NCBI GenBank assembly: GCA_001972305.1
Contig: BDDD01001958.1
Coordinates: forward strand, 62,001 to 126,000
From: Cephalotus follicularis
Lineage: Eukaryota > Streptophyta > Magnoliopsida > Oxalidales > Cephalotaceae
Length of the DNA stretch: 64,000 nucleotides
Direction: 5' to 3'
In this document: positions 1 to 64,000 of the stretch, one piece after another
Layout: every line of letters begins with the position of its first letter
How positions within the stretch are numbered: position 1 is the stretch's first letter
Translations under genes and position numbers: made by a program
The notes under the pieces: generated by a model
Databases searched by the model: none
Told to the model about the DNA's origin: nothing
The model's input: only the letters and a program-made list of their open reading frames with translations

Positions 1-1
1 C

Positions 2-199
2 TTTGAAGGCCCAAGATTGTGGTTGGAAAAGCAAGGGGTGGATTTTGAAATGCCTCAGGACTACAATAGTGAAGGACAGAATCGGGAGCCTCAGACCATG
101 CTCAAGAGCATCCGAAAATACCACAAAAAAACCAGGTCTGCTCTATGTCGTCTCTTTGGGATATGTGGGAAGGCCGTATTCCAAGCCTCTCAAGAATGA
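2..199 (+). CDS. C-terminal exon of an unrecognised upstream gene (partial)
   Basis: An open frame enters from the left edge of the window and ends at a TGA at 197-199, giving about 65 residues. The peptide is hydrophilic at first (FEGPRLWLEKQGVDFEMPQD) and then basic, with a KSIRKYHKKTRSALCRLFG stretch before a short hydrophobic and cysteine-bearing tail. I do not recognise the family. The AT-rich sequence after the stop fits a 3' UTR. No internal start codon is needed if this is a last exon. The alternative is a chance open frame, but amino-acid use looks protein-like and the DNA here is far less AT-rich than the sequence just after it. Confidence 0.45.
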   Translation, partial: FEGPRLWLEKQGVDFEMPQDYNSEGQNREPQTMLKSIRKYHKKTRSALCRLFGICGKAVFQASQE

Positions 200-764
200 A
201 TACTTCGTGGCCAATTCTTTCACTTAATATATTTTCTATCTACGTTCTACACTATTGACTATTTTTTTTATTACATATTTCTTTGTTGTATTCATAAGTG
301 ATGTGTCATCACAAATATCAAAAATAAATTATCAAGTTATTATAGATAATTATTTTATTAAAAATTAAAAAACTATTTATTATATTTTAAAAAATATTAA
401 AAATATATTATTGATAAATCATTTCACAATGGAAAAAATAAATATTTAATGAGATTAAGACAAAACATTAAAAACATGGACGTTGACTGAATTTGTGAAG
501 CAGCCAGCCAAGTAGTAAATAGTAACCAATGAAAGAGAGAGAATGAGATGCAAAAGTGACAATTTTGAGAATAAAAAGCAAATATGAAAATAGAGGCCCC
601 CCTGCCCTGGATTGGTCCTGGCTTCTTCTTCTTACTACTACTTAAAAAAAAGGTTCAGTGAAGGAAGTTGACAACACAATCATAAACAGAATCAGTCAAT
701 AATTGCGATATTTTAGAAGAAATTAAGGAAATAAGAATAATATAAACAAAAGAAAAATCAATCA
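200..764. other. AT-rich intergenic region and probable XEG113 promoter/5' UTR
   Basis: No gene is visible. From about 235 to 480 the sequence is strongly AT-rich (runs such as TTATTATATTTTAAAAAATATT), fitting the 3' flank of the upstream gene. From about 480 it becomes more mixed and leads into the XEG113-like start codon at 784, so promoter and 5' UTR should lie here. I could not place a TATA box or transcription start with confidence. Confidence 0.5.
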
Positions 765-783
765 CAGAGAAAGAGAGAGAGAG
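765..783 (+). repeat. GA-rich tract directly before the XEG113 start codon
   Basis: An AGAGAAAGAGAGAGAGAG tract ends at the ATG. GA/CT tracts in plant 5' UTRs can bind BBR/BPC GAGA-binding factors (established for that family). A role here is inference. A matching CT tract lies just after exon 1. Confidence 0.7.
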
Positions 784-943
784 ATGGGGAGGTACCAGGA
801 AATGGCGAATTCGAAGCCGTTGTTCCTCACGATCTACGCCGCCGTGATTGTCGGAATAGCTGTCTCCTCGTTTTATGTTCTGTCTGCGGGCAACTCTCTT
901 CTCACTACTTACCCTACTTCTTGGCTCTCTTCCTCCAGTAACT

Positions 944-985
<42 letters not shown>

Positions 986-3900
986 GATTTTAATGTCCAC
1001 ATTTTCTTCTTTGTGGTAATAGTTTATGATCTATAAACAGAATTTAAGTATCTGAGTATGTGTTAATGTTGTGAAAGTTTTAAGTCTTGAATTCAATGTT
1101 GATGTTTTATCATGGGTTGACTTTCAACTGTAACATGGAATTATTTATTGACTTTCAACTGTTTCTTTTCCTCTTTCTATGGCATAATTTATCAACACTC
1201 CAGTGCTTTCTTTATACTCCACTCTCCATGTGTTGCCTTTTCAACATTTAACTATCTGCTTTGATTTAGTACTCGTCCGTCAATACCTTTAGATCATTAT
1301 TAGGGTGTCTACAAATTCTGGGATCTTCAAACTGACTTCCTAACATCAAGTCTTTGTTTAATAAACTGTTCCATTGGTTTTAAGTAAGAACAGGCTATAT
1401 GAATTATGCTTCTTTTTCCTTTTCAATTTTTTGATGATGTGATCCGGCGTTTTCTTCCAACTTAGTCCAAGCAGCTTACAACAGTTTATTTTGTTACCAT
1501 TTTGTTTGGTTGAAATTCTATCATTTCATTGTTGACTATTTTATATATTAAGCTTTTTCTGCATGCTCTCTCTCTCTCTCTACCAATTAATATTATGGAG
1601 CCACACATTAGACTCTAAGGACTTTAGGATAAGTAGGACCAAAACAGAATATATGGATTGTAATTTTACCAACACTAGGCAAGTACATAAGGATGTAGTT
1701 AAATTAAAAGGGTAGGAGGTTCCTAAGAAATATGTTTTTTGATATTTCATATCTATTATAAATAAGAATGGTGGGTTTAAAGATGATAATAACTATATAA
1801 TTAAAACGGTATGGATGAAATGGAGAAGTGCAATTGGAGTCTTATGTGATAAGAGAGTGCCAGTTAAGTTAAAGGACAACTTTCATAGGGCAGCTATAAG
1901 TCTAGCGATACTTTATGGAACGGAATGTTTCCAATAAACTTAGTGTAATTGAAATGATAATGTTGAGATGGATATACGTGAATACAAGAAAAGATAGAAT
2001 AACAAATGATTACATTAGGAATAAGGTAGGAGTAACGCCTATTGAAGTTAAACTGAGAGAAAACCGTATAAGGTTGTTTGGACATGCCGAGTATAGACCC
2101 TTAGATGCATTGGTGAGAAAATGGGATACTTTCATAGTAGATAGACACTAGAGGGGCAGGGGTAGACCTAAAACTACATGGGTAGAAGTAATAAAGAATG
2201 ATTTACTCAACAAGAAACTTACAACCGATATATCTCTAGATAGAGCGCAATGGAGAAAGAGGATTCATGTAGCCAACCCAACTAGTTTGGGATTGAGGCA
2301 TAGTTGTTGTTGTTGTTGTCTCTCTCCCTTTCTCTTGCGCACGCTTTCAATAGATTTTACTTGTCCCATTGAACTTGTTGTTTCAGATGTAGAATCTCCT
2401 TATGCAAATCAGTCGCACAATATTTCTGAATCGACAGTGGATGTGGTGCCAGCGCCTCCATCACAACCCCAAAACATATGGACGAAACCTATATGGGAGG
2501 TTCCACTTACTAAAAAGATGCCACCTTTGAAGAAATTTAGACTGACAAAAGAATTGGTTGAGCAAAGGGTGAAAGATAATGTAATAATAGTTACTTTCGG
2601 TAACTATGCGTTTATGGATTTCATCCTGACTTGGGTTAAACATTTGTCGGATTTAGGGCTGTCTAATCTCCTAGTGGGTAAGTGACCTTGTAGTTTCAGC
2701 CTCATATGTAGTCAGAGTTGTTTGTTATCTGTATAAGTGCTTTTCAAATCTTAGGTAGATATGAAATGTTGTTATAGGTGCAATGGACACCAAGATTTTG
2801 GAGGCTTTGTATTGGAAAGGAGTTCCGGCTTTTGATATGGGCAGCCATATGAGTACCGTAGATGTTGGCTGGGGATCACCTACATTTCATAAAATGGGGA
2901 GAGAAAAAGTTATTCTGATAGATGCAATCCTCCCTTTTGGTTATGAGCTACTGATGTGTGATACAGACATGGTTTGGTTGAAGGTACTAGTTTTAATAGC
3001 CATATATCTGTTACATCTTTTATTCCCTTGTTTAACTCATTTGCCATTATATAGGCTCATGAGTCATGACTGCCATAAATGTCAGCATTCACAACCTAAA
3101 ATTATTGTGTTGTCTGCTATTTTCCTTTAACAGAACCCGCTTCCATATCTTGCTCAGTATCCAGATGCAGACGTCTTAACTTCAAGTGATCAAGTTGTAC
3201 CAACAGTGGTTGATGATCGGTTGGACATTTGGCAACAAGGTGAATATTAGATTATAAACATCTTATTTTTCATATCCATGTTTCCTGCATATGCCTTCTG
3301 GTTTCTTCTTACTTCACCTAAATAATTATTTTGCAAACTTATTAATTTTCTGTATGCTGCACTTCTCTTGTGGTTGTTCTTTCATAATCACTCTGCTAAA
3401 AGGATTGTTTCTTCATCTTCGACAGTTGGTGCTGCCTACAATATAGGAATTTTCCACTGGCGACCAACAGAGTCTTGCAAAAAACTGGCAAAAGAATGGA
3501 AAGAAATGCTTCTAGCTGATGATAAGATATGGGATCAGAATGGGTTCAATGACATTGTACGCAGGCAGTTAGGACCATCTGTTGACGGGGACAGTGGACT
3601 CGTCTATGCTTATGATGGAAATCTCAAGCTTGGAATTTTTCCAGCAAGTATATTTTGTAGTGGACATACTTTTTTTGTGCAGGTAGGATAATTAATTAGT
3701 TCTTTGTAATTTTGACACTATGTCATCCTGTTTTTTCTTCCGTAAAAAAAAAAAAATAGTGAATTTCAACTAGTTACCCATTTTCTTTATGCATTTATTT
3801 TTCCAATTTCCAAGCGTCTTTCTTGGATCGATTCAACATATTAGGATAAACTGTATATAATGCATGTCCTGAGCTCTGATACTATATTTTGCAGGCCATG

Positions 3901-6900
3901 TATCAACAACTTAGATTGGAGCCATATGCAGTGCATACCACCTTCCAGTATGCAGGTACTGAAGGAAAGCGCCACCGATTGCGGGAAGCTATGGTTTTCT
4001 ATGATCAAGCAGAATATTATGATGCTCCAGGTAATTATATACCTCGAATTTTTATGTTTTATTAGATAAAAACTTTGGTTAACGGTGGAATGCAGGATTG
4101 AACTATTCTTTTTTCGTTTCTAGTTTTTTTTTTTAAATTTTTTACTGCAATAGATTGTGATGTCATCATTGGCTGCTGAATTCCTTTATACGAGGCTCAT
4201 TTGTTAACCAAGTATATTTACTGTCTATTAGTCTTTTCATTCATGGGTGTGTGTTGTGTGTGTGAAGGGACTGAGTCCAAACAGTGGCTACTGGTAACTG
4301 TTTCTTGAATTGACGTTTATATTGTTTTAAATTGGCATGAGAGTTGAATATTTCCCATGATAAAAGATTGTCAAGGAACATTTCCCAGCATCTTCTTGTA
4401 ACTAATTCTACATATTTCTCGAGAGTAAAATCTTTAATGGTAAATCATGTTCCACTTTCTGCCTATATTCTCATCCTAATAGAAAGGAACCTTGCATTCA
4501 ATAAAAAAAAATTGACTTTGTCTGCAATATTGATTTTGGTTCCAAACTAGAGTTTAGAACTACTTATGCTAAATGCTTGGCACTTTTACCAATGGATTAA
4601 TGCATCATAACATTTGCTCTTTGCATAAAGCCTTGCTTAACTTCTTAGAAAAATGCAGGAGGTTTCTTGTCATTTAAGCCAAAAATTCCCAAGCGTTTGT
4701 TACTAGATGGGGAGCACAACTTGGAATCACACTTTTCCCTTATTAACTACCAAGTATGCAGGCATTCACCTAATGTCACTAACTTCTGCCTCTTGATTTG
4801 GTATTACCCGTTGATTCTCATAACTTTATAATTTTATGGACTGTTTAGATAAAACAGATAAGGTCGGCACTTGCTATTGCTTCACTGTTGAATCGTACGC
4901 TGGTGAGGAAACTTTACTTTGCATGCCCATCATTCATTATCTCTAGTGGTTGGTGCTATTATGAAAGAGCTTCCACGTTAAATTAATAAAGAGGTTTGTG
5001 TTTTTATAGTTGTAGAATAATGTGCAGATGGCCTAATTTTCTCTGTTCAGTTACACATTACGCGTGCCTTTCTAATGATTATGATCTTGTATATCCAAAA
5101 AGATTTAATTTCAATGTCATCTGTACTGTACAGAATTTGCTATTTTTACCAGGGTCTGGTTATGGCGCATAAGTTGTAGATGGAAACAAATAGCAAAGTT
5201 ACTCCTTCAATAAAGCTTAAAATAAGGAACTTATCACACCACTAAAACTCCTTTTCTATATATCTTGTGACACAATGTATCTGCCTTCCTTACTAAATGA
5301 GTCCTCTTATCCAAAAAATTAAACCATAGTTGTAAGAAGTTTGGGCAAAAGTATTATATGAAAGAAATTAGTTGTTTGGCATGACAATCACAATGGAAAT
5401 TGTGCTAGTAGAAAAAATAACACTTTAAGAATTGTTTGATATCATTCACTTGTTAGGTTTTCTAATGCTCTTTTAGATGATTCTCCAGATATTGCGGTGA
5501 AAGAAGTAATCTTTTTTGAAGGAAAATTTATTGATTTGACCTTCACAATAACAACAGTGGTTAAAGTTCTAGTGGAAATAGTGCTTTTAGAGTCATTCAT
5601 AATTATGCACTTGCAGCTGTTCAAATGCTTTCAATAGTGATTCTATGTATATTAATAATAGAAGAAGAATTATCTGATGATAGATTTATTGCTTTGATCA
5701 TGATTGTAATAATGGATTTTTTTTATTCTTTTATTTTTGTAGAAATGCACTTTGAAATCAATTGATATTAGGAAATTGTGGCCGTTCAAATGCTTTTAGT
5801 AGGTAATTTTATGTGTTTTTACAATGAAAGTATTATTTTTTTAATTAATTTTTTTTGGGCAAATCCCACAATAGCACCATAAAAAAGTAGTGATTTCCCA
5901 ATTTGGCACACAATATTTCTTTTTTTCCAATTTGGCACACAATATTTCTTTTTTTCCAATTTGGCGCACTACAGTGGAAAAAATCTCAATGTGATGCACG
6001 ACGTTAGTTTCCGTTAACAAAATTGGGGAAATCCCCATGTGACCCGCACGTGGTGCGCCAAATTAGAAAATCATTACTTTTTTAGGACGTCATTCTGGGA
6101 TTTTTCCCTAAAAAAATAATATGGTAGCTGAATGACGTGTCATTTCACGTTTAAGTTAGGGTTTCACTAATTTTGTTAAAGGCAGCTAACAGTATGCGCC
6201 ATATTGGGATTTTTTTTCACTGTAATGCGTCAAATTGAAAAAAATAAAATTGTTTTGCATCAAATTGGGAAATCACTACTTTTTGAGGACGTCATCTTGG
6301 GATTTCCCCCTTTTTTTTGGAAGAATAAACTAACAAGTAATGCCTACACTACATTTGGAAGAAATATTAAGTGTATCGTTCATGCAGGAAATAGTGGAAA
6401 AAAAAAGTGCTACATATTATCACTTTTAGAATTGTTTGAAGCTATGCACTTGTAGCTGTTGAAATTTTTTGTTAAAAGGTGATCGTATGTGGTTTTGTAT
6501 CGTAACAAGAAGCTTTTGAAAGAAGCACCCATTGTTTTGGTTGTGTTGGCAACAATGGAAAAAACGAAGCGTTTAATATTATGCACTTTTAGCCCTTCAA
6601 ATTTTTTTGTTAAGTGATTCTATCTGAGTTCATAATCTAAGAAGTATTTCTTAAAGAAGCACATACTCTTTTAGTCGTTGTGGATACGGTGGAAAATGCA
6701 CTGTTCCAATATCTCTTTTAAATTTGTCTTATATTTTTCATTTGTAACCATTAAAATGTTTTTAAAAGTTAATCTTATGCGGTTTCATGGCTTAAGAAGT
6801 AGTATTTGAACTAAAATTTTGTTGTTTCGGTCGAGAAGGCAACAATGGAAAATGTTGAATTGTCAACCATTCCACACTTGGTAGCACACCTACATTGATC

Positions 6901-9900
6901 ACCATATTCAAATGTGGCAACCCATGTGAAAAGTGTGATGATTTTAAATACAATAAATTCAATGCATTCAAACCATGTGAGCTTTTGGATGCCATGAAGG
7001 TTGAATGTAGTCAACATAGAATTCCATTTGGAATTCTATTGCTCTTATTTTAATGTTTTACTTGTACTATAAATATGTGATCTTTGTAAAGAAATAAATA
7101 AGGAAGTAAGAGTTTTTCTCCATTAACACTTTTTCATCCCTCCAATTCTCTCATTCTTTTTCTCAAATTATTTCTTCTATGCAATTTTCTAATTCCTTTT
7201 CCTCTCTTAAATTTCTTTCCGCATGAAATACTAAATTAGCTTTATGCTAATGCACCAATATATCCAACAGAAAAGAATAAGCAACTTTGAATCGTTTGAT
7301 GTTATGCACTTGTAGCCTTTTAAATCCTTTGAAACCTGATTGTTCTTGATTTTATGACGTAAGAAAAGATATGTGAAAGATACACTTGTCTTTTTGGTTG
7401 TGGGGGTAACAAGGGAAAAGAACGCTATTAGAAATGACGCTTTTAAAATCGTTTGATTGTATGCACTTTTATCATTCTATTTTCTTATTGTTATTCCTGT
7501 TTGGTTTTCATAATCTATAAAGAAAATTTTTGAAGAATAACTTTTTGTTTTGGTCTTGGTGGTAACAATGGAAAAAGTGTAGTAGAAATAACACTTTGAC
7601 AGCTGTTTGATACTATATACTTGCTAGGCATTCAAATTCTTTTAATAGGTGACTATGAAGAGTAAATATTTTTTTAAAAAATAAAAATTAACTGTGTTGG
7701 TTGTAACAGTTACAATGGGGGAAAACACCATTTCTAATGTCACTTTTACAATTGATTGATATTATATACGTGTAGATGTTAAAATGAAATCAGTTGGTGA
7801 TTGTATGTGTTCTATATTGTGCTATTGGAAAGGAAAATTTATTGCTTTGGTCGGGAAAGTAACTGATATGGGAAAAAATCACTTCAACAAAAGAGTGGCA
7901 CGTGTCCAGTGCTAGCAGCGCCACGTGCCCTCTGCCAGGTGTCCTTTGCTTAGACTACCAAGTACCAAGGCTTTACAAGCCAAAGTGGGAAACAGTCAGA
8001 GGAAGTGAATTAGTCCTAACTGAGGACTTTGGGGGAGTCCTCGGCAATTCATCAGAGGATCCCCGTTTATGATCCGTGAGGGATTCTCGGCCCTTGGTCA
8101 GAGGAACTCCTCACCTATAACAAAATGTTGACTACGAATCAGCCTACATTCCAGGAGCTCCAAGTTTGGGAAGTTATTAAAGGCTTGGCATCCAATAAAG
8201 AAAGAGGAGGGATCCTCGGCCTTTTGTCAGAGGATCCCCACCCCCACAATGGAATATAGCCGTTACAATAGGCTATATTCCCGGGATTCACCTCCTAAAT
8301 ATCAGCCAACAAGGCGCAATTTCAGGTGGAGATAAGGGAAATCCCGAGATCCTCGGCATTTCCCTAGGGAACACTAATTATCTCCGCAATTTAAGCTAAA
8401 GCAGTTACAACTCGGCACGAGAAATACCAGAACGAAAAGCTTAACAAAGGGGGACAATTTTCTATACTCTAGAGCACCTTGTGCATTGTTTCTCTGCAAA
8501 ACAATTGACTTTAGCATCGGAGTGTCCCCGGGAGAACATCCTCATGGACCTTCGACCCGTTTGTTCTATTTGTGCAGGGAAGACGATCACACGAACACTC
8601 AAACAACCTTTTTCGGGGCATTTCAAAGCGTTTCCTTCAACAAATCAAGCCCTTACACGAGGGGTACTGTTGAGGAAAGATTTCTGCATAAACAGTTGGC
8701 GCCGTCTGTGGGAAACGCAGCAAGAAGCCATTAAGAAGCATGCCTTCGAGAAAGAACACCGACAACCTATGCACTGCAAAGGGCAGCCAGGCCGCTGCTG
8801 GAGATCAACCTCCTCCCACTGGTCAGGCTGTTGTCACTGCCGAGCAAGCTCCCATCACTAGGGAGCAATTCACACGGCTGCTCCAGGGGATGGAGCTCCT
8901 TACCAACCTGTTGGCGACCAATATAGCCAACCGTGAACAAGCCGAACCTGCTCAACCAGTGGCCAGAGGACAATCCGGTCCGAGCAGGCGGTCCGGGAGA
9001 TTCAACAGCCCCAGGGGGCTAGGCGAAACCCGCCAAGGGGGGAAAGACACCCTCCAAGGCGGTTAGAGGTTCAAACACCTCTGGAAGTAGGAGAGAGGCG
9101 AAACCCGCTGAGGAGGGGCCCGCTCCCCCCGAGGCGGTCAGGGGTTGATACACCCTTGAGGAGGAGAGCTGAGGTTGATACATCTCAGAGGGCAGAGTCC
9201 TCAACTGCCCGGGATCACAACAACGATCCTCGGCCCCAACACTCCGAGCATGAACCAATGGAGGAGGATCACCCAGCGGGTGCCAAAGACAATCTGGTGC
9301 ATTCTCACGCATCGCGCAGGCCTGAAACGGTGCGTGGGAATGGGTCAGCACGTCCAGCCTCCTTGGACGGGCACTCACGTATTTCTAGCAAGACTGAGAA
9401 CATTGAAGACGTTGAGCAAGCAATGAACAGAAAGCTTGCGGAGATGGAGAGAAGGCTCCAAGGAGCCGAGCAGGAAAGGGGATATTTGGCCGAGGTGCGC
9501 AACATTAGTGCCAACCCCTTCACATCCGAGATAATGAAGGAGCGTGTCCCTAGTGGATTCCAGTTCCCGAGTCTCCAGCAGTATGATAGGTACACGGATC
9601 CCATCCAACATGTGCGCACTTACATCCAAACCATGTTAGTGCACCAAGCCTGTGATGCCACACTTTGCCGAGAATTTCCGGCAACACTCACTGGTGCAGC
9701 CCAGTCGTGATATTCTACCCTGGTAAAGGGTTCGGTGAAGAATTTCGAGCAGTTTGCACAGCTGTTCGTCACCAAATTCCTCAACAGCACCACGCAAAGG
9801 AGGACTTCAACCCATTTGATCAACGTGGTGCAGAGGAGAGATGAATCACTAAGAGACTACCTCACAAGAGTCAACAAGGAGTCTCTCAAAGTGAAAGACT

Positions 9901-12900
9901 TGGAGCCGTTCTTCGCTCTAGCAGCTCTGAATAGTGGGCTGAAGAATGACTCCCCCTTCACTTTCTCTATGCTGAAGAAGCCCGCGGTGGATATGGCGGA
10001 CTTGCTGAGAAGAGCAGAAAGGTATATCAATGCTGAGGAGGGGATGGCAGCCAGAAAACAAAAAACATCCTGGACGGGCCATCAGGTGGAGAAAGGGGAG
10101 CATTCACGAAATGATCCCAGGAAGGAAGAGAAGAGGAAGGAAAGGTCTGAGCTCCACAGAGATGACCTCAGACACAAGCTGTCCAAGAGGGAGGAATCAC
10201 CAAGGGGAGGGGCACCCATCCCGGCTTACAACAGCTTCGCCCCTCTCCTGGAAACGCGTACCAGGATACTTGCAGTGGAGAAGGATAAGGTCCACATCCA
10301 ATGGCTTGAGCCATTGAGATCCTCGGCGGAGAAAAGGAACGTGGATAAATTTTGCCGGTACCATCGTGACCACGGGCACGATACAGAGGAGTGCAGGCAC
10401 TTAAAGAACTAGATTGAGGACCTAATTCGCAGAGGTCACCTCAGGAAGTATGTGGATAGAGACGCTCCACGGGAAAGAAGGGAGCATAGAGAAGAAGCTC
10501 CTCAACAAGCCGAGGAGCAGCAGCAGCCCAGAGGAGTAATCCACTAATAGTGGAGAAAGTCTTGAAAACCAGATACCATGATGCCATGACCATACTACAG
10601 AACAGATGAAAGTTATCTCCCGCCAGGGAACACTCAAACTTGACACTTTGTTTTTTTTGGGGGGAGGGAGGGGCAGTGAGTCTCAAGTTTGCAAGGGACC
10701 AGAGGCCCAATGTTCATGTCCTTAAACCTCTGAACAGTCGCTGATCAACTCCCTTTAACCAAAAGCCTCCCACCAGAGGAGCACAAAAGACTCCCACCAG
10801 AGGAGCACTTAAGACTACACGTCCCAAGGGAGCAAACACTGGTCAGCATTTCAATGCCCGACCACAACAATATCGTGTCTTGAGAGGCGAATCCATAAGA
10901 ACTCACAACAATCAAGTTCATTGGACTGAGCACTTTAAAATAAGTGTCCCTACGTGGACTGCAAGCTAAGACGACCTGGTCTAGAATATAACGGACCAGA
11001 CGAGACCCTGCTCGGCAAACCCATAAGAAATTGCCCGGCCAGACTTGAAACTTGGTCTACGAACACACCAGAACTCGTAAAGATTAAGTATTGTTGTTCA
11101 AGCGCTTTTGAAACAAAGTGTCCTACGGGGACTAGAAAGCTTGGGTAACTAGGTCTGAAAATTGTAGGACCATCATATGAGAGGTCTACGAAATAGACTA
11201 AGTGAAAATTCCTGAGGGAAATACCAGAGCTCCAATGAAGCTATGAAGTGTGCAGAGGAAACGCGAATTTTGTTGCTCACATCCAATTATCCTGAGGGAG
11301 TTGGAGGTATCAAAATGGAATCAAAGCACACAATGCACTTCATTCATAAGCAGAGAAAGTTACAAGCTACAGAGAGCAAATTACAAGAAAGAAAACGCAA
11401 AAACTAAGACTGGGGAGGATCTTCATGTTCGTCCTCGGGTAGCTGAGGATCTTCAAGAGGCGGAGGATCTTCACGTTCGTCCTCGGGCAGAGGAGCGCTG
11501 AAGGGATTGATGGTTAGAGGCCGAGGAGCCACAAGTTCCAAAGAAGAATCCAAGGTAGGGTCTGAGGGTAAGACAACTAAGTCTGGCGACTCAATTCTCG
11601 TTGCCTCCTCTTCCAGAGCAGACGAAGCTCCCTCTTCCAGAGCAAGTTTAAATTTCTCCTCCTCCTCGTCGGCCCCTTCAGGATAGAAGTCAAAGGCTTT
11701 GGCAGCAGAGCTATACACCACGCCATCCAGAGGAACTTCCGGATGAAGAGAAGAAACCCAGTTCTTACAAGTGCAGAAACCTCGACGGTAGTATTCGGCG
11801 GCTTCCTCAAACACTGCCTCTTCAAAATCTGGAGAAGCTTTGAACTCCTCCACAGAGGACCTCAGCAATGTTTGGAACTTGTCCAAGGCCTTGAACTCCG
11901 TTACAGCTTTGTCCGCTGCCCTCTTCAACCGAGTTTCATCCTTCCGCCGATAGCTGGCGAACTCTGCCTCCACCTCATGGCACCTCTCCCTAGAACGTGC
12001 AAGCTCCTCGTCCAGAGCTTTCTTCTCTGCTCTCTCCTCCTCCAAGTCCTCAACAGCCTGCTTCTTTTCCTCCACGATAGACTCCTGGGCCTTGAGAACT
12101 TCACCCAGTTGAGCCTTGGCAGAGCGAGCAGTCTCCTCCAGCACTGCCATGTCTGCCCTTAGCTTCGTATCTTCGGCAAGGATGGCCGAAAAGTTCTCCA
12201 CTAGCAACTGTGTATTATTCAGAGCCTGTCAGAGGAACGACAATGTCAGAGGAATGGTAATGTCAGAGGAACATCAAACAAAAAAGAGAAGAAACACTTA
12301 CCCTAAGGCTGCTCCGAAGGCACTGGGTCACCAACTCTTCGTTGGTCCACTCCTTCCTCGCCATCATTTCCAAGGGAAAGAAGACCAGTTGGCTAACTGC
12401 TTGAGGAACCCCAGGAGCATTCAGAGTTAACGTGGAGCTGTCCAAAGCCTCCTTGTCGCTGAGCATACTATCAACCTCCCGAGGAGGGGGAAGCAAGATT
12501 GGGTCCTGAGGACTTGCGCCAAGGACACCGGCTTCCTTAGCTTCCTTTCCCTTTCTACTTTTCTTCCTCAGGGGGATATGAACATCCCTGGGAGAGCCCT
12601 CCTCAAGGGGCCGCTTCTCCGCACCACCCCTTTTCTCAGTAGTAGTGGGGATGGGAGCACCCCTGACAGGTTCAAAAGCTTGGGATTTTTGCCTCGACCC
12701 CTCGGTCCTGGCGGCTTTCCCCTCCTACTTTTTGTCAGTGGCTTTCAAAATGTTAGTCAAGTCGCACCGAGAAGCCATCGCTGCAAGAGAATGAAGTAAT
12801 CAGAGTTAAAATCAAAGTTTCAACAAATAAAAGAAAAGGAGGAGACGAAGGCTTTATACAGCTTTCCTCCGCCATGTCAGGCATGGATCTATCTCGGTCA

Positions 12901-15900
12901 CACTCTCTCTCTGAGTCATCCCCTTCAGGGCCATCCTCGGCATCGCCCAAATAGGACACTTGATCTGGCGTCACACTCAACCCAACTTGGATAAGACGAT
13001 CCTCTTTTACAACTGAGTTCACTTCCTCGGCCTCTACGGCAAAAAGTTTGCCAAGGTCAACTTTCTATGCTGGCGTCAGACGAGACCTTTTTTAGAGAAC
13101 GGGTGTCCAGAGAATCACACCATCTGGGGGCAGTGAACCCAGGAAGGTTCTTTATCAGGAAATATCTCCCCTTCCAGTTCTTGATGGACTTGGTGGGATT
13201 TATCAGCAGTTTCTTCGCTCCGGGACGAGATTTGAAGAAGTACCCATGCTTGCCTGGAGAGGTCGAAATAACGTGGAATTCTCTGAACAATCTTACTGTT
13301 GCAATCACCTCTGACTCGATACACTTAACCAACCCATAACAAAACTCCAGGATTGCGGTTGGAGGAGCGAGGGATGTAAGCCAAAACTCCTCAACACCGA
13401 GATGGCGAAGGAGGGCACAGGGACTCTCAAACCGTGCGAGAGGGCATCCTCGAAAACCACGAAGAGCCAAGCCCTACTCTCCACAGCTGTCCGAGGGTCT
13501 TGAGGGAGATTAAATTTTATGCCCCCAGGAAAGCGATATCTCCTAGCGAGCTCCGTTACATTCTCACGGCAGAGCACACTCCTGTCAAGGTAGCTCTCCT
13601 CAGCCAGGACGTTAGCCTCAGAGGTGGGGGGCTCCAGGGTAACCCACCACGGCAACACTTTCCTCTGTGTTATGAGAGCTCTCAGCAACAGCCACCACCA
13701 TCGCCAGAGGAGCGACATCTTCAGGAGTTGGGGACCTATGGTTTCATTTGGTTCTAGCCATTCTAACCACAGAGAGAGAGAGAGAAAAGGAATCCGAAGA
13801 CCGAAAAAGATCACGGGAGACGCCCCAAATCAATTCGTCTCTACAAGAAGTCAAGAACTACTCACCAGAAGAAGGATTTGAGAAGCGAAGAAAACTTGGA
13901 AATACAAAAAATCTTAGTGAACGAAAGCTATGGAAACTGAAGGAAGCGTAAAGAGCATCCACGAAGAAGAAAGAGACTTTTTAAAGGGCAGAGGAATGTT
14001 GCTGGACCGTTGGATCGCAGCGGCAATTGACAGTCGAGATCAAGAACCGTCAAATCAAACGCGGAAAACGAAGAGGCTTAAGCGGGAGACGCGCAGATTA
14101 TGTCACGTGTAAGTCGTACTCTACACGCAAGTTAAAGATACTTGGTTTGGGCCCATAATGTGAAGTCCGTTAACGGAGATAAGTCCAGTTAGGAAGCAAC
14201 CAGGCTATGTTCCTCGGCAAGTTTCTTTCCTATGCTAAGGCAAGCCCAGTTCTGCATCAGAGGATCGTACAAGGCAAGACCTTAGTCCTCTTCTTCTTTT
14301 CGTCTAGAAAGCTTATGTCAAGTTCTATACTGCCCGAGCCACGACTCCCAGCTCTGCTCCTCCTCCTCTGACCACGGCCAGAGAAAGAGGACCAGGGGGG
14401 CATATGATATGGAAACAAAATCACTTCAACAAAAGAGTGGCACGTGTCCAGTGCTAGCAGCGCCACGTGTCCTCTGCCAGGTGTCTTCTGCTTAGACTAC
14501 CAAGTACCAAGGCTTTACAAGCCAAAGTGGGAAACAGTCAGAGGAAGTGAATTAGTCCTAACTGAGGACTTTGAGGGAGTTCTCGGCAATTCATCAGAGG
14601 ATACCCGTTTATGATCCATGAGGGATTCTCGGCCCTTGGTCAGAGGACCTCCTCACCTATAACAAAATGTTGACTACGAATCAACCTACATTCAAGGAGC
14701 TCCAAGTTTGGGAAGTTATTAAAGGCTTGACATCCAATAAAGAAAGAGGAGGGATCCTCGGCCTTTTGTTAGAGGATCCCCACCCCCACAATGGAATAGA
14801 GCCGTTACAATAGGTTATATTCCCGGGATTCACCTCCTAAATATCAGCCAACAAGGCGCAATTTCAGGTGGAGAAAAGGGAAATCCCGAGATCCTCGGCA
14901 TTTCCCTAGGGAACACTAATCACCTCCGCAACTTAAGCTAAAGCAGTTACAACTCGGCACGAGAAATACCAGAACGAAAAGCTTAACAAAGGGGAGCCAT
15001 TTTCTATACTCTAGAGCACCTTGTGCATTGTTTCTCTGCAAAACAACTGACTTTAGCATCAGAGTGTCCCCGGGAGAACATCCTCCTGGACCTTCGACCT
15101 GCTTGTTCTATTTGTGCAGGGAAGACGATCACACCAACACTCAAACAACCTTTTTTGGGGCATTTCAAAGCGTTTCCTTCAACAAATCAAGCACTTACAC
15201 GTGGGGTATTGTTGAGGAAGGATTTCTGCATCAACAGTAACAATGGAAAAAGTGTTAATAGGAACCGTACTTTTAGAGTCGTTTAATGTTATGCACTTGA
15301 TGCTATTAAAATGCTTTTGAATAGTAGTTCTAGGTGGTTATATAATGTAAGAATCAATATTTGAAGAGGAAAAAATTTGGTTTTTGGTCATGGCCTTAAC
15401 AATGTAAAAAGCCTACTTTTATAAAACTGTGATTTGAGAATTGGTTGATGTTATACACGAGCAACCATCAAAATGCTTTTAAAAGGTGATTGTATGCGGT
15501 TTTGTAATGTTAAAAATTTGGAAAGAAAACTGTTTGTTTTGGTTGTGGGGGTAGCAAAGGAAAAAGTTGTTTATTAATTTTATGCGAACAACTTACTTAA
15601 CCAAATTAACTACTTCATTTCAGGTCATGCCTCCACTATGGTGCAGGTTGGATAGGCTGTGGTTTCCTCATCCTGGTGTTCTGGTGGGTTCTTTGACCAG
15701 ACAACCCTTTCTCTGTCCTTTGGACCACGTTTTTGAGGTATGTCTTATATGCTGAAGTTGATACTAAAATGTGCTCTATTTTTATATTAAAGGTGAAATG
15801 TTTTTGCAACTTTCTGCCCGTAATAATGGTGGCATCCTTTGGTATGACAACCTTTTACCACAGCTTTGTTCATTCACACCAACTATATTCTGCATGCATC

Positions 15901-18843
15901 TCTGAAACTATTATCACCACTTTGCTAGTAGAGGCTCATTTTGTTAATTTAATTATTGAATGTGTCTTTAGATCATACGTGCAAATTTTCAAGTCAATTG
16001 AATATTTTTAACTATTTCATTGGGACATGAAAAGTTTAACCATTCTATAATTATTCATACATAATAAAAGATTAGCCTATTCACTGAAATCATTATAGAT
16101 ATCCGATGGACTTAAAATTTCATGACTGATATGTATTGATAAACTATCAAATGTAAGGGTTGGATTTGAAATATATTAATCACAAGTACGGTACTTAAAG
16201 TGACCATGCACCAATTACTTGTGCATTGACATGTACAAGTCATATCCCCTTCACAAATTTGCAATGTACTTTTGTACTAGTGTAGCATCCCAGGTGGGTT
16301 TTTTTCCCTTTATGTCGGATATGGATGTGACTTTAAAGTTTCTTTTAAAGTCCCATGCCTGTATGACAACTAGGTGTCAATAATTAAATGGTTTTTGGAA
16401 CAATTTTGTCTTTGTAAAGAATGCTGTGGATTGTTTGTTCTCTTTCATTCAAGTTCAGGATACTTCATTTAATATATATATGGGCACCAAAGGTGTTTCA
16501 AAGGACAAGAGCTAATGTATATGAACAATTGGATAATCTGTCTGGTGAATATGGCACTTCCTTTTGAGTGGCATTGGCTATAAATAATGATTAAAATTGT
16601 TGCAGTTGCTGGATTATTCTTAATTGAAGTAACTCTCTCTTCTTTCAATCTATTTATATTAAGTTGCGAATAGCAGCTGTTTTGGGTGTTTTGGCGATCA
16701 ACAAGCTTGTTAACTTCGATTCCCTAATTTCCATATTATTTTCTCTTTTTTCTCCTCTTAGTTACATTTTGACTTCCTGAAAAAACTGCAGTTCAATAAA
16801 GCTCTTCAACTGAGAGCTCTATCTTGGCGCTGCTATATTTCTCCTCCTCTTTTTTTTTTTGAGGGTATTGGGGGAGGGACGAATAATGAGATAGAACCAA
16901 ACTGGGAATGATTTTAGATAACAGAAGCTTTTCTCTTTTAATAGATTCTCTCTTGTTGATCTTCAAATCTTGCTTTTTACTTGTTAAGAAGCTCTTCCTG
17001 GGGGGGAATGGTGGACTTTTGCTATCATCCATTTGATTTTTGGCAAGATCTTAAGTAAAACAGTTTATTTTTTTCACGTGGAAGGCAGCAATGATTCTCC
17101 GCTTATGGTTTTGGGTAAATCTTGCAATTGTTTTTCCTTCACTTCATTGAACAAATAAGTAATGTCTGTCAGATTCAGGGCTGATTGCCTTTGAGTTAAG
17201 GTTTGCCTACAAAGTTTAAAATGAGGAAGATTAAAATATCAAAGGTGTTCTGCTTTTAAATATAACTGCCTTATGACATTAAAAAATACAAATCCCTTAA
17301 TTGCAGGTGAATGTCATGTTAAAGGAGATGTCACAGGAGGAATTTGGCCCTAAAATCAACATAAGAGAGTATTCCTTTATCGACAATCCATCATTGCCCA
17401 AACAAGTAAATGAATATTAATGAAATTCAGCTCAAAATAACAACTTATTAGCGATTAGTGACTTTGCATAAACTTTTTTTTTTAATTACAGGTGAAAGAG
17501 TCCTCGCTTGATGTTCAGCTCTGTCAAGAAGGAACTCAAGACTGTCAGGCATCAAACAACACTATTCCATCAGGCATACTCAAATTTCCAAAGCGTAGCG
17601 GTGAAGAAACGGTATCCGATTTATCTTTATATTTAATTTTTTAATATATCTCTGCTGTTTTTTCCTAAGCCTTCAGAACATCTTCTGTGCTGAGTTTATT
17701 AAAATGAATTTGTGGATATCTTTTTTCTTTTTGTTAAGATTTGTTTGTAGCTAAGTCAAAATTAAGTCCAATTTTTAGGTCTACTGTTTCTTTGTAAAAT
17801 GTTTTTATGTCTTGAGTTCTTTTACTTGTTCAAGTTTTGAAGCATGGGTGTTTATGTTGCGACACCGGATACTAGTATTTGTATTTGTATAGTTAGTATT
17901 TATCCATATATGACATTGTCTCAGATATTCAAAAATGTTTTCTTGTTCCACAATTTGATGTGGGTGGAGATTATTAAGTCATTGAGCTACCTATTCATAT
18001 TGGAAAAAATTATTGATTAGTATTTTTCTGTAACTTCCATTGGTTGGTTTTTTTGTCATTGCCGCACTGCTAGCAATATTTATATCCAATTAAACTGTAC
18101 AATTCCTTGAGGATCATGCTGATGACGGTGAAATTTGCTTGTAATATCCAGTTCAAGACGATATTCTCCTCATTCAGTGATGTCAAAGTCATTCAATTCT
18201 CTTCAATGCAAGATGCTTTCATTGGTTTCACTGACAAGGCAAGTGTTAATTCCTCTTCTGCTTATGTAATATTTTTTTTGTATTTAATATTTAATTGGAG
18301 AGGAATCCAATTACACAATCTATTTATACCTCTTCATTCTTTAAACCAACCAAAGAATCCAATATTTAATATACATAAATGTTGTATATCATGTCTCAAA
18401 TCGGTCAGATATCTGAGAATATAATATGCATGCAACTGTATAAGTGATTGATATTAAATAAGACTCAAACATTGAATTAAATCTAAATTAAATGTATAAC
18501 TGAATATACCAATTTGACTTGAAATTTGTGTGTGTATGATATAATGCATACAGAAACATCAATTGCAATGCTATGATTGTTTTGTAGGAGTGTAAAACTG
18601 ACTGTACGTAATTGGATCTTGTCTCTATTAGTTTTTGGTTATCACAAACTGATTCTATACGGAATTTATTGTCAGACTAGGGAAGAGAAATTTCGGAACC
18701 GTGTCAAGCGTTATGTGGGTATCTGGTGCTGTGTTGAGAATCACACTCCTGGGCACATATATTATGATATGTATTGGGATGAGAAACCTGGTTGGAAGCC
18801 GATCCCACCGCAAAGTCCAGAGGATGATCATCCTCCTTGGTGA
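784..18843 (+). CDS. XEG113: XEG113-like extensin arabinosyltransferase (GT77), 13 exons
   Basis: Exons: 784-937, 2387-2677, 2778-2983, 3134-3239, 3426-3682, 3895-4030, 4659-4753, 4849-4902, 15624-15737, 17307-17405, 17492-17611, 18152-18238, 18676-18843 (stop included). They total 1887 nt, or 628 residues, close to the roughly 640 of Arabidopsis XEG113, and every junction keeps phase. The start MGRYQEMANSKPLFLTIY fits the family. A signal-anchor helix at about residues 11-33 predicts a type II Golgi membrane protein. The DXD nucleotide-sugar motif is CDTDMVWLK (DTD at 210-212). Other family blocks are AAYNIGIFHWRPTES, GPSVDGDSG, ASIFCSGHT and, near the end, RYVGIWCCVENHTPGHIYYD. In Arabidopsis the enzyme adds the third arabinofuranose to hydroxyproline-linked chains of extensins, in a series with HPAT, RRA and ExAD enzymes. 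Twelve introns are present: eleven look GT-AG and the last is GC-AG. Intron 8 is 10.7 kb because of inserted repeats. No break is seen in the coding exons. Confidence 0.93.
949..982. repeat. (CT)17 microsatellite at the start of XEG113 intron 1
   Basis: An uninterrupted CT run begins 11 bp after the exon 1 donor (A|GTAAC at 937/938). It is complementary to the GA tract before the start codon, so the two could pair across exon 1 in the pre-mRNA. It also keeps an unspliced reading frame open past the donor, which should not be taken as coding. Confidence 0.9.
1582..2319 (+). mobile_element. RTE-type LINE, 5'-truncated, in XEG113 intron 1
   Basis: The translated sequence follows the C-terminal part of plant RTE-clade reverse transcriptases: FRISRTKTEYMDCNF near 1625-1670, then VWMKWRSAIGVLCDKRVP (about 1810-1865), LYGTECF (about 1910), LRWIYVNTRKDRI, IRNKVGVTPIEVKLRENR, and RGRGRPKTTW followed by DRAQWRKRIHVANPTSLGL up to about 2295. 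The 3' end is a short (TTG)n run at about 2303-2319, the usual tail of this clade. CT-rich flanks (about 1566-1580 and 2320-2327) may be the target-site duplication. The copy is dead: it lacks everything before the RT C-terminal part, shifts frame between about 1700 and 1920, and has an in-frame TAG at 2149-2151. It lies in the same sense as the host gene. Confidence 0.85.
5857..6310. mobile_element. Foldback/MITE-like element with long inverted repeats
   Basis: The left arm (5857-5920, with AAAGTAGTGATTTCCCAATT) is matched in reverse complement by the right arm (about 6245-6310, with AATTGGGAAATCACTACTTT). A third, reverse-oriented arm lies at about 6055-6110, so the inside looks like two stacked copies. 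Runs of eight T flank both ends (5849-5856 and 6311-6318) and could be a target duplication, but such low-complexity sequence is weak proof. There is no transposase. It may be a non-autonomous DNA transposon; the superfamily is not assignable, though an 8-9-bp duplication would fit Mutator-like or hAT elements. Confidence 0.7.
6853..7269 (+). mobile_element. Solo LTR, 417 bp, copia-like ends, TSD GAAAA
   Basis: The sequence runs from TGTTGAATTGTC to ATATATCCAACA and is flanked by GAAAA at 6848-6852 and 7270-7274. A TATA-like ACTATAAATATG (about 7068) and an AATAAA-type signal (about 7093) sit in the expected U3/R order. No internal region is present, so it most likely arose by recombination between the two LTRs of a Ty1/copia-like or TRIM element. 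It interrupts one unit of the intronic tandem array. Confidence 0.82.
7864..8694 (+). repeat. 5' LTR of the intronic Tat-clade element
   Basis: 831 bp, nearly identical to 14405-15236. The last 200 bp (from about TTTAGCATCGGAGTGTCC to the end) are also related to the LTR ends of the element at 19577-30481, showing the two families share an ancestor. Short open frames inside it are not genes. Confidence 0.93.
8695..8715 (+). other. Primer binding site of the intronic Tat-clade element
   Basis: TTGGCGCCGTCTGTGGGAA starts two bases after the 5' LTR. TGGCGCC... is a usual start for primer sites in Tat-type gypsy elements. I cannot name the tRNA from the sequence alone. Confidence 0.75.
8740..10412 (+). 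pseudogene. gag region of the intronic Tat-clade element
   Basis: The frames show a gag N-terminal region (VEQAMNRKLAEMERRLQGAE), the retrotransposon-gag core (IQHVRTYIQTMLVHQ, then RDESLRDYLTRVNKESLKVK and FTFSMLKKPAVDMADLLRRA), and a C-terminal knuckle-like CRYHRDHGHDTEEC. The same blocks occur in the element at 19577-30481. It is a fossil and looks broken. Confidence 0.85.
10684..11175. other. Non-coding block shared by both Tat-clade elements (copy 1)
   Basis: This stretch aligns with 25775-26410 over its whole length. Shared pieces include GAGGCCCAATGTTCATGTCC, CGTGTCTTGAGAGGCGAATC, CTGGTCTAGAATATAACGGA and CCCATAAGAAATTGCCCG. Near 10760-10810 are two copies of a 24-bp hairpin-type unit (CTCCCACCAGAGGAG). 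It lies between sense gag and the 3' end of the antisense ORFs. By eye similarity is at least as high as between the two families' LTRs. It could be a terminator, an RNA signal or part of a transcript; which is unknown. Confidence 0.75.
11404..13814 (-). pseudogene. Antisense ORF module of the intronic Tat-clade element
   Basis: Several reverse-strand open frames fill the region before the 3' LTR. The upstream part (about 13300-13680) reads like the plant 'putative gypsy type transposon' domain (Pfam Transposase_28): VVFEDALSHGLRVPVPSFAI, then SFGLHPSLLQPQSWSFVMGW. Next comes NWKGRYFLIKNLPGF (about 13135-13190), then an acidic linker and a long charged coiled coil (about 11600-12207, e.g. LEETARSAKAQLGEVLKAQ). 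Extra ORFs, including antisense ones after pol, are known in Tat-clade elements; their function is unknown. Parts match those at 26675-29420. It is a fossil and looks broken. Confidence 0.75.
14380..14404 (+). other. Polypurine tract of the intronic Tat-clade element
   Basis: AGAGAAAGAGGACCAGGGGGGCATA lies directly before the 3' LTR start (TGATATGG at 14405), as expected for the plus-strand primer. The element at 19577-30481 has a similar GTGGGGGGCTTA at the same place. Confidence 0.75.
14405..15236 (+). repeat. 3' LTR of the intronic Tat-clade element
   Basis: 832 bp, ending GCATCAACA, followed by the TSD GTAAC and then by the resumed tandem-array unit (GTAACAATGGAAAAAGTG). It is about 96% identical to the 5' LTR by hand comparison. 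Confidence 0.93.
15738..17306 (+). other. XEG113 intron 9, no further feature seen
   Basis: This 1.57-kb intron lies between exons 9 and 10 and is AT-rich, with a T-rich stretch near 16840-16860. I see no transposable-element ends, long repeats or conserved coding blocks in it. Confidence 0.6.
18239..18675 (+). other. GC-AG intron (intron 12) of XEG113
   Basis: The donor reads AAG|GCAAGT, the strong consensus typical of GC-AG introns, and the acceptor is GTCAG at 18671-18675. Joining FTDK to TREEKFRNRVKRYVGIWC keeps phase 0 and restores the conserved family sequence. The nearest GT, four bases downstream, does not give a phase-compatible junction. Confidence 0.82.
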
Positions 18844-19130
18844 GAGACCTAACTTAAAACCATTTATTTGCCCATATACTGTGACTGCAGGGAAGAAAAA
18901 GAAGGCAGTTCCTAACACGCATCGTTCAAACCCGGAGAGCTGTATTCATCTTTGTAAATGGCAATAGTTTCGAGTCAATTCTTATAGAGAAGACCTACAG
19001 CATTTAAAATCCAAAACAGAAAGAAGGCTGATGTATCCTCTTTCTGTTTAACCTTCTCCCGTAACATTATGAAAGGTTTTGATCGTATAAATTTTCCTCG
19101 AGGCAAATAAAGAAATGCAAGCCCGTGGAT
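18844..19130 (+). terminator. XEG113 3' UTR with poly(A) signal
   Basis: After the TGA at 18841-18843 the sequence is non-coding. A canonical AATAAA stands at 19106-19111 (GGCAAATAAAGAAATG), about 265 bp past the stop, a usual distance in plants. The exact cleavage site cannot be read from the sequence. Confidence 0.55.
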
Positions 19131-19571
19131 AACTGAAAATGACATGTACTTTGATTTGTTTACAGCATTACCATGACTTCAAATTGCTTTCCATATGTTT
19201 TTGACATTATTTTATTTGATGATTTCTATCCTGAGAAGATATAACTCCAATTGGGCATTAAAGAAAACGGTGAATCCTTGAATAATAATTTCACAAGTCC
19301 ACTCACTATTATTGTGAATTAAGAGCGGTTGTCAAATTATTAAGCGAAAATTATTGGCTTCATCTATAGGATAATCAGAGACGATAATATAAGGGTTAAT
19401 GACTTGTGTAAATTTGTGTGATTACTAAAATTATAATCTCCTAAAATGGATTAATTTGTTAAACCCAACTCGATTTGATCCAAACTCATTTTTTTTTAAT
19501 AATCTCTATGTTCAAGTGTAACAAGCATCTAAATTTCTGTTAAACGGTAATTTTGGGGTGATATATATATA
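19131..19571. other. Short AT-rich intergenic stretch with an (AT)n run
   Basis: No gene or conserved block is visible between the XEG113 end and the Tat-clade element. The (AT)n run at about 19560-19576 was the insertion target (TSD TATAT). Confidence 0.6.
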
Positions 19572-19576
19572 TATAT

Positions 19577-20067
19577 TGATGTGGATAAAATTTAGTCTAT
19601 AAATTTTTTCACGTGTTTTTAGACAATTGGGACAGATATCATCTAGAGAACTCGGCAAGTGGACAGACGTTACCAACTAACGAATTGTGCTTAATAGGAA
19701 TATTGGCGCAAAATCCGGTGGAGACCAGGTTTATGTCCGTGATCCTCGGGTATTTCCTTAGGGGATAAATATCAGCTCTGATTTTCACGCTCAGTAGTTA
19801 TTTTCAAGGCCTATAAATACTAGAATCAACGAAATTAACCAGGTCAGCCATTTTTACATTCTAAAGAACCCGTTATCCTCTGTGCATTGTCTAACTTGAG
19901 CGTTGAAGTATCCCCGTGAGTTCAACCTCCTGGACCTACGACTTGTTTGCTACTTTGTGCAGGGAATACCACCAAACCTTCTCCTCAGACATATCGCGGT
20001 GTTTCTCTTAACAAATCAAACCTCTCCACGTTAGAGGGCTGTTGAGGAATAATTTTTTGCATCAACG
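19577..20067 (+). repeat. 5' LTR of the downstream Tat-clade element
   Basis: Begins TGATGTGGATAAAATTTAG; a CTATAAATACT TATA-like box lies at about 19811. Many differences from the 3' LTR are C-to-T or G-to-A on this copy, as expected for methylated, silenced DNA. Confidence 0.9.
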
Positions 20068-20068
20068 G

Positions 20069-20090
20069 TTGGCGCCGTCTATGGGAAACG
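20069..20090 (+). other. Primer binding site of the downstream Tat-clade element
   Basis: TTGGCGCCGTCTATGGGAA follows the 5' LTR and differs at one base from the site at 8695 of the intronic element, so both families use the same primer tRNA, not identified here. Confidence 0.75.
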
Positions 20091-20532
20091 CAGATCATGC
20101 CTCCGAGAAAGAACAACAAAAACCATTCTACAGCCGGTGGAAGCCAGGCTGCTACTGGGAACAACCCAGCCCAAACTAGCCAAGTTGCTGCCACAGCCGA
20201 GTAAGCTCCCATTATTGGGGAGAAATTCACGCAGCTGCTCCAAAGAGTGGAGCGCCTCACCTACTTGTTGACCACCAGTTTGGCCAACCAAAACCAGCAC
20301 GGGCCTGCTCAACCAGTGGCCCGAGGATAATCTGGATAGCATAGGCAGGCCCAGGCGAACCAACGCCTCCATGGGCAAAGGCGAAACCCGCCAAAGGTAC
20401 GCTCCCCCAAGGCGGTCAGGGGTTAATACATCATTGAGGAGGAGAACTGAGATTGATACATCTCAGAGAGCAGAGTCCTCAACTGCCAGGGATCACAACA
20501 ATCCCCGACCAGAGCATCCAGAGCACTAAGCG

Positions 20533-21757
20533 ATGAAAGTGGATCGCCAAGGGGGTGCTGAGGAAGCATGTGTGCGGCCCAATGCCTCGCATAGGACGGC
20601 AACAGTGCAGGGGAGCAGGATGGGCGGCACGACCACACTGGCGGGGGAGTCACAGGTTTCTAGCAGGGTTAGGAACATTGATGATGTTGAGCAAGCAATG
20701 AACAAGAAGCTTGCGGAGATGGAGAGGAGGTTCCGTGGAGCCGAGCAGCCAAGGGGATATCTGGCTGAGGTGCGCAACATTAGCGCCAACCCCTTCACAT
20801 CCGAGAACATGAAGGAGCGTATCCCTAGTGGATTTCGGTTCCCGAGTCTCCAGCAGTATGATGGGTCCACGGACCCCTTCCAACATGTACGCACCTATAT
20901 CCAAACCATGTTGGTGCACCAGGCCTCGGACGCCACGCTTTGCAGTGGATTCCCTACGACTTTGAATGGAGCTACCCAGTCATGGTATTCTACCCCTGAC
21001 AGAGGGTTCCGAGGAGAATTTCAATAAGTTTATAGAGCTGTTTGTCACCAAATTCCTCAACAGCGCCATGCAGAGGAGAAACTCCACCCATCTAATCAAT
21101 GTCGTGCAGGGGAAAGATGAGTCGCTGAGGGACTACCTCACCAGATTCAACAAGGAGTCACTCACAGTGAAAGACCTGGAGCCGTCCTTCGCTCTAGTAG
21201 CTCTGAACAGTGGGTTGAAGAATAACTCCCCCTTCACTTTCTCTCTGCTAAAGAAGCCCGCGGTGGATATGGCGGACCTGCTAAAAAGAACAAAAAGGTA
21301 TATCAATGCCGAGGAGGGGATGACAGCTAGGAAACAAAAAACATCCTGGTTTGGCCACCAGGAGGAGAAAAGGGAGCATTCACAAAATGCTCTCGGCAAG
21401 AAAGAGAAGAGGAATGAGAGGTCTGAGCTCATAAGGATGACCTTAGGTACAAGCTCTCTAGGAGAGAGAAGTCACCACCAGAGGGGAATTTTGCCCATCT
21501 CTTGGAAACACGTACCGGGATACTTGCAGTGGAGAAAGACAAGGTCCCCATTCAATGGCCTGCACCAATGAGATCCTCAGCTGAGAATAAGGACATAGAA
21601 AAATATTACCGGTACCATCATGACCACGGACACGATACCGAGGAGTGCAGGCAGCTGAAGAATCAGATTGAAGACCTGATTCGTAAGGGGCACCTCCGCA
21701 AGTATGTGGACAGGAATACTCCTCAGCAAAGTAGAGAGCGCAGAGAAGAAGCTCCAC
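20533..21757 (+). pseudogene. gag region of the downstream Tat-clade element
   Basis: It shows the same blocks as the gag at 8740-10412: VEQAMNKKLAEMERRFRGAE, TDPFQHVRTYIQTMLVHQAS, DESLRDYLTRFNKESLTVK and a knuckle-like YRYHHDHGHDTEECRQLK near 21605-21660, followed by a Q/E-rich region. It is a fossil. Confidence 0.85.
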
Positions 21758-21899
21758 CGCAGCCAGAGGAGCAACAACATCAACCCAGAGTTGTCATCCA
21801 CACCATCTCTAGAGAGGTCCCGTCTGGTGGCGACCATAAAAATGCTAGAAAGTCTTACGGAAGGCAATCCCTTGTAGTGCAACAGATTCAACATAGCAA

Positions 21900-22290
21900 G
21901 AGGATAAGAACTGGTGGAGATAAGGAGGTGATATCCTTCTCCGAGGCAGACTATGAGGGAGTACGTCTCCCTCATGATGATCCAGTGGTGGTAACTCTTC
22001 TGATGGAACTTTTCACTATGAAGAGAATTTTTATTGATAGCGGGAGCTCGGCGGATATATTGTATAAACATGCATTTGATCAGCTAAAAATACCAGTTGA
22101 TCAGCTTAGGCCCGTGAAGACCCCTCTGGTTGGATTTGTAGGGGAGATGGTCCATCCTCTGGGATCCATTGAACTGTCCGTGGTTGTAGGCATAGCCCCA
22201 TGTCAAACCCAGATGCAGATGACATTCCTGGTAGTGGACACACTAAGCCCGTACAACGCTATAATTGGGCGCCCATAGTTGAATTTGTAG
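21900..22290 (+). pseudogene. Protease region of the downstream Tat-clade element
   Basis: An aspartic protease-like stretch carries FIDSGSSADILYKHAFDQL near 22025-22085 (the D-S-G active-site triad in view) and ends near NAIIGRP (22255-22275), the usual C-terminal block of retrotransposon proteases. Confidence 0.8.
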
Positions 22291-22619
22291 CAGGCGATAG
22301 CGTCCACAATACACTTGGTGATGAAATTCCCAACAAGGTTTGACGTGGGGGAAGTCAGAGGAGATCAGCAAGTAGCAAGACAGTGCTACAAAACTGCTGT
22401 GATGGATAAGGGGAAGGAGAAGGCCTTGTCTATAGCAAACGTGGAGCTCAGAGGGGATGTGGAGCCCGAGCGTCCACAACCTGTGGAAGAAGTGTTACAG
22501 GTGCCCTTGGAGGAGGGCAATGAAGAAAAAATCATCCAAGTCGGCTCACAGCTTGGAGAGGTGGAGAAAGGGGAACTTATAACGTTCCTTAGAAATAACA
22601 AGGATGTTTTCCCTTGATC

Positions 22620-23470
22620 GGCGGAGGAAGTCCCTGGGATCAGCCCAGAAGTCATGGTACACAAGCTAAGTGTGGATCCTATGAGGCCCTCAACCAAGCA
22701 GAAGAATAGGAACTTCACTCACGAGAGGCAGCAAGTAATAGCAGAGGAAGTGAGCAAGCTATTACAAGCGGGGTTCATCAGGAAAGTGCACTATTCTGAC
22801 TGGCTGGCGAACCCGGTCCTAGTCAAGAAAGCAAACGGCAAGTGGAGGATGTGCATTGACTTCACAGACCTCAACAAGGCTTGCCCAAAGGATCACTTCC
22901 CCCTACCAAAGATTGATCAGTTGGTGGACACGACCTCGGGGTATAGGATGCTGAACTTTTTGGATGCCTACTCGGGGTACAATCAAATCCCCATGTATGG
23001 GCCCGAGGAGAACAAGACAGTCTCATCACTGACAGAGGCATGTACTGTTACAAAGTCATGCCCTTTGGACTAAAGAATGCCGGGGCAAGCTACCAACGGT
23101 TGGTCAACAAGATCTTTGAGCCTCCAATTGGGAAAAACATGGAGGTTTACATTGACGACATGCTCGTCAAGACGCCAGCAAGGAGTCCCCACATGAAAGA
23201 GTTGGAGGAGACCTTTGGAGTGTTAAGGAGATACAAAATGAAGCTCAACCCTTCAAGGTGTACTTTTGGGGTCACCTCTGGTAAGTTCCTTGGGTTTATG
23301 GTCTCAAACAAGGGAATAGAGGCCAACCTGGAAAAAATTTCAGCAGTACAAAGCATGAGACCTCATCAGACCATCAGGAATATACAAAAATTGAATGGAA
23401 GAATAGCAGCCCTGAGCAGGTTTGTCTCGAAGTCAGCAGAGAAATGTCTCCCTTTCTTCAAAGTATAGAG
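22620..23470 (+). pseudogene. Reverse transcriptase region of the downstream Tat-clade element
   Basis: RT blocks are in view: WLANPVLVKKANGKWRMCID, LNKACPKDHFPLPKIDQLVD, LDAYSGYNQIPM, MPFGLKNAGASYQRLVNKIF and the catalytic VYIDDMLVK (about 23145-23170). This is the order found in Ty3/gypsy RTs. Confidence 0.88.
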
Positions 23471-23499
23471 AGATCCTAAGGGATTTTCCTGGTCAGAAG

Positions 23500-24370
23500 A
23501 ATGTCAAGTAGCCTTTGACAAGTTGAAGGAATACCTGACATCCCCTCCTCTAATATCAAAACCTAAGAATGGGAAGGACCTGTATATGTACCTTGTGGCA
23601 ACAACAGGCGCAGTGAGTGCAGTGCTCATCAGGGAAGAGGAGAAAGTTCAAAGGCCGGTATATTATGTCAGCAAAGCCTTGAACGATGTTGAATGGAGGT
23701 ATTCGGAGGTAGAAAAATTTGCTTATGCTCTGATCATAGCAGCAAGGAAGTTGAGGCTGTACTTCCAAGCTCATACTATCAAGGTCCTATCTAACCAACC
23801 ACTAAGACAAGTACTAGCAAAGTTAGACCTCCCAGGAAGGTTGATCAAGTGGTCGGTCGAATTGGGCGAGTATGATGTAAAGTTTGAGGCCAGACCAGCA
23901 ATAAAGTCACAGGTCTTGGCAGACTTTGTAGGAGATCATACACTTACGGAGTGTATGGAAGAAGACATATCTGAAGAAGAGAAGGGGATATGGAAGTTTT
24001 CCATGGATGGCTCATCCAGCGTCTCCGGCAGTGGAGCAGGATTGGTGTTGACAAGTCCAGATGGGTGGACCATAGAGTATGCTCTGAGGTTTGGATTAAA
24101 GGCCACAAACAATGAGGCTGAGTGGGAAGCTCTGATCGTCGGGCTGACAATCGCAAAGCACTTGGAAGTTCAAAAAATAGAAGCCTCTAGTGATTCTCAG
24201 CTGGTAGTTGGTTTGGCGAGTGGCGAGTACGAAGCCAGAGAAGACTCCATGGCTAAGTATCTAAAGTACTTTCAGAGTTTGAAGTCTGCCTTACAAACAA
24301 TTAGGGTCTTGAAGGTGCCCAGAGCGGAAAATGCCCAAGCTGACCAGTTGTCCAAGTTAGCAACAGTGGA
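23500..24370 (+). pseudogene. Two RNase H domains of the downstream Tat-clade element
   Basis: The RT-linked RNase H (RPVYYVSKALNDVEWRYSEV, about 23655-23710) is followed by a second, archaeal-type RNase H with FSMDGSSSVSGSGAGLVL (about 24000-24050), NNEAEWEALIVGL and SDSQLVV. A second RNase H between the first and integrase is the hallmark of the Tat clade. Confidence 0.85.
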
Positions 24371-24479
24371 GGAGTTGCAGGAAAATAATACAGTACTGAT
24401 GGACTACCTGGATAGGCCCACCATCTCGGGGGCAGACGTGATGGACATAGACGCACCACAGGAGCCAAACTGGATGACT

Positions 24480-25693
24480 CCATTTATAAATTGGCTGAGG
24501 AACGGGATTCTGCCCGAGGACCACGTTGAAGCAAGAAAACTGGTGTACAGAGCAAACAGATACCATCTCAAAGATGGAATCCTCTACAAAAGGTCTTTCT
24601 CTTATCCTTGGCTGAGGTGTATGACTCCCTTAGAAGCCGATTATGCTCTAAGGGAAGTCTATGAAGGAGTCCGTGGCAATCACCCAGGGGGCAGAACCTT
24701 GTCCCACAAGCTATTGAGGCTGGGCTATTTCTGGCCGACCATGCACCAGGATGCCATAGACTTTGTGAGGAAATATGATAGGTGTCAGAGGTACGCCAAT
24801 ATAAGCAGGAGACCCTCAGAACCCCTGACTTCCATCACGGCCCCATGGCATTTGCACAATGGGGGATGGACTTCGTTGGGCCATTACTAGTGGCAACAGG
24901 GCAGAAAAAGTTTCTTATTGTGGCAGTGGACTACTTCACCAAGTGGGAAGAAGCTGAACTCCTGGCCACAATCACAGAGAAGAACACGAAGAGCTTCGTA
25001 TGGAGATCAATCATCTGCAGATTTGGAGTCCCAAGATTAATGGTCTTAGATAATGGGAAGCAGTTCAATTGCAAGGCTTTCCACGATTTCTGCAAGGAAT
25101 GGAGAATAGAGCATAGGCTAGCCTCAGTAGCCTACCCCCAGAGCAACGGTCAAGCCGAGGTGATCAACAGAGAAATCATCTCGGGCTTGAACAAGCGCCT
25201 TGAGCACACCAATGGAAGATGGACAGAGGAGCTACTAAGTGTACTATGGGCTTATAGAACTACTCCTCGGACCACAACTGGTGAGTCCCTATACAGAGCT
25301 GAAGCTATGATACCGGTGGAGATTGGTGTACAATCATCAAGAGTCATACATTTCAGTGAAGAAAATAACGAAGAAGGGTTGATGACCCTCCTCGACTTAG
25401 TGGAAGAGCTCAGAGACAAGGCAACTATCAAAGTTGCAGCATACCAGCAGAGGGTGGGCCGTTACTATAACAAAAGGGTACACCCCCGACCATTAAGAGA
25501 AGGAGACCTAGTCCTACGCAACTCAGCCATTGCAGATCCAACCGGTACCAGAGGAAAGCTAGCCCATAATTGGGAAGGACCATACAAGGTCAAGAGAATG
25601 CTCCACCCAGGAACATTCAAACTTGAAACTCTGGGGAGCAGGGAGATTCCTAAAGCTTGGAATGCCGAGCACTTGAGGAAGTACTACAAATGA
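24480..25693 (+). pseudogene. Integrase region of the downstream Tat-clade element
   Basis: A zinc-binding region precedes the core (GGRTLSHKLLRLGYFWPTMH, about 24690-24755). The catalytic core shows QWGMDFVGPLLVATG, VDYFTKWEEAE, LDNGKQFNC and SNGQAEVINREI, and the C-terminal region ends at about 25693 with WNAEHLRKYYK. Confidence 0.87.
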
Positions 25694-25774
25694 TTTTTGT
25701 ACGATGCACAAATTCAAGAATGACAATAAGATTGAATTTTTTCTCAAAAAAATGTGTACAAATATCATAATTCC

Positions 25775-26410
25775 AAGTTTGCAAAGGACCGGAGGCCCAA
25801 TGTTCATGTCCTTAAACCTCTGAACAGCCACCGATCAACTCCCTCAACCATTAATTTAGGCATGCTCGACCATGCTCCCAAAGGAGTGTTTCAAGCAGAC
25901 CATAGTCTCAACGGCACGAAAGCCTCCCCCCAGGGGAGCACGAAAGCCTCCCCTTAGGGGAGCACGAAATCCTCCCCCCAGGGGAGCATGAAAGACTCCC
26001 CCGAGGAGCGCCTGAGACTACACATACAAAAAAGACTTCTAAGGAAGTAATAAGACTCCCAAGGGAGCACACATTGGTCAGCGCTTCAATGCCCGACCAC
26101 AACCAATATCGTGTCTTGAGAGGCGAATCCATAAGAACTCGCAACGATCAAGTTCGTTGGACTCGGCACTTTGAAATAAGTGTGCCTACGTGGGCTGCAA
26201 GCTCAGGCAACCTGGTCTAGAATATAACGGACTAGACGAGACCCTGCTAGGCAAACCCATAAGAAATTGCCCGAGCAGACCTAAAACTTGGTCTACGAAC
26301 ACAGCAGAACTCGTAAAGGCTAAGTTTTTTTTTATCTGAGCGCCTTTGAAACGAGGTGTCCTCAGAGGACTATGAAGCTTAGGTAATTAGGCCTGAAAAA
26401 TGTAGGGCCA
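25775..26410. other. Non-coding block shared by both Tat-clade elements (copy 2), with 24-bp hairpin repeats
   Basis: This block follows pol and precedes the 3' end of the antisense ORFs. At about 25915-26010 are four units 22-24 bp apart, each with a CTCCCC...GGGGAG stem (CCTCCCCCCAGGGGAGC type). The remainder aligns with 10811-11175 in the other element, including CCCATAAGAAATTGCCCG and AACTTGGTCTACGAACACA. Confidence 0.8.
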
Positions 26411-26674
26411 AACTATAAAGTCTATCAGTAAGACTATGACAAAATCCCTCAGGGGAACAATGATATACTTAGGCGTTCAGTTTCTACTACTCATGTTCAA
26501 TTATCCTAAGGAGATTGCGAATATCAACCAGGGCTTGAGTGTTCAAAGCACACAACACAAGTAAAGCAGAAAGTAAAGGACACCCGAGGTGTAAAAGTAT
26601 TCTTTCATTGATAAAAAAGAAGTATGTACATTGCAGAAACAAGAAAAAATTACAAGGCAAAAACAAAGAAAAAG

Positions 26675-29420
26675 CTATTCTAGTATTGGAGGACGAGGTG
26701 GTGGAGCATCTTCTTCTGCCGGAGGAGGCGGGGGAGGATCCTCAGTTATTGGATCAGTAGGTAGAGGTGGAGAATCCTCAGCCAAAGACTCGCGACGATG
26801 ATACTCGGACACAGATGTAGGAGGATCCACGGCTACGTGCTCAGGAGCTGAGTCCTCTGCCACAATGCGAGAGACGGGCTCCACTTCTAAAGGCCCAAGG
26901 CTATCTTCCCCAACAGGGGTAGTGAAGGGAACCATATCACGACCATTGGACACCCACCCCGGATCCTAGGCTGGATCTTGCTCCTCGTCATGGGCCCGGA
27001 AAGCCTTTTCCTCAGCTTCATCAACACCCTCAGGCAAGAAATCATAATCAGACACCAAGGGTCCGCAAATGATTGACTCCAAAGGAAACTCAGGATGGTA
27101 TTCGACCATATTCAGACAAGAGTAAAATCCCTGGCGAAAAAGGATTAAGGACTTCTTAAGGACCTTTTTGTTAAAGTCCTCAGAGGCCTTGAAGTTGTCC
27201 ACGACCTTGGCCATAGCATCCTGAAACTCCACTGAAGCTCTGTAGTTCTCCATAGCCCTGTCCTGAACATCTTGAAACTCTGAGGAAGCCTTGAAGTCAA
27301 GGATGGCTCTCTCCACCGCAGCACTGGTCTGAGCATCCGCGAGTTCTTGGAGATTCTCTAGCTTATCATTGCAAGCCTTCAGCTTTTCTTCAAGGGAGGT
27401 GCCTTTGTTGGCGGCTGATAGCCTGAGCTTTTTCTCCCTTGCCAGATCTTGGAGAGCTTTGTCTTTCTCCGCGGTGATGCGTTCCTGGACCCCAATCACC
27501 TCCTCAAGTTGAGCTTGCAGCACATCCTGTGACCTCTTGAGCTGAGCGTTTTCAGACCCAATTGGCTCAAGCAGGGCGCTCTCCTGATCAATTCTCTCCT
27601 TTAAGAGCTGGGCATCCACCATGGCCTGAAAAAAGGGACATAAGGTAAATGGGAAGTTGAAGGCACAAGGATAGCAAAAAGTTAGAAAAATATTACTAAC
27701 CCTGAAGAAACTTTGGTGGAAGTGAGTCCAGAGGTGGGGAGCGTCCCAATCTTTCCTCACTTCCAACTCATGGGGAAAAAGACCCGCCTTGCCCAGCTCA
27801 ATGGCGACCCCTGGAGTCTTCAGGCTCACCCCAGACCTACCAAGTCCTCAGAGAATCTTCTTAACCCTCTGCAGCTCCTTGGAAGGCTACGTCAAGGCAG
27901 GCTCCTGGGAGCCCTCCTCGGTGGTTTTTTCCCAAGGTGCCTCCTCCTCCTCTATCCTCTACCTCCTTGAAGGATGAACGAGCTCATCAACAGCAGGCCG
28001 TTTGCCCAAAGCAACCTCGGCCCTTGCTTCCAAAGTTCTAGCCTCCTCGGTCGCATTGGCCCTCGCTTCCTCGGTAATCCAGGCTTGAACTTCCTCGTCC
28101 ACCTCAGCCCTGGCCCTTGCCTCCTCGGCATCCTTCCGAGCACGCTCCTCGACGGCCTCAGCCCTGGCCCTTGCCTCCTCGGCACTCTTTTGGGTAGGCT
28201 CCTCAGCCTTGGCCTTATCAGCAGCCACCTTGGCCGCCCCCTTCTGCGCCCCAACAGTGGTTTTCTCGAGGGCCCTTCTCCTCTCAAGGGCCTTTTTCTT
28301 CCTATGGGCCTCTTGTCTCTGCTCCTTAGGGTCCACTGCCCTGACCTGCTCCCGGGTAGCCCTGACAATTTTTGTGGCCGATTCCTGATTTGTCATCTCT
28401 GCAGGAGATCAAAAGAAAGTGGTTAGTAACACATCAACAGCAAGTAATGGAGCAAAAATAATATAAGACTCCAGAGGAAAGCAAAGTATGGCTCTCCCCC
28501 TCAACGATACCAGAGAATGCAAGTTCACCTCAGATATCCAGGCCTCTTCCTCTCTCAAACCCCATGGGAACCTCCTCTGCATCCAGTTCCAGGCTAACCC
28601 TACGGCCCGGGGACATGCTCAGCCCTAGACTCCGCAGGCGATCCTCAAACACCACCACGAGCACATCCTCGGGAACAAGAACCAGTAGCTTCCGTAGGTC
28701 AGTCTTCACGGCCGCGGTGAAGGCCGTCCTTTGGTTTAGACCTACGGTGTCCAGGGTATCGCTCCAGGGACAAAGCATGAGGCCTGGGAGGTTCTTCACC
28801 AGAAAATATTTCCCCCTCCAGCTTTTGACCGTCTTGGTGTTCTCAGCCAACAACCTAACCATCTTTGAATGGGATTTGAAGTAGAAACCGCGCTTTTTTT
28901 TTGGGGAGGCATTCAAGATATGGAACTCCTTAAACAGGCTCACCGTGGCGGTCACCCCGGACTCTAAGCATCTCACTAGGAATCCAATGATGAATCCCCA
29001 GGACTGTGCCTGGAGCATCGAGGGATGGATTTGGTAATAGTCGAGGATAGTCTTGGCAAAGGGAAGCAGAGGAAGCCACAATCCATGCTTGAGGGTATCC
29101 TAGAACACCACGAAGTATCCAGGCCAGCTCTCCGTGACCGTCGTGGAATCAGCAGGGATCTCCAAGTCAAGGCTGCCAGGGATGGAATAATCTCTAACCA
29201 GCTCCGCCAGCTTCTTCGGGCGCATGTTAGTCTGGCCAAAGTGGGTCCTAAAAACTTGGACCCCAGCCTCTGTTGCCTCAACGTTAGGAGCCCCAACAGT
29301 CGCGGCCTCCATCTCCACCTCCATGTGGAGGGGTCGCTCAGTAATGGTAACCCCCGCTGATGCCCATGCTATGTCCTCGGGTCTTCTAATGATCCTCCTA
29401 GTTTGCTTAGTTCTGGCCAT
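26675..29420 (-). pseudogene. Antisense ORF module of the downstream Tat-clade element
   Basis: Reverse-strand open frames start at about 29420 (MARTKQTRRIIRRPEDIAW). The Transposase_28-like region follows (YYQIHPSMLQAQSWGFIIGF, then SWRGKYFLVKNLPGL), then a very charged Ala/Glu/Arg-rich coiled coil (about 27960-28396), a second coiled coil (about 26966-27610) and a proline-rich acidic tail (PPPPPAEEDAPPPRPP). The layout matches 11404-13814. An intron-like acceptor and donor lie at the corresponding place in both copies (near 27624-27702 and near 12225-12300). Function is unknown. It is a fossil and looks broken. Confidence 0.75.
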
Positions 29421-29990
29421 GGAGCTTTAGGAGAGAGAGGAAGACGAAGAGGCAGTGGACATGTGAAACTTTGGGGAGCTTAAACAAAAATTAGGAGCGA
29501 ACTAAAGAAACCTAATCACCTGAGAACCTGGGTGAAGCAAGAAACGAAGAATTTGAACTTGAAGGTTATGAGAGCAAAAGATCTGCAGAGATTTTAGGGT
29601 TTCTAAAAAAGCAAGAGAGCGTAAAAAAATCCCTAGCAAAGGAGAGGGGTATTTAAAGAACCGGGGAAGGCGTCAAGGCCTTTAGATTTCTTTTGATCTC
29701 AACGGTGGAGATCGCCCTATCGCATCAGGTCTGAGAAAAGAAGGGTTATGCACGGGTTTGGTATGAAACCCCTTCAATTTCAACGCAATGTTGAGCTTTA
29801 ATTTGAAAAATAATGAATGGGGGGAATGTTTATCTTGCAGCATTTATTGACCAACTTGGGCCAGGCTACCCGACCCAACAGAGGGTCAAGCCCTCCTCAT
29901 CCTTGGGTAACGAGTCCCCATCTTAGAGCCTGACCATATATGCTTCCCATCCCCTGGCGAGCCCAGAACATAGGGACCGTGGGGGGCTTA
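29421..29990. other. Non-coding tail of the downstream Tat-clade element with polypurine tract
   Basis: Between the antisense start and the 3' LTR there is no sense coding. If the antisense genes are expressed, their promoter should lie here or in the 3' LTR. AGGGACCGTGGGGGGCTTA at about 29972-29990 is the polypurine tract. Confidence 0.6.
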
Positions 29991-30481
29991 TGATGTGGGT
30001 AAAATTTAGCCCACAAACTTTGCCACGTGTTCTCAGACAATTGGGACAGATGCCATCCAGAGACCCCGACACGTGGACAGGCGTTACCAACCAACAAATT
30101 GCGCTTAATAGGAATACTTGCACCAAATCCGATGGAGACCAGGGTTATGCCAGTGATCCTCGGGCATTTCCTTAGGGGATAAACATCAGCTCCGATTCCC
30201 ACGCTCAACAGTTACTTTCAAGGTCTATAAATACTAGAATCAATGACATTAACCAGGTCAGCCATTTTTGCATTCTAAAGAACCCGTTATCCTCTGTGCA
30301 TTGTCTAACTTGAGCGTCAGAGTGTCCCCTTGAGTTCAACCTCCTAGACCTACGACTTGTTTGCTACTTTGTGCAGGGAATACCATCAAACCTTCTCCTC
30401 GGACATATAGCGGTGTTTCTCTTAACAAATCAAACCTCTCCACGTCAGAGGTCTGTTGAGGAACAATTTTCTGCATCAACA
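29991..30481 (+). repeat. 3' LTR of the downstream Tat-clade element
   Basis: Begins TGATGTGGGTAAAATTTAG and ends CTGCATCAACA, followed by the TSD TATAT. Same length as the 5' LTR (491 bp), about 89% identical by hand comparison. Confidence 0.92.
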
Positions 30482-30980
30482 TATATATAATTCTCTTTTT
30501 TAGGTATTGGAATTTTTAACAAAGTTGTTTGTATTAGTCAAAAAGAAGGCCAGTTAGGATGACCATTTTTCTTTGCCAAACCCAATTTACTGGCTAGAAC
30601 TTACTCTTATCATTATGAGTTGATTTTCTAAGGAATTTGATGGCTAAAATTAAGTGATCATTATGGAAAAGAAACAAAAAAGCATCCACTGCAGTTATAT
30701 ATGTAGCATGAGGATTAGATACAAAAAGACCACATGTGATGGATTTGTACAACAACTATCATCCTTGGAAGTTGGGAGAGGATGCACTCCTTAATTACCT
30801 TACCATGCAAGTGTATGGATGCTAATTTATAGTGTAACACATACACATGCAATATACAAGACATAGAGAAAACATGGTATGTATCTAAGATATGCATGTG
30901 ACCAGAAGCTCTTGTAGCAGTTTGTCAATCTTTTTTGAGACGCATATCATAGCTCAATAATATGAATTAGTGCTTTAACG

Positions 30981-31041
<61 letters not shown>

Positions 31042-31370
31042 GAGTTTTCTTAATAAATGTCCTTCCACACTTGTTAAAGTTATTTTTTAAGGTTTGATTA
31101 TTAAGCTGAACTAACAAAGAAAAAATGATATTAATTGATGATGATTGTATTAAGATAGTAATTATTTTTTATATAAGGTTTCTCTCTCGGCAAGGGTTCT
31201 CTCCAAACCCTAATCGCATGGAGATTGTGTGGATTCATTCCTTTTCAGATTTGATATGCTTTTATCTAAGTGGATCTAGAGTGAGTATGGCTTTCTAAAG
31301 GCTTAGTCTTTCTGGGTGGTCCATATCGAGTAGACTAAAGTTTGGCAATAGGGTTATCTTAGAAGAGAGT
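30482..31370. other. AT-rich intergenic region
   Basis: No gene is visible. The stretch from about 31170 (GGTTTCTCTCTCGGCAAGGG, CTCCAAACCCTAATCGCATG) leads into the LINE-type ORF1 relic and may be its 5' untranslated part. Confidence 0.5.
30981..31040. repeat. (ATT)20 microsatellite
   Basis: A perfect ATT run of 60 bp in AT-rich intergenic DNA. A shorter TAT/TTA run occurs at about 38811-38825. Confidence 0.95.
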
Positions 31371-32186
31371 ATGGTGAAGCTATGAGATCGACTGAAGTTA
31401 ACGAAAGAAGAAGGTACGAAAGTCTATGTTGATGATAGTATGAGGGACAACATCAACCCAAAAGGATTCTTTTGCTTGATAGGGAGTCTATGGAACACCA
31501 AGATTTAGTAAGGAAACTTTTAAGAAAACGATGAAAACGTTATGGCGAGCAAAATATGGATTGAGAATCAGAGATGTTGGGAACAATCTTTTCTTATTTA
31601 TTTTTAACGATGAGGATGATAGGTTGAAAGTCATGAAGCTAAGCCCTTGGCTATTTGATAAACATATTCTCCTCCTGGAAAAGATAGAGAATGAGGTTCA
31701 CCCTTCGAACCTATCCTTACATAAGGCAACTTTATGGATTAGGGTTTTTGGGGTTCCATACTTATATCTGTCCGAGAGAGTTGGGAGAATTATAGGAGAG
31801 GAGATTGGTGACCTAGAAGAGGCAACTGTGATCTCGAGGAAAAAAGATAACAATCAATATCTGAAATTACGGATAGGCTTGGATGTGCGTAAACCCCTTA
31901 GGTGGGGTATGAAGTTTTCGGTTGGTTTATCGGAGAAGGCATGGCTATCCTTTCAATACAAAAAGTTACCAAATTTCTGTCACAATTGTGGGAGGATGGG
32001 TCATACTGTTAAAGAGTGTGATTCTAAAAATCCGAAAGATGATGTAGGGCTTCCAAGGGACCTCTAATATGGGGCATGGCTACAAGCAGAGAGCTTTCGT
32101 TTTGGAAATCCTCAATTCTACCAAGGGATGTGGTCAGATCCCCCTAAATTCTAGAATGATGAGAGCCAGGATAATGTAGAGGGAGA
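31371..32186 (+). pseudogene. LINE ORF1-type relic (DUF4283 + CCHC zinc knuckle), 5' part
   Basis: The frame begins MVKL, has a TGA at codon 5, and continues DRLKLTKEEGTKVYVDDSM and GFFCLIGSLWNTK. A frameshift near 31505 leads into FSKETFKKTMKTLWRAKYG and GLRIRDVGNNLFLFIF, DUF4283-type sequence, followed by WIRVFGVPYLYLSERVGRII and the knuckle CHNCGRMGHTVKEC (about 31978-32020). A TAA follows at 32065-32067, after which the same frame still reads YGAWLQAESFRFGNPQFYQG. This is ORF1 of a plant L1-type LINE or a derived DUF4283 gene. It is dead, and it is cut at 32186 by a copia element; its downstream part resumes at 48402. Confidence 0.8.
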
Positions 32187-33937
32187 TGTTAGGAATAAAT
32201 CCTACAAGCCATGCTATCGTGTAATAACAATAGTTTGTAATAAACATTAAAGTTAAATAAAAGATGTTCTCTATTATAATTGATGGAAGCTATTCATTTA
32301 TATATGTTTATATATGTAATCAATGAATATCCATGGAATAAAGTTTGATGACTAAGACCATGATGAGATCATACTGTGAGACTTAGCACATCGGTAAGCT
32401 TTATTCCAGAACCTTCTTAGTTGTAGGATAACATGCATGAACATATGATATCTGGATAGACTAGCACATTGTATGCCAGCTCTTTGAAGATGTTGACTAA
32501 TCTCACAAGTCATCATGTAGTGACTGTACAGCATACACGTGAGTGCTCATTATTTTTTGAGTTCACTGAAATGGCTCGATATAAGAATACCTGTATGGAG
32601 TTTTACTTACATGTCAGACATGCTTCATGTATTGCAGTAGTGTGTGTGGTCCTTAGACCTGAGCCACCACTAGGTGTCTTGTGTATAAGATATCATACTT
32701 TAATGATACTTAAGTACGTCTTCTAACCATGAAGAGTAAACAGATATTAGTTGGGTACGGTAAATTATGCATGGAGATATGTGAGTGAGCAATATGGAAT
32801 CTATCGCTCAAAGTATAGGGAGTTTATGCTTAGGGTTATTACTTATAAGATTTCCTAGCTAGGATGAAAATGTATTGGAATGATTATTTCAATATCAGCG
32901 ATCAGTTAATTAGAAAGTATTTCTAATTTGATAGAGATAGCTAATTACTCACGATATCAATTTAATGAATAAACTATTAGGGCATGACATGTTCCATTCC
33001 CTAGGTTTAATTCAAGCAATTCCGGTAGAAGGATTGTACATGCATGTAACTGTAATTCAAGATTCAAGGTTATATTCATATTCCTTGTGGGTCAATATGT
33101 ATTGCTAGATGTCGATGTTGATCATTAGGATGAATGAGATTAATTGATTATTAATAATGTGTAATAAAGAATTAAAATAAGGTTTAATTCTTTTATTTCA
33201 ATTATAAGTTTCTAATGCGATTAAGAATGAATAATCGAACAATCATAAGTGTTATGATTAATCCTATTTTCAGCGTAATTATGAACTCATAGAGTCACAC
33301 ACAATACAAGTGTGAGAATGCAAGAGTATTAGAGAGAAATAATTAATTGAAGAATTAATTAATTATACTAATGTAATTAGTTTAATTGAATAAGCTTATG
33401 AGATAAAGTTTCGTGATTAATGTGATTAATTACATATGACATTCACTTAAGTTTTCTTACTTTCACTTAATGAAGTCAAAGTTAATAACTTACTTTATGA
33501 CATAGTATATATATACAAATGTTGTAAGAGCGAATGACTTAAGTTTTCATTTCTAAAAAGCTTGTAAGAAACTAAGTGTTGTGAGACTAATATCTCATCT
33601 TGGTTCTCTCAAGGTTTGGCCGAAAATTGTAGACTCTCTACCATACACTATCTTGCTCCTCTCTTGGTGTGCTCACTCTTGGAGATAGCATATTCTTTGC
33701 TATTCAAAGTGATTTAAAATTAGATAGTGATTTGAAAAGAAAGGAGTAAAGAAACATTGAGTAAGTGTTACTTTGAACTTTTCCTTTTCTTTTTCTTTTG
33801 ATCTCATCGTATGTCAAAGTGATGATCAAAGTGATCTTGACATTAGGTTTTGTTTTTAGCAAATCCATTCCGTTTTAGGATTTTCTAGTTAGGGTTAGCT
33901 TAAGAGTTAATCTAGCCACTCTGTTATAAAACCAACA
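32187..33937 (+). repeat. 5' LTR of the forward Ty1/copia element
   Basis: 1751 bp, starting TGTTAGGAATAAATCC and ending TAAAACCAACA. Related in layout to the reverse-strand copia LTRs further right, which also start TGTTAG in their own orientation. Confidence 0.9.
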
Positions 33938-33955
33938 AATGGAATCAGAGCCATC
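33938..33955 (+). other. Primer binding site of the forward copia element
   Basis: TGGAATCAGAGCC lies at 33940-33952, two bases after the LTR. It resembles the copia consensus TGGTATCAGAGC, complementary to initiator-Met tRNA. Confidence 0.75.
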
Positions 33956-36198
33956 TTTGATCACACTTTGATATATTTTTATGTTGTGATAAATATATGA
34001 GTAATGAGCTTTCCATTAGTGCAAAAATTTTTAGTTTTGGTGACCTAACTATTAGTCTAAGGTTAAGTATTAAAAAGAAGAACAAAAGAGTTTTGTTTGA
34101 GAGCACCAATAAGATTGTGTGTGTGTTAGGAACATTTTTCTCTCTTGGACCTAAACCTAAAAATCAACTTAAGCATGTCTCTTAAGTCACAAAAAATTTT
34201 GGCACTATGAAGCTCCAAACTCCGTTAATGGAGTTTGTTTGAAGCTTTTAAGTCATCTTAATGAAAATGATGACAAATGGACTTTATGACATTAATGTAT
34301 AAAGTCCCTAAACTTTATAATATGTGAGACATATTATAATATTTACTTTACCCACTTTAATGTCTCAAAAGTTAGTAAAGTCCATGAACTTTATTATAAA
34401 AGTTATATTTAATGTTAAAGGATAATGAGATGTAAGAGTTGCATTTAATTTTGTTGTAAGAGTTGCATTAAATGTGAGATGAAGGTTGAGTGTGTAAGGG
34501 TGAGACAAAATTTCGGCCAAGGGTGGGGCAAAAAAAGGCCAAGAGTTGCATTTAATTTTGTTTTTAGAGTTGCATTAAATGTTATGACACACTTCATGAC
34601 ATTTACCTTAATTTAAGGAAGCTTGTCTTCACCTTTAATAAAGTAACTTTTATGCAATATTCAATCTGGGCCCTTGGATCAATCCATGAGATGGATGGCC
34701 AGGATTTGATCTTGACTTTTAGGTTTGAAGCTACCTCATGTGATGGAGGGTTGGATTGAAGGACAAGTGGCATGTGTGGATGGATGACACATGACACTAA
34801 TTAGGGTTTTTACTAAACCCTAACTAACCTTAACCCTAACTTCTAACCCTAATTGAATGGTTGAACCATGAATAGTTATCAAGGCCAAATTCTTAGTGGG
34901 CCCTAGTATCTCTTGGACCCATGATGAATAGTGACCCGAATACAAAATTTTTAAAATTTTTCCAAGAGTTTGTTATTGTTTTGTATGCTCATAATTACTT
35001 ATACATTTGTCTTTTATTTATATATTCAATGAGATTGAATTAAAATATGCATGATGGTATTTCATGGACTTTAGGCTAGATACATGGTTTTTATTGAAGT
35101 TTTGAATGTATGGCAATTTTATTGCTTTAATGGTGGGTGTTTGTAATATTCTTTTATTAAGGCTTTCATGCCTCTTCTCCCCTAATTTGTATTCCGTTTA
35201 AACATTCTCTCTCCCTCTTGTAAATCCTTCGATTTGAAATCGAGTTTTTTTTTATACTTAAAAGTAGTTTCTTTAGTTGGCGAGAGTCGTGACAGAAGAC
35301 GAAAGGAGAAGATAGAAGAATGTAATATTGTAATGTTTTAACACCTATGGCTTGTATGATATATTAGCCTTATTGTAATAAACTACCTAGGATGAGACCA
35401 TTAGTTTAAAAGTCTATGATTACCATTAGGATAAGATGTATGAGATGCATGCTTAGTATAAATGTGTCACGCAAGAGATTCCGAAGCTTTCTCCATATTA
35501 ATACCATCTATCTGTCAACCGAACTAATAATGGGATGGCTAATATTAAAGTCCATTAAACCCTTCTAATCAATTCAATATCAAGTGATGACGAACACAGA
35601 CACAAGCACGTATCCGGCCGTTGCCTTCCATCATTGCTATTGATGTGAGGAACCTTGTCAAGAGCTCGTAACTTGTTGGGTAAACCCAAGGTTTGATTAA
35701 GATAAGTTTTCTTGCATCAATTGAATGTGAGATATGCATTAGTGATGGGCTATTGATGGAGTCTTGTTGGGTAAACCCAAATGTTATATCTTTAGTCCAC
35801 CATAATGGTCAATGATGGGCTCACTTGAAATAGTATACTTATGCCTCGATGAGTAAACTCATGGGCATATAGTACCTATAGGCTAAAACAAAGATTGAGA
35901 ATTTTATGAGATAAAATTGAAAAAGAGTTTTGTCTGACCATAAGGGACATCACACTTGTTGGGTAAACCAAAGTTGTTGGTGTACATGTTATGGTATTCT
36001 GATCAACCATAGGAAACAACTTTTGATGAGATCATTCAAGTTAAATGTTTCCCATCTTCCATACTTAAGGGTTATGGAATTCGTGCAAAATAGTGGGAGG
36101 CTATACTTGAAGATTTAAAGACCAAATCTTTAATATTTTGAGAACATGACTTGAACAAAATACTAATTGTCTTTTCATTTATATCTGTAGATATTACA
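33956..36198 (+). other. Long leader between primer site and gag of the forward copia element
   Basis: About 2.2 kb without a credible coding frame. It contains AAGAGTTGCATTTAATTTTG more than once near 34437-34565. Three copies of an inverted-repeat motif TTGGGTAAACCCAA lie at 35676-35689, 35767-35780 and, imperfectly, 35959-35972. Confidence 0.6.
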
Positions 36199-37520
36199 AT
36201 GGCGCCAAACCTGCTCCCTGGTATATTGGATACCAATAAATTAACCGGTCCAAACTTTGCGGATTGGATATGTAACCTACGATTGATACTCTCAATCGAT
36301 CGTAGAGGCTACGTACTTGAGGCTAGCATCCCTACAAATGTTGTTGAGGATGCTAGTGATGAAAAGAAAGCCACCTTTCTCAAGTGGAAGGATGACAATG
36401 AGATTGTCAGGTGCTGAATTGTAACACCCCCAAACGGATTGGTAGTGCTTACAGGGCATAAAACGGATCTTATCAAAACTAAACACTTATCCAAAACTTA
36501 ACAGAACTTAACAAAACATATGCATAACTTTATTCAATATAACGTGGTGGTTTCAAAACAGAATAACAAAATAACATAATCCAAATATCAAAACATAAGT
36601 TTCCAAAAATCCAAATACTGTTTTTCCAAAACACTGGTATACATATGACCAACAGACAACTGGAACACAATAGGACCACACACATAATGATCCTCAGACA
36701 CTGGGTGACACCTCTCAACACACATTCCCTGGACGCTCCTGATAACCTGCCGCATAGAAAACAAAAACGTAGCTGAGCAAACCTCAGTACAGATATAGGA
36801 AATAAAACAATAAACGTTAATTTAAAAAGATAGGTAAATATCTGAACTTTAAAAATCAACAATTTCATGCATAACATGAATAAAATACTTTTTCATAAAG
36901 TAAAACAGAATATTTATAAAATAGTTATAAAATCAGGTGATCAAAAATAATAATGAGAGACGCCGTAGACTGATTACACTGCCACAGAAGGTGTCATGTC
37001 CTTCGTGCCAAAGAACACGCCTATGGGACCCCATAGGTAGGTATATCTCTGTATGTCATTATTCGAAAATATTGTTTTATTCTAAAAATAATTCAAATCA
37101 TAAACGATTTTCCAAACATTTTTCGAACATATCCGAAATCAATATCATATCCATAAAAATATCAACATACTTTCATAATTGAAAGTCATGCTCATTTCAT
37201 TCCAAAAACAATTAAAACGTTGATAGTAATAAATTCTATGTAAAACTGAATTTATTTAAATAAATCCAAAATAGATATCCGAGAACGAAAAATAAATCCG
37301 TACTAAAACAAAAATTGAATTCATTTCAATAAAACTGAAGGAATAATCCAAGAACGAAGAATCCATACCTTAGCCGTTCAAATCTAATCAAACACTAGAA
37401 CGGAACAAAAGTAGACACATAATCGAATTAACCTTCACCACAGATGTTTCGATACCCTAAACATACAAACAAATTCGAATAATAAAATAAAAGACACAAA
37501 ATACAAACTTCCAGAGGAAA

Positions 37521-37785
37521 GCGTCACCGTTCTGAACAAAAGCGTCGACGCTAAAACATGGCGTTGACGTCCAAACACAAGGCGTCGACGAAAGCGCTGA
37601 ACAAAGCGTCGAAGAAAATACAACAATTAACATCATAAGCGTCGACGCTCAAAATAAAGCGTCAACGTTTAAGACATAAGCGTCGATGGGAAAAATGAAA
37701 ACAATCGACGCTTAGACTTATGCATGACGATTTAAACAGCTTTTCTATAAACAGGCGTTGACGCTTACTCTATAGGCGTCGATGC
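37521..37785. repeat. Phased GCGTCGACGC palindrome array in the reverse solo LTR
   Basis: GCGTCGACG-type sites, perfect or with small changes, start at 37521, 37542, 37561, 37582, 37606, 37639, 37659, 37680, 37702, 37755 and 37776. Steps are 21, 19, 21, 24, 33, 20, 21, 22, 53 and 21 bp. Most variants are CG to TG or CA. More copies lie at about 38518-38660 and 42701-42730. Confidence 0.88.
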
Positions 37786-38648
37786 TTTAGGTCGAAAACA
37801 TGAAAAACGCACTGCTACATCAGTTGCAACCATGAATATAATTTCAATTTTCTCAAACATAGATCGTAAGACAGTAGCATGTAGGTTCTAAAACATTTCG
37901 TTTCTGTTTGGAAAACATCAAAGTAACAATTTAAAAGCATAACATGTGGTTTAACAGATTGAACATACTCTCCAAAAAATATGGTTTCTAACATTGGATT
38001 GTCTAAAACAGTTTTCATGGATTGACATAAAGTTTTGAACAATCTAATGACTTAATATTCAGAAAAAATAGTAATAGGCAACGACGATGAAATCAGTAGC
38101 ATGCCATACCTTCAAACAGGTGAGGAAGATAATGACAGAGAGTGGTTATGGTTGTTTCAAAACACTGCAGATAATGGAGTTTCTAAACAGTTTATAAACT
38201 TGATATTGGCTAAAACAGTGATAAAACAACGGAGAACAAGACTTACTATATACCTTCAGAGAATGTGACTGATGAAGAAAGATGATGAGAACGGTGACAA
38301 CACAGTGGCAATGGTTGGTTGAAAATAATGCAGATGCTGTAGTTTAAAAAGAGAGAAGACGTGTGATTTTGATGATAAAACGAGTGGATTAAAAGCTTAC
38401 CATATGAGCAGAAACCGTGTCAAACAAACAAGGAAAATTGGATAACCAGATAAAGAAAGAATCTCTCCTTCCTTACAAGGCCACTGACCATGAACAGATA
38501 AGGAAGAACCGGCTAAAGTGTCGACGGTAATGCAAAGGCGTTAGCGCTTAAGAAATTTCATATAAAAGCGTTGATGTCATGCACCAATGTCGAGGTTTAC
38601 AATACTGGGAGAAAAATGAAAAAAAAAACATAATGCTAAGGCGTAGAC

Positions 38649-40394
38649 TGTAATACCCTGCTTGCTTGTACGTATTTTTCTTACGGGTTTTATCTGTTTC
38701 GTTTAAGTATTTGTCTGTTTTATGTTGGGTTTATGTTTTTGGGCTGACTGATACCAGCCTTAATTTTGGGTATGTTGGTATGGATATTTTGTTTGGTATA
38801 TTTAGTCATATTATTATTATTATTACTATAAACTAATTTACAAATACATAATTATTATATTATATATATATGTATGCCAAAGTCATTGTGTCAGCCGTCT
38901 CTCTCTCTGTTGTGGTTGCTGCCGAACCTGCCATTGGAGAATCATTGTGTTTTTGGTGTTCTTGCTTCATCAATCAGGTTAGTTTCTTCATGGTTTCAAT
39001 GTAGGAATCGTTTTTGCAAGGTTTGGTATAGTTGACAGGATTTGAATTCTTGATATCTTCCTCTCATTTTTCTTTTTGATCAGCCACTGTGTCCTCTGAA
39101 TTGGTGTTTCTGAAACTATTTTTGACATCCAACAGGTTGGTTTCCTATGTTGTTATGTCTTGGTGATTGGTCTTGGATTGTTGCCATCAAAATTTTTGGT
39201 ACATTGGTTGCTAGAGTGGTTTCGGCATTCTTGATGTTCTGTCAAATAAATCCTTGGTTGTAACGATATGTAGACACCTAAGACATGTTATGTAATCTGG
39301 TTTTGATGCATGTGATCATCATAAATGGACAGAATTGGAAGCATGCAATTGTATGTTATGGTTTAAAGTCATTGTCACCTTAAATAATTTTCTGTCAACA
39401 TGTCTCTGTCGAATTATGTGTTGTAACATTGTTTTAGATGCCATACAAAGTTGTTTTTAATATTGGTAATCTTCTAGTGTCGAAAAATCCGAGTCTTGGC
39501 TGCTCAATTGCACAAAATCGCGCTGAATTGCTGTTCTGTCACCCAGAACAGTCGACTGCCCATATGAACAGTCGACTGTCTTGTGTTGAGTAGTCGGCTG
39601 GACCCCTGATTTAGTCGACTGCTTGCATGTCCAGGATGAGTAGTCGACTGGCCCTGTTGTGTAGTTGACTGCCACCCCTTGTTAGTCGACTGGATTCTTG
39701 AAACAGTCGGCTGGTTTGTCTTGTAAACTTCTGTTTTCATCCGTTTGTTCTTCCGATGATCCGGGTCTATTCTAAACATCATTATGATTCTGTTTTATGT
39801 TCAAAATGAATTTTAGACCCTTATTTGAACATTGTTATTTTGTTTAGATTATTGTGCTACGTGAGGCAAATTAAGTTTACCGGATTTTCGTAAGTTAGTC
39901 TGTGATCGCATAAGGTACGGATTTTCTGTTCTTTGGCTATCTGATTTTATTGGAACTGTTCCGTTTCACCTTTATGATTAAAGTACGAATTTTCGTTCCT
40001 TGATAAACTCGTACTAATTCAGTTCTGTTTTGAGAATGAATACAGATTCTTTGTTTTGGTTATTATGCGGTTTTATGAATATGTCCTTTTCAGATTATGA
40101 ACTCCATTTTGTTTGGATTTTGAAATGAAGTCAGTTAATATTTTATTGAATATATTTTCTGGCTTAATGGATTCAGCTATGTTATGTTTACGAAATGCTA
40201 TGCAAATGTCTCTTTACTGTGAAAATAAAAGAGTTGCATGAATAAGTTTCAGTTATGATCAGTTTCAGTATGTTTTTGATTATGCTTTAAACCATCACGT
40301 TTTTAATAAAGATGAACTTTTCTAGTATGTTAAGTTATGTTAAGTTTTCGTTATATGCACCTGTGGCGACTCCCACAGCTCGGGGGGTGTTACA
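38649..40394 (+). repeat. 5' LTR of the chromovirus-type element
   Basis: It shares TGTAATACCCTGCT at the start and GGGCTGACTGATACCAGCCT further in with the reverse complement of 55142-56586, so both belong to one family. It holds a CAGTCGACTG-type array at 39549-39713. Confidence 0.9.
39549..39713. repeat. Phased CAGTCGACTG palindrome array in a gypsy LTR
   Basis: Eight sites of the CAGTCGACTG type (allowing TAG/CGG/TTG variants) start at 39549, 39569, 39591, 39612, 39641, 39662, 39683 and 39704. Steps are 20, 22, 21, 29, 21, 21 and 21 bp. Spacer sequences differ from one another, so this is not a simple tandem repeat. Confidence 0.93.
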
Positions 40395-40412
40395 GTTTAT
40401 GGTATCAGAGAA
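40395..40412 (+). other. Primer binding site of the chromovirus-type element
   Basis: TGGTATCAGAG at 40400-40410, just after the 5' LTR, matches the primer site for initiator-Met tRNA common in chromoviruses. Confidence 0.85.
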
Positions 40413-40569
40413 TAGGCTTTGTTCCTTAGAAGACCTAACTAGGTTTGACCTATGAGCTTGGGTAGAATTGGGTTAGGACTGTTATGTTTCGGCCTTTCTG
40501 ATATGCTTTCTGTTTTGATTTTTTTTTTGTGTTTCAGTTTGATATCACGTGTTTCGGTTTCCTTCGTAG

Positions 40570-42480
40570 ATGGTACGCACAAGAAACACTCCTCAGAGAA
40601 CTGCACCAGCTGGGGCTCGAAATGAAGTCGGAAACGAGCCTTCTGTGGAAGAGTTGGTTCGTCAGGCAGTTGCTCAGGAAGTGAATCGTGTAATGCAACA
40701 ACAGAATCGGGAACAAGTTGTTGAGGAGAATGCTCTGGCTGAGGTTCAGAGGGATATGGAAACTGGGGATAGGCATGGCACACCTACTCATGTCTGGCTT
40801 GAGCGGTTTCAGAAACAGAGGCCGCAGTCTTTCAGTTCGGCTGTGACTCCTGTAGAAGCCGAACACTGGGTAGCACATATGGAGAAGATCTTTAGTGTAT
40901 TGAGGTGTGATGATCAGCAGAAGGTAAGGTTGGCGGCTTACAAACTCGAAGGGGATGCTCAGAAATGGTGGAATACTCTGAATTCGGCTAAGGGTGAAGG
41001 TTATGCAGATGCTCTGTTGTGGTCTGAGTTCCAGGATGTCTTCTATCAGTAGTATTTCCCCACTGCTGATAAGGAGGCCTATGCTAGAGAGTTCGTCAAC
41101 ACCAGGCAGAAAGATGGAGAAACGGTTTTGGAGTTCTTGGCCCGTTTCACTAGATTGGCTGGGTTAGCTGGATCCGCGGAAGGGTCAGCATCAGAGCAAG
41201 CTGAAAAGTTCAAGTGGGAGATGCATTACCAGTTTAGGGGAAAACTGATAAACTCCAAGTTTGCGGATGTAGCTGAAGTTGCTAATGCTGCGAAAAACAT
41301 TGAGTTAGAGAGATTGGACTTCCAGGCAACACATCAGGAAGGGGATAAAAAGCGGTATAGGAGTGAACAAGATTCTGGAAAGCAGGGCAAGGGTCAAGGT
41401 AGTTCATGGAACAGAGGCAGAGGAGGCAAACAACATAAGAGAAATCACAAGCAGAATAAAGATGGTAATCAACAGTGTCAGCAAGGGAATGATCAGAAGA
41501 ATGCACATGGAGCTGATGGGGGTAACCCCGATGTTCAGATTGCTAGATGTGATGCTTGTGGTAGGTATCATCCAGTCAGTACCTGTTATAAAGTCAGTGG
41601 GGCCTGTTTTGTGTGTGGACAGATGGGACACTTCGCGAAGGATTGTCAGGATCCTCGTGCTAAGGAAAGGAAGGGTAATGGTGCGAATGCTGGGCAGCGC
41701 AACGTGGGAGGCCGAGTCTTTGCAATTACGACTCATCAGGCAGCTAATGCTCCAGGTACGGTTTCGGGTTTTATTTCTATTGATAATCGTAGAGCTTATG
41801 TGTTATATGATACTGGATCGACGCACTCGGTTGTAGCGAGATCTTTTGTTCGGCATCTTGGGATGCCTTCGCAGTTGTTTGATCCTGTTTTGGTTCTTTC
41901 TACCCCTATGGGAACATCTGTTGTGATATCTGAGTGTTTTTATGCTTGTCCTATTGTTTTCGATGACCGGGTTCGTGATGCGGATCTTTTTCCTATGGAT
42001 ATATATGATTTCGATGTTATTCTAGGAATGGATTGGTTGGAACGCCATCGGGCTACGATTGATTGTCATGCTTGGAGGATTCTGTTCGAAGAAGTGGATC
42101 GACCTGATTTTGTTTATCAGGGTTCACGGCCTATGAAAGATGTCAAGATCATATCTGTTATGAAAGCTCAGAAGTTAGTAGCTAAGGGCACCGCAGGGTT
42201 TCTAGCTGTTGTGAAGGATGTCTCAAGGGTCGAGCCTCGCCTTGAAGATTATCCTGTAGTTAGAGAATTTTCTAATGTGTTTTCGGAGGAATTACCGGGT
42301 TTGCCACCGCAACGGGAAGTGGAGTTTACCATTGAACTCATTCCTGGGACGACACCTATATCTAAAGCACCGTATAGGATGGCACCGCTTGAGTAGCAAG
42401 AGCTGAAGGAGCAGTTGCAAGAGTTGTTAGATCGGGGTTTTATCCGGCCGAGTGTTTCGCCGTGGGGAGCTCCAGTTTTG
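40570..42480 (+). pseudogene. gag-protease region of the chromovirus-type element
   Basis: Gag starts MVRTRNTPQRTAPAGARNE at 40570. The gag core has AEHWVAHMEKIFSVLRCDDQ and KLEGDAQKWWNTL. A knuckle CFVCGQMGHFAKDC lies at about 41608-41650. The protease active site is YDTGSTHSVVARSFVRHLG (about 41808-41865), followed by DVILGMDWLERH. RT begins near PGTTPISKAPYRMAP. It is a fossil. Confidence 0.88.
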
Positions 42481-42542
42481 TTTGTGAAGAAGAAAGAGTT
42501 TAATAAACAATATGTTATTTCATTTTTTATGACTTTTGGGAT

Positions 42543-42700
42543 TATGAATAAGTTTCAGTTATGATCAATTTCAGTATGTTTTTGATTATGCTTTAAACCA
42601 TCACGTTTTTAATAAAGATGAACTTTTCTAGTATGTTAAGTTATGTTAAGTTTCCGTTATATGCACCTGTGGCGACTCCCACAGCTCGGGGGGTGTTACA
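42543..42700 (+). repeat. Remnant of the 3' LTR of the chromovirus-type element
   Basis: About 158 bp matching 40237-40394 with three differences, ending GGGTGTTACA and followed by the TSD TAGAC. Confidence 0.9.
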
Positions 42701-43419
42701 TAGACGCTTAGGACAAAGGCGTCGACGCTTAATGCCCAGAATAAAAAGAAAATAGAGTTTTTCCAAAACAAAAATCAAACGGTCCGAAACAAAATACATA
42801 ACACATATACATTTGACATAACATATCATATGACAACAAGCATAGAGGCAACGAATCAGGATATTACATAAATGATAGCAACAATGAGCGATGACCTACA
42901 ACGTCAGCATGAGTACACGAATGACCCAAGGGCTATCTTGCATCACCTACAAGAGATGTATGGTGAGAAAAGCAGGACAGCCAGGTATTAGCTCTCCAAG
43001 GAACTGTTTTGCAATAAGATGCTAGAAAGAGCATCTATCAATGATCATTGTCTGAAAATGATCATCTGTATTGAGCAACTTGCATATTTGGATTTCATTC
43101 AAGATGCTAAGTTGAGCACATATGTGATCCTTCTATCAATTCCTCTTTCCTACTCTCAGTTCATCATAAACTTCAACATGAACAAAGTTAAGGTTTCTCT
43201 TTCTGAGCTCCTTAACATGTTGAGGGACAATGAGATTCATCTCCCCCAATCCAAACCTGTGATGCACTTGGCCCACACTTCCAAGAATAAGACAAAGGGA
43301 AAGAATGCCTTTGAGAAAGGCAAGGGAAAGGCAAGCAGGCAAGGCATAAGGTAGCACAGCCTTATGAAAGACCACACGCAGCTACACCCACGCCAAAGGT
43401 GGTACATGCTGTGGCGGAT

Positions 43420-44690
43420 ATAGCCTCTACATCAATCGAGCCTCCTCCTAAGGGCCCGTGTTTTTACTAAGATGTAGTATAGTACTGGAAGAGGAACTGC
43501 AAGAAGTTCCTAACTTCCATTGGCAAGCCTCAAGGCAAAGGGGAGCCTTCAATATTTATGATTAAGATACATATGTCTATAAGAGTTATCCTACTTCTTG
43601 GTCATTAAATACTGGATGTTCCTCACACATTTGTATTAATGTACAAGACTTGCAAGAAAGTAGAACCCTTGCAGAGGGAGTAGTGGACTTGAAAATGGCT
43701 AATAGAACAAGCGGTGAAGCATTAGCTATAGGATCTAGTTGTATTTTGTTTCCCACTAGCAAGAGCCTAGAGCTCAAGAACACTTTATTTGTACCTTCCT
43801 TAAGGAAGAATATCATTTAAATTTCTGTACTTATGGGCGATAACTTTAGTTGTATAATTAAACACAAGAGTTGCTCTTTATATAAAAATGATATTTTATA
43901 AGTTGAGTGTTTTGTTGACAATGGGATGTACTTGATAAATAGGCATATTAATTTAAATATTGAAAAAGTAACAAAAAGAAAGAGAGATAACATTAACCAG
44001 ACATACCTCTAGTACTGTATACTTGGTCATGCCGGTGAGAAAAGAGTCCATAGGTTGGTTAGTGAGGGATACCTTAATATATCTCATAGTAAATCATTTC
44101 CAGCCTGTGAACCCAGCCTCAAAGGTAAAATGATAAAATCACCCTCTATGAGATAAGGGGAGAGGTCTACAGACCTATTGGGCCAAGTGAACAATGATGT
44201 GTGTGGCGCAATGCCTATTCAAGTAAGATGTGGTTATTCTTACTTCATAACCTTTAACGATGATCTTTCATGATATGGGTATTAGTACTTGATGAAGCAC
44301 AAGTATGAGGCCTTTGAAATGTTCAAAGAATTCAAAATCAAAGTAGAGAAACAAACTGGAAAGAGTATTAAGACTCGGCGATCAGATCATGGAGGTGAAT
44401 ACCTTTCAACTGAGTTTCTAGGTTATCTCAGGGAGAATGTGATTCTCTCTCAGTGGACTCCTCCAGGAACACCACAACATAATGTTGTATCTGAAAAGAG
44501 AAACCACACCCTACTAGATATGGTGCGAAGCATGATGAGGCATGCAGATCTACCACTATCTTTCTGGGGACATGCCCTAGAAACCGCACCCCATTTGTTG
44601 ATTAGGACACCAACGAAATCTACACCAAGTACGTCATATGAGATATGGATAGGGAAGAAACCTCATCTTAATTACTTTAGGATCTGAAGT
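43420..44690 (+). pseudogene. Protease/integrase region of the forward copia element
   Basis: Integrase blocks are visible: a core with YEAFEMFKEFKIKVEKQTGK, DHGGEYLSTEFLGYLREN and SQWTPPGTPQHN (about 44300-44485), then RSMMRHADLPLSFWGHALET. These match the reverse-strand copia integrase at 59467-59946. Upstream protease remains are weak. It is a fossil. Confidence 0.8.
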
Positions 44691-44999
44691 TGCTCAGCTT
44701 ATGTCAAGCTAGCAGAAGAAAATAAGTTAGGGGTCAGGTAAGTTAAATGAAAGTTTGTAGGCTATCTCAAGAACTCTATGGGATACTACTTCTACTACTT
44801 CGATAAGAACAAAGTGTTTGTCTCAAAGCATGCCACTTTCCTGGAGAAAGAGTTTCTATTGTAAGAATCTAGTGCGAGTAGTCTTACGCTAGATGAGATT
44901 TTATCTACTCAACAGATAAATGATCAGCTAGTTGAGCCTATGACAACAGTGGAACCTCTTGAAATACAACCTCCTTGAAGGTCTAGTAGAATCCCTAGG

Positions 45000-45940
45000 G
45001 AATCCAACAGGTACTATGGGAGTTTTCTCATAGAGGGAGCCCAAGAGGTAAATCTTATGGATGGGGATCCAACTAATTGCGTAGGAGCTATATCAGAAAT
45101 AGACTCGGAGAAATGGCAGGAAGCCATGAAATAGGAAATGGGCTCCATGTACTCTAACCAAGTTTGGGACTTGGTAGATGCACCTGAGGGAAGTGTTCCC
45201 ATAAGGTGCAAATGGGTCTTTAAGAGAAATATTGAGGAGGATGGGAAGGTTAACACCTTCAAAGCAAGGCTAGTAGCCAAAGGTTACAAACAGAGAGAAG
45301 GAATCGACCATGAAGAAATATTCTCTCTTGTTGCCATGCTTAAATCCATTCGGATTTTACTTGCTATTGTTGCACACCATGATTATGAGATATGGCAGAT
45401 GGATGTGAAGACTGCCTTCCTCAATGGACATATTGAAAAAGACATCTATATGACCCAACCTGAGGGTTTCATATCCCGTGATGAGGACCACAAGAGGTGC
45501 AAACTCAATCGATCAATTTATGGATTGAAGCAAGCCTCCAGGAGCTGGAACATCTGTTTTGATGAAAAGGTTAGAGATTTTATTTCCTAAAAAATGAAGA
45601 TGAACCATGTGTATACAAGAAATTGAGTGGGAGCTCAGTCATATTCTTAATTCTTTATGTTGATGACATACTACTCATTGGGAATGATGTAGGTATGTTA
45701 ACTAGAACTAAGAAATGGTTGTCCACAGTTTTCTCCATGAAGGACTTGGGAGAAGCATCCTACATCTTGGGAATCAAGGTCTATGGAGATATTCCGAAGA
45801 AGATGTTTGGACTATCCCAATCCTTATATATAGACAAAGTGCTAAAGAGGTTTAGTATGAAAAATTCCAAGAGAGGTTACATACCTCTCTGCCATGGAAT
45901 TAAGCTTCCTAAATCAATGTCTCTTAAGATATCGGATTAA
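45000..45940 (+). pseudogene. Reverse transcriptase region of the forward copia element
   Basis: Copia RT blocks: VWDLVDAPEGSVPIRCKWVF, ARLVAKGYKQREGIDHEEIF, MDVKTAFLNGHIEKDIYM, RSIYGLKQASRSWN and the catalytic LYVDDILLIGND (about 45655-45690), followed by STVFSMKDLGEASYILGIKV. Confidence 0.88.
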
Positions 45941-45949
45941 AGAGAGCGC

Positions 45950-46642
45950 ATGATGCATATTCCCTATGCTTCTGCAATAGGGAGCATCATTTACGCTATA
46001 TTGTGCACACGACTGAATATCACTTTTACGGTAAGCGTTACTAACATATATCAGTCGAATCTAGGCGAGAGTCACTGGAAGGAAGTCAAGGACATTCTCA
46101 AGTACCTGAAAAGGACTAAATATACGTTCTTAGTTTATGGAGGAAATAGTTTGAAAGTAGAGGGTTTTACTGACTATGACTTTCAAATAGATGTGGATGA
46201 TTCTAAATCAACATCGGATTGCGTATACACCTTGAAGGGTGTTGTAGTGAGCTGGAACAGTTTCAAGCAACCAACCATTGCAGATTCAGTCACAGAGGAT
46301 GAATATATTGTAGCATCAGAAGCTGTAAAGGAAGGTGTGTGGATGAAGAAGTTCATCATAGATCTTGGTGTGGTTCCTACCATTGATGATTCAATATATT
46401 TTTACTGTGACAACAATGGGGCTATTGCACAGGCCAATGAACCCCGATCACATCAAAGGTCTAAACACATATTGTGGAGCTTCCATTTGATTAGAGAGAT
46501 CATTGGAGGAGGAGATATCAGAGTGGAGCAAGTACCTAGAGAAGACAACACTGTAGACCCCTTTACCAAAGTCTTATCGAAGAGCATCTTCGACAAACAT
46601 CTTTCTGGGATGGGTATGAGACACATGGGTGACTGGCTTTAG
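45950..46642 (+). pseudogene. RNase H region of the forward copia element
   Basis: It shows PYASAIGSIIYAILCTRLNI, the RNase H region EGFTDYDFQIDVDDSKSTSD, CDNNGAIAQANEPRSHQRSK and the C-terminal EDNTVDPFTKVLSKSIFDKH. The end lies about 15 bp before the 3' LTR, with a purine-rich AAGTGAGAGAT tract between. Confidence 0.88.
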
Positions 46643-46656
46643 TACAAGTGAGAGAT

Positions 46657-48396
46657 TGTTAGGGATAAGTACTACAAGTCAAGTTATCGTGTAATAACAA
46701 TAGTTTGTAATAAACATTAAAATTCAATAAAAGATGTTTTCTATTATAATCGATGGCAACTATTCATTTATATATGTGTATATATGTAATCAATGAATGC
46801 CCATGGAAAAAAGTTTGATGACTAAGACCATGATGAGATCATGCTGCGAGACTTAGCACATCGGTAAGTTTTATTCCAGAACCTTCCTACTTGTAGGATA
46901 ACATGCATGGACATATGTTATCAGGATAGACTAGCATGTTGAATACCAGCTCGTTGAAGAGGTTGAATGTTTTTAAAAGTTATCATGTAGTGACTATATG
47001 GTATTCGCGTGGGTGCTCATTATTTTATGAGTTCACTTAAGTGGTTCGTTGTAGGAAGACCTATAGGAGTTTTACTTACATGTCAGACAGGCTTCATGTA
47101 TTGTAGTAGATTGTGTGGTCCTTAGACCTGAGCCACCACTAGATGTCTTACATATAAAATATCATACTTTAATGATACTTAAGTATGTCCTCTAACCATA
47201 AAGGGTAGACAGGTATTAGTTGGGTATGGTAGATTATGCATGGAGATATGTGAGTGAGCAAAATGGAATCTATCGCTCCTAGTAAAGGGAGTTTATGCTT
47301 AGGGTTATTAGCTGTAAGATTTTCTAGCCAGAATGAAAAGGTATTGAAATGATGATTCAAATATCATAGATCAGTTAATTAGAAAGGGTTTCTAATTTGA
47401 TCGATATAGCTAATTACCCACGATAACAATTTAATGAATAAACTATTAGGGCCTGACATGTTCCTTGCCCTAGGTTTAATTCAAGCAATTCTGGTAAAAG
47501 GATTGTACTTCCATGTAACTGTAATTCAGGGTTCAAGGTTGTATTCATATTACATGAAAGTCAATATGCACTGCTAGCTGTCGATGTTGATCATTAGGAT
47601 GAACGAGATTAATTGATTATTAATCACGTGTAATAAAGAATTAAAATAATGTTTAATTCTTTTATTTCGATTATAAATTTCTAAAGCGATTAGGAATGAA
47701 TAATTGAACAATCATAAGCGTTATGATTAATCCTATGTCCAACGTAATTACGAACACATAGAGTCACACACAATACAAGTATGAGAATGCAAGAGTATTG
47801 GAGAGAAATAAGTAATTGGGGAATTAATTAATTGTACTAATGCGATTAGTTTAATTGAATAAGTTTATGAGATAAGGTTATGTGATTAATGTGATTAATT
47901 ACATATGACATTCACTTAAGTTATCTTACTTTGACTTAATGAAGTCAAAGTTAATAACTTACTTTTATGACTTAGTATATATACAAAGGTTGTAAGAGTG
48001 AATGACTTAAGTCTTCATTTCTAAAAAGCTTGTAAGAAACTAAGTATTATGAGACTAGCATCTCATCTTGGTTCTCTCAAGCTTTGGCCAAAAATTGTAG
48101 ACTCTCCACCATACACTCTCTTGCTCCTCTCTTGGTTTGCTCACTCTTGGAGATAGCATACTTTTTGCTATTCAAAGTGCCGTGAAGTTAGATAGTGATT
48201 TGAAAAGCAAGAATGAGTAAAGAAACTTTAAGTAAGTGTTACTTTGAACTTTTCCTTCTATTTTTCTTTTGATATCATGGTATGTTAAAGTGATCTTGGA
48301 ATTAGGTTTTGTTTCTAGCAAATCCATTCCGTTTTAAGGTTTGCTAGTTAGGGTTAGCTTAAGAGTTAATCTAGCCATTTTGTTATAAAACCAACA
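46657..48396 (+). repeat. 3' LTR of the forward Ty1/copia element
   Basis: 1740 bp, TGTTAGGGATAAGTAC to AAAACCAACA, followed by the TSD GGAGA, after which the LINE ORF1-type relic resumes. Confidence 0.92.
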
Positions 48397-48401
48397 GGAG
48401 A

Positions 48402-48868
48402 AACCTCTTTTTCAAAAGAACTAGATAATGGAATCAATAGTGATGTGGTGAAGGAGAGCTCGCTAATGGTGGGGAACGGGGAGGTTGTGATGAATAAGAA
48501 TGTGGAGGTTGGTAGTAAGGGATATGAGGACAATAATCACGCTGTGATCCCATATGCGGTGAAAATGAGATAGAGAAGGATAGTCTAGAGGATAATGAGA
48601 CCGTAGGATGTGCCATCATTCTAATGGATCAAGGCGAGGATGGGAGGATAGGTCCATCCAGTTGGGATGGGTACCAAACTCAAATTGGCGGTGTCGATCT
48701 GATTAAAGCAAAAGTCAACATGGAGCATAGGGGTAAGAGAGACACAGAAGGAAGGGCAGGTTCTTTCACTTTCCAAGCCCAAGCTTCACCTAAATTGTAC
48801 AAATGGAACTAGAAATATTAGGCCTGAAAGAAGGGGGCTAATGACAATTCCATTTAAGAGGGCAGCAG
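48402..48868 (+). pseudogene. LINE ORF1-type relic, 3' part
   Basis: Directly after the copia TSD the reading frame of 31371-32186 continues (TSFSKELDNGINSDVVKESS, then MVGNGEVVMNKNVEVGSKGY). It runs through stops (for example TAG near 48571) to a frame with RAGSFTFQAQASPKLYKWN ending at 48812 and a short AT-poor tail. It is the hydrophilic linker and C-terminal part of ORF1; no ORF2 (endonuclease/RT) is present in the window. Confidence 0.65.
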
Positions 48869-48963
48869 TGTAATGTCCCGAAACAACCCCTTCTCACTTC
48901 AGCATTTATTGTATTACATGGCATGGTAATTTCGGATATTATGGAAATATTTGTGCTTATGGA
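48869..48963. other. Possible start of a further gypsy-type LTR
   Basis: TGTAATGTCCCGAAACAACC at 48869 resembles the TGTAATACCC starts of the gypsy LTRs in this window. Only about 95 bp are seen before the next element begins at 48964, so the call is weak. Confidence 0.3.
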
Positions 48964-51475
48964 TGTTGGGAACGCATGGCCCACGCGCGACGGAAGACTT
49001 ATCAAACCAGACTTTAGGGGTTAGGGCCGATTACCTTTAATTTTTCACAAATAGATTAATCCCCAAGCAATGAGATGCCCTAATCTAAGTTCGAATTGTC
49101 CCAATAAATGCCAAGGAACTCTAATCAACATTCAAACAAACCGAAACCAAAACCAAGCATAAGGAAATCGGGATTCGAATAGGGTTACCGTAAACCCTAA
49201 ACAATGGGCACACACATAGACTCACAAGGCGAACACACAATACCCTAGCCTAACGCCCAAGAAACCCAATTCCAAACATTCCTAACCCTAAGGGATGAAA
49301 ATGATACACCAACAAGCACCCATGGAGGTTTGGCTAGGGTTTACCAAAACCCTAACCAACACCCACTGCCATGGAACCACAGATGTAAAAGAAGAAGAGG
49401 TTCTTACCGGAGGTGAAGACTCCTTCCTTCAAGATAAGCTCCCTATCCACTTTAATCCAAGAACTCCAAGCTCTTCCAAGAAAATCCTCAAACCACGAAT
49501 GAGGAAGATGAAGGCAAAGTGTTTAACCTAGTCTAAATCACTCTAGGTGTAGATAAGGTGTAGTGTACAATTTATCTCCACCTATAATGACCTTTGAGTG
49601 GTGAAAGGAGGCTTGAAAATTACTGCAAATCGCACCAGGCGACGTAGGCATCCACGTGTAGGCGATAGGCATCGACGCATATACAAGCAGGAAGAAGAGA
49701 AAGCAAGATAGGGAAGACAAATAAAGAGGAAGTCTTAAGTGTGTTCAACAAGCTTCTCTCAAGCCTTTTATAGTCATACTTTCTCTCTCCTAATTTAGCC
49801 GCACATTAGCCTGTCAAGGCGTCAACGCCATACGTCTCATCTTATCAAGGCGTCAATGCCATGCGTCTCATCTTATCAAGGCGTCAACGCAAATGATAGG
49901 ATGAGACAAGCGCCTAGTCTCATTTGTCTTCCCGTCAACCCCTAAAACCCATAGCGTCAACACGTAAACCTACTGATTTTTAAATCATCAACGCCATGCT
50001 CTCCATAGCGTTAACGTTCAGCGGCTCAATCTAGTTATGGCATCGACATGTATCCCTCATGGCGTCGACATATAAAGCTACTGGTTTTGTCAGCGTCAAC
50101 GCAAGCTATTAACGTTAACGCCCAGCAACTCAACTAGACATGGCGTCGACGCATACTCTTCATGGCGTCGACGCCTAAGACAAAAAGACAATCTCTTCTC
50201 ATTTTCAAAAGCCTTCGCATGGAATACTTCATCGTGGCATTGTATGGACCTAAATCCATCAAATGAAATACTCACTAGCAAAGCAACATCTTCCCTGATA
50301 TTTTCCTTTCACTAAATGATATTTGTACCACCACATATCAACCTGTTCAAAGTTAGGCAGGACCCGAAAACCTGTTCTCCGGTATGATGATAAATTTCCA
50401 GAACATCCTGATTTCTGGTATGATCGCTCTAACAGTACACCGACCATCAGAGCAGCCCCGGTGTGAGCGCCAGTCACCCCCTGGATCCGTGTATTACCAC
50501 GTCTATCAATCATGGTCCGAATAGCCTGTCGCTCTATCCAGTCATCGACATATGTGTCATGTTTGCCTCATCATACTTGGTTTTGATCACAGCCTAGGGT
50601 TTGGATGAATGTCACCCCTAGTTCCGCTGTGATAACTATGAATCTATGATCGCACTGAGACTATCGGTAGACCTCCCACGAGAACCTCTCATTCACAGTC
50701 CACCTAAGCCTGATCAGGAATTTTAAGTCTGCAACGTACATAGATAAATAGAGTCGGTCACCCTTAGTCCGGGTGTGACGATCTCCTATTGCGTACTCAC
50801 CCATTCATATCAATGCAGCTCCCACAAGACCCAAAGACAACCCTTTTGCCAACACCTGGCTAGTACTGGGGAAGGTGAAAATCAAAGTCAAGCAGTCACC
50901 ACACAGTGCATGCCAGTCGCTCAGGTCGAAGGAGACAACTCAGGCTATAGACCTACTAGGGACCATAGACTATACACTACCGAGACCATAGGAATCCTAT
51001 TGACACTGGGTATTGACTATCCAAGTAGGTTTCCTATTGGTGGGTCTGTTCAGTGTCACGCACTCTAGCATACACCTCACATTTAGCTTTAGGAGTAAAC
51101 CCAAATGGCTATGAGATAACCATCCTCCACTGCTAACCCGAGAGTGAGCTTAACGTTGCAAGTCTTCACGGTTCATCAATGGCCCAAAGAAAGTGAACCT
51201 ATGACTTGGAACATTTCTCACGTGGAGTAAGGATCTCATTCTCATAGCCTTCTCAGCACGAGATCAAACCCTTTGGTGTGACAGGGTGCTATATGACATA
51301 CAGTTAATTACGTATAATTATTCTGTTCCTTTTGGTTGGTTGGGATGAGCCATATAGCCTGACAATATTTAAATATGCACATAGAATATAAAAGGAATTC
51401 AGAATTTCATAAATTAAGAGTGTTTATATACAAAAGAGCCATATAGTGGCATATAGGGACACCCCTAACCTAACA
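48964..51475 (-). repeat. 3' LTR of the left reverse copia element, with a palindrome array
   Basis: It is homologous to the LTR at 53653-57401: both share, for example, CCTGGATCCGTGTATTACCA, ACCACGTCTATCAATCA and GGGTTTGGATGAATGTCACC. It differs by carrying a GCGTCAACGC-type array at about 49640-50175 that the other LTR lacks. Confidence 0.85.
49640..50175. repeat. GCGTCAACGC/GCGTCGACGC array in a copia LTR
   Basis: Sites include GCGTCAACGC (49819, 49881), GCGTCAATGC (49850) and GCGTCGACGC (about 50142 and 50163), with others near 49964, 49985, 50008, 50040, 50061, 50093 and 50113. Neighbouring steps are often 20-22 bp, with three starts 31 bp apart where CATACGTCTCATCTTATCAA is duplicated. 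Confidence 0.8.
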
Positions 51476-51479
51476 ATCT

Positions 51480-52428
51480 CCCACTTGGCCCTATAGCCTT
51501 GACGACCGATAGCTTAAGCCCATAGCACTCCGATGTCTCTCTAGAAAACAATGCTGCTCAAAGCCTTGGTAGTGGGTTTGCTAAATTTTCCTCCATGGCA
51601 ACTCTCTCAAGGGTAATGTCTCATATGTCGATGATCTCTCTAATCAGGTGATACCGTCGCTGTATAAGCTTGGAGCGATGATGAGACCGGGGTTCTTTGG
51701 CTTGTGCAACAGCCCCATTGTTGTCACAGTATACCACAACTGGACGTGCAATGGTTGGAACCACATCATGTTCAGCAATGAACTTTCGGATCCAAACAGC
51801 TTCCTTGGCGGCATATGAGGCTGCAACATATTTCGCTTCCGTGGTGGAGTCAACAATAGTTTCCTGCTTGGAACTCCCCCAACTCACAACACCTCTGTTC
51901 AGGACCAAAACATATCATGAAACGGATTTGTGATCATCCAGATCACTATTCAAACTAGAGTCTGTAAAGCCCTCTAATTTCAATTCATTATCTCCTCCAT
52001 AGACCAAGAAGGTATCCTGAGTCCTTCTCAGGTATTTGAGAACCTCCTTGACTGCTTCTCAGTGTTTCTCACCAAGGTCAGACTAAAATCGACTAGCCAT
52101 ACCCAAGGCATAAGAGACATCAGGTCTAGTACATAGCAAGGCATACATGATGGAGCCAACAACCGAAGCATATGGCTGCCTACTCATGCGAATCCTCTCC
52201 TCATTTGTCTGTGGAGACATCCTCTTGGAGAGGTGAATTCCCTGGCCAATCGGAAGAAGGCCCCGCTCGGAATTCTCATGGCCATACCGTTTCAGCACCT
52301 TGCTGATGTACTAGATTTGGGAGAGTCCTAGCAACCTATTAGATCTATCTCTATAAATCTTTATACCAAATATATAGGATGCCTCTCCCAAATCCTTCAT
52401 GGAGAAGTTCTTGGACAACAATACTGTT
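51480..52428 (-). pseudogene. RT end and RNase H of the left reverse copia element
   Basis: Reverse-strand blocks: MLKRYGHENSERGLLPIGQG and SRQPYASVVGSIMYALLCTR (about 52130-52300), then RNase H with DSTTEAKYVAASYAAKEAVW (about 51780-51840). It aligns with 57340-58350 of the neighbouring copy. Confidence 0.82.
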
Positions 52429-53652
52429 GACATTTATATGATACAATCTTAGTTTTGATGATTACAAAACACCTAATCTGTGTGTTCGATGTGAAGCACT
52501 CTCTAACAAAGTTAACTTGCAATGTAAGAAAGCTAAAATTTGCACAACAGTCTTTTTGGTGTCAACGACTTTATTTTAGGCGTCAACGTGCTGGGCTCGA
52601 ATACTTGTTCTGGGTTTAGCAAGATGATTCTCGTCAACGACATCTTTATCCTGGTCAACGTGCTGGGAAACTTATGATTTACATCAACGTCTTGAGGAAG
52701 ATGTCAATGTCAAAGGGTGATGGAAACTTGAACGTCAACGCAGAAAACAAGTGGAGTCAACACCTTGTCTATAGACGCCAACTTCATATCAAGACATCAA
52801 CGCAAATGGTGCACATTTTGGACAGTGAGTTTGGACGTTAATGCGAAGATATTATGGAGTCAGCTCAAATGATATTAGCGTCAAAGCTATGGATGTGCGT
52901 CAACGTGAATTGAGTTGAAGCTAAAGAAAAGCCTGAAGTGTCAATGCAAAGAACCACATGAGTTAACGCATAAGGGGATAGACGTCAACGCCATGCGTAC
53001 ACGTCAATGCCAATGATAGCTAAACACATAATCTACAAAATTTGAAGGTGCTAAAATGGTGATCCTTTCACTGATTGGCTTCAACGGCTCTTTGATGATT
53101 CCATGAACTCTAGCAACGGCTATATCCATCTGAAGGCTATAAATAGACGCTCAAACCATGAAGAAATCATCAATCATTCACACAAGCAATATCCAAGCTA
53201 TACAAGAGCAAGAAAGAAGAGTTTTGAACTATAGTTTACAAAGTTCTTTTCTGAGATCCTTTGAGCAAATACTGTTTTTGTTATCCAACCTTTTGAGAGG
53301 TTTTAAACACTTCAAACACTTAGAAATCCATGTATACCCAAGGTCATTAGTACCTTACTCAAAGTTAGGATTTAGCTTTTGAAAATCCGAGTTAGAATTT
53401 AGCTCTCAAAAATTTGAGTTAGGATTTAGCTTGTAAAAATCCAGAATCGCTGTTTGTGATCGGGGGATTTCATTCTAGTGGAACCTCAAGCACGGCTTGG
53501 GAGAGTGGTCGTAGGCACGGTTTGCCGAACCACTATAAACTCGTTTGCATTTCTCTATCCCTAATTATTTGCAAGCTATTTTATTGTTTATAATTGTTTA
53601 GGGTATCTTGGTTAATTATTTGTTTGCATTGGTTAAGTTTAAAAAAAAAAAG
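52429..53652 (+). mobile_element. SIRE-like copia LTR piece
   Basis: It starts TGTTGACATTTATATGATAC at 52429, inside the RT of the left reverse copia element, as SIRE/Maximus-type LTRs do, and ends in an A-run (53640-53651) next to the following copia LTR. It has no internal coding. It carries many GTCAACG sites. It is probably a solo or partial LTR; its right border is uncertain. Confidence 0.65.
52561..53010. repeat. GTCAACG-type array in the SIRE-like LTR
   Basis: Cores of GTCAACG or close variants start at 52561, 52582, 52634, 52654, 52683, 52703, 52734, 52756 and further on to about 53003. Pairs are 20-22 bp apart. The sites are more decayed than in the gypsy LTRs; GTCAAC is the CG-to-CA variant of GTCGAC. 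Confidence 0.75.
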
Positions 53653-55141
53653 TTTGGGAACCTATGGCTCATAAGGCAGCGGAAGCACTTAATTTGAATT
53701 TTCGACATTAGGGTGATTAACTTTAATTCCAACTGAATAGTTAATTCCCAAGAAATGGAATTACCCTAAAACTTAATTTCAAAGAGTCCCAAATAATGTC
53801 CAAGATCACTAATTAAACATACAACCAAATCTATAACCAAGAATCAGGTAATTCAAAATCTCAAAGACAAAAGAAGGAGAAGAAAGTGTTACCAAAGTGA
53901 AGAACTACTTCCTTCAAGCCAAGCCCCCTCTACTCTTTAATCCTAAATCAACAGCTCCAAGACCATCCTTTTACCATGGCAAGGAGGAGAAGATGGAGAG
54001 GTTTTGTGTTTAACTTAGACTAAATCAATCTAGGTAAAGATTCAATGTAATACACAAAGAAATCTACACCTAAAATGACTAGGGATGTGTAGAAAGGTTG
54101 GTTGATATGTAATTCTCTTTGTTTGGAGACAAAATGGCACCTTTTCCCTCTTGGAAATGAAATGCACAGTCACCACAAGAGAGATGGGAGAGAGAGCACT
54201 TATGTGAGAGGGAAAGATGGCGAGAGAGAGACCCAAATTTGTGAGTCACATATATATATGAAAAGACAAACCAAAACTTGATAAGTAAGTTAAGCCTTAC
54301 TTATTAGTTTTGTCCTTTAGCATTAAATGCAACCATGACTCATCAATTCTCCACCAAGTAAATACTTCACATGTTTATATCATCTCACAAATATCTTCAT
54401 TTCCTCCATGCAATGGACGGCCAAATGCTCTCAAATATGTAATAGCCGTATATGCCAAAATGAAGAATTAAAGTTGACAAAGTAAACTAATGTGGGATTA
54501 ATTTGGACATGAATTTGGGATTCCCAATATAATACAATATTGAGCCCAAAAATAAGCCAAGATGGACCATTCCCTATGGCCCAAATTCTACCAAGACATG
54601 GGATTAAATCCCTAGCCCAAAGTTAGCCCAATGCTCTCTCTTTACAATAAGTTCCGAAAGCACTTAATGTAAATTCATATTAACCCTTCGCTTGAAATAT
54701 TTTATCGTGGTACTGCATGGACCTGAATCCAGCAAATAAAATATTCATCAGCAAAGTAACATCTCCTTGATGTCAACCTTTTAATAAATGACAATTTTCT
54801 CTACACGTCAACTAGTTCAAAGTCAGGCAAGACCCGAAAGCCTGTCGATCTCCAGTATGATGATAAATTCCCAGATCATCCCGTTTGTCTTGTACGACAA
54901 TTCTAATATTCACCGACTATTAAAATAGCCCAAGTGTGATCTCAAGTCATCCCCTGGATCCGTGTATTACCACGTCTATCAATCAGGGACCGAATAGACA
55001 GTCGCTTTATCCAGTCATTGGCATAAGTGTCATGTTTCCCTCGTCATACTTAGCTCCGATCAATGGTCTAGGGTTTGGATGAATGTCACCCCCAGATTTA
55101 GCTGTGATACTAAATATCGATGATCGAACTGAGACTATGAC

Positions 55142-56586
55142 TGTAACACCCCCCAATAGGTGGGTACAATACTCAATATTCAATCATTTCGAAAACATTG
55201 ATTTATCAATTTAAAAACACATAAATATGCTTTCACAAAACATATTTGGAAATCGTTCACAACGATATCAAAACATACATTTCATAGTCAAATTATCAAC
55301 TAATATATACTTCGCTATAATGAGGTGATCATAACATATCGTATCATTTCGTATCATATGAATAAAGTCAGAATCATTCATAAATGTCAAAACCAACTTC
55401 ATTTTCGAAACATGTCAAAACCATAAAACATTTCCAAGTTCATAAATGAAGAAGCATAGCATAAAGCAAAACTGTTTTCAGTTCGAAAATCAGATAGCCA
55501 AGGAAACGATAGAAATCCGTACCTTATGCGTTCACAATGCACTTACGGATAGATTATTCACTCAACTCCCTTTGAAGTACAACAATCTAAAAGACACCCA
55601 AAATCATTCATATAAGGGTCCAAGAAACATCAGAGACATTAAACAGACTCTTAGCAGTGTTTAGAAAAGACCCCGATTGATTCGAGAAACAAACGAATCA
55701 AAACAGTTGAAAACAACACTTTTCTGGGCAAAACAGTCGACTGTTACAGAGCACCAGCCGATTGGGGAAGCTTAGCAGTCTACTAATCACAAGGGCCAGT
55801 CAACTACTCAAACCAGAATGCAGGCAGTCGACTGTCACATAGATCCAGTCGACTACACAACCCAAGACAGTCGACTGTGTTCATATGGCAGTCGACTACT
55901 CATCCAATCCAGCCGACTGTCCACAAGAACAGCCGACTGTTCTGGACGACAGACCAGCAGCAACATGACAATTTGATACAGAAACCGATTCAAACGATTA
56001 CGACACTAAACCAGAGACACATGAACATAAACATATGATAGTACATAGCATTTAGATGACACAAAGACACCGAATTGACATAGAATAAGGTGATCAGTGA
56101 CTAAACTTCTAAGGAAAGCAAGAACAACATTTAGCAAGTGCATACATACAGAAAGAGTAATTTGAGGGATGAATAAGGAAGAAGAGGAGACAAGAATCGG
56201 TTGAATAAGGAAGAAGGAGATTGAAGACGTGTGGAATTTATGAGGGAGGGAGAGAGTGTCGGGAGAAGAGAAGAGAAGAAAGGAAAGAAATGAGGAAAAG
56301 AAGGAAATAGGAATTAAAGAATTAAAATAAAAGAATTAAAGGAAATAAGGAATTTTTAAAATAAAAGAAAGCAAATTATTTTAATAAAATTAGTTGGAAA
56401 ATAAAATAAAAGCCCAAACCAAACATTGCAATGCATATCCAAAAATTCAGGCTGGTATCAGTCAGCCCAAATCACATAGGCCCAAAACAAAAGGGCAACA
56501 AGACTTTAAAATTAAACAGAATTAAAAAGCCTGAAACAACATATAAAAAGTCCATAAAAACACATACGAACCAGCAGGGTATTACA
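55142..56586 (-). mobile_element. Gypsy solo LTR, 1445 bp, same family as the LTR at 38649
   Basis: On the reverse strand it starts TGTAATACCCTGCTGG and ends GGGGGGTGTTACA. It shares GGGCTGACTGATACCAGCCT and a CAGTCGACTG array with 38649-40394. Flanks are ATGAC (55137-55141) and ATGAT (56587-56591), a TSD with one difference; removing it restores copia LTR sequence like that near 50660. No internal region is present. Confidence 0.87.
55734..55939. repeat. Phased CAGTCGACTG palindrome array in the gypsy solo LTR
   Basis: Ten sites start at 55734, 55755, 55776, 55797, 55825, 55846, 55868, 55889, 55910 and 55930. Steps are 21, 21, 21, 28, 21, 22, 21, 21 and 20 bp. Variants are mostly CAGCCGACTG, CAGTCAACTA and CAGTCGACTA. 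Confidence 0.94.
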
Positions 56587-57339
56587 ATGATAGACCTCCC
56601 ATGGAAACTACCCCATCTCCGGTCCGTCTATAACCTGATCAGGAATTTAAGTGTGCAACGTACAAAGATAAATAGAGCTGGTCACCCTCAGCCCGGGTGT
56701 GACGATCCCTTGTTGCGTACTCGCTCATACATCTCAATGCAGCTTCCACAAGACCCAAAGACAACCCTTTTGCCAGCACGTGGATAGTGCTGGGGAAGGC
56801 GGTAATCAAAGTCAAGCAGTCACCACACAATGCATGCTAGCCGCTCAGGTCAAAGGAGACAACGCAAGCGTGGACATACTAGACCCCATAAACTATACAC
56901 TATCGAGACTATAGGAATCCCTATTGACATGGGTGTGGACTATCCAAATATGGATCCTATTGGTGGGTCAGTTCAACATCATGCATCCACACACACACCC
57001 TACATTAGCTTTAGGATAATACCGAGTGGTCCATGAGAAGATCCATCCTCCCTTCCTGGGAGCAAGCATAATGTGGCAAGTCTTTACCACGGTTCAACAA
57101 TGACCCAAAGAAAGTGAACCTTTGACTTGGAACAGTTTAGTCATAGGGAATAAGGATCTCATTCTCATGGCCTCCCTAGCAAGAGATTCAACCCTTTGAT
57201 GTGACAGGGCTATATATGACATGTAGTTAATTATAATTAATTATTCTGTTTCTTTTGGTAGGTTGGGATGAGCCATATAATCATGCCAATATAAATAAAT
57301 TTGCACGTAGAACATAAATGGAGTACAAAACTGTATAAA

Positions 57340-57930
57340 TCAAGAGTGTATAAATACAAGCACCACACCACGTGGTATATAGGGACACCCATAATCTAAC
57401 AATCTCCCACTTGGCCCTTCAAGCCACAACGACCTATAGCCCAAGCCCATTGCACTTCTGTGTCTCTCAAGTACAGTGCTGGTCAAAGCCTTGGTAAGTG
57501 GGTCTGCTAAGTTTGACTCCGTGGCAACTCTCTCTAAGGTGATGTCTCTGTCAATGATCTCTCTGATCAGATGATAACGTCGTAATATGTGTTTGGAGCG
57601 ATGATTAGACCGTGGCGCTTTGGCTTGTGCAACAGCCCCATCGTTGTCACAGTATACCACAACCGGATGGGCAATGGTAGGAACCACATCAAGTTAAGTA
57701 ATGAACTTTAGCATCCAAACAGCTTCCTTAGAGGCATCGAAGCCTATAACATACTCAGCTTCCGTTGTGGAGTCAGCAGTAGTTTCCTGCTTCGAACTCC
57801 TCCAACTAACAGCACCGCCGTTCAGGACGAAAACGAATCTTAAAACAGACTTGTGATCATCTGAATCACTGTTGAAACCAGAGTCGGTATAACCCGCTAA
57901 TTTCAATTCACTATATCCTCCATAAGTCAA
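57340..57930 (-). pseudogene. RNase H region of the right reverse copia element
   Basis: Reverse-strand blocks: LAGYTDSGFNSDSDDHKSVL, NGGAVSWRSSKQETTADSTT, CDNDGAVAQAKAPRSNHRSK and ESNLADPLTKALTSTVLERH. These match the copy at 51621-51908. Confidence 0.85.
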
Positions 57931-57974
57931 AAAAGTATCCTTAGTCCTTCTCAGGTATTTGAGAACACCTTTGA

Positions 57975-58925
57975 CTATTTCCCAGTGTTACACAGCATGG
58001 CATACGTGATGGAGCCAACAACTGAAGCATATGGCTGCCTACTAATGAATGCCCTCTCCTCATTTATCTGTGGAGACATCCTCTTGGAGAGGTGAATTCC
58101 CTGACCAATTGGTAGTAGGCCACGCTTGGAATTCTCAAGGCCATACTGTTTCAACACCTTGCTGATGTACTGGCTTTGGGAGAGCCCTAACAACCTATTA
58201 GATATGTCTCTATAGATATTTATACCCAATATATAGGAAGACTCTCCCAAATCCTTCATGGAGAAGTTCTTGGATAACCATACTTTAACGAACTGTAACA
58301 TACCCACATCATTCCCTATGATTAGTATGTTGTCCACGTATAGTACCAAGAAAGTGATGTTTAGGCCATCCTGTTTCAGGTAGACACAAGGCTCATCTAC
58401 GTTTTTGATGAAACCTAAAGTCTTAACGGTCTCGTCAAAACGAATATTCCAGCTATGGGATGCTTGCTTAAGGCCATAAATAGACCTTTAGAGCTTACAC
58501 ACTCTTTGTGGATGCTCCCCGGATGTAAACCCCTCAGGTTAGGACATATAAATGTCCTCTTCAAGATAGCCATTCAAGAAGGCTATCTTGACATCCATCT
58601 GCCATATCTCATAATCATAAGAAGCGGCAATAGCAAGCAATATCTGGATGGACTTAAGAATGGCGAATGGTGAGAAAGTTTCGGTATAGTCTACTCCGTG
58701 TCTTTGCCTATACCCTTTTGCGACCAATCACGCTTTATAAGTCTCTATTTTACCATCAGTGCCAATCTTCCTCTTGAAGATCCAATTGCAACCAATAGGT
58801 TTAACACCCTGAGGTGCATCTACCAAGTTCCATACTTGGTTAGCGTACATGGAGTCCATCTCGGATTTCATGGCTTCAAGCCATGCCCCGGATTCAGTGC
58901 TCTTCACTACTTCCTCGTAGCTCAT
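57975..58925 (-). pseudogene. Reverse transcriptase region of the right reverse copia element
   Basis: Reverse-strand RT blocks: ANQVWNLVDAPQGVKPIGCN, VAKGYRQRHGVDYTETFSPF, MDVKIAFLNGYLEEDIYMS and the catalytic VLYVDNILIIGND (about 58310-58349), where the usual YVDD is written YVDN. Confidence 0.85.
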
Positions 58926-59049
58926 AGACTCGTCATCATTGATGTCATTGAGTTCATTAGTACCCTCAATGAGAAAACCATATCTCTCAGGCGTTGTTTA
59001 AACTCAGCCTGATCTCCTCACCAAAGGAGTGCCTTCCTGAGATCCTTTC

Positions 59050-60307
59050 TCAGGTTGGGGGTCCTTCCCCAATTATGTATCTAGAGGGTTCAATCTCTAA
59101 TTCCTCTTCATCCCATGGGCTTTCACCAGGTGATAAATCTCTCAGTTCCACCTTGCTCCCACTGCTCCCTACAAGCAGGTAATCCCTCTCCAGGAATTTA
59201 GCAGTTTGCGAAACAAAAACCTTTTGTTCATTGGAATGGTAAAAGTAGTATCCCATGCTCTCCTTAGGATACCGCACAAATAGACAACGATCCGCTCGTG
59301 CCTCAAGCTTAGAAGTCTCTAGCCTCTTAACATAAGCTGGATAGCCCTAAAACCTCAGATGGTTTAGGCTGGGTTTCCTCCCTTTAAATATCTCATAATG
59401 AGTGGAGGGGAAGGATTTAGAAGGAATCCGGTTTAGGATGTGCGCTGCCGCTTGCAGCGCATAACCCTAGAATGATATAGGCAGATCTGCAAAAGATATC
59501 ATGGACCGTACCGTATTCATCACGGTCCTATTCCTTCGCTTGGACACACCATTATGCTGTGGTGTTTCGGGAGGTGTCCATTGAGAGCGAATTCCGTTAT
59601 CCCTAAGATAACCCAGGAATTCAGCAGACATGTATTCACCACCTCGATCCGACTGAAGGATCTTAATGGGTTTACCCATTTGCTTTTCTACTTTTAGTCT
59701 GAATTCTTTAAACCTCTCAAAGGCCTTAGACTTGTGTTTTATCAGAAACACGTACCCAAACAGTGAGAAGTCATCAGTGAAGGTAATGAAGTAGGGATAG
59801 CCTTCAATAGCATTGATCGACATAGGTCCGCAAACGTCAGTGTGGACAAGCCCCAGTATGTCCACTGCCCTTTCCCCTACCTCAGAGAAGGGAGATTTGG
59901 TCATCTTGCCAATAACACATGGCTCACACATAGGAAAGGATTCCACGTCCTAGATGTCGAGAAGACCATCCTTAACCAAACATGTTAATCTAGCATCACT
60001 AGGATGACCTAATTTACAATGCCATATGTAAGAAGGATTTACATTGCTTATCTCTTTGTCTTTTAGTGCTAGTTCCAGTTTGAATTGTTAAAGCCATTTG
60101 TTGATTTGTATTTAAAACATAAATCCCATTGTCTATGTGTCCCTCACATATAAGAACTTTGTTATGCATAAGACTACAAGTAAATGTAGTAAAATTGAGC
60201 TCCATGCCCATCTTATACAAATAGGAAACATATATAATGTTCCTTACAAGGTTCGTGACATAATAACAAGGATCAAGTTTTAATACATGCCCATTCAACA
60301 AAGACAA
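59050..60307 (-). pseudogene. Integrase region of the right reverse copia element
   Basis: Reverse-strand blocks: FPMCEPCVIGKMTKSPF (zinc-binding end), LVHTDVCGPMSINAIEGYPY, SDRGGEYMSAEFLGYLRDN and SQWTPPETPQHNGVSKRRN in about 59467-59946. The GAG-pre-integrase region lies upstream to about 60307 and the integrase C-terminal region at about 59050-59400. Confidence 0.85.
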
Positions 60308-61399
60308 TTAAAAAACGCCTACATAAGTGGTGTGAATCCTTGACCCATCACCTATGCGTAAGTCCAGTGCTTCCCTAGCATCAACCTTTCTAGCTCCTCT
60401 TAGTCCCTCCAAAGAGTTACAAATATTAGTTCCATAACCTAAATCCAAAACCCAAGTTGAACTAACATTTTCATCTAGAAAAAGCTCAATCATAAAAGTA
60501 CCTGACCCTAAGGCACCTTCTGATTTGGACATTTGGAACTCTTGGCACAGAGATCTCCAATGACCTTGCTTCCCATAATTGAAGCAATAGTCTTCATCCT
60601 GAAGATTTTGGATCATATCTAGGATGGCTCCCCCAACCACTGGCCCCGCCGACCTAGTAGGTTGTCTTCCTTTCTTATTCTTCTTCCCTTTAGGAATCAT
60701 GGGCGCCTTGCCGTTGGACTTAGATCCTCTCGATCTGCTCTTATTAGGAGTTTTCCGGGAAGAAGTAGAAGGTAGAAGCATCACATTAGACTTGGATTTT
60801 CCATGATCCATGTCTACTTTGGCCGTACGAAGCATTTCCATAAGCCTAGGTAGATTCGTGTTCACCTTGTTCATGTGGAAATTTGTGATGAATTGGGAGT
60901 ATGACTGTGAAAGAGAGCAAAGCACCAGGTCAATGTAAAAATCATTGTCCATGGTGAGATCTAACTGATGTAACTGCTCAATGAGATCTATCATCTTCAA
61001 TCCATGTGCATGGATTGAATCTCCCTCGGTCATCTTAGCAGAAAAGAGCTGACGGGTCAACTTAAACCTCTCAATTCTAGACCAGCATCCATACAACTCC
61101 TGAAGACGGAGAAGTATGGCTCCAAGGGTATCAAGTTTCTCGTGCTGTCTTTGCAATTCTGGGACCATACCCGAAATCGCTAGGCAATGGGCTTGCTCAT
61201 CCTTGTCTATCCATTTGGCCATCTTGGCCTTTTGCACTTCTGTCGAAGTGGCTCCCAATTTAGGGGGGCTCTCAGTCATGACATGAACAAGCTTCATGCT
61301 CATGAGTGCTAATCGCAGATTGCGCTGCCAATCCATAAAGTTTGGACCCGTAAGCTTATTAGTTTCCAATATGTGTGAAAGTGCTATGCCAACTGACAT
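60308..61399 (-). pseudogene. gag of the right reverse copia element
   Basis: A long reverse-strand frame starts at 61399 (MSVGIALSHILETNKLTGPN). It shows the copia gag core (NLRLALMSMKLVHVM, YSQFITNFHMNKVNTNLPRL), a basic region (RKTPNKSRSRGSKSNGKAP) and a knuckle-like CFNYGKQGHWRSLC (about 60540-60585). The protease start follows (STWVLDLGYGTNICNSLEG). It is one of the better preserved fossil frames here. Confidence 0.85.
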
Positions 61400-62701
61400 T
61401 TTAAGCAGAGTCTGTATATATCTAGCAACCTATAAAAGAGGAAATAAAAAGAGAGTAATTTTAGCAGATAATTCCATTTAATGTTATTACCATAATCCTT
61501 GGTCTTTTGTAATTACGGCTACTCCCACTATTCTAATCGTATCCCACACCCTCATGTGGAATACGGGAAGCCTCTCCCTTCCTAGTGGGGATCGGAATCT
61601 ATCCAGAATATAATAGTCCTAGTTGTAGCTGCGCAAACTATAATATCTAAATAGGTAGGTACGAGTACCAATTTACATTCTTGGGCTCTCCCCTCGAAAT
61701 GTAAGATCCGATACAAAATATTCGGCCTCCCAGCCCCTATGGTCTCTGCTGTAGCAAGATGGTAACCATAAGATCCAGGTATAAGTCAAACCCACAATCC
61801 TCAAAGAAATGAACCCGTTTTGACACCCACATGCTGTAGCCTGTCAGAATGTCAAAACATGATAATTTCCTTCCTGTGTACCTCACACTGAAATTGAATC
61901 GAAATGGTCATACGGAAGACCTCAGCTATAGCTGGTGCCATCCCCAATATGTCCACACCATTCAACGATGATTATGGAAGGCCAATGACAGGGCAACCAT
62001 ATGACCCACCGCTTATGGACAAATTATTTATATGATTTGGAGGAATTTGGTCTCATCAATTTTATTAAATTACCAATGCAATTATTAGATAATTTAATTA
62101 TCTTCCAATCCCTTTGGAACGGTTGAACATGCTTGGACGTGTTTGGATTATTTGTAAAAAGAAAAAAATCCATCTCATGCATCCTAAAAGTGGCCTGACT
62201 TGGGACATAAAACTATAAGTGATCACGTGAGCCAACGTGACCACTTGGTCTCCTAGGTGTACTAATTTAATTAACTCTATTACATTTTGCTAACATGCAT
62301 ACATGGTCTTCAATTGGTCTTGTATTTTTCTTTGATCCCCTCTTCAAGCTTGATTGGTCTCCTTTCTTCCATTTACATCCATTGTACAATTAAAAGAAAA
62401 GAAATACAATTGAGGGAGAAGAGAATTCTATTCCCTATAAAATAAAGGACAAGAAAATAAACGGCGCGCGTAGGCAGCCTTATTACAGACCGAATGAATT
62501 CCATTAAATGTAATAAAGAATTTAAATCAAACACAAAAGAAACCATAAAACTAGGTCTAGTCCCAAGCCTATCAGCATGCATAAGAAATTAAAAAATATA
62601 GCTATATATATAATTGAATTAACACGTAAAAAAATTAATGTTCAATGGCTCATCGATTTCACAAAAAGCTAAACAAATTGCAACTCCCACTAAATATAGT
62701 G
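61400..62701 (-). other. Leader of the right reverse copia element
   Basis: Non-coding DNA upstream (reverse strand) of gag, comparable in position to the 2.2-kb leader of the forward copia element. I see no gene and no clear repeat. It ends where the next element starts at 62702. Confidence 0.55.
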
Positions 62702-62863
62702 TTGGCATTTGCCACCCCGTTAATTGTTTTAACATGTGTTATTTCGATGATTAACAAACATGTAAAAATTGTACGCATAATTCTTTGAACTATCTATTCA
62801 TATACTCACTTGATTTAATGCCCAAAGTTGTGCAAAGGATATTTCTGCAGAAACAGGCAAAAA

Positions 62864-63375
62864 CAGCCGACTGCCCAGGTTGGACAGCCGACTGTATGGG
62901 TTGAGTAGTCGACTGTCTGGATTAAACAGCCGACTGGTTCTTGAAGGAATCCCAGCAACTGGAAGTACACTCCATACCAGCAGACTACATCAGGGGACGA
63001 GTAGATTGCCAAGTCAAAACAGTCGACTGCCAAGTATGGCCAGCCGACTGCCAAGAAGTGTGCAAAAGAGGCAGTAGGTTATTGGAATTTCATCCCACCT
63101 CAACCAGCCGACTGACGCAGGACACCAACCAACTGTCACGGCTCACCAGCCAACTGTCAACATCTCCAGCCGACTGTAAAAGAAATGTGCAAAATTGGCA
63201 GTAGCTTTTTGGAAGTCCAATCCACCTCGACCAGTTGACTGGAACAGAGCATCAGCCGACTGCCCAGGAGAAACAGACGACTGTCCAGAGGAAGCAGCCG
63301 ACTGCCTTCACCAACGGCTATATTTGAAACACGCGCCATCAACTCCAGCTGACTGCCTAGAAAACCAGCCGAAAG
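62864..63375. repeat. Phased CAGCCGACTG/CAGTCGACTG array in a copia LTR
   Basis: Runs of sites start at 62864, 62885, 62906, 62927 (steps 21); 63020, 63041 (21); 63105, 63126, 63147, 63167 (21, 21, 20); 63232, 63253, 63274, 63295 (21); and 63346, 63366 (20). The groups are separated by sequence without clear sites, including the related TGTGCAAAAGAGGCAGTAGG and TGTGCAAAATTGGCAGTAGC, suggesting a larger repeat of about 130 bp. Confidence 0.93.
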
Positions 63376-63540
63376 GATTGTGCCAGACATTCAAAAATAG
63401 ATCCGTTGGAGCACATGTTTATAAGCCAAAGTGGAGCTTTTTCCAAAGCACTTCCAGCAATCAAGTTGAAAAATCATTCAAGGCAACTCAAGCAATATTC
63501 TAAACACTCTCAACACCAAAAGAGATCATATTGAAGCGAG

Positions 63541-64000
63541 ATTTACCTTAAGTCTAGAGACTTCAAGAATTGGCTTAGTGTCAAAAATGGTCCTCACATT
63601 CCCATGAAAATAAATGATAAAAATGAATGCGTTGCTAAAACAGAAGATGAGTGGGATGATGATGAGTTCAAAAAATTGACCATAGATAACAAGGCCCTAA
63701 ATATTTTACTTGTGTCTTTAGATAAGGTCGAATATAATCTTGTTAGGAGATGCACCTCCGCACATAAAGTGTGGAAATTGATCATCCTCACCCATGAGGG
63801 TACCAAGCAAGTTAAAAATGCCAAACTTGCTTTGTTGAATAGAGACTGTGAGTTATTTAAAATGCAACCAAACGAATCTATCAAAAATTTATATAATCGT
63901 TAGATTGATATCACTAATGCTCTTCTTGGCCTAGCCAAGGTTTTTGGCAAAGATTACCTCGTTAGGAAATTGCTCGGGTGCCTTAACGATGAGTGGGAAC
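63541..64000 (+). pseudogene. UBN2-type gag of the right-edge copia element (partial)
   Basis: The frame shows YLKSRDFKNWLSVKNGPHIP, then DEWDDDEFKKLTIDNKALNI, RCTSAHKVWKLIILTHEGTK and LLNRDCELFKMQPNESIKNL, the order of DUF4219/UBN2 copia gag proteins. It runs off the window end. It is a fossil. Confidence 0.82.

Follow-up and report, generated by a model that had tools for sequence, protein, structure and literature searches.

A window of 64,000 nucleotides of Cephalotus follicularis DNA (the whole stretch that was analysed) contains an array of the 10-bp box CAGYCGACTG within the LTR of a Ty1/copia element, and the same box was also found in LTRs of Ty3/gypsy elements. Judged by its sequence, the copia array is of the RM ("repeated motif") box type of Sirevirus-like copia elements, with a new arm sequence, as far as the accessible part of the RM-box description (Bousios et al. 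2010, PMC2829016) extends. It probably consists of phased binding sites of a regulatory protein, placed close to the promoter in the Sirevirus-like copia elements. The sharing of the box across copia and gypsy appears to be the unusual feature.

The copia element and its array

The features of the copia element in the window were as follows.
62700..63537, + strand: Sirevirus-like Ty1/copia LTR, 5' part, 838 of ~1,272 bp, 3' end cut (by similarity to locus L027 and other copies)
62864..63375, + strand: CAGYCGACTG array, 17 sites with at most two mismatches, 9 of them exact, mostly at 21-bp steps (motif scan)
62864-62936, 62978-63050, 63105-63176, 63232-63304 and 63346-63375: clusters of this array
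63420..63425, + strand: TATA-like box TATAAG, 44 bp past the last site (sequence)
63571..63900, + strand: copia gag fragment, up to the first stop (PF14223 Retrotran_gag_2, E 1e-11)

The initial annotation had given at least 16 sites in a 21-bp phase. The count holds with mismatches admitted (17 sites with at most two, 14 with at most one) and fails for exact sites, only 9 of which were found (62864-63304); the last site, 63366-63375, has two mismatches. The step was borne out: the distances between the 17 sites were 21, 21, 21, 51, 42, 21, 64, 21, 21, 20, 65, 21, 21, 21, 51 and 20 bp, i.e. exactly 21 bp in 9 of 16 steps and 20 bp in 2. A higher-order duplication of 127 bp (2.1 copies) was also present. 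Over the whole window, 23 strand-matches to CAGYCGACTG were counted against 0.10 expected, and no exact site was found between 55939 and 62864. The box form CAGTCGACTG is a perfect palindrome and CAGCCGACTG is one pair off dyad. Each 21-bp unit is composed of the 10-bp site, which is kept, and an 11-bp linker, which varies within arrays; the A at site position 7 was constant in the units picked at no more than one mismatch (25/25 in copia and 33/33 in gypsy).

The LTR starts at 62700, two bases ahead of the 62702 noted earlier. Forty of 5,703 first-look candidates for the query 62702-63540 were scored, and at least 39 other places in the genome proved 88-90% identical to it. L027 holds this sequence twice, as a pair of LTRs that agree at 95.3% of 1,246 aligned bases; a polypurine tract precedes the 3' LTR, and ATTGA borders the element on both outer sides. 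As in Sireviruses, several copies of the polypurine word AGGGGGAG precede this 3' LTR (7773 and 7805, exact; 7844 and 8068, one mismatch). The Sirevirus primer-binding site TATCAGAGC was not found in L027 or L023, and L027 has 25 N at 1980-2004, after the 5' LTR. Since the 3' LTR of L027 (8078-9349) gives a full length of ~1,272 bp, the window LTR is taken to be cut at 63537, where it runs into copia gag. The similarity of the window copy to L027 stops at 64209, and a search of the following 20 kb for a second LTR was negative (E 1e-5); the window copy is a remnant. By Pfam domains, L027 is classed as copia on Retrotran_gag_2, gag_pre-integrs and RVT_2, and the window copy on gag. The positions 46648-45766 of the window form an empty site, matching the flanks of L027 (84% on each side) without the element.

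With the array interiors masked, the flanks of the copia LTR matched only loci with the same LTR (L027, L009 and L023) among the stretches compared (at least 50 bp, E 1e-5). The assignment of the array to a Ty1/copia LTR was upheld by these flank matches, by the LTR pair of L027 and by the copia gag. The possibility that 62702-63540 is a nested piece of a gypsy LTR was ruled out on the same observations, the masked flanks matching, among the stretches compared, only loci of the same copia LTR.

Two other elements were noted in the window. A separate copia gag (PF14223) with an integrase core domain (PF00665) lies at 59470-61399 on the - strand, and an ORF with DUF4283 and a zinc knuckle (PF14111, PF14392) lies at 31531-32064 on the + strand; the latter domain set is presumably that of plant LINE-type elements.

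Genome-wide abundance and phase of the box

Words were counted across the 1.577-Gb assembly with reversed words as the control. CAGTCGACTG was found 197,377 times (reversed word, 939). For CAGCCGACTG, one strand held 88,572 copies and the other 88,820, where the reversed control gave 708 and 622; the exact boxes of both forms number ~375,000 in the genome. The genome search for 21-bp phased CAGYCGACTG that had been proposed with the initial annotation returned 55,531 forward box pairs at this step against 165 of the reversed pattern; at a 25-bp step, 82 pairs were counted in the forward and 87 in the reverse direction.

Spacing was recorded in a sample of 259,971 bases (the window, three neighbouring stretches and 17 others) for sites with at most one mismatch. 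The only inter-site distances between 10 and 40 bp were 19 (1), 20 (18), 21 (52), 22 (10), 28 (4), 29 (3) and 40 bp (2). Among the palindromic decamers of this sample CAGTCGACTG (46) ranked highest after two AT repeats, followed by ATGCATGCAT (14) and GCGTCGACGC (12). Steps of 19-22 bp accounted for 39/58 in copia LTR arrays (n=5), 60/61 in accessory-ORF arrays (n=22) and 58/75 in gypsy-type arrays (n=13). Irregular gaps were present in both superfamilies, at 28-29 and 49-50 bp in gypsy and at 49-52 bp in copia.

Promoters of the copia LTR and of the accessory ORF

The window array begins ~163 bp inside the LTR, and the distance from the last site to a TATA-like box was 44 bp in the window, in L023 and in both LTRs of L027, and 43 bp in L001 (five LTRs of four elements). 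The 5' LTR of L027 carries 18 sites with at most two mismatches, and 4 more sites precede its accessory ORF (ORF3). This second array, at 6233-6305, is followed downstream by TTTTATAAAACC. Aligned with each other, the linkers of the two L027 arrays scored 18, below the 23 reached by the best of 100 shuffles, so that the two promoters share the boxes only.

The sole Pfam match of ORF3 is PF20167 (E 2.3e-20), a family of putative plant transposon proteins to which no function is assigned. At least 109 ORF3 matches were obtained from 11,803 candidates, and 20 promoters were chosen from these by hand. At least two boxes with at most one mismatch were present in 20/20 of these promoters and at least four in 16/20, with steps of 21, 20 and 22 bp in 13 of the latter and of 21, 19 and 22 bp in the other three. 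TATAA was located 15-20 bp past the last box in 10/20 promoters, and none was there in the other ten.

Comparison with Sirevirus RM boxes

In the accessible part of their description, RM boxes are palindromic, number 8 to 32, occupy the upper LTR half ahead of the TATA box, are also placed upstream of the ENV-like ORF, carry a CGG-CCG core signature in 12/13 published cases, and are called Sirevirus-specific in a comparison with classic Ty1/copia elements (PMC2829016). As far as that part goes, the present boxes resemble them in dyad symmetry and in having at least 8 copies per element (18 + 4 in L027), in clustering in the upper LTR half with a TATA-like box 43-44 bp on in 5/5 LTRs, and in standing before an accessory ORF (at least two boxes in 20/20 promoters), where RM boxes stand before the ENV-like ORF; the Vitis RM box CGGTCGACCG shares the core GTCGAC with the CAGYCGACTG boxes. 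Within the same limits they differ in having CAG-CTG instead of CGG-CCG arms, in the 21-bp step, which the accessible part of PMC2829016 does not describe for RM boxes, and in also occurring in gypsy LTRs, while that source compares with classic Ty1/copia. The initial annotation had held that the array would be notable whether it was gained independently or moved between element families; palindromic Sirevirus arrays have been published (PMC2829016, as far as accessible), so that the copia array taken alone belongs to a known type, and it is the gypsy arrays that retain the unusual side.

The Vitis-type box CGGTCGACCG was found 50 times in the genome against 191 for its reversed control, in a search that covered this CGG-CCG box alone. 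With regard to the CpG-island character of RM arrays, the GC content in four copia LTR arrays was 0.50-0.53, above that of the LTR flanks, and the CpG observed/expected ratio was 0.54-0.61, not consistently above the flanks. A literature search, largely judged without full text, yielded no description of the box in gypsy LTRs, and CAGTCGACTG as a query yielded no retrotransposon paper, as judged by title.

Arrays in gypsy LTRs

The features of the gypsy arrays in the window were as follows.
55142..56586, - strand: gypsy solo LTR (TGTAACACC...GTATTACA; TG...CA ends), inside another element, flanks ATGAC/ATGAT (orientation from L025)
55734..55939, no strand assigned: array of 10 CAGYCGACTG sites with at most two mismatches, within the solo LTR 55142-56586 (motif scan); referred to as win55
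39549..39713, no strand assigned: array of 8 sites with at most two mismatches, where the sequence resembles the gypsy LTR 55142-56586 (motif scan, similarity); referred to as win39

A gag/protease ORF at 41128-42393 (+ strand) comes after win39. In L012 and L025, two relatives of the solo LTR, an array occupies the corresponding position, and the sequence to either side of it resembles the LTR (a run of N was noted at ~5560-6490 of L012). The order in L025 is integrase, chromodomain (PF00385 Chromo, E 1.7e-6), the polypurine tract AGGGGGGTGGA and the LTR start TGTAATACCC, and this gypsy host of the box is classed as a Ty3/gypsy chromovirus of the chromodomain type; the Chromo match of L016 was under the Pfam cut-off.

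An array census was performed on 17 arbitrarily chosen stretches (L010-L026), an array being defined as at least three sites with at most one mismatch, one of them exact. Ten of the 12 arrays were assigned to gypsy-like LTRs, partly by eye, because their flanks are similar to such LTRs or because they lie beside a chromodomain-type pol; one was in copia (L023), and one (L011, 6029-6242) was placed in neither. The sense strand of the win55 group reads CAGTCGRCTG and that of L016 and L011, next to pol, mainly CAGYCGACTG, so that the orientation of the gypsy arrays is not fixed. An earlier candidate rule, that the array orientation equals the element sense in both superfamilies, was dropped once L025 gave the LTR orientation. 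When a TATA-like word at a fixed distance was searched for in both orientations of the gypsy arrays, the distance varied or no word was seen. Two of five gypsy-gypsy pairs (win55-L018 and win55-L010) had linkers more alike than all 100 shuffles and three did not; the gypsy linkers are therefore only partly erased.

A second palindrome class has GCG arms: GCGTCGACGC pairs at the 21-bp step numbered 1,915 genome-wide against 3 for the control. Clusters of GCGTCGACGC-like sites (at most two mismatches, GTCGAC core) were observed in the window at 37542-37785 and 49819-50174, with steps including 19-22, 31 and 50 bp. L014 and L019 have the same LTR start, TGTAATAACC, as the gypsy element of L016, and they carry GTCGACG-type sites where L016 and L011 carry CAGTCGACTG-type ones, ~150-185 bp into the LTR. 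L014 and L016 are 87.6% identical over 659 bp across the end of pol. The sites at this similar LTR place are given below.
L014 2821-2850 and 9585-9726: GCG-type sites
L016 7966-8045: CAG-type sites
On this small alignment, the arms may switch between CAG and GCG while the core and the place stay.

Sharing of the box between copia and gypsy

Beyond the arrays, the copia and gypsy LTRs of the stretches compared showed no similarity at E 1e-5. The linkers were compared as a set of 47 copia (three lineages) and 84 gypsy linkers (11 arrays) with a column-shuffled null of 400 shuffles, in which the kinship of rows inflates the counts. The sharing may be due to an old transfer, to convergence or to a second shared sub-site. 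An ancient transfer of arrays between LTRs of the two superfamilies, through template switching or conversion and with later divergence of the linkers, is possible, though we rate it as somewhat doubtful. Several observations would fit such a move: copia-gypsy linker pairs matching at 8 or more of 11 positions numbered 40 against a null mean of 13.3 and maximum of 29 (0/400), a count inflated by related rows; irregular gaps occur in both superfamilies; and a ACAGGGGTC-like linker follows an irregular gap in copia L023 and L001 as well as in gypsy L016a, L018 and win39. However, other linkers follow the gap in gypsy win55, L012a, L025, L011a, L011b and L016c, the excess at 9 or more of 11 positions was not significant (4 against a null mean of 1.7, 48/400), and masked local alignments of copia and gypsy arrays reached 1/100 or less in only 3/66 pairs. 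The linker-register test for transfer was negative (0.300 at the gap-aligned register 0 against 0.320 at register 2, with no unique best), and there is the lack of homology beyond the arrays. Gene-conversion tracts, for which a test had been proposed with the initial annotation, were not seen between copia and gypsy in the linker, masked-alignment and register comparisons. A transfer concerns the origin of the arrays and is therefore compatible with their being regulatory.

Conservation between lineages and decay among similar copies

Identity was counted with gapped cells excluded and with sites called in the first-named row (in L027 for the L009 comparison); both this single-row calling and the site-on-site alignment of phased repeats favour the motif in the following lineage comparisons. 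Between L027 and L023, identity was 147/169 (87%) in the motif, 193/315 (61%) in linkers and 570/728 (78%) in the rest of the LTR; between L023 and L001 the respective values were 115/125 (92%), 140/213 (66%) and 408/703 (58%); between L027 and L001, 106/126, 119/214 (56%) and 371/679 (55%); and between L023 and the window, 137/159, 201/324 and 234/323. In the two comparisons with L001, linker identity did not fall below that of the remaining LTR (66% v 58%; 56% v 55%), and L009, a partial row, showed no difference between the classes against L027 (62/70, 93/106 and 139/157, or 89, 88 and 89%). The motif was thus retained between lineages in direct counts, which suggests that sites outlast linkers there.

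Between L027 and the window, identity was 83% in the motif, 89% in linkers and 93% in the flank. For 12 similar copies (the window, both L027 LTRs and L028-L036, the best of the listed matches), the mean pairwise difference was 0.122 in the motif, 0.067 in linkers and 0.060 in the flank. At CG and CHG positions it was 0.151 and 0.166, respectively, in the motif and 0.181 and 0.109 outside; at A/T it was 0.040 in the motif and 0.050 outside, and at CHH outside 0.073. The faster decay of the motif in similar copies is mainly due to its richness in CG/CHG positions, and the excess of differences at these positions is as expected of methylated cytosines. We infer that the boxes may have been under selection in active lineages and then subject to methylation decay in dead copies.

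Proposed function and alternatives

The regulatory reading is based on the phase, the TATA distance, the boxes of the accessory promoters, the constraint between lineages and the RM precedent, as far as the accessible part of PMC2829016 describes it. The motif, its phase, its positions and the families that carry it were seen directly, and from here on we infer the binding of a protein, activation and the identity of the factor. CAGYCGACTG would be recognised by a DNA-binding protein, most probably a transcription factor of the host, and the 21-bp step, equal to two helical turns, would align neighbouring proteins along the same side of the helix by the TATA box. Since the same boxes precede the accessory ORF, a single factor could switch on both the genomic RNA and the accessory gene, and chromodomain-type gypsy elements probably answer to the same factor, because their LTRs carry the same boxes. 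Against this reading weigh the bias of the lineage comparisons towards the motif, the linker identities in the L001 and L009 comparisons, the varying TATA distance and array orientation in gypsy and the 10/20 accessory promoters without TATAA. The same anatomy would be expected if the boxes formed a silencer recognised by a repressor of the host. As to a candidate factor, CAGCCGACTG contains GCCGAC, the core of the DRE/CRT sites of CBF/DREB factors, and the commoner form CAGTCGACTG lacks the standard DRE/CRT core; we know of no DRE/CRT array of this size.

Alternatively, the array could be a platform for the ORF3 protein of the element itself, acting as a VANC-like anti-silencing or activating factor, with the gypsy elements parasitising it. 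The boxes do occur both in the LTR and in the promoter of ORF3, and, in the accessible part of the source, VANC proteins encoded by VANDAL transposons bind short motifs that are densely repeated in tandem outside the coding parts of the elements, with targets that differ between related VANDAL elements (PMC5735166). The present boxes are likewise short, closely spaced tandem motifs in element DNA that does not code for protein; unlike the VANDAL case, for which that part of the source demonstrates an element-encoded binder, they are common to unrelated elements and are known from sequence. However, ORF3 matches PF20167 only, its search against solved structures gave nothing convincing (best E 0.027), and Pfam recognised no DNA-binding domain in it, and we consider this alternative unlikely.

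That the palindromes work at the RNA level, forming hairpins from which small RNAs and silencing arise, seems still less probable. A small-RNA role has reportedly been assigned to LTR palindromes of maize Sireviruses, and the L023 array folds better than its shuffles (z -5.0, 0/100), but for the window array the advantage over shuffles is slight (z -1.58, 8/100), many sites are CAGCCGACTG, with a broken dyad and yet with the A at position 7 kept, and hairpins would not need a 21-bp step. A plain minisatellite, built by slippage and with a functionless motif, would suit the tandem layout and the 127-bp duplication in 2.1 copies, but it is very improbable and was rejected as a sufficient explanation, because slippage alone would keep site and linker equally, whereas the 10-bp site persists and the 11-bp linkers vary both within arrays and between lineages, and because the distance to the TATA-like boxes is nearly fixed in two different promoters of one element.

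The reading of the arrays as phased binding sites of a regulatory protein can be extended, as a speculation to which we give little credence, to a single regulon of copia and gypsy elements under one trans-acting factor, possibly a Sirevirus-like accessory protein; the activator of one family would then mobilise others, and gypsy relatives would join or leave by switching CAG and GCG arms. If one phased box works in both superfamilies, unrelated retrotransposons would share a regulator and their bursts of activity would be linked. With ~375,000 exact boxes, the putative factor would be confronted with a very large number of sites, and which protein it is could be tested directly.
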